DNA of 63,746 nucleotides, taken from positions 1 to 63,746 of the IMG/VR virus record IMGVR_UViG_3300027985_000695; one strand, written 5' to 3'. Below, one piece after another: positions 1 through 63,746 of this stretch (position 1 is the first letter of the stretch; each line of letters starts with the position of its first letter). A model generated the notes under the pieces. It had not been told where the DNA came from. It made no database searches and saw only the letters and a list, made by a program, of their open reading frames with translations. This DNA is from a virus. The position numbers and the translations under genes are program-made.

Positions 1-144
1 ACGCTCGACCAGCAGACGCTAACCTCTCTCATTAAAGACCTCATCATGCAAAACGGTGGCAAGCGCCCCACCGACGACGTGATTCTCGACGCCGTGCGCG
101 TCATGGCGGACAGTTCCGCCGAGAAGATGGAGCGCACCATCATG
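1..144. repeat. Terminal direct repeat (circular join), left copy
   Basis: The first 144 bases are identical to bases 63603-63746, read in the same direction. The portal reading frame runs through the join without a break. This means the molecule was assembled as a circle, or a circularly permuted or concatemeric genome, with a unit length of about 63602 bases. The overlap length looks like an assembler overlap rather than a biological terminal repeat, but sequence alone cannot decide that. Confidence 0.95.
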
Positions 145-1947
145 GACCAGCTGGCCGAGAGTCAGGTCGGCGGCTATGAGAGCGTCATCAGGAAGTGCGT
201 GAAGTCTGGGAATCTCTTCGGCACCGGCATCCTGAAAGGCCCGCTCGTCAGGCGCGAGGAAAAGAAGCAGTGGGCGCCGGATCAGTCGGGCAAATGGAAC
301 TATGAAACCGTAAGGCGCCCCTCCGGCCCCGGAGTTTCCCCGCAGGGAATGCCGCCCACCGGCCCTGTCCGTCCCCCTGCGCCCCCGCAAGGGCCGGGGG
401 CGGGCTTTGTACCGGGAGGGGCTTTCAACGCGCCTCAGAACGCCCCCCAAGGCATGCCGCAGGGCATGCCGCCCCAAGCCGCTCCCGAGATGCCTGGACA
501 GCCCCCTGTGGCCCCGCCGCCGCAGGATCAGCCTGTCATCGAGAAGAAGCCGTACATCGAGTGCGTTCCGGTCTGGGATATCTATCCCGACATGAGCGCA
601 ACGTCCCTTGAGGACGCGCAATTCATCTTTCAGCGCAGCGTAATGACGAAAAAGGACTTGCTCGACCTGGCGAAGCGCGTCGATTTCGACGGCGAGCGCC
701 TGATGAACTACATCAAGGAGATGCCGAACGGCGACGCCGACGACTGGGAAACTTTCGAGCAGGAACTCAATTCGATGGGCGGCGACAGGGACTCCAACCC
801 GCAGCGCAGCCGCAAATACGAGTTCTTGGAGTATTGGGGACTCCTGTCGTCGGAAGAGCTCGAAGAGGCCGGCGCGACAATCCCCGAAGAGCTCAAAGGG
901 CTTGATGTATGGGCGAACGTCTGCGTCGTCGGCGATGTCGTCGTAAAGGCCAAGATGAACCCGCTCAAGGCATCAACGATGCCGTTCTACTTCTACTACT
1001 ACCAGAAGGACGAGACGAGCATCTTCGGAGAGGGCGTTCCCGACATCATCCGCGATATTCAGGATGTGCTCAACTCTGCCATTCGCCTATTGATCGACAA
1101 CGCCGCGCATTCGTCCGGCCCGATCTACGAGGTGAACCCGTACATGCTTCAGTCCGGCGAAGACCCGCTCGACATCAGCCCGTACAGGGTGTTCCTGCGA
1201 GCGGACGACGCCATGAACGCCGACAAGAAGTCGGTGCATATCCACGAGATACCGTCGCAGATATCCGATGCGATAAGCATCATCCAACTGTGCGAGAAGT
1301 ACCTCGACGACACGTCGGGCATACCTCGCTTCGACCATGCCGACAGCGACCTCGGCGGCGCCGGTGAAACCGCCGCCGGCCTGTCCATGCTGATGAACCG
1401 CTCAAACGCCTCCATCTCCGAACAGATCAAGGAGTTTGAGGAAGCCGTGATCATCAGGCTCATTACTGCGCTCTACCACTGGAACATGCAGTTTGGCAGC
1501 GCGAGGGATGCGAAGGGCGACATGAGCGTCGTCGTCGGCGGCGCGCAGGTTGTCCAGGCCAAGGAGGCCCGCGTCAACACGCTGATGACCTTCAGGGCGC
1601 AGATAGGCAACGACCCGGCGCTGATGGCGCTTGTGAAGTGGCCCGAGTTCCTGCGCGTGGTCGCGGATAACGCCGAGATACCTGAGAGCGTCATCTGCTC
1701 CGAGAAGGAGTACGAACAGATTCAGAATCAGCAGCAGCAAGAGATGGCCGCTGCTCAGGCCAATGAAGCGATGAAGCAGTTCATCGCCGAGTCGAAAAGG
1801 TTGCAGATGACTCCGGGCGAAGTGCTGCTCGACCTCGCGATGCGCGCCGGCCTTGTTGTCGATCCGAAGAAGGCGCAGCAGCTTGAACAGCAAACCAAGC
1901 CGCTTGAGCAAGTGCGGCAGATGGGGATGCAAAATGGCCAAGGATAG
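1..1947 (+). CDS. Portal protein, C-terminal 648 residues (start is at 63303)
   Basis: This is the larger part of the portal (head-tail connector) gene, which forms the dodecameric ring through which DNA is packaged and ejected. The frame is open from base 1 and joins the ATG at 63303 across the circular join, giving about 748 residues, near the size of N4-type portals. A Pro/Gly/Gln-rich stretch lies at roughly window residues 105-180. A charged, Gln-rich C-terminal region follows. The family call rests on length, position directly after the terminase-lysis block and upstream of scaffold and capsid genes, and general character; no short catalytic motif exists for portals. The stop codon overlaps the start of the next gene by 14 bases. 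Confidence 0.85.
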   Translation, partial: TLDQQTLTSLIKDLIMQNGGKRPTDDVILDAVRVMADSSAEKMERTIMDQLAESQVGGYESVIRKCVKSGNLFGTGILKGPLVRREEKKQWAPDQSGKWNYETVRRPSGPGVSPQGMPPTGPVRPPAPPQGPGAGFVPGGAFNAPQNAPQGMPQGMPPQAAPEMPGQPPVAPPPQDQPVIEKKPYIECVPVWDIYPDMSATSLEDAQFIFQRSVMTKKDLLDLAKRVDFDGERLMNYIKEMPNGDADDWETFEQELNSMGGDRDSNPQRSRKYEFLEYWGLLSSEELEEAGATIPEELKGLDVWANVCVVGDVVVKAKMNPLKASTMPFYFYYYQKDETSIFGEGVPDIIRDIQDVLNSAIRLLIDNAAHSSGPIYEVNPYMLQSGEDPLDISPYRVFLRADDAMNADKKSVHIHEIPSQISDAISIIQLCEKYLDDTSGIPRFDHADSDLGGAGETAAGLSMLMNRSNASISEQIKEFEEAVIIRLITALYHWNMQFGSARDAKGDMSVVVGGAQVVQAKEARVNTLMTFRAQIGNDPALMALVKWPEFLRVVADNAEIPESVICSEKEYEQIQNQQQQEMAAAQANEAMKQFIAESKRLQMTPGEVLLDLAMRAGLVVDPKKAQQLEQQTKPLEQVRQMGMQNGQG

Positions 1948-2962
1948 CGCAGACAGCGAATCTTACAGCGGCAACATGAGCACCGGCAATGTCGGAGGCT
2001 CGTCCGATTCTTCAGGATCGTCTTCAGGCTCGTCTTCCGGCAAGGGGTCGTCGAAGGGATCGTCTTCAAGCAAGTCGTCCGACTCCGATAAGAACTCGTT
2101 CGACGATGCGGAGTTTGAAGCCACCCAAAAGGCGCTGGCCGAGGAAGACGAGAAGCAGAGGGCTCTTGGCATCTCTAACGTCGAGATGAACAGAGGCTTG
2201 CGCTACTCTCAAGACCCCGCAGCCGCATCGGACATCGCTACCGCCAGAGGGTTCGGACTCACATCCGACAAGGGAAAGGACATCCTCGCCGACTTCGACC
2301 CCGATCCCGACTGGGTTGACAATCTGAGCAACTACGGGTGGGGCGACCTTGAAACCTCGTTCCGCCGCGGCGACATCGGAGATTTCGGATACGACCTTGG
2401 CCGCTTCGTCTCCCCTGTGGGCATGACAACGGGTCGAGTCCTCGGCGATGTCGGGCAAGGCGTTCTGAGTGGCGTCATGGGGGCGTTGCCGGGAGGCAGC
2501 GCCCTGACGCTTGGAGGCAAGGCGCTCGGCGCGGCAATGGGACGCCAGGCCACCGAAAGCCTGTCCAACAAGCAAATGACCACAGGTGACAGTTTCAGGA
2601 CGCAGGACTCCTACGCTTCAGGCAAGCCCGCCGCCGAGACGGGGCGCAACGCATTCGACGGCTCCATGAGCGAGCACGACGCCGGCGCTGCAACCGGCGG
2701 CATCGCCGATGGTGAACTTGAGGCCGGCCAGGATTTTATGAAGAAGAAGGTCGAGGGAGGCAATGTCTTTGACACCGACCAAGCGACAGCGCGCAAAACG
2801 CAGCAGAAGACGCAAGGCGCACAGGGGGCGACGGGCGCTCAAGGGGCGCAAGGAGCCGAGAGCGCGTCGATAAGCAGGACACCGATAATGTCGAGCGAGC
2901 AAATGCGGCGCAACCCGTTCGCCAGCTTCATGCAAAACATAGCGCCGTACATGAGGGCGTGA
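1934..2962 (+). CDS. Virion-module protein, Gly/Ser-rich, unknown function
   Basis: A 342-residue protein starting at ATG 1934, which overlaps the portal stop and suggests translational coupling. Residues 10-60 are almost all Ser, Gly, Lys and Asp. The middle has a small-residue, weakly hydrophobic stretch (about residues 150-200) and the tail has short collagen-like GAQGA repeats before a compact C-terminus. I recognise no family. Its place between the portal and the tail-fibre genes suggests a head or connector-associated or ejected protein. The frame also opens upstream to 1853, but that part lies inside the portal gene. Confidence 0.7.
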   Translation: MAKDSADSESYSGNMSTGNVGGSSDSSGSSSGSSSGKGSSKGSSSSKSSDSDKNSFDDAEFEATQKALAEEDEKQRALGISNVEMNRGLRYSQDPAAASDIATARGFGLTSDKGKDILADFDPDPDWVDNLSNYGWGDLETSFRRGDIGDFGYDLGRFVSPVGMTTGRVLGDVGQGVLSGVMGALPGGSALTLGGKALGAAMGRQATESLSNKQMTTGDSFRTQDSYASGKPAAETGRNAFDGSMSEHDAGAATGGIADGELEAGQDFMKKKVEGGNVFDTDQATARKTQQKTQGAQGATGAQGAQGAESASISRTPIMSSEQMRRNPFASFMQNIAPYMRA

Positions 2963-3183
2963 ACATGAGCGACACGACTGCGACCTACAGAAACGCGGTG
3001 AACACGATCCGCAGGTTTTACGGAACCCCGTGCTACGAGGCTGCCATCGACCTTCTGAACTCCATGCAGTCGCTTAAAAACGACGAGATGGTGAATGGCA
3101 CCGACACCGAGGAAATGGTAAGGGCTCAAGGTGGAGTCCTGGCGATAAAGCGCATCGTATCCGACTTGAAGGCTACGGTGTAG
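2959..3183 (+). CDS. Small conserved-looking virion-module protein
   Basis: A 74-residue protein with a GTG start at 2959 overlapping the stop of the gene before it; an ATG lies two codons downstream at 2965. It looks alpha-helical, with a YRNAVNTIRRFYGTPCYEAA start, and has no recognisable domain. It sits in a tight operon with the portal and tail genes, and its codon use is like theirs. Confidence 0.6.
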   Translation: MNMSDTTATYRNAVNTIRRFYGTPCYEAAIDLLNSMQSLKNDEMVNGTDTEEMVRAQGGVLAIKRIVSDLKATV

Positions 3184-3193
3184 GAGTAACATC

Positions 3194-4294
3194 ATGGCGA
3201 TACCTACCGTTACGGTGACAGCGCAGATTGATCTGCAAAATGGCGACCCCGCCGTTGGCGCTCGTATCATAGCGCGTCTTGACCGCGACGATAAGTACAA
3301 TGGCATTATCGTCAAGCGCAGGGTAATCGCCGAGACTGATGAAACCGGCCTTGCAACGCTTGAGTTGTTTCCGAACGAGCTTGGAGACAACGGAAGCCAG
3401 TACGACATTACGGTCATCACGCAGGAGTCTACGTTCGTCAAGAAGGCGTATGTCCCGAACTCAGACTGCGACCTTCACGATGTCATGGACCTACCTCCCG
3501 GCCCGTCTGTGTCTGTCGCAGAGGCTGCGAAGCGTGATGCGCTTGCCGCAAGCGTTACTGCCCAGGCGTCTGCCGCAGCAGCCGCAGTTTCTGCGGGCAG
3601 CGCGAGTACGAACAGTACGATTGCGCAGGCATCAGCCGTGTCTGCTCAGGCCGCGCAAATCCTCGCCGAGCATGCGAAGGATGACGCTGAAACCGCACAG
3701 GCCGCAACCGAGTCGGCGAGAGACACTACGCTCGCGGCAATCGCTGCGCTCGGAGACATACTCGTTTTTTCAGGAACGCTTGATTGCTCCACGGACCCGA
3801 ACTACCCCGCCGCCGACGCCGGCGCCGTGTACATCGCATCTGCCGCAGGGCATATCGGAGGCGCGTCCGGCAAGGTTGTCGAGGCTTTCGACGCCATCGT
3901 GTGCATCGTGGATGCATCTGCCACCGGCGACGAAGCCGCTGTCGGCGCGAACTGGGTCGTCTTGCAGAAGAACATCGATGGCCAGGTCACTGGGCCTACA
4001 AGCGCCACAGACGAGAACGTTGCCGTGTTCAACGGAACGACAGGCAAGATAGTCAAAGATGGCGGGTACACCGTCGCGCAGCTTCTTGCCGCGTCTATTT
4101 CAAAGGCTCTCGGGACTGCCGCCGGCGACCTCATAGTATTCACCGCAAGCGGCGTCCCCGCCGCCCTCCCTGTGGGAGCGGAGGGGCAGGGTCTTGTGAT
4201 AACCGGAGGCGTCCCGGCTTGGGGGCAGGTCGCCGCAAGCGGAGACGGAAGCGGCGGCGCGCAATACATTTACGAACGATACGGCGACTTTTAG
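3194..4294 (+). CDS. Tail fibre-like protein with Ala-rich coiled region
   Basis: A 366-residue protein preceded by AGGAG. The N-terminal 105 residues look like a beta-sandwich attachment domain. Residues about 110-175 are an Ala/Ser/Gln coiled stretch of the kind found in trimeric phage fibres. The C-terminal part has Gly-rich fibre repeats, including a segment like VAVFNGTTGKIVKDGG that recurs in phage tail fibres. It is the first of a run of putative tail-spike and fibre genes. The role as a receptor-binding fibre or its base is inferred from composition and context. Confidence 0.65.
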   Translation: MAIPTVTVTAQIDLQNGDPAVGARIIARLDRDDKYNGIIVKRRVIAETDETGLATLELFPNELGDNGSQYDITVITQESTFVKKAYVPNSDCDLHDVMDLPPGPSVSVAEAAKRDALAASVTAQASAAAAAVSAGSASTNSTIAQASAVSAQAAQILAEHAKDDAETAQAATESARDTTLAAIAALGDILVFSGTLDCSTDPNYPAADAGAVYIASAAGHIGGASGKVVEAFDAIVCIVDASATGDEAAVGANWVVLQKNIDGQVTGPTSATDENVAVFNGTTGKIVKDGGYTVAQLLAASISKALGTAAGDLIVFTASGVPAALPVGAEGQGLVITGGVPAWGQVAASGDGSGGAQYIYERYGDF

Positions 4295-4306
4295 GAGGGC
4301 CGAGAA

Positions 4307-4732
4307 ATGGCTGATCTGAACACCACCATGATTTACCCCGGCGACGTCACCCATGACGTCCTTGCCATGGAAAACGGCTCCCTGACGGACACCTATCAGG
4401 CCGACACTGCTGTTCCCGAGCGAATCATCGCCATGACGGCCAGTTCGGACGACACCACGGCCGTAACCCTGACCGTGACGCGGTTCACCTCCACAGACGT
4501 TCAGGGCTCGACGGTCATTCTCACGGCCAGCCCGATCCCGACGCTTGCCAACGGCGGCTTCCTCGACGTCCTGCCGCTCCTTCCGTGGGCGAGGCAGGAC
4601 GCGCAGGGAAACAACTACATGCCGCTCGCCAAGGGCGACAAGATCACCGTCGCCTGCGACGCCATCGCGTCCGGCAAGTACGTCAAGGTCGATGTCGATG
4701 CGACTCCGTACAAGCTCGGCTCCTACACCTAA
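4307..4732 (+). CDS. Small beta-rich virion protein
   Basis: A 141-residue protein with a strong GGAGG ribosome site. The sequence is rich in Thr, Asp and Val with alternating hydrophobic residues, as in beta-barrel decoration or stabilisation proteins. The style resembles the 163-residue protein at 16284, though I cannot show homology. It lies between fibre genes, so it could decorate the head or belong to the tail. Confidence 0.55.
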   Translation: MADLNTTMIYPGDVTHDVLAMENGSLTDTYQADTAVPERIIAMTASSDDTTAVTLTVTRFTSTDVQGSTVILTASPIPTLANGGFLDVLPLLPWARQDAQGNNYMPLAKGDKITVACDAIASGKYVKVDVDATPYKLGSYT

Positions 4733-4741
4733 GAGGCGACC

Positions 4742-7528
4742 ATGACGCTTCCTATGCCGAACCCGAACCTGATCCACGCCGAGCGTGACGCCATCGTCAA
4801 GGCCGTCGCTGACGCCATGACCGCATCCGGCGAGTTCGACGGCGGCTTGGCGTGGCTGGCCGAGGATGATACGCGGGTGGCGTTTTGGCAGTACATAGGC
4901 GGGACAAATGGGTGGGGCGCATGGCAACAGCGCCAGCTTATTCCTGCAACGCTTATCCAACAAGGGGGCGGGAGCGTCAGCGTTGTCTTCCAAGCGGGTA
5001 CGGGCAGCGCCTACGATATCACCGCCGCGTCCATCGGCCATCAAGCGCAATCAGGTAACGGGTGGGATTTTGAATCAACGCCTGTTCCGATTACGTTTTC
5101 CGGCTCTGCTTCAGCGCAAGTCCCGGCAGGGGGCCAGCTAGAATCCGATTTTGTTGCGTTCGATCTGGACAACTCCAAGAACGTGCTTGTCGCAATCTAC
5201 CGTTCTGGCGGAGCGACGAACGATGATTCGGGCGCGAACACTTCTTCGGACAAGGGCTGCATCAATTACGCAAAGAGCGGAGCAACACAAGCTGAAACGG
5301 TAAGCGACCTTGCTCCGTCCGGCTTTGACGGAAGCATTATCGTTGGCGGCAACTACTCTGTTGCGGCCATAAAAGTTTCCGGCGCATCCTACGACTCAAC
5401 CGGCGACTATCTCAGCAATGATGAAGCTGGTCACGCTGTCCAATTTATTGTTGATGATTGGAATTATCGCTCGTCGGTGCTGTTTGATGGAGTCGGCTAC
5501 GCGGCCACTGGTGCTGCGGCAAAGCAGCCGTGTGCAAACAACAAAGCCATAGCGGGCAAGGGATGGAGTGTACCAGCGATATGTAATTCTGTAATCGTAT
5601 CCGCTCCAACAGATGTATACATGAACTACGGTGCGGCCGGAACGGGCACTCTAAAGCTGTATGGTGGAAACACTCAAGACCCTGATAGTGCCACTTTGCT
5701 TGCCACAACGACATTCGCTGATTCGGCAAACGCGAATCATACCATTACATCAACTGACGGACGTTCATTTCTTTTCCACTTCATTGAAATATCTTTTACG
5801 TCAGTACCGACGGGAATGTATTGCGATAACATCACCTTTGATGTTGATTTCGTCGGTGCGCCAACTGCCGTGATTGACCTGCCGAGTAGCGCGATTACGG
5901 AGGTCGTGGACAGCTACGAGACAGCGGTAACTTCTGTAAGCGCAGACATATACTCATCCTATCCGCTTCGCGGCCAGTGTATCACGCTTCCAAGTGGAAG
6001 GAATATCACCAAGGTCGCGTTCTACTTACAGAAGATCGGAGCGCCGACAGGAACAGCATACATATATTTTCAGGGTGTCACTGGAACAGTCGGGAGTACG
6101 GGCTATCGTGATACAGTCAACCTCTGCGATCCGATCTCCTTTGACGTTTCCGCTCTCTCAACAACCGCCGGATGGGTTGAGTTTGAGTTGCCTGTACCGC
6201 TCCAAGCTGTAGGGAATATCTCCTTCTTTGTGTATTATGCTGGTGGATCATCATCTGCATGTATACGGCTGTACTATGATAATGCCGGAGTCCATGCTGG
6301 GAACTACGTTGGACCGTCATCGTATATAGCTGCCGCTGACTCCCTGTTCAAGCTCCACGCCGAAAAGCATCCGCGTCGTAAGATGATTGATGGGTATGCG
6401 GCGTCGAATAGCAGCAATGTTCGCTGGATGTATAGCACAGGCAATCACGGCTACGGACAGGCGACGTATCTCAATAATGGAGACTGCCTGACAAATCTGC
6501 GTTTCTACCTTGGGATAAACGGCGCGCCTACCGGGACGTATAAGATAGCTATATATAACGCGGCAGGTAGTCCGTATAATGTTAGCGGCGATGCGTTATA
6601 TTCAAAAGACTTTGCAGTTTCTAGGCTCACGACTGACCTATCGATGACCTGCAACAGCATTGATTTCATCGCTCCATCGGACGGATGGTATATAGTCACT
6701 TGTGAGTATAGCGGAGGGGACACTTCAAACTACCTCAAGGTGGGGACTGACAATACATCTCCGACGCACAACGGGAATCTGTGCGCGCTGAATAGTTCCG
6801 ACGTATGGAGCGGAGACTCTGCCTACGATACTTGCTTTGAACTCTACGGCTACACCCCCCGCGACAACCGCCGCATCCAGCCGTACCTCCTGCACAGTGG
6901 TGGCGACTACCGCAACGATGTTAAAATTGACGTTGGGACAGGCGAGAAGCTGGTAAAGAGGACCGGTGACACCGTTACGGTGGAAGGCGTTAACGCGACG
7001 ACGGATATAACCTCGACTAGCCTTACGCATTACACGGATTCAGGATCAACTGCTACGAACATATCCGACAATAACAACGCCACATTCGTGCAGACGATGA
7101 CGTATATTGCTGTCGCCTTGGGACGTTCCGCGAAGGTCTGGAAGCTGCGACTCAATTTCAACGGGACGCAGGGGTGGGCAGACGCGATGAACGGAAGGAA
7201 GTTCCAGGGGTCCAACGATTCAACGAACGGAACAAATGGGACATGGACCGATCTCGTTACGCTTGCTTCACTCGGCGCGAACTGGACTGACTTCGTACTG
7301 GCTTCTCCCGACTATTATACTATGTATCGTTTGACCGGCGGCGGAACTGGAAGCGACATATATTGTGAGTGGGAACTGTATGAGGTTGAAGGCGAGGGAA
7401 CATATAACATCCTCCGCGCCCCGCTCCAACGCATCGATCACTTGACGCAAGCCCTGCCGCAATGCCGGGTGCATCTCAAGAACAATACTCAGCGCATCAA
7501 AGGCGTTGTGTTGATAGAAGAGGACTAG
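4742..7528 (+). CDS. Large tail/receptor-binding protein with repeated beta modules and discoidin-like C-terminus
   Basis: A 928-residue protein. The N-terminal about 35 residues probably anchor it to the particle. Residues about 45-250 form a beta-sandwich module that is clearly related to the first module of the next gene (shared pattern SGxxYDSTxD). Two further units share the pattern FYL..GAPTG.Y.I and end in FELYGYTxxDxRRI. The last about 160 residues look like an F5/8 type C (discoidin) carbohydrate-binding fold, with the SGSTATNISDNNNATF and FQGSNDSTNGTNGTW segments. It is lower in G+C than its neighbours, especially 5400-7300. It probably binds a host surface glycan. Confidence 0.7.
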   Translation: MTLPMPNPNLIHAERDAIVKAVADAMTASGEFDGGLAWLAEDDTRVAFWQYIGGTNGWGAWQQRQLIPATLIQQGGGSVSVVFQAGTGSAYDITAASIGHQAQSGNGWDFESTPVPITFSGSASAQVPAGGQLESDFVAFDLDNSKNVLVAIYRSGGATNDDSGANTSSDKGCINYAKSGATQAETVSDLAPSGFDGSIIVGGNYSVAAIKVSGASYDSTGDYLSNDEAGHAVQFIVDDWNYRSSVLFDGVGYAATGAAAKQPCANNKAIAGKGWSVPAICNSVIVSAPTDVYMNYGAAGTGTLKLYGGNTQDPDSATLLATTTFADSANANHTITSTDGRSFLFHFIEISFTSVPTGMYCDNITFDVDFVGAPTAVIDLPSSAITEVVDSYETAVTSVSADIYSSYPLRGQCITLPSGRNITKVAFYLQKIGAPTGTAYIYFQGVTGTVGSTGYRDTVNLCDPISFDVSALSTTAGWVEFELPVPLQAVGNISFFVYYAGGSSSACIRLYYDNAGVHAGNYVGPSSYIAAADSLFKLHAEKHPRRKMIDGYAASNSSNVRWMYSTGNHGYGQATYLNNGDCLTNLRFYLGINGAPTGTYKIAIYNAAGSPYNVSGDALYSKDFAVSRLTTDLSMTCNSIDFIAPSDGWYIVTCEYSGGDTSNYLKVGTDNTSPTHNGNLCALNSSDVWSGDSAYDTCFELYGYTPRDNRRIQPYLLHSGGDYRNDVKIDVGTGEKLVKRTGDTVTVEGVNATTDITSTSLTHYTDSGSTATNISDNNNATFVQTMTYIAVALGRSAKVWKLRLNFNGTQGWADAMNGRKFQGSNDSTNGTNGTWTDLVTLASLGANWTDFVLASPDYYTMYRLTGGGTGSDIYCEWELYEVEGEGTYNILRAPLQRIDHLTQALPQCRVHLKNNTQRIKGVVLIEED

Positions 7529-7531
7529 CCT

Positions 7532-9568
7532 ATGCTGTTGCCTGGAAAGAAATACTCCGCACAAGCCAACGCCCGCGCAATCAAAGCCGCGCTATCCGGG
7601 TGCGTCAATCAGGGCGTATCCCGGTACGGCCAGGACGTTTGCGTGGATGCGATGGAAGAGGATCGGCGGGTGGTGTATTGGGACTCATTCTCAACAACCA
7701 GTTCGACAACCGCAAACTATATGTTTCGATACCTCATTCCAGCCGCAGTCATCGCAGGTGGCGGCAAGCGCGTATCTGTCACCCTGTATGCAGGGAACAC
7801 GACATGGGTTATTGCTGGCGCATCAATTGGAATACAGGCATCTAGCGGTAATCTGACTGATATGGTTGCGCCTGTTCGCTTGACGTTCAGCGGAAGCGAG
7901 GGTGTATCAATAACAACGTACACTGCAACAGAAAGCGATTTCGTTGACCTGGAATTTACAGAAAATGATTCGCTTGTAATTCACCTTGAATGCACATCAG
8001 GCACGCAGGGTGAGAGTGGCGTTATAACGGACAAGGGCGTCATAGTGTTTTATAAAAACGGCTTGACAGGGGCGGAACTTGATTCCGTCTTATCTGGCAT
8101 GACGCCTGCTACCCCCGGATATACTTATGGTATCCAGAAAATAACCGTTTCCGGCTCCACCTACGACTCCACCACCGACACCGCATCCGGCTCCGACCTC
8201 TCCCTGCGTACACCACTTGCCTACTACAGTGAGGCGGGGGTTGTGTCATATCCGTTCGGGCAGGAGAAGGCGCGGAGGTTGATTGATTCGTATGCGTTCA
8301 GCAATGTTGATAACGATACCGGACTCAACACGGGGTACAGTAAGCGCGGGATGCGCTTTACGCTCTCTGAAGATACTTACATCACCAACGCAAGAGTTAT
8401 GATGCTAAGTAGCGGAACGGTGTCGGGCGAAACAGAGATGCACATATACTCGTTGGACGGAAGCGGATTGCCAACTGGTAATCCGATGTTGACGGGGACG
8501 CCGATACAATCAACGCAAGTTCCAACGAGTAGGGCCGCGCTTACTTCAGTGTTTAGCGGCCACCTAAAGGCCGGGACATACCATCTCGTTGCCGCGTTTA
8601 CCGGCTCTGGTTCTGTCAGCCTCTCATACAAGGACGGGGCGGACAACGACCACGCATACTACACCGATTCCTCTGGTCTGTGGACGCTATCGGCATCATC
8701 GTTTGCCTTTGAACTCTACGGCTACACCGCATCAGACCGCCGCATCCGTCGCCTGACTGTGGCCGCGCTGGACGACACCACAGGCAAACTCCAAGCCCGC
8801 GCCAGCCTGGACGGCGGCGTAACGTGGACGCCGCGAAAGGTGATGCGGGATCAGGGTTTAAGCAAGCAAGTGGTTGACGGGAAGGATATCACCGTAAACG
8901 GCGGTGTTACTGCTAGTGATGACGGAGCCGTTTTTGACGGGTCTACTGGCTATCTGACTGCCACATACGACTCTGACTTCACGTTTGAGGGTGACTTCAG
9001 AATAGAGATGGATTTGTACCTCAACGCTTCACCAACGGTACAGACTCCAATTTTCTCAACATCGGATAATGCAGCCACGCTCACCGGCGTACTCTGTTCG
9101 CTCGGGTGGACTAGCGGCAAGGCTGCGCTTCAAGTCGCCGCTGGCGGATCGTGGTCGCCGTCTATTTCGACGTTCAGCGACCTTACGATCCCGACGCTTC
9201 AATGGTTTAATATTGCATGGGGCAGGACAGGATCAACGGTATGGTGTGAGGTTGACGGTGTACAGAGCGCGACAACTGGCACAAAGAGCGGTACGCTTAC
9301 TGGGTCAGTGTGTTTCATCGGTTGGCTTACAAGTTACAGCGGATACCTCGATGGCAACATGCGCAACCTTAAAGTTACAAACGATGGTGAGGTTGTTTTC
9401 GATTGTCCGTTCCTCGGCGACCTGGACGACCACAGTCTCGACGCAGATTACCACGCCCACACCATCGACCTTGATGTAGCGCACCTTTCCGGCTCCGCGC
9501 CTGTGTACGAAATCATAACTGATTCCGCCGACCATGCGATTCGTGGTGCGGCGATGCTCTTGGAGTAG
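7532..9568 (+). CDS. Tail/receptor-binding protein with LamG-like C-terminal domain, paralogue of the preceding gene
   Basis: A 678-residue protein starting three bases after the previous stop. Residues about 45-240 and 250-410 match the modules of the 928-residue protein (shared YDSTxD, DSYAFSN/DGYAASN and FELYGYT motifs). In place of the discoidin-like end it carries a concanavalin A/LamG-like domain at about residues 450-640, recognised by FDGSTGYL, FRIEMDLYL, WFNIAWGR, the VEVDG-type strand and GYLDGNMRNLKV. This suggests two related glycan-binding tail proteins that arose by duplication and then swapped their binding ends. Confidence 0.7.
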   Translation: MLLPGKKYSAQANARAIKAALSGCVNQGVSRYGQDVCVDAMEEDRRVVYWDSFSTTSSTTANYMFRYLIPAAVIAGGGKRVSVTLYAGNTTWVIAGASIGIQASSGNLTDMVAPVRLTFSGSEGVSITTYTATESDFVDLEFTENDSLVIHLECTSGTQGESGVITDKGVIVFYKNGLTGAELDSVLSGMTPATPGYTYGIQKITVSGSTYDSTTDTASGSDLSLRTPLAYYSEAGVVSYPFGQEKARRLIDSYAFSNVDNDTGLNTGYSKRGMRFTLSEDTYITNARVMMLSSGTVSGETEMHIYSLDGSGLPTGNPMLTGTPIQSTQVPTSRAALTSVFSGHLKAGTYHLVAAFTGSGSVSLSYKDGADNDHAYYTDSSGLWTLSASSFAFELYGYTASDRRIRRLTVAALDDTTGKLQARASLDGGVTWTPRKVMRDQGLSKQVVDGKDITVNGGVTASDDGAVFDGSTGYLTATYDSDFTFEGDFRIEMDLYLNASPTVQTPIFSTSDNAATLTGVLCSLGWTSGKAALQVAAGGSWSPSISTFSDLTIPTLQWFNIAWGRTGSTVWCEVDGVQSATTGTKSGTLTGSVCFIGWLTSYSGYLDGNMRNLKVTNDGEVVFDCPFLGDLDDHSLDADYHAHTIDLDVAHLSGSAPVYEIITDSADHAIRGAAMLLE

Positions 9569-9570
9569 CA

Positions 9571-10530
9571 ATGGAAAAGCAACTCGCCTCCCTCAAGACG
9601 TTCCTGCTCAACTACGAGACGGAGTTCGCCGTCAATGGCCACTGGGCGCAGGATCATATCGTCGAGATCACGCCGAACTACGACGACGCGGCGCAGTCGA
9701 GCCAGGACAAGCTCAACCTTGAAAACGGCACGAACGCGCCTTACGTCTACGCGCTGGCCGAAGCCCTGGGCCTGGGCTGCGCCGGGCGCACGAAGCAGGC
9801 GCTCGACTCGTGGTGTCTCACGAATACCGGCCACAGCGGCAACGAGGGCGCGCTCACGCTCGTCTACAAGGGCCAGCGCATTCTTGAAGCCGCGGCCATG
9901 TGCGGGTACGACTGTTCGGTCTGGGCGACGAACGTCTACCTTCCGGCCTGCGACGCCATCATCAACGCCGGTAACTGGGGAAGCAAGGGCAACTGGGGCG
10001 CATGGGGGCGCTGCGGTCGCATGATGACATATGCTCTCCTCGGGATGAAGAACTCTCTTGAGTCAGAAGGCGCAGGGTTTGTGAAGCACCTTCAGAATGC
10101 GACGAAGAGCTTCCCGTTCGTCCGCACCGGCGACCTCTGGACTGAGGCGTACAGGAACAACTACTTCCTGTCGTATATGTCGTTCTACTTGACGCCCGCG
10201 CTGCGCGCCGCCATGCTCCACGCGCCACTTGCGCAAGCCCTTGTGGCTCCGCTGACGAAATACTGGGAGTATTGCTCTGAGCGCAACTGGCCGACGTCAT
10301 TCCCGTACAAGAAGCTGTGGGGTCCGCTTGGATGGTTGCAGCAACGCATCTGGTCGGCTGGAAGCGACTTCCACACGCCTGAGACTTCAAACTGGGCCGG
10401 GAGCCTATTCAGGGCTGCCGGGCTGTTCTATGGCCGTATTGACTGGGAAGAGTGGTCCTCCGATTGCGACACGACCGACACCACCATGTTTCGCTACCCT
10501 GATGCTTTCTGGTCGGCAAAGAAATTATAG
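9571..10530 (+). CDS. Putative tail-associated polysaccharide-degrading enzyme (alpha/alpha-toroid-like)
   Basis: A 319-residue protein starting right after the LamG-domain gene. It is helical and rich in Trp and aromatic residues, with Gly/Asn-rich turns such as GNWGSKGNWGAWG and the histidine-containing segments GHSGNEGAL and HWAQDHIV. This pattern resembles alginate-lyase-like or other alpha/alpha-toroid sugar-degrading folds, and the position after glycan-binding tail proteins fits a depolymerase. I cannot name catalytic residues, so the enzyme call is tentative. Confidence 0.4.
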   Translation: MEKQLASLKTFLLNYETEFAVNGHWAQDHIVEITPNYDDAAQSSQDKLNLENGTNAPYVYALAEALGLGCAGRTKQALDSWCLTNTGHSGNEGALTLVYKGQRILEAAAMCGYDCSVWATNVYLPACDAIINAGNWGSKGNWGAWGRCGRMMTYALLGMKNSLESEGAGFVKHLQNATKSFPFVRTGDLWTEAYRNNYFLSYMSFYLTPALRAAMLHAPLAQALVAPLTKYWEYCSERNWPTSFPYKKLWGPLGWLQQRIWSAGSDFHTPETSNWAGSLFRAAGLFYGRIDWEEWSSDCDTTDTTMFRYPDAFWSAKKL

Positions 10531-10676
10531 AAGGCTTGCAATCATCTGTTTCATTTGATATGCGGCCCTCATGACTCCGCTAAAAAACGGACACTGCATG
10601 GATGAGATGCATCGACCCGCATGCGCGGACACCGATAGCGGCTCTGACTGCAACCCGGAATAATAAGGAGAGAGGA

Positions 10677-11687
10677 ATGACAGGCAACGAAGAAATGGAA
10701 GTCAACGAAGAACAGCAGACCGATGACGAGTTCGCAGCTGCCTTTGACGAAGAGCTCGGCGACGATCAGGAGAGTTCCGCGGCCTCCGATGAAACCGGAG
10801 ACACCGCTGGCGACGCTGACGATGCCGGATCGACCGATGAGGAAGACGGCGGGCAAGCTCAGGCAGGCGCTGATTCGACGGAAGAGACTCCACCCGACTA
10901 CAAGGCTCTGTACGAGCAGGAACAGGCCAAGGCCCGTGAATCCGAGCAGCGGTACAACACGCTGCAAGGAAAGTACAACGCCGAGGTCGAACGCGCCAGG
11001 CAGCAGCAGCAGTCGGGACAGACGCAGCAGCAGCAGCAACCCCAGGAGCCGCAGCGCCCGAGCGACGACGGGTACGACGAAGCGGAGAAGGCGGAACTCG
11101 CCGACTTCCGCAAGAAGAACCCCGAACTTGCGAAGGCCACGATTGACGGCCCGAAGAGCGAGACATTCAGAAAAATCCTGCTTAATCGCGGGGCCGAGGA
11201 TGTCGCGTACTACCATGACCTCATGCCTGCGCCTCAAGAGCAAGGCCCGGTGGAAGACACCGCCCTGCGCGAAGAGTTCGTCAAGCGCGAGATCAGCCGT
11301 CACGAATCCGAGATCGCATCAACGCACCCCGACTGGAAGGAGACGCTTTTCGAGGCCGAACCTCTCGCTCAGGGGCAGCGCACCGTCAAGAAGGAAATAT
11401 TCGACTGGATCAACAGGCTTCCGTTCATCATGGGCCGCGATGCGCTTTACGTGCTGAAAAAGGGCAACAGCAATCAGGTGTCGAACCTGCTGCAAGCCTA
11501 CAAGGATTTCAAAGCGCAGCGCGACGATCCCACGAAGGGCGGAGGCCAGGAACAACAGTCGGCAAGCACGGAAGAGGAAGATGCCGCCGCGCCCGTCAAG
11601 GGCAGATCGCCCGGCATCCCCACTCAGGGGATAGCCGCCGATGACTTCGACGGCGCCTTCGAGGCAGCTACCCGTCCTCGCCGATAA
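10677..11687 (+). CDS. Capsid scaffolding protein candidate
   Basis: A 336-residue protein. I chose ATG 10677 because it follows AAGGAGAG; the frame extends upstream to 10602 without a ribosome site. The first 75 residues are strongly acidic (Glu/Asp-rich), followed by a coiled-coil region at about residues 80-140 with Gln runs and then a helical C-terminal part. Composition and position 15 bases before the major capsid gene match scaffolding proteins of N4-gp56-type phages. It is not similar to a capsid protease. Confidence 0.75.
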   Translation: MTGNEEMEVNEEQQTDDEFAAAFDEELGDDQESSAASDETGDTAGDADDAGSTDEEDGGQAQAGADSTEETPPDYKALYEQEQAKARESEQRYNTLQGKYNAEVERARQQQQSGQTQQQQQPQEPQRPSDDGYDEAEKAELADFRKKNPELAKATIDGPKSETFRKILLNRGAEDVAYYHDLMPAPQEQGPVEDTALREEFVKREISRHESEIASTHPDWKETLFEAEPLAQGQRTVKKEIFDWINRLPFIMGRDALYVLKKGNSNQVSNLLQAYKDFKAQRDDPTKGGGQEQQSASTEEEDAAAPVKGRSPGIPTQGIAADDFDGAFEAATRPRR

Positions 11688-11702
11688 TAGGAAGAACTCA
11701 TC

Positions 11703-12704
11703 ATGGCCAACACGACCTTCGGAGACATCTCTCCCCGTACCGCCGCCTACGTCGTCAAGGACTTGCTGGAACGCGCCCTGCCCGACCTCATCATCGAGCA
11801 GTTCGGTCAGAACAAGCCGCTCCCGGCCCGCAGCACCAAGACCCTGACCTTCAGAAAGTTCAACCCCCTGGACACCACGCCGCAGGCGCTGGTCGAAGGC
11901 GTCACCCCCTCGGCCAAGAAGATGACCGTCACCGACGTGTCTCTTACCCTCGTCCAGTACGGCGACCGGATCACCGTCACCGACGTCATTCAGGACACCC
12001 ACGAAGACCCCGTTCTTCAGGAAGGCACCGAGATCATCTCCGAGCAGGCCGCTCAGATGATTGAGCGTGTCCGGTACGGCGTCATTCGCGCCGGCACCAA
12101 CGTCGCCTACGCGAACGGCACCACCCGTACCGCCGTCAACACCCCCATCACCCTGAATCTTCAGCGCAAGATCACACGCGCCCTGAAGAACCAGAATACC
12201 AAGCGCGTGACCCGCGCCATCGCGCCGACCCCGAAGTTCAACACCCGCCCCGTGGCACCTGCGTTCATCTGCATGTGCCACCCGAACTGCGAGGCCGACA
12301 TCCGTGGCCTGGCCGGGTTCACCCCCGTCGAGGAATACGGCAGCGGCATGACCCCCTACGCCTCCGAGTTGGGCAAGGTCGAGGACGTTCGCTACGTCAC
12401 CTCGACCATGTTCGTGCCCTTCGAGGACGGCGGCGGCGCTTATGCCGGGTCCGGCACCAGCATGCTGACCACCAGCGGCACCAGCGCCGACGTTTACCCG
12501 ATGATCTTCACCGGCGCCAACGCCTACGCCTGCGTGGCCCTGCGCGGCAAATTCGCCATCACCCCGATGGTCGTCAACGCCAAGCCGTCCGACTCCGACC
12601 CGCTTGCCCAACGCAACCATGTCGGCTGGAAGACCATGCAGGGCGCCATCATCCTGTACGACCTCTACATGTGCCGCGCTGAAGTCGCCGTCACCGCCCT
12701 GTAG
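11703..12704 (+). CDS. Major capsid protein, N4-gp56 family
   Basis: A 333-residue protein with the hallmark start of the N4-gp56 family: a TTFGDISPRTAAYVVKDLL segment, the GQNKPLPARSTKTLTFRKF segment and the ITVTDVIQDTHEDP helix region at about residues 95-110. It forms the icosahedral shell with an HK97-type fold in known family members. It sits directly after the acidic scaffold gene and is followed by small head genes. Codon use is strongly biased to C and G in third positions, as expected for the most highly expressed virion gene. Confidence 0.92.
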   Translation: MANTTFGDISPRTAAYVVKDLLERALPDLIIEQFGQNKPLPARSTKTLTFRKFNPLDTTPQALVEGVTPSAKKMTVTDVSLTLVQYGDRITVTDVIQDTHEDPVLQEGTEIISEQAAQMIERVRYGVIRAGTNVAYANGTTRTAVNTPITLNLQRKITRALKNQNTKRVTRAIAPTPKFNTRPVAPAFICMCHPNCEADIRGLAGFTPVEEYGSGMTPYASELGKVEDVRYVTSTMFVPFEDGGGAYAGSGTSMLTTSGTSADVYPMIFTGANAYACVALRGKFAITPMVVNAKPSDSDPLAQRNHVGWKTMQGAIILYDLYMCRAEVAVTAL

Positions 12705-12740
12705 GTCGAGCGACCGGCAAACCACAAGGAGGTATAGGAC

Positions 12741-12947
12741 ATGATCAGACTGGATAAGGCGGCTGACGCCTTCAACACCATCGCCGACAGCACCGTGCGC
12801 AACGCGCTGTTCAAGTACCATGAGGCCGTCAAGGATCACTTGAACAACCACGTTCATCATGCGAGCGGCAACGCTGGCTACACTTCCGTAGCCAAGAATG
12901 AAACCGCCGGAACCGACACCGGCGACGACTACCCCTTCCCCGCTTAA
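12741..12947 (+). CDS. Small head-module protein
   Basis: A 68-residue protein with AAGGAGG upstream of ATG 12741. The first 35 residues are a likely helix (LDKAADAFNTIADSTVRNAL) and the middle is His-rich (HLNNHVHHASG). It comes directly after the capsid gene, so a decoration, vertex or capsid-stability role is possible. No family recognised. Confidence 0.55.
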   Translation: MIRLDKAADAFNTIADSTVRNALFKYHEAVKDHLNNHVHHASGNAGYTSVAKNETAGTDTGDDYPFPA

Positions 12948-12951
12948 CCAC

Positions 12952-12980
12952 ATGGGGCCGCGTGACGAGCGCGGCCCCAT
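12952..12980 (+). other. Strong hairpin after the capsid genes
   Basis: An 11-bp perfect stem (ATGGGGCCGCG with CGCGGCCCCAT, 7-base loop). An A run, not a T run, follows on the + strand, so this is not a standard terminator. It may protect the 3' end of the capsid mRNA or mark an RNA-processing site that sets capsid protein levels. Confidence 0.6.
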
Positions 12981-13000
12981 AAAAAAAAGAGAGACGCAAG

Positions 13001-13309
13001 ATGGCAAAGACTCTTGAGGAAGCGTATAACGAAGCCGACGGCAAAGACGGCAAGATTGACAAGAAGCTGAAGAATCTCGGCTTTTGCGGGCGCCGCGCCG
13101 ACATCACAATCTTCAACGGCCCCGGAGAGAACGGCAAAGACGATGTGCAGTTGCAGATCGTCCCGCTCGCCATCAACGTGAAGCGCGAGCAGCGCGTGTC
13201 CGTCCCCGAGGAGTTCCTTGAAGTCCTCAACAATGCCCGCGAGATGGTGTATGACCCGAAGACCGGTATCGGCTCCGAAGTCATGCGCTTCCCGTATGTC
13301 AGGCATTAA
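13001..13309 (+). CDS. Small head-module protein
   Basis: A 102-residue protein following the hairpin, with GAGAGACGCAAG just upstream of ATG 13001. It is charged with a beta-like middle (DVQLQIVPLAINVKREQRVS). It lies between capsid and connector genes, where a head-completion or decoration protein is expected. No named family recognised. Confidence 0.55.
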   Translation: MAKTLEEAYNEADGKDGKIDKKLKNLGFCGRRADITIFNGPGENGKDDVQLQIVPLAINVKREQRVSVPEEFLEVLNNAREMVYDPKTGIGSEVMRFPYVRH

Positions 13310-13324
13310 ACACGGAGAACGTCA

Positions 13325-14008
13325 ATGACCCTGCTTGCATCGACGCTTACAGACTACGCAGCGCACATCCTGCATGACGACGACCACGACAGATTCTCTG
13401 TCGCGAGGTTGCTGTCGTACCTCAACGCTGCGCAGCGTCAGTTGATGAGCGTAAGGCCCGAGGCCAACGCGGTCTATTCAGTCCTTACGTTGCAGCAGGG
13501 TATATTGCAGCAGATACCGTCTGCGCTCAACCCGCTGAGACTGCTTACCATCACGCGCAACATGGGCGCAGACGGCGCTACCCCTGGCAAGGCTGCCGCT
13601 GCGACTGACCGAAGTTCTCTCGACTCGCTGCTTATCTCATGGGATACCGGGGAGACTGTCACGGAGATTGAAAGCTACGTCTATGACGAGCGCACTCCGG
13701 TTAACTTCTTCGTGTATAAGCCGCCCGATGGCGTCAACGTAGTGACCGTCGAGGCGCTGGTGTCGGTGATGCCTGACGACATTACCGATGTTTCAGAAAG
13801 CCTTGTCTTCCTCGACACGTATTTCAGCCCGCTCATTCACTGGATGCTATACTGCGCATACACGATGGAACTTGACGACTCGGCGTCATACAGCAAGGCG
13901 CTGCATCACTATCAGTGTTTCGCCCTTGAACTTGGGCAAGACCTGTCGGCTGCGACTCTTGTCAACCCGAACCTGTTTGAGTTCTACATGACTCGCAATA
14001 CGGGGTAG
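13325..14008 (+). CDS. Head-tail connector/adaptor protein
   Basis: A 227-residue protein. The start (LTDYAAHILHDDDHDRFSVARLLSYLNAAQRQL) matches adaptor proteins of short-tailed phages that open with a helix pair and RWxxxxLLxYLNxAQR-type pattern. The C-terminus has a helical hairpin (FSPLIHWMLYCAYTMELDDSA) also typical of these adaptors. It lies between head genes and tail genes and overlaps none. The ring-forming role is inferred from family resemblance and position. Confidence 0.65.
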   Translation: MTLLASTLTDYAAHILHDDDHDRFSVARLLSYLNAAQRQLMSVRPEANAVYSVLTLQQGILQQIPSALNPLRLLTITRNMGADGATPGKAAAATDRSSLDSLLISWDTGETVTEIESYVYDERTPVNFFVYKPPDGVNVVTVEALVSVMPDDITDVSESLVFLDTYFSPLIHWMLYCAYTMELDDSASYSKALHHYQCFALELGQDLSAATLVNPNLFEFYMTRNTG

Positions 14009-14011
14009 AGC

Positions 14012-14674
14012 ATGACAAAGGAATGGAGCGACTTTGTAAACTTGGTGCAGGTGAGCGTCCCCGGATGCCCGCCTGCATCTGTTCGTGACGCCATCAAGCG
14101 TTCCGTAAACGAGCTGTGCATGCGAAGCGCGCTATGGCAGGAGAGGCTCCCTGTGGCCTCGTTGTTCGCAGACATCGATGAGGTGCCGCTCACCCCTACG
14201 TCAGATGCTCGCGTTTCCGGCATCCTATCTGCCAAGTACGGCAACGCGCCGCTTACGCATGCCGGCCCTTCACGACTCGACGAAATCTTTCCCGAGTGGG
14301 AGAACACCACGCAGGGGCCGCCGTCTTTCTGCTACCTTTACGACTACGACGGCTATCAGGTGATGAAAATCGTCCCGACGCCAGAAGAAGACGAGGATGA
14401 CTGCATCAACATCAGGGTTTCGTTGAAGCCCAAAAGTGATGCCGAGTCCATCCCCGACTTCTTCTATGACGACTGGCGAGATGTCATCGCCGCAGGAGCG
14501 CTTGCTGAATTGTGTGCAATCCCTGAGAAGACATGGACGTCGGACAAACTTGTCGAATACTATGCCAGCAAGTTTAGGGCCGGCATCGCTCGCGCAGGAG
14601 CCGTTGACGTCTTAAACGGCGCAAGGCGCTCAACCTACGTCAAACCAGTGGAGTTCGGACAAAATGGGTATTAA
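14012..14674 (+). CDS. Second connector/adaptor protein
   Basis: A 220-residue protein starting three bases after the previous stop. Its first part (WSDFVNLVQVSVPGCPPASVRDAIKRS) is the helix-rich pattern of phage head-tail adaptors, and the C-terminal half has FFYDDWRDVIAAGALAELCAI followed by a long helix. Two adaptors in a row is the usual arrangement in short-tailed phages. The stop overlaps the next gene by 11 bases. Confidence 0.6.
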   Translation: MTKEWSDFVNLVQVSVPGCPPASVRDAIKRSVNELCMRSALWQERLPVASLFADIDEVPLTPTSDARVSGILSAKYGNAPLTHAGPSRLDEIFPEWENTTQGPPSFCYLYDYDGYQVMKIVPTPEEDEDDCINIRVSLKPKSDAESIPDFFYDDWRDVIAAGALAELCAIPEKTWTSDKLVEYYASKFRAGIARAGAVDVLNGARRSTYVKPVEFGQNGY

Positions 14675-15530
14675 GATTGCCGACCTCGCCGGGACCGTAC
14701 TGGCCCTCGGCATCACCGACTCGGACGTGGAGGCGCAGGTTGCATCGACTGCATTGTTCCCTGCGCTCTCTGCTGGCGACTACTTCTACGCCACCATTGA
14801 GGACTCTTCAGGCAACAAGGAGATCGTGAAAGTCACCGGCCTGACCGGGGACGTTTATGACATCGTTCGCGCTCAAGCAGGCACGACGGCGCGCGCCTTC
14901 GACGCAGGCAGTGTGTTTCAACTGCGCGTATCCGCCGTCGCGCTTGAGACGTGGATGAGCGAGTTTGAAACCGAATTCAACGATGCTCTTTCCGACATGC
15001 AGGACGACATCGACGCGCTCAAGATCGCACCTGCCGGAACGCCGTACATGCACCTGTCCGAAATCCTGCCGACAGGCTTCCTGTGGATGGATGGAGCGGC
15101 GTACAGCCGCACGACCTACGCTGCGCTGTATGCGGCCATCGGTACGCGGTATGGGGCCGGCGACGGACTCACCACCTTCAACGTCCCCGATGTGCGAGGC
15201 CTCTTCCCTCGCTTCTGGGATAACGGGGCAGGCATCGACCTCGACAGTGCGACCAGAACTGACCGCGGCGACGGAACAGGCGGCGACGTGCCGGGTTCAA
15301 AGCAGGACTGGGCCATCGTCGATCACCGCCACATCATCTACTACAGCGTCGAGGGACTGAGCCAAGGCGGCGCGAACTGCATGGACTGGATCGAACTTAC
15401 GGCGACAGGCCATGTCACCGGCTATTCGCAGTACATGAGCCAAGGCTCGTCAGGCGTTAGCGCCGACAACATCTCGTCGAACGAAGTCCATCCTGCGAAC
15501 ATGTACTTCGCCGGTATCATTAAATATTAG
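14664..15530 (+). CDS. Tail collar domain fibre protein
   Basis: A 288-residue protein. Residues about 125-200 are a phage tail-collar domain: PTGFLWMDGAAYSRTTYAAL, then YGAGDGLTTFNVPDVRGLFPRF. These LPTGFLxxDG and TFNVPDxRGxFxR patterns are diagnostic. The N-terminal 100 residues are beta-rich and may attach it to the tail. The C-terminal part (DHRH, then HPANMYFAGIIKY) is the usual fibre tip end. It is followed by a fibre-assembly-like gene, a common pairing. Confidence 0.85.
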   Translation: MGIKIADLAGTVLALGITDSDVEAQVASTALFPALSAGDYFYATIEDSSGNKEIVKVTGLTGDVYDIVRAQAGTTARAFDAGSVFQLRVSAVALETWMSEFETEFNDALSDMQDDIDALKIAPAGTPYMHLSEILPTGFLWMDGAAYSRTTYAALYAAIGTRYGAGDGLTTFNVPDVRGLFPRFWDNGAGIDLDSATRTDRGDGTGGDVPGSKQDWAIVDHRHIIYYSVEGLSQGGANCMDWIELTATGHVTGYSQYMSQGSSGVSADNISSNEVHPANMYFAGIIKY

Positions 15531-15538
15531 GAGAGGCC

Positions 15539-16249
15539 ATGCAGCTTTATACCTACCATAAGGTGACTGGCGAATTCCTCGGCGCCCTTGAGGCGAACAT
15601 CGATCCTCTTGAGTCGCAGCGCGCCGGTGGCCCCGTGTACGTGACGACTGTCCCGCACACCACCACCGAACGCCCCCCTGTGGCCGAGCAGGGGAAGGTG
15701 CGCGTCTTCAAGTCAGGGTCATGGTCGCTCGTCGAAGACCACAGGGGGAAGAAGGCTTACGCGACGGCGAACGGCGCCTTGCTTGTCGTCAGCGCGCTCG
15801 GGCCGCTTTCTGAAGCGTACACCTTCAAGGAGTACCCCGGAGACGGGTACTACTGGGACGGCGAGAACTGGACCCCCGACATCGCCAAGCTGGCCACGGC
15901 CGCGATGGCTGATGTCGACCTTACCGCCGAGGCGCTGCGACAGAGGGTGCTGACGCAGGGGTCCGGCCAGGCTCTCGCCTACAAGAAGAAGGAAGAGGAA
16001 GCGCTTGCATGCCTGTCCGACAGCAGTCCGTCCGAGGAAGACTATCCGTTCCTCGCCGCTGAAGTCGGCGTTACCGCCGACACCCTTCTCGACGTTGCGC
16101 AGACGGTTGTGGACGCTGCGAATGCGTGGTATGCCGTAGGCGTCGAACTTGAGCGGCTTCGCCTCACCGCGAAGAAGCGCCTCGCCAGCGCGACGACTGC
16201 CGGCGAGATCGCGTCCATAGTCAACGGGATAGAGTGGCCCGAGGTCTAA
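15539..16249 (+). CDS. Tail fibre assembly-like protein
   Basis: A 236-residue protein with GGAG before ATG 15539. Residues about 85-120 contain FKEYPGDGYYWDGENWTPD, the W-rich pattern of tail-fibre assembly/DUF4376-type proteins, and the C-terminal 90 residues form a helical region (AYKKKEEEALACL, then AANAWYAVGVELERLRLTAKK). Such proteins help the neighbouring fibre fold or form its base. Role inferred from this pattern and from the adjacent collar-domain fibre gene. Confidence 0.6.
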   Translation: MQLYTYHKVTGEFLGALEANIDPLESQRAGGPVYVTTVPHTTTERPPVAEQGKVRVFKSGSWSLVEDHRGKKAYATANGALLVVSALGPLSEAYTFKEYPGDGYYWDGENWTPDIAKLATAAMADVDLTAEALRQRVLTQGSGQALAYKKKEEEALACLSDSSPSEEDYPFLAAEVGVTADTLLDVAQTVVDAANAWYAVGVELERLRLTAKKRLASATTAGEIASIVNGIEWPEV

Positions 16250-16283
16250 GACCTCTTTATACTATAACAGATTGGAGGAAGCC

Positions 16284-16775
16284 ATGTCTCGTATCATCTT
16301 CTACGACTTCATCAACCATGCCCCGCTTGCGAAACTGCTCGGACACCTGAGCAACGTCACCTTCGGAGCGGCCGGTCTTGCCATCAAGGCCTCTTCAAGT
16401 GCCGATGCCAAGACGGCGAACGCCGTCGCCCAGAGCATCAATGGCAAGATCAACGCGCTGGCCGCGATTGCGACCATCGACCTGTCTGACCTGTGCTCCG
16501 ACGAGGACGCGCTGGCCGACGGCGAGGGCATCCTCATCTGCCTCTTCTCCGATGCCAGCGATACCGTCAGCGCCGTCATCAGCGACCCGACGACCTCGTA
16601 CTCGTCCATCGCCGTTCCGGCCTTCGACGAGACCGACAAGGCTCCCTTCGGAGTCATGAAGGTCGTCAACAACTCCGGGTCGGCGTTCACCCTCGGCACC
16701 ACCGCCCTGGACACCACGGACGTCACCGTCACCTACACGGACGTTTCGCACCTGATCCCCGGCGACACGTTCTAA
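16284..16775 (+). CDS. Beta-rich virion protein, unknown
   Basis: A 163-residue protein; I chose ATG 16284 because GGAGG lies five bases upstream. It is rich in Ala, Ser, Asp and Thr, with a C-terminal beta-like part (DTTDVTVTYTDVSHLIPGD). Style and size suggest a decoration or tail-tube component, but no family is recognised. A strong hairpin follows immediately. Confidence 0.55.
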   Translation: MSRIIFYDFINHAPLAKLLGHLSNVTFGAAGLAIKASSSADAKTANAVAQSINGKINALAAIATIDLSDLCSDEDALADGEGILICLFSDASDTVSAVISDPTTSYSSIAVPAFDETDKAPFGVMKVVNNSGSAFTLGTTALDTTDVTVTYTDVSHLIPGDTF

Positions 16776-16782
16776 AGCGGGA

Positions 16783-16805
16783 GGGCCGGGGAAACCCGGC
16801 CCTTT
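16783..16805 (+). terminator. GAAA-capped hairpin, partial terminator
   Basis: GGGCCGGG and CCCGGCCC form an 8-bp stem closed by a GAAA tetraloop and followed by TTTC. The short T run suggests partial termination or 3'-end protection inside the late transcript, between the beta-rich protein and the nozzle gene. Confidence 0.6.
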
Positions 16806-16822
16806 CAGCATGAGGCGACGGC

Positions 16823-18670
16823 ATGGCCCTGTACCTGAATGTAAGAGGATTCGGCGGCGAAGAGCCGCGCACATCGTCGCGCCTGATCGCGGACAACGCC
16901 GCGCAGCTTGCAGAGAATTCCAAGCTGCTTTCAGGCGAGATTCGTCCTTTCTACGACCCACGCACGGTGAACACGCCGTACAAGACCGACGCGCTTCAAA
17001 GCATATTTCTCTACAAAGACGCCTACTGGTGTCACTGGGAAGAAGACGTCTGCGTTCAGCGCGGCCCAGTTGCCGGCGACACGAAAGAGCGCACCTACAT
17101 CACCGGCCTCGACGTGCCCCGCGTCTTCAACTCCGATGGAGTCGCATCAGGTGGTTCTTCCGACTACCCGGCGCTCACGTACCCTCTCGGCGTCCCGGCG
17201 CCTGACAATTCAGGTTCAACATTCACCGCCACCGACACAGGGACAGGAGGATCTGGAGCAGACCGCGATGTCGTGTACTGCTACACCTACGTAACAGCGT
17301 GGGGAGAGGAAGGACCGATATCCGAAACGTCGAACGCCGTGACGTGCATGAACGGTGAGCAGGTTGACCTGACGAACATCACGCCATGTCCGTCAGGGCG
17401 CAACCTCGACAAAATTCGCATCTACCGCTCGCTCTCTGGTTACTCGTCCGACTACTGGGCGCGAGTGGCGGAAGTGGCGGGTACAACGACATCGTATTCC
17501 GACACGGTCCTCGACGACATGCTCGGCGCAGAGCTCACGTCTCTCACATGGCTTGCGCCTGACGAGGACTTGCACGGCATCTGCGCGCACCCAGGAGGAT
17601 TCCTCGTCGGCTTCTTCGACAACACGATCTCGTGCTCGGTGCCGTACTTCCCCCATGCTTGGCCTGTGGCGAACCAGTACACGATCCCATACGACATCAT
17701 GGGCATCGGCGTGTACGAGGACAAGATCGTCGTCGCAACGACTGCGTTCCCATACGTCTTTTCAGGCTCTTCACCGAGCGCTCTTCGCGGCGACAGGATA
17801 CCGTCGCGGCAACCGTGCCTCTCAAGGCGCGGCGTCGTATCTGGCGAGCTTGGCGTCCTGTGGCCTTCTCCTGACGGCATATACGGCGTTGGGCCACAGG
17901 GGACCGGCCTCATTACGAGCGACATCCTGACCAAGAACGAGTGGAACAAGTTCAACCCGCAGACCATTCACGCCGCCGTCGCCGACAACAAGTACATCGC
18001 CTTCTACAAGACGAGCGTCGATGGCGGCGTAATCAGCGGGCGCGGCTTCTCGGTTGACCTTGCGGAGCCTACGGCGAAGTTCATCGAATTCGACTTTTAC
18101 GCGCATGCCCTGTACGCCGATCCGTACACCGACAACCTCTACATGGCCATGCGCAACGAGGACGAGGACGGGAACTACATTCAGAAGTGGGAGGGCGGCA
18201 GCACCCGCAAGCAGTTCACATGGCGCAGCAAAACTTTCGGATGCGTCCCGACCAACCCCGCAGCGGCGCAGGTCATTGCCGACTTTACTCCGAGCGAGGC
18301 TGAATTTACGCAGGCTGAACTCGACGACTTTGAGGCTGCGCGTGACATCATCATTGCTGACAACGAGGACTTGATCACGTATGACCAGACTCGTGGTTAC
18401 ATGAGCGGCCAAATGTTTGGAGAGTACGTTTTTTCCGGTTCTGCAATCAAAGAGGCCGGCGACATTTTTTCAGACACGACGTACTTGAACTTCAAGCTGA
18501 TCGCAGACGGAATCGTTGTTTTCCAAAAGGCGATCAGCGACTGCGAGCCTTTCAGGATTCCGTCGAACTTCCTTGCAAGGGAACTCGCGTTTGAATTGGA
18601 AGGCAACGCTTTCATCAAGAACGTCAGCGTGGCGTCAAGCGTTACGACAATATATCAAGCGGGGTACTAG
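16823..18670 (+). CDS. Tail nozzle/tubular protein B-like
   Basis: A 615-residue beta-propeller-like protein. Features shared with nozzle proteins of short-tailed phages are the N-terminal FGGEEPRTSSRLIADNAAQLAENS region, the YTYVTAWGEEGPIS strand pair near residue 155, several short blade repeats in the middle, and a beta-rich end. It would close the tail tube distal to the adaptors. Context fits: it precedes the internal virion protein genes. Confidence 0.7.
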   Translation: MALYLNVRGFGGEEPRTSSRLIADNAAQLAENSKLLSGEIRPFYDPRTVNTPYKTDALQSIFLYKDAYWCHWEEDVCVQRGPVAGDTKERTYITGLDVPRVFNSDGVASGGSSDYPALTYPLGVPAPDNSGSTFTATDTGTGGSGADRDVVYCYTYVTAWGEEGPISETSNAVTCMNGEQVDLTNITPCPSGRNLDKIRIYRSLSGYSSDYWARVAEVAGTTTSYSDTVLDDMLGAELTSLTWLAPDEDLHGICAHPGGFLVGFFDNTISCSVPYFPHAWPVANQYTIPYDIMGIGVYEDKIVVATTAFPYVFSGSSPSALRGDRIPSRQPCLSRRGVVSGELGVLWPSPDGIYGVGPQGTGLITSDILTKNEWNKFNPQTIHAAVADNKYIAFYKTSVDGGVISGRGFSVDLAEPTAKFIEFDFYAHALYADPYTDNLYMAMRNEDEDGNYIQKWEGGSTRKQFTWRSKTFGCVPTNPAAAQVIADFTPSEAEFTQAELDDFEAARDIIIADNEDLITYDQTRGYMSGQMFGEYVFSGSAIKEAGDIFSDTTYLNFKLIADGIVVFQKAISDCEPFRIPSNFLARELAFELEGNAFIKNVSVASSVTTIYQAGY

Positions 18671-18672
18671 AC

Positions 18673-19971
18673 ATGGCATTTGGATGGGATGACGCACTCG
18701 CCATAGGCACCACCGGCGCCGGACTTCTCGGCGGCATTTTCGGTGGAAGCAGCAGCGAAACATCACCTTCTGAGGCTGCGTACACCAACAACGCCCCGGT
18801 GATGAACCTGTCTATTCTGGACTACTTGAGCGGCAACAACATGTCGAACAAGTTCCAGACGTACCTTGACTCCCTCATGGGAGATTACGGCTCCGACAGG
18901 TCGCGCTGGAATCAGTACACAAGTCCTATCCTCGACCAGATGTTTGAGGAATACGACCAGATGTCACCGTACCGTGACGCCATGCTTGGGCAGGGAGCAC
19001 GCAGTTACGGCATCATGGCCGACATCCTTGAAGGCGCTAAACCTGCGTTCGACGCCGCATCCAACGATGTGCAGGATGCGTTCAGATACGCCCAGGATGT
19101 GTACCGCCCCGCCCAGGCCGAAAACATCAACTGGATGCAGACCACAGGGCGTGATGCCGTACAGAATGCCTTCGACTCCGCCCAGGAATACTACGGCGAT
19201 ACGAGGGACTACCTAGGCAAGACGCAGGACTATTACAACATGTCCTTCGACGTCGTTGACCCTGAACAGCAGGCAACGATGGCCGCAGCCGACATCGCCA
19301 ACGAGTACAACAAGAGCGTCGCCTCCATGCGCGAGCAAAACGCCGCTTACGGCCTCGACCCGTCCTCCGGCGCGTCTCAGGCGATGGAAACGCAGATGGC
19401 CGCAGATAAGGCGCTCTCCACCGCAGGAGCTCGCACCCGTGGCCGCACTGAAGGACAGCAGCAGCAGTTCGAGAATGTCGGAGCCGGGCTGAATGCGCTG
19501 CAAAGCGGCACGTCTGCCGTAGGCTCAGGCGCTTCAGCCGTGAACAACGCGGCGAGCGGCATGACGAACTTCGGCGGCGTCATGGGCAGCACGCTTTCCG
19601 CCGGCCCCGTGAATCAGGGCACAGGCATCGTGCAGTCGGCGGGCAACATGGGCAGCAACCTCGTAAGCGGCGTGTCGAACATGTTCAACAACCCGCTGAC
19701 CTCGAACATGGCCAGCACCGTCAACAACCTGCTTCTGAACCCGACTGCGCCGCAGTCGCTCGTAGGATACCTCGGCAAGTTCGGCGAGGACCGCATGGGC
19801 AACATTTACGATACATGGGGCGACTTCAACGACACGTACAACAGCATCTACAAGTCGAACAGCAGCAACCAAAGCGGCTCAGGGTCGGGAAGCTTGCTCG
19901 GTCAAGGCTTGTCGATGCTCGGAAAAAGCTTCGACAAGTGGGGAACGAGCACCTCCACCAAGAAGTCGTAG
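18673..19971 (+). CDS. Internal virion protein candidate (helical)
   Basis: A 432-residue protein starting two bases after the nozzle gene. A short hydrophobic Gly-rich start (TTGAGLLGGIFGG) is followed by long helices at about residues 50-260 with many Gln, Asp and Tyr residues and a Gly/Ser-rich tail. The pattern matches small ejected proteins of podoviruses (in the position of T7 gp14). No motif proves it. Confidence 0.5.
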   Translation: MAFGWDDALAIGTTGAGLLGGIFGGSSSETSPSEAAYTNNAPVMNLSILDYLSGNNMSNKFQTYLDSLMGDYGSDRSRWNQYTSPILDQMFEEYDQMSPYRDAMLGQGARSYGIMADILEGAKPAFDAASNDVQDAFRYAQDVYRPAQAENINWMQTTGRDAVQNAFDSAQEYYGDTRDYLGKTQDYYNMSFDVVDPEQQATMAAADIANEYNKSVASMREQNAAYGLDPSSGASQAMETQMAADKALSTAGARTRGRTEGQQQQFENVGAGLNALQSGTSAVGSGASAVNNAASGMTNFGGVMGSTLSAGPVNQGTGIVQSAGNMGSNLVSGVSNMFNNPLTSNMASTVNNLLLNPTAPQSLVGYLGKFGEDRMGNIYDTWGDFNDTYNSIYKSNSSNQSGSGSGSLLGQGLSMLGKSFDKWGTSTSTKKS

Positions 19972-19982
19972 GGGGTTAAGGA

Positions 19983-22310
19983 ATGCCCTTCAATCTCGAC
20001 AATTTCTTAGGCGGCGTAGGCACCGGGTATCTCAATCAGGAGAAGCTATACGACCAGCAGGCGCGCACCGACATCGCCGACAGGTCGATGACGCTTGAGG
20101 AAGAGGAAGCGCTTAGAAAAGAGCAGGAACTTGAGCGTCAGCTTGCGGAGCAAGCCCGCATCGCTTCCATTCTTTCTCCCGGCGTATATGGCCGGCAGGG
20201 CGCCACAGGGGCTGTTGGGGCGCAGGGACAGCCGTTGCGCGAGCACGACCTTCCCGTCAACTCGAACCTCACTGTGGGTGGCGTTGACCCGACGTCAGAA
20301 CTCGGCAAAGCCATCGCCTCGTACACGCAGAACGACCCCGGCCTCGGCGACTACCTGAGCGCTGTCGCTCAGGCAGAGAGCGGCGGCAACCTTAATGCGC
20401 GGTCTGACACGTCGAGCGCAAGCGGGCCGTTCCAGTTCATCAACGGAACAAAAGAAGGGCTGTTCGGAGACTACGGCGAGGAGATGAAGCGTCTCGGTCT
20501 TCCTTTCGACGTGACGAGTCCGCAGACCGCGGCGTACCTCGCTCGCAAGTACACGCTCGACAACGACGCGCAGTTCGCGAAGCTTAACGGCAGGGCTCCG
20601 ACAAACGGCGAGCGGTACATGAACGCCTTCCTCGGCGTCAACGGCTACAACCGCATGATGAAAGATGCGGAGCGGCTCGGGTGGGATGCGCCTGCGCATC
20701 TCATGGCCAGCGCCGAAGCCGTGGCCGCGAACAGCAGCGTCTTCTACGACAGCAAGGGAAACCCCCGCACCGCAAAGCAGGTGCGCGACCTAATGACCAA
20801 CAAGATCAGCCCGCAGGAAGCCGCGCGCGGCGTCGGGACCGGCAAGGAGTACCTGTACGAACCGCAGCGAGGCTACGGCGTCAGCGGCGTTCCGCAGATG
20901 AACATGGAACAGATCAACGCCATCATGGCCGACCCGAATATCGGGACAGAAACCAAGATGAAGTTCATGCAGGCGCTCAACACCAACGCCAGCACTGTGG
21001 AATCAGGTCGCAGCAATCTGGAAAGCGAGAACTACCGCTCGGCGAACATGGCGCAGGAGGATCAGCAGCATCGTGAGCGCATGGCCTTCAACTACGCGCA
21101 ACTGAACGAGCAAATCAGAAAGAACGACCTCGATGCGTCGTCTCCTGAAGAGATTCTCTCCAAGGCGATGATCCAGGGCGACAAGGTCGTGTACATGTCG
21201 AAAGACGGCAAGACGCACAACCTCGAAATTACGCCCGATGAATTCATCGCCACCCGCGATGCAGTCCTGCGCGGAAGCGGCAAAGGCGGGAAGAGCGGGT
21301 CCGGGTCAGGCTCCGGCGGCACAGGCGTTGCGGCATGGCAGTACGATCAGTTGAGCAAGGCGTTCTCTCCGTATGTTGCAAGGACCAGCAACATCAACGA
21401 GGACGACCTCGACAACACCGAACTCGGCAAGTCCGCCGCTCAGATGGCCCAGAACCAGCTTTCGGCTGTGGTGTCCGAAGTCACCAACGTCTTCAGGGAG
21501 AACGGCATGGAGCCGCAGCTTGACGAGCGCACGTTAAACGCGCTCGGCGATCAGGCCGGCAAGCGATATTCCGAACTGTACCCTGAAGTGAAAAAGAACA
21601 TCATCGCAAAGACGAAAGATGCAGGCATCGAAGTGCGGCCTGAAGAGGTCGAATTCCGCACGATGCAGGCGACGATGGGCATAGTCAAGAACGACATGCT
21701 GAAAAGCGGTATGGCTGCTGAGATTCTTTCAGGCGGGAAAGTCAAGATGCGCCCGAAGACAACGCCGCAGGATACCGCTGACAAGGCGTCACCTGCGTCC
21801 GGCGCTCAAGCTGGACCGTATACCGCCAGGCTCGCAGACCAGAAGAAGCGCGTTGAAGGCGATGCTTCCGGCGCTATGGCGCAGGTAGCTTCGGCCGGCG
21901 GCGTCGGAGCCACGCGCGGTCCAAACGCTCCGATTGCGCCCGCCGCTCCTTCACCTCAGAAGAAGGTCGTCCAGGGCGAGAACGGCGACGTTGTTGGCGG
22001 CATATACGGGAACTACGGCGGCGACAACGCCATCAAGCGAGGCGTTCGCTTCTACAGCGGCTACGACGGCGCGAAGTACATCACGGACTCCATCGGTGCA
22101 GGAATCAAGAAGGTCATGGACACGTTGAGTATGCCAGAGGCTACACAGATGTTCCTTATGAAAAAGTACCCGCAGCTTGAGCAGATTGTAACTGGCCTTC
22201 CCGACGAACAGAAGGTATACCTCTTGAAAGCGTTCCGTGACAGCAGCCCTGAGCAGATCGACGCGATGCTGCAAGAAATCATCAGAATTAACACGGACAG
22301 GGGGCGTTGA
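19983..22310 (+). CDS. Virion lytic transglycosylase (SLT-like) internal protein
   Basis: A 775-residue protein. Residues about 120-235 are a soluble-lytic-transglycosylase-type domain: the catalytic Glu lies in VAQAESGGNLNARS, followed by SGPFQFI and the alpha-helical MKDAERLGW region, an order typical of phage internal virion transglycosylases. The rest is helical and Gln/Ala-rich. It would cut peptidoglycan during DNA entry. The last four bases overlap the start of the giant gene, as is common for ejection-complex genes. Confidence 0.8.
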   Translation: MPFNLDNFLGGVGTGYLNQEKLYDQQARTDIADRSMTLEEEEALRKEQELERQLAEQARIASILSPGVYGRQGATGAVGAQGQPLREHDLPVNSNLTVGGVDPTSELGKAIASYTQNDPGLGDYLSAVAQAESGGNLNARSDTSSASGPFQFINGTKEGLFGDYGEEMKRLGLPFDVTSPQTAAYLARKYTLDNDAQFAKLNGRAPTNGERYMNAFLGVNGYNRMMKDAERLGWDAPAHLMASAEAVAANSSVFYDSKGNPRTAKQVRDLMTNKISPQEAARGVGTGKEYLYEPQRGYGVSGVPQMNMEQINAIMADPNIGTETKMKFMQALNTNASTVESGRSNLESENYRSANMAQEDQQHRERMAFNYAQLNEQIRKNDLDASSPEEILSKAMIQGDKVVYMSKDGKTHNLEITPDEFIATRDAVLRGSGKGGKSGSGSGSGGTGVAAWQYDQLSKAFSPYVARTSNINEDDLDNTELGKSAAQMAQNQLSAVVSEVTNVFRENGMEPQLDERTLNALGDQAGKRYSELYPEVKKNIIAKTKDAGIEVRPEEVEFRTMQATMGIVKNDMLKSGMAAEILSGGKVKMRPKTTPQDTADKASPASGAQAGPYTARLADQKKRVEGDASGAMAQVASAGGVGATRGPNAPIAPAAPSPQKKVVQGENGDVVGGIYGNYGGDNAIKRGVRFYSGYDGAKYITDSIGAGIKKVMDTLSMPEATQMFLMKKYPQLEQIVTGLPDEQKVYLLKAFRDSSPEQIDAMLQEIIRINTDRGR

Positions 22311-25300
22311 TGCCTTACGAACCGTATCAGGATGAAGATCCGAACATCCTCGACCAAGAGAGCGCGCAAGCCGCTCAGGCTGTTGACTCCAAGCTTGAGC
22401 GGCTTTCCGATGTCGGCAACGGCGACGATGAGATAGAATACGCGCTGAAGATGCTCAAGGGCAGCGCCCCGCCGCCAGAGACTTCAGGCGACTCCTATTT
22501 CGATGCGCTCGGCGTCTTCGGCCGCACTCTTAAAGACCTTCCCACGCACATCAAGGCGTCAGTCGCGCAGGGCTTTTACGACCCGGAGGACATGACGCTT
22601 GACCGCTCGTCCTGGCATGAAAAGGCCATGGACGAGAGCAATGCAGCGATGGAAGAGGCCCGTCGCTACTACGATCCTGTCCTCGGCAAGAACATCGTTC
22701 CCGGCATTACTGCGGGGGACATACTTGACACCGGCCCGTCTGTCGGATTCTCAACCGCGAGCATGGGCGCCTACGGCGTCGGAGCGCTTGCCGGCGGCGC
22801 CGTCGGCATGCCGACCGTTGGCGGCGGCGCAGCGTCTCTGTTCGCCACCAAGGAGATGGCCACCGGCCAGTTCAACGACATGCTCGGTCGTGCGCTCGCC
22901 GAATCTGCGAAAGCCGAAGGCAGGAACTACACGCAGGCCGACTTGCAGCAGGACGTCGCATACTTCCAGAGCGAGGCCGACAAGTACGGATGGTACGAAT
23001 CCGCCCTTGAAACCATCGGCAACATCGTCATGGGCAAGACGTTCGGCGCGGGGAAGGAAGCGTTCTCAGGTCTTCTCAACAAGGTTTTCGGGGAGAAGGT
23101 CGGCGGCTACCTCGGCAAGAACATCGTCACGCGAACCCTGTCGAAGCTTGGGATCAACACTGCGGAGGAACTCCCCTCCGAGACTGCGACGCAGATAGGA
23201 CAGGGAGGCGTCGAGGCTGACGTTGCCAACCAACTGAGAGGCATCGGACTTGAAATGCCGGGCTGGCGCACCGAAGCGCCGGGCGTGACGCAGGCTCTCG
23301 GCGAGGTCGCCGCCCCTGTGGCCGCTCAAACGCTCTTCACCGGCGGCCTGGCGGCAGGTACGCGAGGCGTCTACGACCTTGCAAAGAAGGGCATGGAAGT
23401 CTCCCGCCGCGCCGACGATGAACTCGCAACGCAAGCCGCGAACGAGGAAGCTGCGCGCACCATTCCTCCGAAGACCTCGCCCGTCGAGATGCCGCAACCC
23501 GAAGCCGCCCCTGTGGAACCACAGGGGGAGGGCTTCACGCCTGTTCGCGGCGCCCTTGATACAATGCAGATCGTGAGCGACCCTGAAGAGAACGCGCGGT
23601 ACATAGCTGCGATGAAGACGAATTTGAAGATCGCCGACGAGGAAGATATCAGCGACAGGGCCGAGAGGCTCTTTGCCGAGGGGAAGTCTCGCGCCGAGGT
23701 AATGACCGCGCTGAAGCAGGAACTTCAGGCCATCGAAGAGAAGCACGGCATCAAGCCTGCTTCAATCATTAACGCCGTCGTCAGGGACCGCAAGATTCCT
23801 GGCTTTGAGAGCGAGGGCAGGAAACAGTGGCTTGCCGACATGGCCGGGTACTACAAGTCTCAGGATGCCGCGAAGCCGAAGGTTGAGTTTGATGAGGATG
23901 GAGTCGAGGTTGCGCAGAAAGACCTCAACCATCCTTATGGCCACCTGCGCGGCATTCCTCGTCCGATGTCGAATTACCTCGGCAACAAGCGCAGCATGAT
24001 CCAGGCAGGCGCCTTCATCGGAGCCATTGCCGACAAGATCAAGCAGAGCAACATCGTTGACGTCTTCGCCGGTTCAAGCCTTCTGAGCCAGCTTGTCGGC
24101 AAGCAGAACCCGAACGCCAAGCGCGTCGTCAACGACCTCAACGCCGACGTGTTCAACTTCCATGATGTTGCCCGCAACAAGCCCGACGAGTTGATGTCTG
24201 AGGTGTCGAACAGCCTCAACAAGATTCGCTCAGTCATGTCGCGCTTCAACGAAGGAGGCAAGCTTGCGCATTCTGAGATTGCCGATCTTTGGAAGGAAAT
24301 CAAAACGCGCAGCGAGTTCGGCGATCCGGTTCAGAAAGCCGCTGCGATGGCTCTTGTGTCCGGCCAACTCGGTCAATTCGGCAAGGCAAAAGACACCGTT
24401 GACGCCGAGTCCGGCGTCCAGGGAAGTCAGCGCATCATCAAGGGCGAAGGCGCATCGAAGCCGTATGCCTGGACTGCATCTACAAAGAGCCTTGACAACT
24501 ACGAGGAGACGCTCAGGCAGTTCGTTGCCGATGCAAAGAACACTGAAGTAACGAACAAGGACGCCACCGAAGTATTGAACAATGCTACGGCTGACGGACT
24601 GTACCTTGTCGATCCTCCTTATGTTGCAGGTGAGGGGAAGGAAGGAGTCAACGACTATAAGGAAGGGAAGGAATTGACTTCCCTGGAAGGCGCCTTATCC
24701 TTTATAAATGGCCCCCTGAAAGCCGCCCATGAAAAGGGCGCGGGCTTGGTTTACACAAACAATTTTACCCCGGAACTTGCGACTGCATTGCGCGACCTCG
24801 GCTTTGCAGTCAGGAAGGTAAAGAATCTCAAGAGCCAGAACACCGGAAGCGAGGCAGGGAGCAGAGATGAAATCGTCGCCTACAACTCAGCAGCCGCAGG
24901 CAGGGATGTTGATGGACAGAATGCAGATGCTCGGCGAGGGGACAGTGCCACCGCAGGTGTTCGACAGCCTGACGCCGGAGGATCAGAGAACGTTCCTGAC
25001 GGAACCGGACCCGAAGATGTGGAGTCCAAGCCTGCAAGCAGCGATGCAGGAGTACCTGACGCTGGAACGCGACCCGGAGATGGAGGACGAGGAGCCGCAG
25101 CCGCAGGCATCGGAGAGCAGCATACCCTCCCCGGCGTAGAGACTGCTGAGAAGCAGGAAGAGTCTCCCGAGTCAAAGCCATCTCTTGCGGAGGCTTTGGA
25201 AGCGGCCAGCGACAAGCCCGCCAGAAGCCAGGAAGCGAAAAATCCGACCGAAGGTGCGCCGGAAGGGGAAAAACCCGCGACAGCGCCCCCTGTAGCCCCT

Positions 25301-28300
25301 GAGAGGGAAGCGGCCAAAAACGCCGCCGAACAGGGCGAAAAAACCACCATTTCCCCCGCCGAACTGGCCGACGCCATTGAGTCCGGGCTTGGCGACGCAT
25401 CGTTTGTGCCGTTCAGGGCCAACGAGCGCAGGCTCGCCGACGCCATCAGGAATGGCAAGACCGAATTCAACGTCAGCAAGAATCTCAGCCGCGTCATAGC
25501 TGACAGGCTCAATGCCGCAGTCGGCAAGGAAGAGAACGTATTCGGCGGCAAGGTGACGAAGATTGAGGGCGGGGCTGGTAAGCGCAAGTACGCAGTCTCC
25601 CGCAATCACGGCAGCATCGTCTTCAATGAAGCCACAGGCGCATTCACCCATGAAGCGACTGCGAAGGAAGAAGCACCCGACATTCTTTATTCCACCAAGG
25701 GGATGCGGCTGCGGCGAGATGACCGTCGTGAGACTCGCCAGACCGTTCGTGACATTGTAGGAAATAGTGCCTCTCGCACAATGGTCAATGAAGTTCTTCA
25801 AAACTCCATCGATGCGCTGCGTGAACGGTTCGGCGTTGACAGGTCGTCGTCACCTAAGAAGGGTGACATCAAAATCAAGGTAGTCAAGTTCTTTGGTGGC
25901 AATTATCACTTTGACGACGCCAAGATGAATGATGATGTCGAAAGATATGATTCGTCTATCATTCGCTTTGAGATTGAGGACAACGGCACCGGTATGACTG
26001 CCGATGACGTTCGCGAGAAGTTCCTCAAAATTTCTGGAGAGGGCAAGGATGCAACCTTGCTGTCAGGTGGCTACGGCAGGGCGAAGCTTGCGTTCCTGTT
26101 TATCCCGCATCACTGGCGTCTTGAGACCACGAAGAACGGCGTGACGACTTATGTCTCAGGCAACCGTGAACAGATGTACGACGGCCTTGAGCTTGATCAC
26201 TACTCCAAGAAGGAAGGGAAGGAACGCGGCACCAAGCTGACGTTGTACTGCTACGGCAACGGAAAATACGCCGAGAACGATCCCGTTGACCCTAACGCAG
26301 ACCTTCATGTTCCCGGCTACAACATCGACGCGATGGTGAAGTCGTATGTCAATTCGCTGGCGCTAAACGTGCCCGTGGAGTACCATGAGTCGAACTACTA
26401 CAACAACGATGAAGCTGCGGAGAACAATAACCTTGATGCTCCGGTAAAGTACCATGAAAAGCCTTCCATGCTGCAAGGCTCTGCCCTTGACGACAGAAAG
26501 CTTTTCATGGACCCGAAGCGCGACATTATGATTAACGGCTCTCGCGTAAATATTTTCTACGTCGAGAGGCCGGAACACGAAGTCAAGCACGCAAAGAAGT
26601 ACAACTACGCGCCGAAGTTCGCTTTCTCGTTCTACAACAAAGGAATCAAGCTGCATGAACTCAGCTTTGACATGCAGGCGCCTGACCACCCTCCGTTCGA
26701 CATACATGTCAACGTTGCGCGCACCCCCGATACCGAGGATGCAAAATATCCCTTCCGTGACAACAGGCGCAGGTTGCAGGGAGACTTCAGCGAGAAGCTG
26801 ACTGATATCATTCGGCGCGACGTGCAGTCATTCAATGAACGCATCATAAAAATGCACCGCGATCGTCTCAAGGACATGTACGATTCGTCTCCTGAGTTTG
26901 AAGGCGTGAAGGTTCTCATCCCGTATGAGAAAAAAGACGTCGAGAGCATCAAGGATGACATCAACAGGCATCGCTTCCTGTTTGAAGATATCGCGAAGCT
27001 GTTCAAGGCGTTTGAGACAACCATCAAGGACGCCGTTGGAGAAAAAGTCGTCGATGCGCTCAAGAAAGTTGGCGGGACTCAAGACAGCGAGTTCGACAAC
27101 GACTTTGAGTTCGACATTTCGTTGGATGAGAAGAGCCACGGATTCAGACTCGGCAAGGCAGTCGCTGGTCGTCCTGTTTATGCGTTGAACCCGTTCGCCA
27201 TCACAAAGCAGTTGATGGAAGGCAACGGAATCTACAAGGCGCTCATAGACGTAGAGGATGCAATCGAGCGTGACGCCGTTATGAAGAGCCTGATGGCGAA
27301 CAACCTCGTCAACACCTTCATCCATGAATACGCTCACAACTTCGTGCAGTCTCACTACGAGTCATTCTCAAGCGTAGAGGACTTGCTGCATGCCCAGATA
27401 GGGTATGGAACCATAGCCGAACTGGCCGATCAGGCTTACCAGCTGTTCGACACGCATCAGGAGGCCATTGATGAAATCACGTCCAAAAAGCGAACAAGAC
27501 AAGAGACAGACCTTAAACTCATGCGCAACAACTCTCTTGTTCAGTCCAAGGAACTCGCTGGACGAGAAGATTCTGGACTATCACGCGAAGGACAAGGAGA
27601 AGGCGCGGCAGAAGATTCACGAGAACGGCGGGATGGAGTCGATGAAGGACGCGGTGATCGCGGAAGCGATGAACCGCAAGGCCCGCCTGAGTTCAAGCGC
27701 GACGTAAAGAATCAGCGCGATGCGATCAATAAAAAGACCGCCGGCATCTTCAAGACGAAGGCGATTCCTCGCGTCAAAGACTTCCTCTCCACCGTCCTGA
27801 ACCCGCAGACTGTCGAGGAGCGGCGCTTTGTGAAGGCAGGCGACCAGATGGCCACGATCTACACCGACAGGTCGTTCGGCCCCTTGCGCCGCGCCATCGC
27901 CCTGCCTTCCGCTGTGGCCCGAAAGTTCCCCGACCTCTTCAAGCCGCTGATGGACATTCAGGCGTTCCGCGAAGATACGCACCAGGAATACATCACGGAT
28001 GCGTTCAAAAACCTTGAGCAGATGATGAACCTGAAAGGCCAGGACGCCGACAGGCTCGTGAACGTCATCCACGACCTCGATGGAAATTTTGACGCATACA
28101 AGGAGTTCGGCGTCAAGTGGTTCAAAGAGGCCGGCGACGGAACGATGGAGGCCAACGACGAGTTCTACGAGAAGCTTCCAGACTTCCTGCGTGAGAGGTA
28201 TCCGAAGATGTCGGACGCTTCCATCAACTCGTTCGTGGCCATCCAGCAGGAACTTACCAAGACCTTCATTACCGTCCACAACAACGCGCATCAGGTCGGC

Positions 28301-30502
28301 GGCGAGGCGACGCATGCCTCCCTGAAAGACTACCGCAACGCGATGGGGAAGCTGCCTTTCTACTTCCCGCACAAGCGATACGGCTCGCACTACCTGAAGG
28401 CGACGAATGACAAGGGCGAAACGATCTATCGTGAGCACTTCGACAAGCGCAGCCTGGAAGTTCTCGGTAAGGGCATCGACCAGTTCGTGAAGGACCGCAT
28501 CAAGGCGATCCCGAGCGAGCTCTTGAAGCAGCCCCAGTTCGCGGACACCGACCTCTCAGGAGCGCACTGGGAAGTCCGAAAGGTAAAGAAGCTGCCTGAA
28601 GCCGTGTTCGACACGCCGATACCTGAGCGCGCCATTCAGCAGGTCATCACGCATGGCCTTGACAAGTTCGACGATGAAACGAAAGAGCGACATCGCGAGA
28701 TGCTCATGCAGGCTTTCTCCGACGTGTTCAAACAGCGCGGAGCCGGATCGTCGTTCATCAAGAGACAGAACATCCCCGGATACGAGCGCACGGACGTTCG
28801 CCGCGTGGTCTACGACCATGTTTCCGGCATGTACGGCTACATCACCAAGGCCGACGCCGCCAGGCGCATGACTGCCCACATGTGGAACATTCACGGCGCC
28901 GAAGACCCGGAGCTCTACGAGTACAGCGAGCGGTACGTCAAGGACATGCTTCAGAACGCCGACGTGCATGACAAGCTTGTCTCATGGTGGAAGTCCCTCG
29001 GGTTCGTCGTCTACCTTGGCGCCCGCGTTTCCACCGCCGCGGTGAACCTGACGCAGAACATCATCACAGGCATCCCGGCCCTCGGCATGTACGTCAAATA
29101 CTCGGAGAAGAGCTATTTCGACGCGCTGAAGGACATCACGACGCTTGTCAGGTACTCGCTCACCGGCAAGGCCGAAGGATACCGCAAGGAGTCCGGGCTT
29201 ACCCGCGACGAGTGGACGATGATCCAGAAGCTTTACGCTCAGGGCGACTTGCAGGATCAGTATTTCCGCAGCTTCCAGGCTGAGATGCAGGGCAAGGTGT
29301 CGAGGGCGTGGCACAAGGCCGTCACCTTCATGGGCATACCGATGACCGTGACCGAACGCTTCAACCGCGCATCGTTGGCGCTGGCCGCGTACCGCTCGGC
29401 CAAGAAGGGACACATCACCGACTCGGCCTGGACTACGAAGGTCGGGACCGGGGCATCGTTCAACGAGGATCAGGCCATTGAGTTCTGCAAGATGATAGTG
29501 AACAAAGCGCACTTCATCTACCGCAAGGGCAATGTCCCGCAAGCGATGCGCGGCACGACCGGCGGCAAGTATCTCTCGACCGCATACCAGTTCAGGCGCT
29601 TCACCCACAACATGCTCTCCCTGTGGACTGAGATGTTGCAGAGCGGGCCACGGGGGAGGATTGCGCTGATGAAGTCTCTGGCGGGCCTTATGAGCGTCGG
29701 CGGCCTCGCGTCCATGCCTCTCTATGCGACGTTTATGAATGCCGCGTTCGCCGCAACCGGCGACGACTGGGAGGAGAAACTCAGGAAGATGATGCCGAAG
29801 GATGCCGACGCGATGCGCGACATGCTCATCTACGGGCTTCCGTCGCTTGCCGGCGTGAACCTCTCAGGCTCGATGGCCATCGACCTTCCGTATGTGAGCG
29901 ACACGATGCCGAAGGGCGCTGGCGAAACGTCTGCGCTGGAAATCCTCGGCATCCCGTATGCGTTCCTCGTCGAGCAGCCGCAGAAATTCAACCGCAGCAT
30001 GGAGGCAGGCGAGTATTACCGCGCCTTCACCGAAGACTTCCCGTTCATGCCGATGGCCGCGAGGCAGGTCTTCTCGGCGATTAGGCTCGGGACTGAAGGC
30101 AGTTACACGCGCAGCGGTCGAGAGGTCAGGGCGCCGGGCGAACGCGGCCCCATGAAGCTTGGATTCATGGCCGCGCTCGGCAAGTCACTCGGATTCCAGC
30201 CGACGAGCATGTCCAACGCCTTCAAGGCCAGCGTCAGCGTGCAGAAGTCGAAGGAATTCCTTGATGGCTTCAAGCGCAACCTCGCCGACGAGTATACGAA
30301 TGCGCAGCGGCGCGGAGACAAGGAGGCGATGCTCGACATTCGCCGCCAGGTCAGGGAGTGGAACAAAGAGGCGCGCAGTGAGAAGAAGCCGTATTACGTC
30401 ATCGACCTTTCGGATTCGCTGAGGGCAAGACGCAGGCCGGTGGGAGGCGCGGGCAAGAAATTCCGCAGTCGCGAGAAAGAAGCGCAGGACGCCTACATGT
30501 AA
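22307..30502 (+). CDS. Giant polyvalent virion protein: D12-type methylase, GHKL ATPase and HExxH domains
   Basis: A 2731-residue protein that starts inside the end of the transglycosylase gene. Residues about 140-360 are small-residue rich and may insert in membranes. Residues about 550-865 match a D12-class DNA adenine methyltransferase: NYLGNKRS, DVFAGSSL (SAM binding), VVNDLN and the catalytic DPPY near 767. Residues about 1125-1310 carry a GHKL/HSP90-like ATPase: EVLQNSIDALR (N box), DNGTGM (G1) and GGYGRAKLA (G2). HEYAH at 1673-1677 is a zinc-peptidase-type HExxH. The C-terminal 900 residues resemble the large C-terminal domains of phage polyvalent proteins. The protein is probably injected with the DNA to counter host defences. 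Linkers 865-1020 and 1720-1800 are low complexity. Confidence 0.85.
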   Translation: MMPYEPYQDEDPNILDQESAQAAQAVDSKLERLSDVGNGDDEIEYALKMLKGSAPPPETSGDSYFDALGVFGRTLKDLPTHIKASVAQGFYDPEDMTLDRSSWHEKAMDESNAAMEEARRYYDPVLGKNIVPGITAGDILDTGPSVGFSTASMGAYGVGALAGGAVGMPTVGGGAASLFATKEMATGQFNDMLGRALAESAKAEGRNYTQADLQQDVAYFQSEADKYGWYESALETIGNIVMGKTFGAGKEAFSGLLNKVFGEKVGGYLGKNIVTRTLSKLGINTAEELPSETATQIGQGGVEADVANQLRGIGLEMPGWRTEAPGVTQALGEVAAPVAAQTLFTGGLAAGTRGVYDLAKKGMEVSRRADDELATQAANEEAARTIPPKTSPVEMPQPEAAPVEPQGEGFTPVRGALDTMQIVSDPEENARYIAAMKTNLKIADEEDISDRAERLFAEGKSRAEVMTALKQELQAIEEKHGIKPASIINAVVRDRKIPGFESEGRKQWLADMAGYYKSQDAAKPKVEFDEDGVEVAQKDLNHPYGHLRGIPRPMSNYLGNKRSMIQAGAFIGAIADKIKQSNIVDVFAGSSLLSQLVGKQNPNAKRVVNDLNADVFNFHDVARNKPDELMSEVSNSLNKIRSVMSRFNEGGKLAHSEIADLWKEIKTRSEFGDPVQKAAAMALVSGQLGQFGKAKDTVDAESGVQGSQRIIKGEGASKPYAWTASTKSLDNYEETLRQFVADAKNTEVTNKDATEVLNNATADGLYLVDPPYVAGEGKEGVNDYKEGKELTSLEGALSFINGPLKAAHEKGAGLVYTNNFTPELATALRDLGFAVRKVKNLKSQNTGSEAGSRDEIVAYNSAAAGRDVDGQNADARRGDSATAGVRQPDAGGSENVPDGTGPEDVESKPASSDAGVPDAGTRPGDGGRGAAAAGIGEQHTLPGVETAEKQEESPESKPSLAEALEAASDKPARSQEAKNPTEGAPEGEKPATAPPVAPEREAAKNAAEQGEKTTISPAELADAIESGLGDASFVPFRANERRLADAIRNGKTEFNVSKNLSRVIADRLNAAVGKEENVFGGKVTKIEGGAGKRKYAVSRNHGSIVFNEATGAFTHEATAKEEAPDILYSTKGMRLRRDDRRETRQTVRDIVGNSASRTMVNEVLQNSIDALRERFGVDRSSSPKKGDIKIKVVKFFGGNYHFDDAKMNDDVERYDSSIIRFEIEDNGTGMTADDVREKFLKISGEGKDATLLSGGYGRAKLAFLFIPHHWRLETTKNGVTTYVSGNREQMYDGLELDHYSKKEGKERGTKLTLYCYGNGKYAENDPVDPNADLHVPGYNIDAMVKSYVNSLALNVPVEYHESNYYNNDEAAENNNLDAPVKYHEKPSMLQGSALDDRKLFMDPKRDIMINGSRVNIFYVERPEHEVKHAKKYNYAPKFAFSFYNKGIKLHELSFDMQAPDHPPFDIHVNVARTPDTEDAKYPFRDNRRRLQGDFSEKLTDIIRRDVQSFNERIIKMHRDRLKDMYDSSPEFEGVKVLIPYEKKDVESIKDDINRHRFLFEDIAKLFKAFETTIKDAVGEKVVDALKKVGGTQDSEFDNDFEFDISLDEKSHGFRLGKAVAGRPVYALNPFAITKQLMEGNGIYKALIDVEDAIERDAVMKSLMANNLVNTFIHEYAHNFVQSHYESFSSVEDLLHAQIGYGTIAELADQAYQLFDTHQEAIDEITSKKRTRQETDLKLMRNNSLVQSKELAGREDSGLSREGQGEGAAEDSRERRDGVDEGRGDRGSDEPQGPPEFKRDVKNQRDAINKKTAGIFKTKAIPRVKDFLSTVLNPQTVEERRFVKAGDQMATIYTDRSFGPLRRAIALPSAVARKFPDLFKPLMDIQAFREDTHQEYITDAFKNLEQMMNLKGQDADRLVNVIHDLDGNFDAYKEFGVKWFKEAGDGTMEANDEFYEKLPDFLRERYPKMSDASINSFVAIQQELTKTFITVHNNAHQVGGEATHASLKDYRNAMGKLPFYFPHKRYGSHYLKATNDKGETIYREHFDKRSLEVLGKGIDQFVKDRIKAIPSELLKQPQFADTDLSGAHWEVRKVKKLPEAVFDTPIPERAIQQVITHGLDKFDDETKERHREMLMQAFSDVFKQRGAGSSFIKRQNIPGYERTDVRRVVYDHVSGMYGYITKADAARRMTAHMWNIHGAEDPELYEYSERYVKDMLQNADVHDKLVSWWKSLGFVVYLGARVSTAAVNLTQNIITGIPALGMYVKYSEKSYFDALKDITTLVRYSLTGKAEGYRKESGLTRDEWTMIQKLYAQGDLQDQYFRSFQAEMQGKVSRAWHKAVTFMGIPMTVTERFNRASLALAAYRSAKKGHITDSAWTTKVGTGASFNEDQAIEFCKMIVNKAHFIYRKGNVPQAMRGTTGGKYLSTAYQFRRFTHNMLSLWTEMLQSGPRGRIALMKSLAGLMSVGGLASMPLYATFMNAAFAATGDDWEEKLRKMMPKDADAMRDMLIYGLPSLAGVNLSGSMAIDLPYVSDTMPKGAGETSALEILGIPYAFLVEQPQKFNRSMEAGEYYRAFTEDFPFMPMAARQVFSAIRLGTEGSYTRSGREVRAPGERGPMKLGFMAALGKSLGFQPTSMSNAFKASVSVQKSKEFLDGFKRNLADEYTNAQRRGDKEAMLDIRRQVREWNKEARSEKKPYYVIDLSDSLRARRRPVGGAGKKFRSREKEAQDAYM
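24867..25139 (+). CDS. Nested gene in +1 frame inside the giant gene (90 residues)
   Basis: This frame starts at an ATG with GGGAG upstream and lies wholly inside the giant ORF, where that ORF reads as an Asp/Gly/Ala linker just after the methylase-like domain. The +1 frame here has G or C in most third positions, which is the bias of the genome's real genes, while the giant frame has mostly A or T. The product looks like a real helical acidic protein (MLMDRMQMLGEGTVPPQVF; TPEDQRTFLTEPDPKMW; LQAAMQEYLTLERDPEMEDE). Either it is a nested gene, or the giant gene was extended through an old downstream gene. Confidence 0.55.
   Translation: MKSSPTTQQPQAGMLMDRMQMLGEGTVPPQVFDSLTPEDQRTFLTEPDPKMWSPSLQAAMQEYLTLERDPEMEDEEPQPQASESSIPSPA
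27471..27707 (+). CDS. Nested gene in +1 frame inside the giant gene (78 residues)
   Basis: ATG 27471 has AGGAGG six bases upstream, a textbook ribosome site placed inside another gene. From about 27545 to 27695 the +1 frame carries the genome's G/C third-position bias (LDEKILDYHAKDKEKARQK, then MESMKDAVIAEAMNRKARL), whereas the giant frame reads as Gly/Glu/Arg-rich filler. The product is a charged helical protein of unknown function. It lies just after the HExxH region and before the C-terminal domain of the giant protein. A compensated double frameshift in the giant gene is the main alternative. Confidence 0.55.
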   Translation: MKSRPKSEQDKRQTLNSCATTLLFSPRNSLDEKILDYHAKDKEKARQKIHENGGMESMKDAVIAEAMNRKARLSSSAT

Positions 30503-30505
30503 ACA

Positions 30506-30540
30506 AAAAGGCGCTGAAGCTTGTTGCTTCAGCGCCTTTT
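30506..30540. terminator. Bidirectional intrinsic terminator
   Basis: A perfect 15-bp stem (AAAAGGCGCTGAAGC with its complement, 5-base loop) with A and T runs at its two ends. It separates the + strand late genes from the convergent - strand accessory block, and can stop transcription in both directions. Confidence 0.95.
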
Positions 30541-30554
30541 CTGCAAGATGCCTC

Positions 30555-30791
30555 TCAGCAGCCGAACACGCCGTCCTTGTCGAAAAACGCCGTGATGAGT
30601 AGATACCCATCGGCGCAATCCTGAATTACAGCCACGACGCCGTTATGGATGGCTTTGAACCTGAATATTCCATCCTTGTACTTCCCGTCAGTGTACCACA
30701 GGCCGTTGTGTAGCGACTTCCTGACGCTGCCCATGGAGATGTTGCGCCTCTCCATCGCCTTCCTCGCGTGGTCTGAGACTATGAGCTTCAT
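30555..30791 (-). CDS. DUF4258-like small protein
   Basis: A 78-residue protein. The start at 30791 forms an ATGA overlap with the gene before it. The pattern SDHARKAMERRNISMGSVRKSL followed by a beta-rich end (FRFKAIHNGVVAVIQDCADGYLLITAF) resembles DUF4258 proteins, a fold near RelE-type RNases. No antitoxin is obvious beside it. It is the last gene of the leftward operon, just before the terminator. Whether it is an active RNase is unknown. Confidence 0.55.
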   Translation of the reverse strand: MKLIVSDHARKAMERRNISMGSVRKSLHNGLWYTDGKYKDGIFRFKAIHNGVVAVIQDCADGYLLITAFFDKDGVFGC

Positions 30792-31171
30792 TTGACGCAA
30801 GCCCCCTCTATCTCGCCGTCGCTCTTGAAGCACCTGTATCCTGGGGCGCAGTCAACGTCGAACGAGCACGTATCGCCGTATGGACGATCATACGGCGAAG
30901 ACGGGTACGCATCGTTGTCGTTGCCGGGCCATATGCCTCCGACGCATGCGCCACCAAGGCCGTCAATCTGCAAACACTCGCTGCCGATGGCGCAGTCCGC
31001 GTCTGTTACGCACCCCTCCGCATCATCGACAGACGAGGCAACCACCAGGCACGCCAAGGCAGCAATGAATATGGCAATCTTCAACACCCTGTTGTTGTCG
31101 TCGATGTCTATTTCAAACTTATACATCGCGACGACTATTGCGCTGAGTATAGCGATTGTGAACAGTATCAT
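30788..31171 (-). CDS. Membrane-anchored protein with two Cys-rich repeats
   Basis: A 127-residue protein. A first hydrophobic helix (residues 1-16) and a second (about 31-47) are followed by two related units, each with a DxDCAxGxxC core and ending in GACV: one at about 54-78, the other at about 99-127. The spacing of the cysteines suggests two disulphide-bonded mini-domains on the far side of the inner membrane. I know no phage protein with this layout. Superinfection exclusion at the cell surface is one guess. Confidence 0.6.
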   Translation of the reverse strand: MILFTIAILSAIVVAMYKFEIDIDDNNRVLKIAIFIAALACLVVASSVDDAEGCVTDADCAIGSECLQIDGLGGACVGGIWPGNDNDAYPSSPYDRPYGDTCSFDVDCAPGYRCFKSDGEIEGACVK

Positions 31172-31704
31172 TTCACGCCTCCAGATGGTGTTTCTTTAAT
31201 GTTGACGCCAAGGTCTTTAAGTACGGCAGAAAGCATCTTTATAATGGAAGCGTTCTGCTTAATAATGACATTATTCTGAGACTGCATAGTTTCAATGTTG
31301 CGTTCGATGCGCTGTGTGTCAGACTTGTCAAGATGGATCAAGCTGCCCTGAACAGACGCTCCGGCATCGACGCTCTCCCTCCTTGCCGCTTCTTCACGGG
31401 CTGCAACCACCTTGGCGTCAAGCACTTTGTGCAGTTCCTCAACAAAGCGGCTGCGCGTTTCTTCAGTGACGACGCCTCCGCTGTACAAGACCTTTCCGCC
31501 CCTTCCTGAGTTGACTGCAAGCTTTGCGTTGACAAGCGCCGTGATGAACGTGTGCGTGTTAGCGCCTGCATCCGATGCGGCATCGGCAGCCGACTTATCC
31601 GGGTCTTGGCTGAGCGACGCTGCATATAATGCAGTCACAGCCCTATTTACTGCATTGATTCGCTTCTTACTGCTTCTGAGTTCTACGTCTACCTCATTGC
31701 TCAT
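31168..31704 (-). CDS. Helical protein of unknown function
   Basis: A 178-residue protein. The start overlaps the methyltransferase stop by 11 bases and its stop overlaps the next start. The N-terminal half has a helical pattern (INAVNRAVTALYAASLSQDP; THTFITALVNAKLAV) like small DNA-binding folds, the middle has ETRSRFVEELHKVL, and the C-terminal 60 residues look like a coiled coil (IERNIETMQSQNNVIIKQ). This could be an oligomeric regulator, but no family is recognised. Confidence 0.55.
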   Translation of the reverse strand: MSNEVDVELRSSKKRINAVNRAVTALYAASLSQDPDKSAADAASDAGANTHTFITALVNAKLAVNSGRGGKVLYSGGVVTEETRSRFVEELHKVLDAKVVAAREEAARRESVDAGASVQGSLIHLDKSDTQRIERNIETMQSQNNVIIKQNASIIKMLSAVLKDLGVNIKETPSGGVK

Positions 31705-32701
31705 GGTTAGCCCCCTGTAGTAACATTTCGGTTTTTACGATTGCCGCAAGAATCATTGCAGCTACTTGCGGAACTATGGCGTTCCCGTATCCTCTAATCT
31801 GGCCCACCCTTCCGGGTATCCCATTAGCCAGCAGGGGAAGTCCGGGTTTAATCCGCCGCACCTTGCCATCGGCGCACCAGATGCGTCCGGTTCGATGCCA
31901 TGATGAACGGCCTTCGCCATAACCTGCAAATCCGTAATTGCTTTCCGCGTCCCTCCTTTCATGTTGCGTTTCATCTCCATGTGTGCAGCCGGCGACTTCC
32001 CGTCCGGCTGTGCCGTCGGCGTAGGCCAGACCGCAAACTGCGCCTGAGTCGCCAAGCCGTCGCCAGAGTTGGCCGACGCCCCCTTGCGGTTGTAGTTTCC
32101 GCAAACGCTCGGAGTTGACCATGCCGCCATGTGCATCACAAAGTCGTTCAGTTGAAGCCCGAACGCCCCCTCGCGCCTCTTCTCCAGCGACTCCTCCGAC
32201 CTCGCGCCCCTGTAATCCCTCGCCAGCGGAGTGGGCCAGAACCCAAACTCGTTCGCGGATATGCGGGGCATCGACGGCGCAAGCCGGAACAATAAGCGGC
32301 CTTGCGGAGTAACCTGAATCCTCCAAGTCAAGAAGAACTCCATCGAGGCCCAGAGTGACGTGTCCAACAACATTTTCACACACGACCCAAGAGGGCCGTG
32401 CAGCCCTGATAACCCTGAGCATTTCCGGCCAGAGCCAGCGGTCATCGCTCTCGCCCTCTCGCCGCCCGGCAAGGGACGTCGGTTGGCACGGGTATCCTCC
32501 GGTAACAAGTCCAAAAGACTGGTCTGGTTCATAAGTAGTGATGTCCTCATGTATTGGAATGCCGCTGAAGTTCTTACGCAGTATGGATTGCGCGTTCGGG
32601 TCGCACTCTACAAATTGCAGCGTGTCGATGTGGCCTACCATCTTTGCGGCGAGAGCGAAGCCTCCGATGCCGCTGAATAGGTCGAGATGCGTAATAATCA
32701 C
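31694..32701 (-). CDS. DNA (cytosine-5) methyltransferase
   Basis: A 335-residue C5-cytosine methyltransferase. Motif I is DLFSGIGGFALA near the start, motif IV GGYPCQPTS with the catalytic Cys near residue 75, motif VI ENV near 110, motif VIII RERVWV, and motif X GYGNAIVPQVAAMI at the end. The target-recognition region (about residues 165-280) is long and Gly-rich. No matching restriction enzyme is nearby, so the likely job is to protect phage DNA or alter host gene expression. It belongs to the leftward operon with the Mom-like protein and Ro60. Confidence 0.92.
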   Translation of the reverse strand: MIITHLDLFSGIGGFALAAKMVGHIDTLQFVECDPNAQSILRKNFSGIPIHEDITTYEPDQSFGLVTGGYPCQPTSLAGRREGESDDRWLWPEMLRVIRAARPSWVVCENVVGHVTLGLDGVLLDLEDSGYSARPLIVPACAVDAPHIRERVWVLAHSAGEGLQGREVGGVAGEEARGGVRASTERLCDAHGGMVNSERLRKLQPQGGVGQLWRRLGDSGAVCGLAYADGTAGREVAGCTHGDETQHERRDAESNYGFAGYGEGRSSWHRTGRIWCADGKVRRIKPGLPLLANGIPGRVGQIRGYGNAIVPQVAAMILAAIVKTEMLLQGANHEQ

Positions 32702-32716
32702 GCAGTTAGCCCCCAG

Positions 32717-33187
32717 TTAATCATCCATTAATGTTTTACTGTATTCCCATCGAATCTTTTTTGCGGTGTATATATTTCTCTTAACTCTTTCGCGTCCATT
32801 TCCATCCCATTGCCTATTTTTTCCACCAGCTACTCTAGCGGCTTGTTTCCAGCCTGCACCCTTTAGCGATGCGCCTGATTCACTATTGAGTGTGTACGTA
32901 ACCATACGATTGCCACCCATTGCGAACCATGCCCTTTGACATGCGGAATACAGCTTTGAGCATGCGCCTTTAGGTGCGTGTTCAAGCACGCATACCCTAG
33001 TGACTTCACCGCACAGTCCGTCGTCTATCGCTCTAGCTACAGGGCGTCCAACAACAGCAACTCCGATAAGCTCGCTTTCATACACCAACCCTATGGCAAA
33101 CCTGCATCCTCGCGTTGGGTTACTGTGTCTATGATAGCGCGATATAAAGTCGTTTGCAGTTTTAAGTGTTACCGGAACTATCTTCAC
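32717..33187 (-). CDS. XF1762-family protein (Mom-like, GNAT-type fold)
   Basis: A 156-residue protein. The pattern ANDFISRYHRHSNPTRGCRF, then VGRPVARAIDDG and EVTRVCVLEHAPKGACSKLY, is the signature of the XF1762 family found in many phages and mobile elements; its fold is like acetyltransferases and the Mom DNA-modification protein of phage Mu. The role is inferred to be base modification or protein modification against host defence. It sits directly beside the C5 methyltransferase. It is lower in G+C than its neighbours. Confidence 0.75.
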   Translation of the reverse strand: MKIVPVTLKTANDFISRYHRHSNPTRGCRFAIGLVYESELIGVAVVGRPVARAIDDGLCGEVTRVCVLEHAPKGACSKLYSACQRAWFAMGGNRMVTYTLNSESGASLKGAGWKQAARVAGGKNRQWDGNGRERVKRNIYTAKKIRWEYSKTLMDD

Positions 33188-33687
33188 GCAGTCAACACCT
33201 CAATGAATGCTTCCCCTGTGGCTCCGCCGCTGTCCATGTGCTCTCGCTCGGAGAGGTCCGGGTCGTAGTCCTCATACAGTTTGATGAGGCCTAGCAGCGC
33301 GTCGTTCCACAGGATGAGGCGGCGCTGGTTGTTCGCAGGAAGCTGGTCAACGAGGTCGGAGACTACGAGAATGACCGCCGACAGGAAGTCTCTCGCGTCG
33401 ATGTGATCCCCGTACCGCGTTTGTATGATGCGCTTGAGCATCATTAGCGGGCGCTGGTAGGCGATGGTTTCCTTGACGTCGAGGACGAACCTGCCATGAC
33501 CGTCCGTTCTTCCGTAGGCGTATTTAGCCGCCTCGGACGCGCTTGAGTCGATGACGACAAGCATGTTTTCGATGTCTTTCGGGATGTCCATCTTCGCCTC
33601 TTCATACGCCCCGCGACATGCGTCTACGGCGCCGCGAACAAGGTCGGCGGTAAGCAGTTGCCGCCGCTGCGATCTCGACATTTTCAT
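33184..33687 (-). CDS. Unknown helical protein in the Ro60 operon
   Basis: A 167-residue protein that begins with an ATGA overlap with the 24-residue membrane gene and ends overlapping the XF1762 gene. It is mostly helical (DLVRGAVDACRGAYEEAKMD; MLKRIIQTRYGD) with an acidic end. No family recognised. Tight coupling to Ro60 on one side suggests joint expression. Confidence 0.6.
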   Translation of the reverse strand: MKMSRSQRRQLLTADLVRGAVDACRGAYEEAKMDIPKDIENMLVVIDSSASEAAKYAYGRTDGHGRFVLDVKETIAYQRPLMMLKRIIQTRYGDHIDARDFLSAVILVVSDLVDQLPANNQRRLILWNDALLGLIKLYEDYDPDLSEREHMDSGGATGEAFIEVLTA

Positions 33688-33758
33688 TTATAATGCCTCC
33701 ATATTGCAACGACGACAACCGCCGCCAGGACTGCGTAGAATACGACGTAGCCGCTCAC
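33684..33758 (-). CDS. 24-residue single-pass membrane protein
   Basis: A tiny gene fitted between Ro60 and the next gene: the GTG start overlaps the Ro60 stop and the TGA forms ATGA with the next start. The product is one hydrophobic helix (VVFYAVLAAVVVVAIW) with a basic end. Both overlaps are the usual sign of translational coupling, so this is likely to be translated. It is too short for most gene finders. Confidence 0.6.
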   Translation of the reverse strand: MSGYVVFYAVLAAVVVVAIWRHYK

Positions 33759-35071
33759 TCGGAACGCTCCGACTCGTTGATGAACCTGAACACGTTCTCG
33801 GAGAAGCCGTCGATGTGCGTCCACGCTCCGTAGCCGACGCCGTTCTCGTAGCTGGCCACGTTGATGATGTACGCATCCTTGGCATACGGATCCGGAACTC
33901 GGTCGTCCGTGATGACGATGATTCTGTCATGCTCGACCTTGTTCATGTCTGACACCGTCTTGCCAAGGTACGTAGCGTTGTGGTCGGTTGCGCGCATGAT
34001 CGTGTCGCCGAGAGGGAATCCGCGGTGAGGCGCAACGACCCTGTGGAATGTCGAGAAGGCGACGATCATGCATTCCTCGCAAATCTCCCTCGCGATCATG
34101 GCGAGGGCGCAGGCGGCATGGATTCGCTCCATGTCGCTCTTGGCCGACACCTTGGTTTGGTACATGGACCCGGAGTTGTCCACGACGATGATCGTCTTGC
34201 CGGGGAGTTTCGGCATGTCGAAACAGCACGAGAACAGCTTTTTCTCAAGAGCGTCGAGGACGATGCTCGACTGCGTGTATGAGGCGGCTGCGACGAACCT
34301 GAAGGGCAGGACGCGGGATGCGTTCATGTCCTCGATTGCGCCGGCGATCTTCTTGGGCGGAACATCGACGAGATGCATATTCCTGATGTTCCTGAGCACC
34401 GCCAGGCCGCCGAGCTTCTTCTCGTCGATCAGTCGCTCCCAGACCTCGCGCTTTTCTTCATCGCTTTTGCACTGCGACAAGCCGACCTCCCACGTGTCGG
34501 GAACGGCAAGCTTGTCGTCGAGCAGCTTTCCGAAAATATCGCTCTGGGCGACGTCTTTCGGCCTCGGATGAATCAGAAGCATGGCGTCCTTGAGCGTGAT
34601 CTCGCGCTTGCGATTGTATTTCGCAAGCTGGTACTCGCTGAACTTGTTGAAGGCGTCGCCGAGGCCGCGCTTCACGCATGCGGCGATGGGAGTCTTCCCG
34701 TCCTGCCAGTACATGGCCATGAACTCGGTGATCTCGTCGGGGCGCCCTATGATGTTGGCTAGGAGGTCGGCGACCAGATGGCGGGCATCCTTGCGGCGAA
34801 CGAGCTCGCGCGCCAGGAGAAGCGGAACGTGGCGCAGCTTGAAGTCGTACCGCGCTTCGATGGCGAGGTCGGCCACCTTCGACGGCTCAACGGACGCGCA
34901 CAGCGTCTTTATACGGTCGGCGATGCTCACGCCGTCCTCGTAGAACTGGTTTTCCCACAGGAGGCACGCGGACACCGTTCGGCGCAGTTGACGATATCCG
35001 TCGAGAATGACGGCCTTGGCGCCCTCATGGGTGTTCGGCTTCTTTTTCGCTTTGTTCAATCGCATGTCCAT
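33755..35071 (-). CDS. rsr: Ro60/Rsr ortholog (TROVE + VWA domain RNA-binding protein)
   Basis: A 438-residue protein; I chose ATG 35071 because AAAGGAGC precedes it, while an upstream in-frame ATG lies in a terminator stem. Residues about 10-270 form a TROVE HEAT-repeat ring, with the diagnostic LRRTVSACLLWENQFYEDG near residue 30. Residues about 290-438 are a VWA domain with an intact metal site (DNSGSM). Bacterial Ro60 proteins bind small Y RNAs and, in Deinococcus, link to polynucleotide phosphorylase for RNA decay. It is shorter than typical bacterial orthologs. Three Y RNA-like elements lie directly upstream on the same strand, the expected neighbourhood. Confidence 0.9.
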   Translation of the reverse strand: MDMRLNKAKKKPNTHEGAKAVILDGYRQLRRTVSACLLWENQFYEDGVSIADRIKTLCASVEPSKVADLAIEARYDFKLRHVPLLLARELVRRKDARHLVADLLANIIGRPDEITEFMAMYWQDGKTPIAACVKRGLGDAFNKFSEYQLAKYNRKREITLKDAMLLIHPRPKDVAQSDIFGKLLDDKLAVPDTWEVGLSQCKSDEEKREVWERLIDEKKLGGLAVLRNIRNMHLVDVPPKKIAGAIEDMNASRVLPFRFVAAASYTQSSIVLDALEKKLFSCCFDMPKLPGKTIIVVDNSGSMYQTKVSAKSDMERIHAACALAMIAREICEECMIVAFSTFHRVVAPHRGFPLGDTIMRATDHNATYLGKTVSDMNKVEHDRIIVITDDRVPDPYAKDAYIINVASYENGVGYGAWTHIDGFSENVFRFINESERSE

Positions 35072-35090
35072 GCTCCTTTGAAGCCCCAAA

Positions 35091-35130
35091 ATAAAAGGAC
35101 GCCACACGGGGGCTAGTCGTGTGGCGTCCT
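35091..35130 (-). terminator. Intrinsic terminator of the Y RNA transcript
   Basis: A perfect 13-bp stem (AGGACGCCACACG and its complement, 9-base loop) followed on the - strand by TTTTATTTT. It lies nine bases after the third Y RNA-like element and before the Ro60 start, so the RNA genes probably end here with some read-through into Ro60. Confidence 0.9.
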
Positions 35131-35138
35131 ATGAAAAA

Positions 35139-41825: not shown

Positions 41826-42276
41826 CGACGACATGATGGTCAACCTTAAGCGATTCTCGGCGCTTGCGACGCGCAAGGCCGTCCTCGAAAGCGAACTCGA
41901 CGAGGTCAAGAAGGACATGAAGGCGCTCGAAGAGGTCGTCATCAACGACATGGACAACTTCGGCCTAGAACGCCCCGTGGTCGATGGCCGCTGCATCTTC
42001 AAGCGCGTGGACATCAGGGCGGGGGCAAGGAGCGGCGATGGCAACAAGGAAGCGCTCATCGAAGGCTTGAAGGCCGTGGCGCCCGCACTCATCAAGGAAG
42101 GCTACAACGCCAACTCGCTGGCCGCGTGGGTGCGCGAGATCGTTCGCGACTACCGCGACCAGGAGGGCCAGGAAACGGCGCCGATGGAAGACATCCTCAA
42201 GACCTTCCCGCCCGAGGTGCGCGACGTGCTGGCAATCCATGAAATCCCGACGCTCTCCACAAGGGTTGCGTCTTAA
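41815..42276 (+). CDS. Phage replication-module protein with N-terminal coiled coil
   Basis: A 153-residue protein. A coiled coil at residues 10-45 (RKAVLESELDEVKKDMKALE) is followed by a beta-rich region (GRCIFKRVDIRAGA) and a helical part (NSLAAWVREIVRDYRD). This outline recurs beside phage recombination and single-strand-binding genes, but I cannot assign a role. Confidence 0.55.
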   Translation: MPNSDDMMVNLKRFSALATRKAVLESELDEVKKDMKALEEVVINDMDNFGLERPVVDGRCIFKRVDIRAGARSGDGNKEALIEGLKAVAPALIKEGYNANSLAAWVREIVRDYRDQEGQETAPMEDILKTFPPEVRDVLAIHEIPTLSTRVAS

Positions 42277-42296
42277 CACCAAAAGGAGCGACAACA

Positions 42297-42746
42297 ATGG
42301 CTGATGTGAAACAACTCTCGCTTGCAAATATCGGAAACGGCGCGGCTGTGGCTCTTTTCGATGAGCAGTTGCAGAAGGTGCTCGACAACATCAAGGACTT
42401 GGACACCCCCGCCGAAGCCGTGCGCGAGGTGGCCATCGTCGTGAAGATCAAACCGAACATCAACCGCAACATGGCCGATATCGCCTACGTGGCCGACTGC
42501 AAGCTGGCGAGACGTTCACCGCTTGCCAGCAACATCCTGATCGACAGGAAGAAGTCAGGCCAGGTGATCGCCGCCGAGATGCTTGCCGGCGGCCTCGACC
42601 CCGACAGGGCGCTGATTCCCGGCGTCGAGGAAGAGGTCGAGCGACTGCATATGAACCCTCCCACCGTCAAGGTCGTCGGAGGACGCAAGCAGCAGCGGCC
42701 CGCGAAAGAGTCGAAGACGATTGACGTCGAAGCCGCCGAAGCTTAA
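42297..42746 (+). CDS. Conserved phage replication-module protein
   Basis: A 149-residue protein preceded by AAAAGGAG. It opens with VKQLSLANIGNGAAVALFDE and has a beta-rich core (REVAIVVKIKPNINRNMADI) reminiscent of a small OB- or ferredoxin-like fold. The C-terminal 40 residues are charged and probably flexible, as in single-strand-binding proteins, but there is no clear aromatic tip motif. Function not established. Confidence 0.55.
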   Translation: MADVKQLSLANIGNGAAVALFDEQLQKVLDNIKDLDTPAEAVREVAIVVKIKPNINRNMADIAYVADCKLARRSPLASNILIDRKKSGQVIAAEMLAGGLDPDRALIPGVEEEVERLHMNPPTVKVVGGRKQQRPAKESKTIDVEAAEA

Positions 42747-42774
42747 TCGGCAACAACATAAAGGAGTTTGATTC

Positions 42775-43524
42775 ATGGAATACGACATCAAGGAAGCCCT
42801 GGAGTTCATGCACGAAACCGGCAAGGAAACGCAGCGACTGCGCATGATCGACCCGCAGGAGTTCACGTTCCAGGGGCGCACGTTCGTCACCAACTCTGAA
42901 CGGTGCCGCGAAATCAGCCAGCGCGATTATCCGAAGGTCGAAATCTCGACCCTCAAAGGCGCCGTTGACTCCATCGTGGCCATCGGCGCCGGGACTGATT
43001 ACAGCGACATGATGGTGGTCGTCGAATCCTCCCGCGTCGTCAGCGTCGTTTCCCGCATCGTTGGCGACGCGAGAATCCGCGACACGTTCGTGGAGGCCGT
43101 GGCCGACACGCATCGCATGCCGACCTGCCATCTCAACCAGGAGGATTTCATCATCGCCATCAACACCTGCTTTGAGCCTGATGAAACCACCGAGACGCTG
43201 ATCAAGATCATCGGCTCTCTCAAGCAGGAATCCTCCGTGCAGCAGGACGACGACGGCATGAGCTCCAAGGTTCTGGTGCGCGACGGCATCATCTCCAACG
43301 CCGAGGTCACGCTCAAGAACCCAGTCACCCTGACGCCGCGGGCCTCGTTCCATGACGTTGACAACATCGAGCGCGAGTACATCCTCCGCATTCACAAGGG
43401 GCTGGAAGTCTCGCTGGTCCCGTGCAACGAGGAATGGGAACCGCTGATGAAGGCCAACGTCATGGCCCGCATCAAGGCTCTCATGGCCGAAGCGAACATC
43501 GACGGCATTCCTGTCGTGATGTAG
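42775..43524 (+). CDS. DUF2303/YfdQ-like phage protein
   Basis: A 249-residue protein. The C-terminal half reads VTLKNPVTLTPRASFHDVDN, then EYILRIHKG-type strand, matching the pattern of YfdQ/DUF2303 proteins common in phage early regions next to recombination genes. The N-terminal half contains a histidine pair region (ADTHRMPTCHLNQ). Function of the family is unknown. It lies between the replication genes and a Cys-cluster protein. Confidence 0.55.
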   Translation: MEYDIKEALEFMHETGKETQRLRMIDPQEFTFQGRTFVTNSERCREISQRDYPKVEISTLKGAVDSIVAIGAGTDYSDMMVVVESSRVVSVVSRIVGDARIRDTFVEAVADTHRMPTCHLNQEDFIIAINTCFEPDETTETLIKIIGSLKQESSVQQDDDGMSSKVLVRDGIISNAEVTLKNPVTLTPRASFHDVDNIEREYILRIHKGLEVSLVPCNEEWEPLMKANVMARIKALMAEANIDGIPVVM

Positions 43525-43533
43525 CGATACCAC

Positions 43534-43555
43534 AGGGGGAGGACGGCCTCCCCCT
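43534..43555 (+). other. Intergenic 9-bp hairpin next to a CCACAGGGG motif
   Basis: AGGGGGAGG and CCTCCCCCT close an ACGG tetraloop-like turn. No T run follows, so this is more likely an mRNA-processing or stability element than a terminator. It incorporates a copy of the dispersed 9-base motif (43530-43538). Confidence 0.5.
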
Positions 43556-43585
43556 CAACCTTCAACACATTGAACGAGGATTACA

Positions 43586-44350
43586 ATGAATCAGAGCACC
43601 ACTGAAATCGCCACCATCGACCCGGCCATTCTGCCCGCCATCGCGCAGGAGTACAAAATCTTCAGCCCCGAAGCGGCCGAGGCCATCGAGGTCATGCAGG
43701 TCAACACCGACGGCGACACCATGAGCGTCAGCGACCTGCCCCGCGTCAAATGCCCCTCCGGCGGCGGCGTGATGTGGGAGTTGCCCGAGACCGACGACAA
43801 GGGCAACCCCGACACCGTGAAGGAGCTCGACGGCATCATCCTGTTCGCCCAGTATTCCCGCGCCTACTGGGAGAAGGAGTACGGCACCAAGGACGCGAGC
43901 ATTCAACCCGACTGCTCGTCCTACAACGGCCTGGAAGGCGTCGGCAATCCCGGCGGCCTGTGCCAGCACTGCCCGCTGAACGCCTACGAGACCGCCTCCA
44001 AGGGAAGCGGCAAGGCTTGCAAGGAGTTTCAGATTCTCTTCTTCCTGCGCCAAGGCGACATCCTGCCGACCGTGCTGCGCGTGCCGCCGGCCAGCCTAAA
44101 GAACTTCAAGCGGTATCGCACCGTCACGCTCACCAACGCTGTGGCCTTCATGCACAACTGCCTCACCCGCATGACGCTCACCAAGACGAAGAACGACGAC
44201 GGCGTCGAGTACGCTGAGATCAATTTCGAGATGCTCGAAAAGCTTCCGCGTGAGGTCAAGGAATTCACCGGCAGCATGTCTCAGATGTTGCAGCCGCTGT
44301 TCAAGCGCATCATCGAAAGCGGATCCGCTTACGACGGCGCAAACGACTAA
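43586..44350 (+). CDS. Conserved phage protein with Cys cluster, possible single-strand DNA binder
   Basis: A 254-residue protein. The core PDCSSYNGLEGVGNPGGLCQ, then HCPLNAYETASKG.GKACKE has four cysteines spaced like a zinc knuckle, followed by LFFLRQGDILPTVLRVPPAS and LKNFKRYRTVTLT, a layout shared with a widespread group of phage early proteins found beside recombination and replication genes. A nucleic-acid-binding role is plausible but not shown by the sequence. Confidence 0.6.
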   Translation: MNQSTTEIATIDPAILPAIAQEYKIFSPEAAEAIEVMQVNTDGDTMSVSDLPRVKCPSGGGVMWELPETDDKGNPDTVKELDGIILFAQYSRAYWEKEYGTKDASIQPDCSSYNGLEGVGNPGGLCQHCPLNAYETASKGSGKACKEFQILFFLRQGDILPTVLRVPPASLKNFKRYRTVTLTNAVAFMHNCLTRMTLTKTKNDDGVEYAEINFEMLEKLPREVKEFTGSMSQMLQPLFKRIIESGSAYDGAND

Positions 44351-44659
44351 CACGGCATCATCGCATGAGTTCCCATAATCCTGGGTCGTTCAGCCTCATG
44401 CGATTGCAGCGGCGGGGAGTCGTTCCCCGCCGCTTATTGAGGGAGAGGCGACAAGCGCAACCGATGCGTTGCAGCGCAAATGTTGCGTGGCGATATTGGG
44501 GTTCACGGCTGCAACCGTGAGAAAAGAACATCGCCCTGATAAGCGAAGGTCCGGGTTGCCCGACCGGCTGCGTTCATAGCGCGGATAGTTTAAGAAGCGC
44601 CAGTCGCCTTTCCCTCCGATGCAGCGAACCATCGTTGCATCGCAAACACAGGAGCGAGC
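44351..44659 (+). ncRNA. Structured 300-base intergenic region, candidate leader or small RNA
   Basis: No gene lies in this gap. It holds several stems: a 10-bp pair ATCGCATGAG (44360-44369) with CTCATGCGAT (44395-44404); a terminator-like 10-bp stem GCGGCGGGGA (44409-44418) with TCCCCGCCGC (44424-44433) followed by TTATTG; TCACGG/CCGTGA near 44512-44528; and GGTC-CGGG paired with CCCG-ACC near 44550. The density of stems suggests an attenuator, leader or a small RNA that ends at the second hairpin, with a second structured piece leading into the 44-residue gene. Confidence 0.4.
44409..44438 (+). terminator. Terminator-like hairpin downstream of the Cys-cluster gene
   Basis: A 10-bp perfect GC-rich stem with a 5-base loop, followed by TTATTG. 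The T run is weak, so termination is probably partial. Confidence 0.55.
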
Positions 44660-44794
44660 ATGAACATCGTTATTACCATCATCAGCACAATCATGGCGGG
44701 TGTCGGCACATGGATGGCATCTCACGGAAGATTTGACATTGCAGCGTACGACGCAGCTATGGCTGCGTGGCTTATGATGTTCAGGAGCAAATAG
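44660..44794 (+). CDS. 44-residue membrane protein
   Basis: A small gene with the favoured AGGAGCGAGC ribosome site and ATG 44660. The product has a hydrophobic start (NIVITIISTIMAGVGTW) and a second weaker hydrophobic part (MAAWLMMF). The ribosome site is the same one used by several real genes here, which supports translation. It precedes a lipoprotein gene, so a surface role is possible. Confidence 0.6.
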   Translation: MNIVITIISTIMAGVGTWMASHGRFDIAAYDAAMAAWLMMFRSK

Positions 44795-44802
44795 GTGCTG
44801 GC

Positions 44803-45030
44803 ATGAACAGACTACTACTCTCACTCGTCGCGGCAACACTCATCGTGTCAGCATGCAGCAACGACTCGGTTGTTACATCAAAAGGCAATGCATTCACCGG
44901 AGTAACCGAGATTCTGTGTGTTGATGGCAGGAAGTTCGTCTTCTACAAGGTCGGCTATGGTGGCGGTCTGTCTCAAATGCTGCAAGCTGACGGCAAACCT
45001 GAACTGTGCGAGGCAAGCCATGTCGATTAA
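44803..45030 (+). CDS. Small lipoprotein
   Basis: A 75-residue protein beginning with a lipoprotein signal: MNRLLLSLVAATLIVSAC, with cleavage before Cys18 (lipobox VSAC). Mature part of about 58 residues has one more Cys pair (EILCVDG, ELCEAS). Small phage lipoproteins of this size often block receptors or DNA entry of rival phages; that is an inference. The stop overlaps the next gene by 11 bases. Confidence 0.7.
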   Translation: MNRLLLSLVAATLIVSACSNDSVVTSKGNAFTGVTEILCVDGRKFVFYKVGYGGGLSQMLQADGKPELCEASHVD

Positions 45031-45223
45031 ACTGCAAATAACATATGTGTGCGACCTATGCGAAGCCTCAAAGACTGTGAAACAGGAAACATATACACCA
45101 GTACCTGGCGGCTTCATCGAGGTACAAATGCCTGACGGGCACCTCAGACGTCACGTATGCTCTGGCTGCGGCAAGGCCATCGCAGACAAGTTTAACATGA
45201 TGTGCAAAGACACGGGATCATAA
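45020..45223 (+). CDS. Small zinc-ribbon protein
   Basis: A 67-residue protein with two CxxC knuckles (YVCDLCEAS and VCSGCGKAI) about 35 residues apart, a complete treble-clef or ribbon-like arrangement. Starts inside the end of the lipoprotein gene. Function unknown. Confidence 0.6.
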   Translation: MSIKLQITYVCDLCEASKTVKQETYTPVPGGFIEVQMPDGHLRRHVCSGCGKAIADKFNMMCKDTGS

Positions 45224-45237
45224 GAGAGGAGACTTCA

Positions 45238-45555
45238 ATGTTCTGCTTTCATAAGTGGCTTCCATACAGGTCGGCCGGGTGCGCTGTAATAGCTGGCAAT
45301 GTTCTTGAGGATATGTGCATCAGGACATACAACTCAAGTCTTGAGTTCACCGAAATTATGAATTCTCTTATTTTCTCTGCGTCGTCGGTGATTTTCAAAG
45401 ACATTGTGTGCGTCAAGTGTGGCAAAACGCGGCGCAACATTGAGGCCGAATACCTTAGAATGGCAGAGATGGCAAAGAAGTACAACAGAATGCAGCGCGA
45501 GGCATATGAGAACGCGCCTGAAGGACGTGCAGATAATCTTATTGGCCTTGAATAA
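45238..45555 (+). CDS. Unknown early protein with CxxC
   Basis: A 105-residue protein; GAGGAGAC precedes ATG 45238. There is one CVKCGK knuckle near residue 60 and a helical, charged C-terminus (EYLRMAEMAKKYNRMQREA). The N-terminal part has HKWLPY and several aromatic residues. The region 44.8-46.0 kb is lower in G+C than the rest, as is common for recently acquired early genes. Confidence 0.55.
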   Translation: MFCFHKWLPYRSAGCAVIAGNVLEDMCIRTYNSSLEFTEIMNSLIFSASSVIFKDIVCVKCGKTRRNIEAEYLRMAEMAKKYNRMQREAYENAPEGRADNLIGLE

Positions 45556-45567
45556 GAGGTAGCGTCT

Positions 45568-45816
45568 ATGCGTCAAGAGTCTATCCCGCTGAGTCAGGTT
45601 GATAAGTATGTAACCATGTGCCATCGTATCGTCAGACTAATACAGTCGTGTCAAACTACCGAGCATACTGATGTTGCATACAGGTACATCACACTTGCTC
45701 GCAAAACAATTGGGGACAAGAACTTTTACGATGCCGTCACCTTGCTCGACAAAAAGTTCAACAGCATTGTGCGATCATTCGCAGTTGCACAGGTAAGCGT
45801 GGAGGCAAAACAATGA
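45568..45816 (+). CDS. Small helical early protein
   Basis: An 82-residue helical protein (VDKYVTMCHRIVRLIQSC; FYDAVTLLDKKFNSIVRSF) with AAGAGGTAG upstream. Its stop overlaps the next start by four bases. No family recognised. Confidence 0.55.
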   Translation: MRQESIPLSQVDKYVTMCHRIVRLIQSCQTTEHTDVAYRYITLARKTIGDKNFYDAVTLLDKKFNSIVRSFAVAQVSVEAKQ

Positions 45817-46046
45817 AGCTTGGAGAAGATACCGTCACAGTCAGTGACATCAACGGCAAGCACCTTTTCAGGGTGAATGCCATTGAATACTTGTCGCCTG
45901 TCTTCCATGAGGATGGCAAAGATGCGTATTTCGAAGTCACTGTGGCACTGAAAGAACCCGTAAGGCTTGACTACGAGACGGATTCCCGCGCCAAGTACCA
46001 GTGGAGAAAGATCAGCCAAGCGATGACCCGCAAAGGTCAGGAATAG
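45813..46046 (+). CDS. Small beta-rich early protein
   Basis: A 77-residue protein with an ATGA overlap with the previous gene. Alternating strands (DTVTVSDINGKHLFRVNAIE; YFEVTVALKEPVRLDYET) suggest a small beta domain. Function unknown. It is followed, 58 bases on, by the primase gene. Confidence 0.55.
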   Translation: MKLGEDTVTVSDINGKHLFRVNAIEYLSPVFHEDGKDAYFEVTVALKEPVRLDYETDSRAKYQWRKISQAMTRKGQE

Positions 46047-46103
46047 GCTTTATGCCGGTGGCCGATTCTGCTACTGAAACGGAAACTCACGCGGGGGCAG
46101 CGG

Positions 46104-47942
46104 ATGGATCGCAAGCAGATTCAAGGGTTTTTGTCGGCCCTTTTCGACGGCAAACGGGAAGAGGATTACATACTTATATGGGACAAGTCACCAAAAGGCG
46201 TAAAGAGTTCGCGGTGGTTCAGGCGAACGGGAGACGCGGCGAATCACATCATGGGCATGCCCTCGCACGACGTCTACGTGCAGGGCGTTTCAAGCCCGCA
46301 TGATTTCGGGCCGACGTCCAGATGCCTGGCGCGCCTGGCGTCAGGCATACCGGGCGTGCGCATCGACCTTGACGTAGCGCACGACGTTCACAAGAAAAAG
46401 GACTCGCTTCCGAAGACAGACGCGGAGGCGTTGTCCATACTCAAGGAAATCCCCGATTTTCTTCAGCCTACAATCATCATTCATTCCGGCCACGGCTTCC
46501 AGATGTGGTGGCTCTTCCATGAGTTCTGGAATTTCGACACCGACGTGGAGCGCAACGAGGCGGCTACGCTCGTCAATGCGTGGCAGAAGACGATGGCCGC
46601 GCACATGTCCGGCCGCGGGTGGACTCTCGACCCATGCCAGTCGCTCGGTCATGTCTTCAGGGTGCCGGGGACATTCAACAACAAGGAGGAGCAGCTTCCA
46701 GTCAAGATTGTAGGAGGCTCGGAAGCGAGGTTCTCGCCTGAAGACTTCGACGAGTACATCGTAGGCGGGGACCATTCCATAGAGTACAGCGATGCCACCG
46801 AGGAACGAGTTGGCATCGTTGTTCGTAAGGGGGCCATGCCTCCCGAACACAAGCTTGTGGCCCTTCTCGACATCGATCCCAAGTTCGCCGGCTCGTGGCG
46901 ACGCAGCCGCAAGGACTTGAAGGATCAGTCCATGAGCACATATGACGCATCCCTCACCGCGATTGCGATCTTGAACGGGTGGGGCGACCAGGAGGTTGCG
47001 GATTTAATCATCGCCTTCCGCGAGAAGATTTTCGCCACCGGGGCGCTCAAGGATGCGGACTTGCGCAAGGCGTACCGCACCGACTATCTGCGCCGAACCA
47101 TTGATACTGCGAAGAAGATGCTTGTCGAGAGCAACCGCACGGCCCTCACCGCCAGCGACATGCGCCGCGCCCTCAATTTGTACGAGGACGCCGAGGCGGC
47201 GCCGAAGCCGATCATGAATGAGGGCGAAGAGGAATGCGACGACGCGGCCCCTGCCCCTCCCGATCTCATGGCTCAGGCGCGGTCAGCTGCGCTCGACGCT
47301 CTCTCCGCGTATGTTTCAGGCCCGGACAAGCCGACGCAGGTCACGGCTCTTGTGAGTTACCGCGACGGCGACAAGGTTGAGTATGTGCTTCACACCGACC
47401 GTGGCCAGGTGAGTCTGGGGTCGAGCGACGACATGTTGAGTCAGGCGAAGTTGCGGGGCCGGATTATGACCGGCCTTTTGACGTTGCCACAGAAGATGAA
47501 GGTCCAGGCGTTCGAGACGATAGTCAGCGGCTTCATGCGCATTTGCGAGCCTGCGCCGGACAACGAGGACGCGACGGTAGAGGGCGCCATGCTGTCGTGG
47601 TTGCAGCAGTACCTTGAAGAGCGCCGCGTGGCCACGAACGTGGACGATGGCGTGTACTATGGAAGGCGCCCATTCTTGAAAGACGGCGTTACGCACTTCT
47701 TCTTGAACTCTTTCGTCACGTGGCTTTCATCCAACGGCGACCGCATGGGCCGCAACACCATCTCAAAAATCCTCCTTCAAATTGGCTGCGGCCAGTCGAA
47801 GGACAAGCATGCCCTTGAGGGCGGCGTCGTGTATTCACGGACGTATACTGCCCCCTCTGCATTGCAGCAGACGTGGCTGAAGGTGAACGTAACCCCTCAT
47901 CTTGTCATCGCGAAGAAGCAAGATGCTACCGAGAGTCAGTGA
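46104..47942 (+). CDS. Archaeo-eukaryotic-type primase (PriPol/AEP) protein
   Basis: A 612-residue protein. The primase core lies at about residues 60-210: motif I GVRIDLDVAHD gives the metal-binding DxD, motif II IIHSGHGFQMWWLF gives the SxH, and motif III region is GHVFRVPGTFNNKE. A PriCT-like helical domain follows (DASLTAIAILNGWGDQEVAD, then LRKAYRTDYLRRTI). No helicase Walker motif is seen in the C-terminal 250 residues. It would make primers, and perhaps short DNA, at the phage origin. The genome has no DNA polymerase gene, so the host enzyme probably extends them. Confidence 0.8.
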   Translation: MDRKQIQGFLSALFDGKREEDYILIWDKSPKGVKSSRWFRRTGDAANHIMGMPSHDVYVQGVSSPHDFGPTSRCLARLASGIPGVRIDLDVAHDVHKKKDSLPKTDAEALSILKEIPDFLQPTIIIHSGHGFQMWWLFHEFWNFDTDVERNEAATLVNAWQKTMAAHMSGRGWTLDPCQSLGHVFRVPGTFNNKEEQLPVKIVGGSEARFSPEDFDEYIVGGDHSIEYSDATEERVGIVVRKGAMPPEHKLVALLDIDPKFAGSWRRSRKDLKDQSMSTYDASLTAIAILNGWGDQEVADLIIAFREKIFATGALKDADLRKAYRTDYLRRTIDTAKKMLVESNRTALTASDMRRALNLYEDAEAAPKPIMNEGEEECDDAAPAPPDLMAQARSAALDALSAYVSGPDKPTQVTALVSYRDGDKVEYVLHTDRGQVSLGSSDDMLSQAKLRGRIMTGLLTLPQKMKVQAFETIVSGFMRICEPAPDNEDATVEGAMLSWLQQYLEERRVATNVDDGVYYGRRPFLKDGVTHFFLNSFVTWLSSNGDRMGRNTISKILLQIGCGQSKDKHALEGGVVYSRTYTAPSALQQTWLKVNVTPHLVIAKKQDATESQ

Positions 47943-48548
47943 CCCATGGCGTAATTTCCCGGCGCGGCGCAAATTTCCCGTTTTTCCAGAAAAACGCCGC
48001 CACCGCGCAAGTCACCGAAACCACAGGCGAATGTAGCGCATGGGCCGGTGTGAGGCGAAAAAGGCGCTTTTATACGTATACACGGAAAAAAAGTGATTTT
48101 TGGAAAACAGGGGCGATCTAGCTCAAATCGTTGATGTAAAAACGGAACCACTAATAAAATCAATAGTTTACGGCCCATATAAACGCCACCAAAACGCCAC
48201 CGAAAGGCCAAATAGTTGGAATTATTGAGTCAGAAACGCCACTTTTATGGCACTACAGAAAGTTGACCTTATAACGCGGCCATGTTGGATTGTAGTAATG
48301 TAGTACATGTCCCGTGTCATTTATATAAGAACGGGGAAAGAAGGGAGCGGGGAACTATGCGGCCGGGCTGCGGAGATGGACGATGCATTGAAGAGCGGCG
48401 GGAGAGAGGCATAAAACCCTCCCCCTCGCGCCTGTGGCCGCAATGAACCCTTGTCTGAGCCATACATTCCCCGCCCTCCGTGGAGCATCTTGGCGGGAGA
48501 GCGGGGAATCAACAATAAAACAGGGCCGAAAGGGCCGAAGGGGGACAA
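47943..48548 (+). other. AT-rich non-coding region with short repeats, candidate replication origin
   Basis: No reading frame here is convincing. The region is clearly more AT-rich than the flanks and contains AAACGCCACC at 48181-48190 and 48192-48201, AAACGCCACT at 48234-48243, and a gapped copy at 47992-48004, plus two AATTTCCCG boxes near 47952 and 47971. Such iteron-like copies beside a primase gene are typical of origins. A possible -10 (TATAAG) lies near 48330, upstream of the helicase gene. A purine-rich stretch fills 48340-48420. Confidence 0.5.
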
Positions 48549-50211
48549 ATGGGGTCTGAGCGCGGTAAAGAGTATCGCGTCTACGGCCCCCCGTGACTCG
48601 GGGTGCGGTAAGACGACGTATATGACTGATGCCATCGAGAAGACTGCGATGCAGGAAGGACCGTATAACATCATTGTGTCATCGTACACAAAGGCGGCGG
48701 CGTATGAGTTGGTGCATAGAGTGGTAGGGATACCTGAGAGCGCCATAGGTACGTTGCATGCACACTGCTTCAGAGCGTTGGGGCTGAGTGGCGTAGCGGA
48801 GACTGAGGATAGTCTTGAAGCGTGGAATGAAGAGTATCCGGGTCTGCCGATAGGAAAGACTGCGAAGAGCGTCGAGGATGCCCAGAGTGAGATAACAGGG
48901 CAGGGAGAAGGGTCGAGGCTTCTGATGGAGTATGGCAGGATGCGCAACCTGCTGCGGCCGAGAGAGTTGTGGCCGTCTGACGTCGAGTCGTTTGCGGTGA
49001 AGTGGGAGGACTTCAAGAAGCAGATAGGACTGCCTGACTTCACGGATATGATAGAGCTTGGACTGACGTGCCTTGATGGAGCGCCTAACGGGGCGACCGT
49101 AGGGTTCTTTGATGAGGCGCAGGACTTCAGCGCCATGCAGTTGGCATTGGTTAGGAAGTGGGGCGAGAAGCTGAAGTTTCACATCCTGGCTGGTGATGAT
49201 GACCAGACGCTGTACTCGTTCGTCGGGGCGACGCCTGATGCATTCCTGACGCCTGAGATACCGGAGGAGCAGAAAAGGTTTCTGACTCAGAGCTACCGGG
49301 TGCCGTCGCTGCCGCAGGCTGTTGCGGAGGCGTGGATCAGGAAGGTGTCGATACGGCAGGACAAGCCGTACCATCCGAGGGTGGACGAGAACGGGTTCGT
49401 CGTCGAGGGTGAGGTGACGACGCTGCATCATGGAACGATGAACGATACGCAGGCGGTGGTCGACTATGCGGCTGCGGAGGTGGAGGCGGGGCGAAGCGTC
49501 ATGATCCTGGCGTCGTGTTCGTACCAGTTGCAGAGGATGATATCGAACCTGAGAAGGGACGGTCTGCCGTTTCACAATCCGTACAGGAGAAGCAACGGGG
49601 CATGGAATCCGTTGGCGCGGCGAAAGGGATCGACGAGCACTGCGGACAGGCTGCTTGCATTCATGCTGCCGGAGGCCGGGAGTGAGGACTTCCCCCTGTG
49701 GTCGCCGCGGCAACTCTCGATGTGGGTCGAACTCATCAAGACGAAGGGAGTGCTTCAACGCAAGGGGAAGGAAAGAATCAGGGACATGGTTGCGAGCGGC
49801 ATGCATCTCGACCAAGGAAGGCTGTCTGAGTTCCTGATGGACATGTTTGAGCCTGAAGCGCTGGACATGGCCATAAGCTTCGACGCGCACTGGCTGAAGG
49901 AGCATGCGCTGAAGTCGAAGGCGTCGGCCCTTGAGTTTCCGATGGATGTCATAAGGAAGAGGGGCCACGAGGCGCTCGTGAATGTGCCGATGATCATTCC
50001 GGGCACGATTCACAGCGTCAAGGGAGGACAGGCGGACACGGTCATCGTCGTGCCGGACATATCGCAGCAGGCGTATGAGCACTCGTTGACCACGGCCGGA
50101 TCCGATGATCTGGTGAGACAGTTCTATGTAGCCATGACGAGATGTCGTCAGAAGCTTGTGTTCTTAAAGCCCGCGACGAACAGTTACGCAAGGGGGATGT
50201 ATGACTATTGA
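48549..50211 (+). CDS. UvrD/Rep-type helicase, frame disrupted inside Walker A
   Basis: From ATG 48549 (AAGGGGG upstream) the frame reads M.SERGKEYRVYGPP and then hits TGA at 48594. If seven bases (48594-48600) are left out, it continues GCGKTTYMTDAI and stays open to 50211, giving an exact GPPGCGKTT Walker A. Later motifs are intact: VSSYTKAAA (Ia), GFFDEAQDFSAMQ (II), AGDDDQTLYSF (III), SYRVPSLP (IV), HSVKGGQADTVIV (V) and QFYVAMTRCRQKL (VI). An alternative start at 48451 is in the downstream frame but gives unlikely low-complexity residues. Either a recent 7-base insertion or a recoding event is implied. Confidence 0.8.
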
Positions 50212-50680
50212 CAACGATGTGCCGTCGCCTGAGTTCGTGAAGTTGAAGCCGAAAAAGGTGAAGGAGACGAGCATAACGAACAGGATCATCGAGGCGCTGA
50301 ACAAGGTGGCATACGTCAAGCTGAAGAAGTTCCACGGCTCGGTGTACGGGCATCCCGAACTCGACATCTACGGGTCCGTGTTCGGGCGCCCCGTCTTCAT
50401 AGAGGTCAAGGTTCCAGGCAAGAAACCGACGCCGAGGCAGGAACAAATCATCGCGGAATGGAATCAGGCCGGCGCGATTGCGGTGTGGGCCACAAGCTTG
50501 GAAGAGGCGGTCGTAGCGATTTACAAAGGGCTTATGGATTACAACGACGTTTCCTGCGATTCGTTCTTCGCGGCTTGTGAACTGGCCTTGGCGAAAAACG
50601 CCTTGCCGTATTTGCGGGAATATGCCCTGAATCGGCGCCAAGCGCCCCGGACGGGCGCGTTTTCGGAGAAACCATGCTAG
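50201..50680 (+). CDS. VRR-NUC domain nuclease
   Basis: A 159-residue protein. The core is VKLKKFHGSVYGHPELDIYG, then RPVFIEVKVPGKKPTPRQEQ: the GxPDxxG/ELDIYG and (I/F)EVK elements are the catalytic residues of VRR-NUC (PD-(D/E)xK) nucleases. The domain runs from about residue 25 to 120. Phage VRR-NUC proteins often act as Holliday-junction or structure-specific nucleases beside helicases, as here. Starts 11 bases inside the helicase gene. Confidence 0.85.
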   Translation: MTIDNDVPSPEFVKLKPKKVKETSITNRIIEALNKVAYVKLKKFHGSVYGHPELDIYGSVFGRPVFIEVKVPGKKPTPRQEQIIAEWNQAGAIAVWATSLEEAVVAIYKGLMDYNDVSCDSFFAACELALAKNALPYLREYALNRRQAPRTGAFSEKPC

Positions 50681-51018
50681 GGCATGGGCGCGCCCTGGAA
50701 AACGCCTTAAAAGGGCTTTTTCTGGCGGGGTTCATTGCCGTTCGCGTGAGCGCCTACGCGCCCGATCCGCGCTGCGGTCAAGGAGATTACCGGGTCGGCG
50801 CGCTCGGCTTTGAAATCAGGGCCGGAAAGACGGTGGCGGTGTCGCGTGACCTCAAGGAATTGCTCGGAAGGGAGATTCTCCTTGAGGGGTACGGATGGCG
50901 GTTCGTCAACGACCTCATGGCGCCGAGGTTCGAGAAAAGCGTCGATGTGGTGAGAGATGATTATGGCCAGGCGCTTGACCACGGAGTCGTGAAGTCGAGA
51001 ATCCTCGATGTGAATTGA
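50674..51018 (+). CDS. 3D-domain (double-psi beta-barrel) protein, possible murein-active enzyme
   Basis: A 114-residue protein. A hydrophobic start (LKGLFLAGFIAVRVSAYAP) is followed by a barrel in which three Asp are placed as in 3D-domain proteins: after VSAYAPDPRCGQG, AVSRDLKELLGREILLEGYG and then DYGQALDHGVVKSRILDV. Family members act on peptidoglycan as MltA-type lytic transglycosylases or entry enzymes. It lies at the end of the replication block rather than the lysis block, which is odd. Start overlaps the nuclease by seven bases. Confidence 0.7.
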   Translation: MLGHGRALENALKGLFLAGFIAVRVSAYAPDPRCGQGDYRVGALGFEIRAGKTVAVSRDLKELLGREILLEGYGWRFVNDLMAPRFEKSVDVVRDDYGQALDHGVVKSRILDVN

Positions 51019-51021
51019 CGC

Positions 51022-51051
51022 AAAAAAGGCGGCCTCGGTGGGCCGCCCTTT
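51022..51051. terminator. Intrinsic terminator between convergent operons
   Basis: GGCGGCC and GGCCGCC form a 7-bp stem with a 6-base loop. An A run (51022-51027) supplies a U run on the - strand, giving a strong leftward terminator; on the + strand CTTTC follows, giving a weaker one. Confidence 0.8.
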
Positions 51052-51054
51052 CGC

Positions 51055-51330
51055 TTACAGGTTCAAAGCGTCGGCGAGAGCTCGCGGAGGCGCTTTAGAG
51101 ACCTCGCGCTTGTACGCCTTGCGCGCTTCGGAGAGGGTATAAAACGTCTCCCAGAGAAGACGCTTGCCCTCGTTGTGGTCGTATGCGCTGACGTTGTAAT
51201 GCTGCGTTCCGCAATACTGCCAGAGGCGAACAACGACGCCGTCGCGCTCGAAACGCTCTTCATATCCGCACATCAGGGCATACGGAGTAAGCCATCCGTC
51301 GGTCGTCTTGAAGCGGGTCGATGATGCCAT
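51055..51330 (-). CDS. Small unknown protein
   Basis: A 91-residue protein; ATG 51330 has GGAGGATG upstream. Contains a W-rich start (FKTTDGWLTPYALMCGYEER) and a basic C-terminus (EARKAYKREVSKAPPRALAD). Last gene of a leftward early operon, before a terminator. No family recognised. Confidence 0.55.
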   Translation of the reverse strand: MASSTRFKTTDGWLTPYALMCGYEERFERDGVVVRLWQYCGTQHYNVSAYDHNEGKRLLWETFYTLSEARKAYKREVSKAPPRALADALNL

Positions 51331-51331
51331 A

Positions 51332-51787
51332 TCATCCTCCGTGGCGGGCCGCGTCTTCAGCCATGAAGCGCTCCTGCGCCTCTTCTTCGGCCATCTCGGC
51401 GTTGGCCTCGATCCAGCCGTTATGCCATTTGTCGGACTCGTGCGTGCCATTCTTGTAGATGCATGCGTTCATGGTCTTACCGAGAGTCCTGGCATCAAAG
51501 CCCTCGTTGAAGAACTCCTCGTCGCGCCTTTCATGCACGACCGTGTTGACGTGCTCTTCAAGGGCGAAAGACTCGCGCGAGCACACATCCTGCTTGAAGC
51601 CGATGAGAACATGCGTCGTGCAGCGCATCTTGTCGTCGTACTGGCGAATGCGCACGACGCCGGTGAGGAAGGCGCTGATCGGACCTTCTTCAATTGGTTG
51701 TGGAACGAGGTTGATGCCGTGAAGGTTCACGCCGCTTGAAACGGTGTGAGACACCATAATGGGCTGCCCGATGTAGTATCTACGCAT
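51332..51787 (-). CDS. Unknown early protein
   Basis: A 151-residue protein. A beta-rich first half (YYIGQPIMVSHTVSSGVNLH) is followed by a helical, acidic C-terminus (EANAEMAEEEAQERFMAEDA) containing DKWHNGW. It starts 8 bases inside the gene before it. No family recognised. Confidence 0.55.
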   Translation of the reverse strand: MRRYYIGQPIMVSHTVSSGVNLHGINLVPQPIEEGPISAFLTGVVRIRQYDDKMRCTTHVLIGFKQDVCSRESFALEEHVNTVVHERRDEEFFNEGFDARTLGKTMNACIYKNGTHESDKWHNGWIEANAEMAEEEAQERFMAEDAARHGG

Positions 51788-52052
51788 CTTTGATGACCTC
51801 CTTCTCTTTGATGAACTCGCGCATGGTGAAGTGTTCGGGGCTGTTGAAGTTGCGGCGGATACATACTACGTCCATAAAGCGCGGGAAATGCTCAGAGGAC
51901 TGGTTGACGCGCTTTCCGCCGGTTACGGTGAAGTCGCCATCCTGCGACGCAAGCTTCACGACAAAGTAGCTTTCAACGCCGTTATGAAGGCACTTCACCA
52001 GCTCATGGGTGACGTTTACGCGCATTCCGATGTGAAGTTCTATCTTTTCCAT
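51780..52052 (-). CDS. Small beta-rich early protein
   Basis: A 90-residue protein; I chose ATG 52052, which has GGAGG nine bases upstream; ATG 52061 lies too close to that site. Strands such as ELHIGMRVNVTHELVKCL and VESYFVVKLASQDGDFTVTG suggest a small beta barrel. No family recognised. Confidence 0.5.
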   Translation of the reverse strand: MEKIELHIGMRVNVTHELVKCLHNGVESYFVVKLASQDGDFTVTGGKRVNQSSEHFPRFMDVVCIRRNFNSPEHFTMREFIKEKEVIKDA

Positions 52053-52053
52053 G

Positions 52054-52677
52054 CTATTCATCCTCCCATATCCCGATGCAAGCGGGATCGTCAGGGTGTA
52101 CGCCGTAGGAATATCCATGCGGCAGATATGCGTTTATTGCTTCTTCGAGCTCCTGCATGATGCTTGAAGCAACCTCGGGGTCGCATTTGTCGCAGTTGCA
52201 GCACTCGTAGGCGTCATCAGTCAGAGACTCGTAGCGGCCTACGCAGTCGATGCTGTCGAGGTACACTGCGACCTTGCGCATGACGTCGCTGACCTTGCAC
52301 GTACCATCGGAGAGAATGCGCGGCGAGAAGTCCTGGCAGTCAAGCTTGATGTGTTCTTCCCCCTTGCCCCAGTTGAGCATCATCGCAACCGCGACGCCGC
52401 TGTTGCCGAGCATGTAAAGCGCAACTGATCGGTGGAAGATGCTGCTTGCGACATTGTTGTATCCGAACTTGAGGAACCTGCCGTCGTGATGGCCGATGAG
52501 TTTGTATATCCGACGTTGGTTGAAGAGGTCGGCTATGATGAACGCGCCGTCAAGCGCTTCGGCCGAGTCATATATGTGCTGATGAAAGCTGCCGTAGCCG
52601 CCGCTCACTGCTGCGACGTCTCGCTCATGTTCCGGCCGACGACTGAAGTAGGCATAAAAGTCATTTTCAATGTTCAT
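52054..52677 (-). CDS. Unknown protein with Cys cluster
   Basis: A 207-residue protein; ATG 52677 follows TTAGGGGAT. The sequence has an N-terminal segment with aromatic residues (ENDFYAYFSRRPEHERD), a helical middle and AYECCNCDKCDPE near residue 165, a possible metal site. Function unknown. Confidence 0.55.
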   Translation of the reverse strand: MNIENDFYAYFSRRPEHERDVAAVSGGYGSFHQHIYDSAEALDGAFIIADLFNQRRIYKLIGHHDGRFLKFGYNNVASSIFHRSVALYMLGNSGVAVAMMLNWGKGEEHIKLDCQDFSPRILSDGTCKVSDVMRKVAVYLDSIDCVGRYESLTDDAYECCNCDKCDPEVASSIMQELEEAINAYLPHGYSYGVHPDDPACIGIWEDE

Positions 52678-52678
52678 G

Positions 52679-52897
52679 CTATCCCCTAACTTTGAGCTTA
52701 CTGTTGCTGTCGTACTCCTGCCCGCGCCCCTGCCCGAGCGGCCCGCGTCCGTAGATGCGGTAGCACTTGGCGCACATAAGCGCCCAAGGGCCATGAATCG
52801 TAGCCGCATCAAAGAACGTTTTCCCGCACTTTGTGGAGTCCTTATGGCAAAAGTTGCATTCCGTTGAACTGAGCCACTTGACCGTCCGTTGCGTCAT
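52679..52897 (-). CDS. Small zinc-ribbon protein
   Basis: A 72-residue protein; ATG 52897 follows GGGGGAGAAC, which is part of a CCACAGGGG motif copy (52904-52912). Two knuckles, ECNFCHKD and MCAKCYRI, with the phrase FFDAATIHGPWALMC between them: this pattern is found in a common small phage zinc-ribbon family. Function unknown. Confidence 0.6.
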   Translation of the reverse strand: MTQRTVKWLSSTECNFCHKDSTKCGKTFFDAATIHGPWALMCAKCYRIYGRGPLGQGRGQEYDSNSKLKVRG

Positions 52898-52992
52898 GTT
52901 CTCCCCCTGTGGTCGCAAGGATTTACAAAGAATAAGTGATGACGGATCGCGCCTGGCGTCGGCGATGTTGTGACATCGCGGACGCAGGGCGC

Positions 52993-53015
52993 AAAAAAAG
53001 CCCCTTGCGGGGCTT
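52993..53015 (-). terminator. Intrinsic leftward terminator
   Basis: AAGCCCC and GGGGCTT close a TTGC loop; on the - strand seven T residues follow directly (from the A run 52993-52999). It ends transcription after the 66-residue gene. Confidence 0.85.
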
Positions 53016-53025
53016 CGGCTTGGGG

Positions 53026-53226
53026 CTAGTACGGCAATTCCGTTTCATGGCCCCACAGAATGGCGCGCACTTGGCGCTGTTGCAGTTGGTCCTTGGTAAA
53101 GCGGGCTTCATCGTCGCGGGCTTGCGCGAACTTCTGTTGAAGCCTGATTGCGGTGTCGCGGCGGCGCGCAAGCGCCATGTAGCCGTGATCGTTGCCGTTG
53201 CCGTTGCTGGTGCTAGGGAATGCCAT
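53026..53226 (-). CDS. Small helical protein
   Basis: A 66-residue protein; I chose ATG 53226 because GGAGG lies five bases upstream. After an Asn/Gly/Ser-rich start it becomes a charged helix (LARRRDTAIRLQQKFAQARD). It has its own upstream and downstream terminators, so it may be a separate short transcript. No family recognised. Confidence 0.5.
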   Translation of the reverse strand: MAFPSTSNGNGNDHGYMALARRRDTAIRLQQKFAQARDDEARFTKDQLQQRQVRAILWGHETELPY

Positions 53227-53260
53227 AGCAACCTCCATGCTGTAGGTTTAAGCGCATTGA

Positions 53261-53289
53261 AAGCCCCGAACCTTAGAGGCTCGGGGCTT
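53261..53289 (-). terminator. Hairpin terminator candidate, leftward
   Basis: AAGCCCCGA (53261-53269) pairs with TCGGGGCTT (53281-53289), with a CCT/AGG pairing in the loop; on the - strand TTTC follows. It lies just downstream of the 109-residue gene. Confidence 0.65.
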
Positions 53290-53301
53290 GTATGCGCCTT
53301 C

Positions 53302-53631
53302 CTACTTCAGCGCGTCGGCGAGGGAGTTCGAGGCGCGGGCCGCGCCCTCGATGGGTTCGATGCCAAGCTTGGCGAACATGGCGCGCAGGGCCAGGATGGC
53401 GGCCTCGCTCTGGCTCGCGCCGAACTTCGCCGTCACTTGCGAGAGGCAATTCACGTCGCCCGCGGCCATACCGCGAACCGAAAGCACGTATTCGCCCTTT
53501 TTCTCGCCCTCGCTCATCGCGATGGCGTTGAGCTCGGTCGTGCCGTAGTTGGCGCCCTTGGAGAGCTTGACGTCTTTGGGGGTCTCGACGGCGGGGGTGT
53601 TGGCCTTGGGGGTGTTTTCGGGCTTGCTCAT
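53302..53631 (-). CDS. Unknown protein with conserved-looking Gly/Ser core
   Basis: A 109-residue protein; ATG 53631 has AAGGAGC upstream. The first 30 residues are Lys/Pro/Thr-rich and flexible; the rest (NYGTTELNAIAMSEGEKKGE; VRGMAAGDVNCLSQVTAKFG; EAAILALRAMFAKLG) has a mixed alpha/beta pattern. It is the first gene left of the large non-coding region, so probably driven from it. No family recognised. Confidence 0.55.
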   Translation of the reverse strand: MSKPENTPKANTPAVETPKDVKLSKGANYGTTELNAIAMSEGEKKGEYVLSVRGMAAGDVNCLSQVTAKFGASQSEAAILALRAMFAKLGIEPIEGAARASNSLADALK

Positions 53632-53942
53632 GGTAGCTCCTTCCCGCTTGGCGGGGGTTGGGGTTGCGGGCCATTTCGGCCTCTCCAATACGCCTTAACT
53701 GTTAATTGCCTTATACCATCGGGCGCGCTTCATGTATACATCTTTTTTCGCTTTTTCAAAGATTTTTAGTGAACTATTTCGCGGGGTTACAAAATACTTT
53801 CGGCCCATTTCCTCCTCATGTTTTGGCACAAGCGGCCCGCATCCCCGCAGCATGCGGTCAATGATTTCAGGTGCTTAGCCTCCGCGTCACGCCGCAGCGC
53901 TTCAGTGGCACGATTCGTGCTCTAATCGGGTAGTCTATCTTC

Positions 53943-54008
53943 AGCCGCTCACTAGGCCACACTGTAAGCCACACTCGCGGCCACACTGTAAGCCGCTCAC
54001 TAGGCCAC
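53943..54008 (+). repeat. Interleaved 18-base and 16-base direct repeats
   Basis: AGCCGCTCACTAGGCCAC occurs at 53943-53960 and 53991-54008. GGCCACACTGTAAGCC occurs at 53955-53970 and 53979-53994. The copies are exact and overlap each other, giving a compact repeat cluster in the gene-free region. Confidence 0.9.
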
Positions 54009-54048
54009 GCGGGAACGGGGCGATGGCGCGCCGCCACTCGCGCACCAT

Positions 54049-54125
54049 GCAGCCGGCGCGCCTTGCCGACCAGAGCCTGGCGCTTCGCCTCGCCGACCCT
54101 GCGCGGCCACGCAGCCGGCGCGCCT
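54049..54125 (+). repeat. 15-base direct repeat containing a GGCGCGCC palindrome
   Basis: GCAGCCGGCGCGCCT occurs at 54049-54063 and again at 54111-54125, spaced 62 bases start to start, about six DNA turns, which would put both copies on the same face of the helix. Confidence 0.85.
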
Positions 54126-54618
54126 CGCCCGATGCAGCTGCGCGGCAACGTGGTCAGGCCGGGAAGCGAGCCGCCATCGCCATTCGCTTCGCTCATGGGG
54201 GCGGAGGCGCTGCGCGCCAAAGGTGCGCCTTCGGCGCGATCATCGAAGCCTGAAAGGCAGTGAAGGACGCGCTTCGCGCGGTCTCCATAGCCCCCCGAAC
54301 CCCGGTCCTCCTTTGGAGTCCCGGCGTTCGGCCCCCTCATACCCTCGCTGGCGCTCGGCTTGGGGGGCGCTTTATCCAAACCGCCCAGTGACCGCGCCCC
54401 CTCCCTTTTTTGGAGTCCCGCCCGCCCCCTCCGTTCTCGCGCATTTTCGGCCTTCCCCGCGTACCAAGGTTCAAAAAATTTTCAAACGTGCGAAAAAACG
54501 GCCTCCTGGCCGCAAATTCGCCTACCTCCCCGCCCGAAAAAGCCTTGCTTTCCGGCCCGCCCTTTGGTATTCTGATTTTGCTCATGGGATTGGCGCTCGT
54601 CGCCTCATCTCGCTCCGG

Positions 54619-54652
54619 CAGGGCGCCGTGTGACCTCGCGGCGCCCTGTTTG
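54619..54652 (+). terminator. Terminator-like hairpin before the rightward packaging block
   Basis: CAGGGCGCCG (54619-54628) pairs perfectly with CGGCGCCCTG (54639-54648), then GTTTG-like T residues follow. No protein gene ends here on the + strand, which suggests that the region upstream is transcribed as non-coding RNA. Confidence 0.55.
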
Positions 54653-54684
54653 CGTCTTTCGCCCCCGTGTGGTATCGCGCTCCC

Positions 54685-55110
54685 ATGAGCGAGGCTCTCA
54701 TCATAGGTTGCGGCCCAACGCTGCGCAGCGACTTGGCGCATTTGAACGCCGAGCGCATCTACTATCCTGCGTCCGCCATTTTCCTTGTGAACGATGCGGT
54801 CGGCTACTATCCCGGTCCCGCATATCACGCCGTATCTTATCACTGGAACAGGCTCGGCTGTCTTCTGACGCTGCGTCATTTCCGCAAATATCCCAAGATT
54901 CGCAACATCCACGGCCTGAGTCCTTCCTCCGACGACGCGTGCGATTTCATAACGACGAGATGGCCGTGGCGCCCGGACAAGCCGTCGAACAGCGGCGGTT
55001 TTGCAGCCTGGATAGCGGGCCGACTCGGGTACGAAAGCGTGTATCTGTGCGGCTTCGGAGGCCAGGGACATTTTTATGACCTCCCCTCCTTGACCTCTCA
55101 GTGTAGATAG
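54685..55110 (+). CDS. Rossmann-like phage protein of unknown function
   Basis: A 141-residue protein; ATG 54685. It begins EALIIGCGPTLRSDLAHL, a glycine-rich nucleotide-binding-type turn, and later has NSGGFAAWIAGRLGYESVYL and LCGFGG. This resembles small sugar- or nucleotide-related Rossmann proteins found near phage terminase genes. No ribosome site is obvious, which is unusual here. It ends 26 bases before the small terminase gene. Confidence 0.55.
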   Translation: MSEALIIGCGPTLRSDLAHLNAERIYYPASAIFLVNDAVGYYPGPAYHAVSYHWNRLGCLLTLRHFRKYPKIRNIHGLSPSSDDACDFITTRWPWRPDKPSNSGGFAAWIAGRLGYESVYLCGFGGQGHFYDLPSLTSQCR

Positions 55111-55136
55111 GAGTATATACCAAAAAAGGACAAGAG

Positions 55137-55991
55137 ATGGCAGACCTTTCAAAAGTAGCAAGCACATCGTATGTAGTCACTCCTATTGAAGTGATGAAGC
55201 ATATTGTTGCGGATGAACTCAAGATTAAGCCTGAAGAGGTTGATGTCGGAGAGTTCCCTGAGTTCATGCCTATTGAAGATTTCAAGGAGTTGCACGATAA
55301 GCACAGAAAGCGCGTACAGCGACTCATCAAGGAGGCGGTAGCCAACGAGTACGAGAACGGCGTGCTGCCTGTCCACATCATCGCATACGCCTACGGCATG
55401 AACACCAAGAACGTATACGGCGCTATCCGCGCCTGTGGCGTCGAGGCCCGCAAGACATGTGATGCGCTGAAGGACAGGGTGTCTCGCAGGGCCGAGTTGT
55501 ACGGTCAGCATAACGACCACCTCGCGCAGTTGCGTCGCAACCACCCGATGAACGAGGGTCAGGAACTCGCGGTTGATCGTGGTGGCCTGACAGCCCCTGC
55601 CATGATGGAGGCGGCTGAGATGGATGCTTCTGACGTCATAACGTCGCATCGCAAGATTCTCGGCAGGCTCAGGGGCATAGCGAGCCGTATGATTGAGAAG
55701 ATGGAGACTCCGCACCGCTACGGCATGACCGAGTGCGACCTAAATGAGCGCTTCAAGATCGTGACGTCCGGCCTCGCCCGCCTCATCCTTCTTGAGCGTC
55801 AGGCGCATGGACTGGACTCCGGCATACATGATGAGACTGAGCCTGCGCGTTTCGAGATCGTGTTCAACAACATGGCCGACGGCAAGATGCAAAGCGCCAG
55901 CGTAAGGCAGCAGCAGATAATCGACGTTGACGCAGAGGAAGACTGCAAGGAGATGAGCATCCCTGAAGTGCAGTTTGGTAGGCAAACCTAA
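55137..55991 (+). CDS. Terminase small subunit candidate
   Basis: A 284-residue protein with AAGAG before the ATG. A central helical DNA-binding-like part (VHIIAYAYGMNTKNVYGAIR) fits the HTH of small terminases, and the end (NERFKIVTSGLARLILLERQAHGLDSG) matches the oligomerisation helix common in small subunits that precede Terminase_6-type large subunits. The large subunit gene is 2 kb downstream, with a nuclease and zinc proteins between, so the assignment is by pattern and context. Confidence 0.6.
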   Translation: MADLSKVASTSYVVTPIEVMKHIVADELKIKPEEVDVGEFPEFMPIEDFKELHDKHRKRVQRLIKEAVANEYENGVLPVHIIAYAYGMNTKNVYGAIRACGVEARKTCDALKDRVSRRAELYGQHNDHLAQLRRNHPMNEGQELAVDRGGLTAPAMMEAAEMDASDVITSHRKILGRLRGIASRMIEKMETPHRYGMTECDLNERFKIVTSGLARLILLERQAHGLDSGIHDETEPARFEIVFNNMADGKMQSASVRQQQIIDVDAEEDCKEMSIPEVQFGRQT

Positions 55992-56002
55992 AAGGAGCGA
56001 GC

Positions 56003-56524
56003 ATGTTCTACTGTCCAAGTTGCAAAGAGTTGAACGACGAAAGGCTTGTCGGCGTTGTTAAGGGAATACCGAGCGACCTTGACCCTCTCGGCATGCATGA
56101 GACGTATGTGTGCAACAAGTGCAAGAAAAAAATCGAGTACATGCATGAGACGACGACTGAGTATCGTCATGCAGCCAAGCAGGTTCACTGCTGCATGTGC
56201 AGGCACAGCGATGGCGACATCATAATGGTTAACCTTGACTTCTTGCGCAATGGCAACATCCACCGCTTCGAGCAGGAAGACAGCAATGGGAACGTGTACG
56301 AGGTCAAGATGACGGGTATCCGTCATTCCGACTTACCACGCGTTCTGTTGACGTGCCGTCGTTTCCCGCCGCGAGACGGTAAGCATGTCGAGGTAGACGG
56401 CATGGATCATTGCGGTGAGTTTGACAGGAGCGAGGTGAAAACGCGGGCCTTTGCGAAGGACGCCGTTGAAAAATATCTGGAATGGAAAAAGAAAGGAGCG
56501 AGCGATGAAAATTCTGTTCGGTGA
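56003..56524 (+). CDS. Zinc-ribbon protein
   Basis: A 173-residue protein using the AAAGGAGCGAGC ribosome site. Three knuckles: MFYCPSCKEL at the start, YVCNKCKKK and HCCMCRHS. The C-terminal 70 residues are charged (DAVEKYLEWKKK) and overlap the exonuclease start by 20 bases. Function unknown. Confidence 0.6.
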   Translation: MFYCPSCKELNDERLVGVVKGIPSDLDPLGMHETYVCNKCKKKIEYMHETTTEYRHAAKQVHCCMCRHSDGDIIMVNLDFLRNGNIHRFEQEDSNGNVYEVKMTGIRHSDLPRVLLTCRRFPPRDGKHVEVDGMDHCGEFDRSEVKTRAFAKDAVEKYLEWKKKGASDENSVR

Positions 56525-57194
56525 CACCGAGACTACCGGCGTGTCGGAGGAGCGCAACTGCATTCACCAGTTTGCTGGAATCATCGACAACTTGAGTCCC
56601 CATGATGGAGAGTTGACTCACATGGACTCTATGGTTGTCGAGATGCGTCCGCATGAGAACGCCATCGTCGAAGCCGAGGCATTGGCCGTTTCCGGCCTGG
56701 ACGTCGATGCGGTAATGAATCGCGACGTGACCTTCAACATGGGCATGAAGCGCATCCTCGCCTTCATGGACCGCCACGTAGACCGCTACAACAAGAGCGA
56801 CAAGCTGTGGTTCGTCGGCTACAACGGCAACTTCGACAAGAACATGATGTACTCCGGGTGCAAGCGCATCGGCTTCAAGTATCTCGGCAGTCTCATGTTC
56901 TGGCCGCCGATAGAGGTATCGAGCATGGCGGCCCTCATGCTTGGCCCTGACAGGCATTACATGACGAACTTCAAGCTGGCCTCTGTGGCCGCGCAGCTTG
57001 ACATCACCGAGGACAAGGTCCGCTCCGAGGCCGAGAAGATCGGCATAGAGCTTGGCGACGACCTGTACCATGACGCCATGTACGACACTCTCGTCACCCG
57101 CGAGATGTTCAAGATCGTCGCGGCCCCCTACCTGATCGCGCATAGCGCCACGCTGCATTCGCGCCAGGTTGAGCGGGCTGCGGTTCAGGGGTAG
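56505..57194 (+). CDS. DnaQ-like 3'-5' exonuclease (DEDD family)
   Basis: A 229-residue protein; ATG 56505 has AAAGGAGCGAGCG upstream. ExoI is LFGDTETTG near residue 5 (first Asp and Glu), ExoII is WFVGYNGNFDKNMMY near 105 (Asp), and ExoIII is YHDAMYDTLVTRE near 190 (His and Asp). All four catalytic acids and the general base are present, so it should be active. It may process DNA ends in recombination or break down host nucleic acid. It is not attached to a polymerase. Confidence 0.85.
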   Translation: MKILFGDTETTGVSEERNCIHQFAGIIDNLSPHDGELTHMDSMVVEMRPHENAIVEAEALAVSGLDVDAVMNRDVTFNMGMKRILAFMDRHVDRYNKSDKLWFVGYNGNFDKNMMYSGCKRIGFKYLGSLMFWPPIEVSSMAALMLGPDRHYMTNFKLASVAAQLDITEDKVRSEAEKIGIELGDDLYHDAMYDTLVTREMFKIVAAPYLIAHSATLHSRQVERAAVQG

Positions 57195-57196
57195 CC

Positions 57197-57316
57197 ATGT
57201 ACATCACGATTGACGTATGGATGCCGTGTGCCCAAGCGACGCATGCGGCGTCAACTCAATATGAAAGCAACGCCGTGATACCGCGCGCCAAGGGGGTGCG
57301 TATGGGTAACAGGTAG
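57197..57316 (+). CDS. Possible 39-residue protein
   Basis: A short frame that begins two bases after the exonuclease stop and ends before a terminator-like hairpin. The ribosome site is weak and the product has no clear feature apart from DVWMPCAQATHAAS. It may be real because of its position, but it could be chance. Confidence 0.25.
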   Translation: MYITIDVWMPCAQATHAASTQYESNAVIPRAKGVRMGNR

Positions 57317-57333
57317 GAGCAAACAAAGTCGCT

Positions 57334-57369
57334 GCGGCGTCGGGGCATGCTGTCCCGGCGCCGCTTTTC
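57334..57369 (+). terminator. Intrinsic terminator, rightward
   Basis: GCGGCG-T-CGGG pairs with CCCG-G-CGCCGC (11 bp with one G-U), followed by TTTTC. It would end or weaken the transcript of the small-terminase/exonuclease genes before the next gene. Confidence 0.75.
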
Positions 57370-57382
57370 AAAGGGGGTGACC

Positions 57383-57757
57383 ATGAGCAAGGTTGACATG
57401 CTGTACTACATGCGCGATGAGGCTGTGAGAAAAGAGAAACACATCTGGCTCGTCGTGAACTTGTCATATGAATCGTTTTATTCCCTGATGTGCTCCATCA
57501 CGGAAGACTTTCACAGGGCCGGGTACGCTCCGTGCCCTCCAATAGAGAAACGCGACAACGGCGACTTCAAGGTAATTGGTATGACGTTCAGACCTGTCGT
57601 CGCCGACATATACACCATGATTCGTAAGCTTAGGGGTTCTTCCCGGTATTATTGCGGCGCACTGATTAATATGCCGCAGGATGACAAGCGCCTTTCAGAG
57701 ATACTCGCGTTGCTGAAGCAGTTCGACATTGAGCCATATTACATCAACGAGATATAA
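57383..57757 (+). CDS. Unknown small protein
   Basis: A 124-residue protein; ATG 57383 follows AAAGGGGG. Mixed alpha/beta pattern with aromatic residues (SKVDMLYYMRDEAVRKEKHI; NLSYESFYSLMCSITEDFHR). Lower G+C than its neighbours. No family recognised; it lies between the exonuclease and the terminase genes. Confidence 0.55.
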   Translation: MSKVDMLYYMRDEAVRKEKHIWLVVNLSYESFYSLMCSITEDFHRAGYAPCPPIEKRDNGDFKVIGMTFRPVVADIYTMIRKLRGSSRYYCGALINMPQDDKRLSEILALLKQFDIEPYYINEI

Positions 57758-57769
57758 AGGAGTAGCAAC

Positions 57770-58075
57770 ATGTGCGAAGAGAAGAGTTGCGATGAACCGC
57801 AGGAATGCTGCGAGGACGCCCGCGCCGTCGAGCGCAGGAAGCTGCATGAGGCCGTCGCGAAGGCGTACTGCGATAAAGACCCCTGGAAACACCGCGCATC
57901 CGGCATGCGCTGCCAGACATGCATGTACTACGTCGCCAAGGCCGGCGCCCCTGTGTCGAGCGAGAAAGGCAGCTTCGGGCGCTGCCGCCGTCACGCTCCG
58001 ACGATGAACGGCTACCCCGCGTGCTTCGGAATGGACTGGTGCGGCGACCACAAACTCGACGAGAACAAGCTTTAG
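57770..58075 (+). CDS. Cys-rich protein upstream of the large terminase
   Basis: A 101-residue protein with AAAGGAG before the start. Cysteines cluster at the N-terminus (MCEEKSCDEPQECCED) and in RCQTCMYYV, GRCRRHAP and GMDWCGDH, in a layout often seen in small proteins just before phage large terminase genes. Its stop is directly followed by the terminase ATG. Confidence 0.6.
   Translation: MCEEKSCDEPQECCEDARAVERRKLHEAVAKAYCDKDPWKHRASGMRCQTCMYYVAKAGAPVSSEKGSFGRCRRHAPTMNGYPACFGMDWCGDHKLDENKL

Positions 58076-63746: not shown

Follow-up and report, generated by a model that had tools for sequence, protein, structure and literature searches.

The window (the whole stretch of 63,746 bases analysed here) is a tailed phage record in which genes for the portal, the capsid, the terminase and an endolysin were recognised; the relatives of its capsid and terminase come mostly from phages of bacteria. 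Additionally, it encodes a TROVE/Ro60-like RNA-binding protein with a vWA-like part (33755-35107, minus strand; PF05731, 9.5e-21), a response-regulator receiver domain fused to a PAS domain (61977-62885, plus strand), which is unusual cargo for a phage, and a SNF2-type helicase (39453-41117, plus strand), the second helicase of the genome. The search against Rfam returned no match anywhere in the window, e.g. no Y-type RNA. The gene of interest encodes a UvrD-like helicase and is split within its Walker A motif (Table 1).

Table 1. Features of the split helicase gene and its neighbors in the window.
Feature	Position	Strand	Basis and remarks
Primase-like gene, upstream	46104..47942	+	relative found in 5/5 related contigs tested
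SD-like sequence AAGGGGG	48538..48544	+	sequence; just before ATG 48549, 5' of the hairpin
Leader ORF MGSERGKEYRVYGPP, first half of Walker A, ends at TGA	48549..48596	+	homologous to EYR(I/V)(F/Y)GPP of relatives
Hairpin preceding the take-off codon, its end 3 nt short of the stop	48551..48590	+	-21.7 kcal/mol, z -2.82; counterparts in relatives
Proposed take-off codon CCG (Pro)	48591..48593	+	CCN in 40/40 distinct elements
Nucleotides proposed to be skipped, UGA + C	48594..48597	+	stop adjoins CCN in 40/40 elements
Proposed landing triplet TCG	48598..48600	+	can pair with tRNA-Pro, G.U at first position; L346 likewise
Main helicase ORF, UvrD-like SF1, resume codon GGG (GCGKTT...)	48601..50211	+	sequence, Pfam
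Endonuclease / Holliday-junction-resolvase-like gene, overlaps the helicase end	50201..50680	+	

The leader MGSERGKEYRVYGPP runs from its ATG directly into a TGA (48594-48596), while the GCGKTT frame is open up to the stop at 50209-50211 and comprises 536 residues. The halves of Walker A are thus parted by the seven bases TGACTCG (48594-48600), for which a placement one or two bases further left is equally valid because of the flanking CG repeat. The original prediction, made from the letters of the window, had described this split by seven extra bases with an in-frame stop exactly, and it was right that their omission restores GPPGCGKTT: the unbroken form in homologues is YGPPGxGKTT, the motif is uninterrupted in the Meiothermus and Thermus phage homologues (33-35% identity), and the locus L012 has almost identical DNA without the insert. 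Its ribosome site ahead of the upstream frame corresponds to the SD-like sequence of Table 1. The Pfam UvrD-helicase profile matches the 48601 ORF from residue one (E = 3e-14), and the protein carries the UvrD N-terminal domain together with DEAQD, GDDDQ, TIHSVKGG and TR, which we take to be SF1 motifs, so the remaining helicase motifs are intact, as had been claimed. Walker A itself is not intact in the conventionally read ORF and would be whole only if bypass occurs. A different, continuous N-terminus in the 48451 frame, named beforehand as an observation that would speak against the split, is absent from every homologue examined. The word TGACTCG is not more frequent in the window than expected by chance, and a search of nearby repeats for a source of template gave nothing decisive. 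Upstream of the helicase start there are an inverted repeat of 14 nt and two tandem copies of AGGGCCGAA (48466-48509 and 48522-48539), and a GGGCCGAA word found there resembles the 5' hairpin arm of relatives.

In the first set of relatives (the best 80 loci, of which two that do not cover the site were dropped), all 78 P-loops are continuous, which initially suggested a lone defect or error in the window; the wider search overturned this idea. With a better profile, 152 more loci were obtained among the matches listed; 27 lack the 5' end, and the 125 scored comprise 117 continuous and six interrupted loci, one with an intein (L192) and one unrelated (L245). Pooled over both homology searches, 195 of the 203 loci covering the site are continuous. 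All six interrupted loci (L176, L197, L214, L251, L276 and L289) have a stop within the GPP part and a short insert. Five of them have TGA immediately behind GPP, and their inserts measure 15, 11, 24, 13 and 6 nt; in L289 (around 2480-2500), which represents a second kind of interruption, the sequence GGT TGA AGC CCA CCC places the stop after the Gly codon of GPP, i.e. two codons earlier, with six extra bases.

We scanned 2.9 million viral contigs of IMG/VR for GGC-CCN-CCN-TGA followed by 0-30 free bases and GGN-ACN-GGN-AAR-AC, and found nine loci, seven of which are this helicase and two unrelated ATPases (L330, L331). A scan for TAA/TAG, planned as a negative control, yielded 13 loci, all of them interrupted helicases, and is hence counted as evidence. 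Together the two scans, which permitted gaps of 3 to 33 nt (stop included), gave 22 loci, among them 20 helicases; 17 of the 20 have a gap of exactly 6 nt, and in all 17 the last triplet is CTN or CCN, though any triplet was permitted. The last scan admitted all Gly codons, had TRR for the stop (so that TGG was permitted) and CNN after it, with the first C fixed and the second position free. Its 42 loci are all helicases with true stops (TAA 16, TGA 15, TAG 11; TGG in none), and CTN or CCN precedes the resume codon in every one. The collection scans may miss records very near the window.

Altogether, 50 loci in UvrD-like helicases of phages and prophages, the window included, are interrupted by a stop in the P-loop. 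The commonest form is CCN-STOP-CYN-GGN with a 6-nt gap; gaps of 7, 8, 11, 13, 15 and 24 nt also occur, so the interruption is not restricted to one frame, and the 7-nt gap of the window is unique in the set. The 40 distinct elements use all three stops (TGA 18, TAA 14, TAG 8). Among 297 Acidobacteriota genomes the only match was G031, the genome of L176 itself, and in a plasmid collection 16 records have distant matches. The interruption was seen in no named phage among the P-loops checked: those of MMP7, Riverbug, PMBT28, 023Pt_psg01, R26L and K21lambda1 are continuous, and so are those of the named records DSL-LC04, ct3Et533 and HTVC023P. In two loci from one Bryobacterales assembly (L206, L207) the matches of the helicase copies switch between two or three frames in other parts of the gene, which may represent decay or further recoding.

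The hairpin upstream of the stop is the structure that recurs; the elements were not picked for hairpins. We compared 40 distinct elements (47 sequences before removal of duplicates; L357 and L360, with little upstream sequence, and L289, with a different take-off, were excluded) with 152 distinct uninterrupted sequences that have the DNA pattern for GPPG[TCS]GK[ST]. For the 50 nt before the stop, the mean z of folding relative to shuffled sequences is -4.42 in the interrupted and +0.12 in the uninterrupted set (Mann-Whitney p = 4e-22). The median best-stem score is 30 versus 13, and the lower quartile of the interrupted set is attained by none of the 152 uninterrupted sequences. In 39 of the 40 elements the stem ends 0-5 nt before the stop; the remaining one is the window, whose best single helix lies further in and scores lowest of the 40, the hairpin being a discontinuous stem that in full ends three bases before the stop. 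In 17 elements with identical geometry, pairing holds in 99.5% of cells; the value is 35-63% when the partner is shifted by 1-3 bases, and 41% for the uninterrupted relatives. The 3' arm consists of the codons for the residues directly before the stop (in the window the Gly-Pro codons GGCCCC), and the 5' arm changes along with it between lineages (GGGCCGAAGA/TCTTCGGCCC, AGGGCCAAAGAT/ATCTTTGGCCCT, AGGGCCATGCAG/CTGTATGGCCCT). Hairpins are moderate in L334, L353, L363 and L333 (z -2.1 to -2.7) and barely present in L361 (z -0.68). The Acidobacteriota-type elements have a longer stem that touches the stop and a longer, purine-rich gap. The original prediction had pointed to pairing of the C and G runs around the insert; CCCCG-TGACT-CGGGG can indeed pair, but weakly (z -1.27 for the 28-mer, not significant), and we rejected it as the main signal, the recurrent structure being the upstream hairpin.

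Positions 1 and 2 of the predicted landing triplet can pair with G36 and G35 of tRNA-Pro by the anticodon rules, with G.U allowed, in 36 of the 40 elements including the window; the four Acidobacteriota-type elements L176, L197, L214 and L251 lack a pairing-competent triplet directly before the resume codon. The combination of CCG with TCG is common to the window (gap 7) and L346 (gap 8). An SD-like word lies at most 16 bases 5' of the stem in 36/40 elements, compared to 51/152 uninterrupted sequences (searched at a fixed offset), and strict six-base SD words were found in 25/40 versus 11/152. Folding out the hairpin places this word at a distance of 7-11 nt to the landing triplet in 31 of the 36. 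In several elements it simply acts as the start signal for a leader of very few codons, but 18 of the 40 have no in-frame start after it, which makes a second role, in landing, possible. Leaders of only 9-15 residues, as found in several elements, rule out a long stimulatory nascent peptide there.

Both parts of the split gene appear to be coding. For nine pairs of interrupted helicases the dN/dS ratio of the part after the stop is 0.04-0.22, which indicates purifying selection and hence that the downstream frame is translated and needed; the closest relative of the window helicase shares only 43% identity, too distant to measure selection on the window gene itself. The leader peptide tracks the helicase subfamily and retains subfamily-typical residues, which marks the GPP half as coding as well. 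A protein with the complete Walker A would then require both to be joined.

We consider a programmed translational bypass, i.e. a stop-hop within Walker A of a phage UvrD-like helicase, to be the probable explanation of the interruption (roughly 85%). The window possesses each part of the element. A ribosome starting at ATG 48549 would first open up the hairpin (48551-48590); on its arrival at CCG (48591-48593) the A site would hold UGA, in the UGAC context, which terminates weakly. The hairpin would then re-form behind the ribosome and, as its presumed motor, pull the mRNA forward; peptidyl-tRNA-Pro would leave CCG, pass UGAC and re-pair at UCG (48598-48600), possibly helped by the SD-like sequence. 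Decoding would resume at GGG 48601, giving ...RVYGPPGCGKTT..., i.e. GPPGCGKTT without any extra residues. Our reading is built on features of sequence: an anatomy that comes back at the same codon, a hairpin, landing triplets capable of pairing, and selection on the downstream frame of relatives.

The nearest competitor is stop-codon readthrough or a +1 frameshift at CCC-CCG-UGA, which would add two residues to the P-loop (GPPDSGCGKTT). A +1 shift where UGA follows a Pro codon is known from Listeria phages (CCC_UGA) and pheL, as described in a review (PMC5009743), a +1 shift would restore the frame across the 7 nt of the window, and the 6-nt class taken alone needs nothing more than readthrough adding two residues. 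We regard it as unlikely: a hop fits gaps of 6, 7, 8, 11, 13, 15 and 24 nt, while a single type of frameshift or readthrough does not, as differing gap lengths would require different shifts. Moreover, all three stops are in use, the P-loop would be lengthened although its spacing is normal in 78/78 and 117/125 of the covering relatives, and the CTN/CCN before the resume codon would be left unexplained.

That a recent 7-bp insertion simply inactivated the window helicase is less probable still. The conventional reading does give a split ORF, most covering loci (195/203) are continuous, and the SNF2-type protein provides the phage with another helicase; however, a stop occurs in this motif at 49 other loci, which mostly also have the hairpin and the pairing triplet, the interrupted relatives are under purifying selection, and the remaining motifs of the window helicase are intact. 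The original prediction had also held that the loss, if real, would be recent, but the interrupted lineages are diverse and selection maintains their helicases. A sequencing or assembly error, conceivable for a metagenomic virus record at a C/G-rich site, has very little left to commend it, with the same motif stopped in 49 loci of other records and no second frame break in the ~16 kb of the window that have homologues. We judge equally improbable a separate start of the downstream part at the CUN/CCN triplet, with the hairpin delivering the Shine-Dalgarno sequence as the accessible text of PMC3014915 describes for a structure in T4 genes 38 and 25: despite the SD-like words and their folded-out spacing, CCA, CCG, CCT and TCG are not start codons, and the product would be devoid of the GPP half that the leader conserves as coding sequence. 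Most likely, the window helicase is neither dead nor the product of misassembly, and among the options listed originally it is recoding or bypass that the 49 further loci with the same kind of anatomy strongly support, rendering the inactivating insertion and the assembly error unlikely.

The proposed bypass is best read as a new, short variant that would work like that of T4 gene 60. According to the portions of PMC5009743, PMC11194080 and PMC3014915 available to us, gene 60 likewise is a phage gene with a stop adjoining the take-off codon, re-pairing at a downstream triplet, an upstream stem-loop thought to pull the mRNA, an SD-like landing aid and relatives without the gap. In gene 60, however, the gap has 50 nt, the GGA codons match, a stem-loop surrounds both take-off site and gap, and a nascent peptide is required, whereas the helicase elements have gaps of 6-24 nt, Pro CCN as the take-off codon, landing often by G.U and leaders down to 9-15 residues, and recur in many phages. 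With respect to the hallmarks of bypassing, we found two coding stretches of one protein parted by non-coding nucleotides, a stop directly 3' of the take-off codon (40/40 distinct elements) and a 5' stem-loop upstream of the take-off site (weak in L361), but not a stem-loop formed with gap nucleotides, for which most of the gaps, at 6-24 nt, lack the length; the latter is a feature of gene 60, not one of bypassing in general.

Synthetic stop-hops, made in reporters, use matched codons around a stop and read nine nucleotides as one amino acid, and CCN-STOP-CYN is the same arrangement; according to the 2016 review, in the sections accessible to us, natural in-frame stop hopping has no known occurrences (PMC5009743). 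The same text describes many short skipped inserts in the mitochondria of Magnusiomyces capitatus, some with imperfectly matched take-off and landing codons as here, but these 81 sites lie in the mitochondrial mRNAs of one organism and appear to be independent of mRNA context (PMC5009743), while the helicase elements affect one codon of one gene family in many phages and nearly always have an upstream hairpin. CCC_UGA frameshifting of Listeria phages shares the Pro codon beside UGA, but it is a one-base shift between overlapping codons, as far as the available text goes (PMC5009743), and the helicase gap lengths do not fit it. A bypass candidate from a Streptomyces phage, as summarised in the available excerpts, resembles the elements in being a phage gene with a short gap and an SD-like sequence 5' of it, and differs in the gene and in the involvement of a UUA codon. 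The accessible parts of the reviews name one proven case of phage translational bypassing, T4 gene 60, and one candidate, and the titles and abstract openings of the open-access literature contain no report of bypassing in a phage helicase. The helicase elements may be the first natural family of stop-hops.

On a tree built from 150 helicases, 35 of its rows being interrupted, this state requires at least 17 changes, compared to ~31.7 for shuffled labels, with gains and losses undistinguished; 14 of the 17 are forced by well-supported branches. In one clade the interruption is present in 19 of 20 rows, but the clade was sampled largely via scans for the interruption; its exception is the named record Phage DSL-LC04, whose GPPGSGKTT is continuous and which differs cleanly from L363 by six bases. 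In the Acidobacteriota group, interrupted members share 85-94% identity with one another over the 65 bases that make up hairpin and site, and 56-62% with uninterrupted close relatives, while the respective values for the downstream part of the helicase are 69-74% and 71-81%; between L197 and L231 the identity is 75% upstream, 79% downstream and 56% in between. This pattern suggests that the element moves between phages as a cassette, although functional constraint on the hairpin could also have raised its identity.

A possible reason for the site is provided by inteins. In L192 an intein separates GPPG from TGK within this P-loop, a single codon away from the proposed hop site, and intein signatures occur elsewhere in the interrupted helicases L332, L346 and L361 (in L361 below the curated cut-off). 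At least 700 residues are reached by 3/35 interrupted and 2/115 uninterrupted helicases of the tree set. As a separate observation, inteins or intein-sized in-frame inserts are present at several helicase motifs in L192, L332, L346, L361, L208/L209 and L306/L307. For the gap of T4 gene 60, protection against a homing endonuclease has been proposed, according to the part of PMC5009743 available to us. By analogy, it is plausible that the interruption shields the P-loop DNA against inteins. We tentatively speculate, at odds clearly below even, that the SD-like sequence, hairpin and CCN-STOP-CYN make up a stop-hop cassette that is widespread, was acquired repeatedly and may be mobile. By splitting the best-conserved DNA of the gene it would confer immunity to P-loop inteins and their homing endonucleases, with the protein mended by the ribosome, and it would be the first programmed stop-hop family found in nature.

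In phages with this element, the helicase gene is broken up by gene callers. If the bypass is real, dozens of natural variants in gap, stop, take-off/landing pair and hairpin would allow the mechanism to be dissected by comparison, and the elements would supply compact parts for reporters. The family, whose members carry inteins at several motifs, would also offer a testable case of immunity to selfish DNA at the level of translation.
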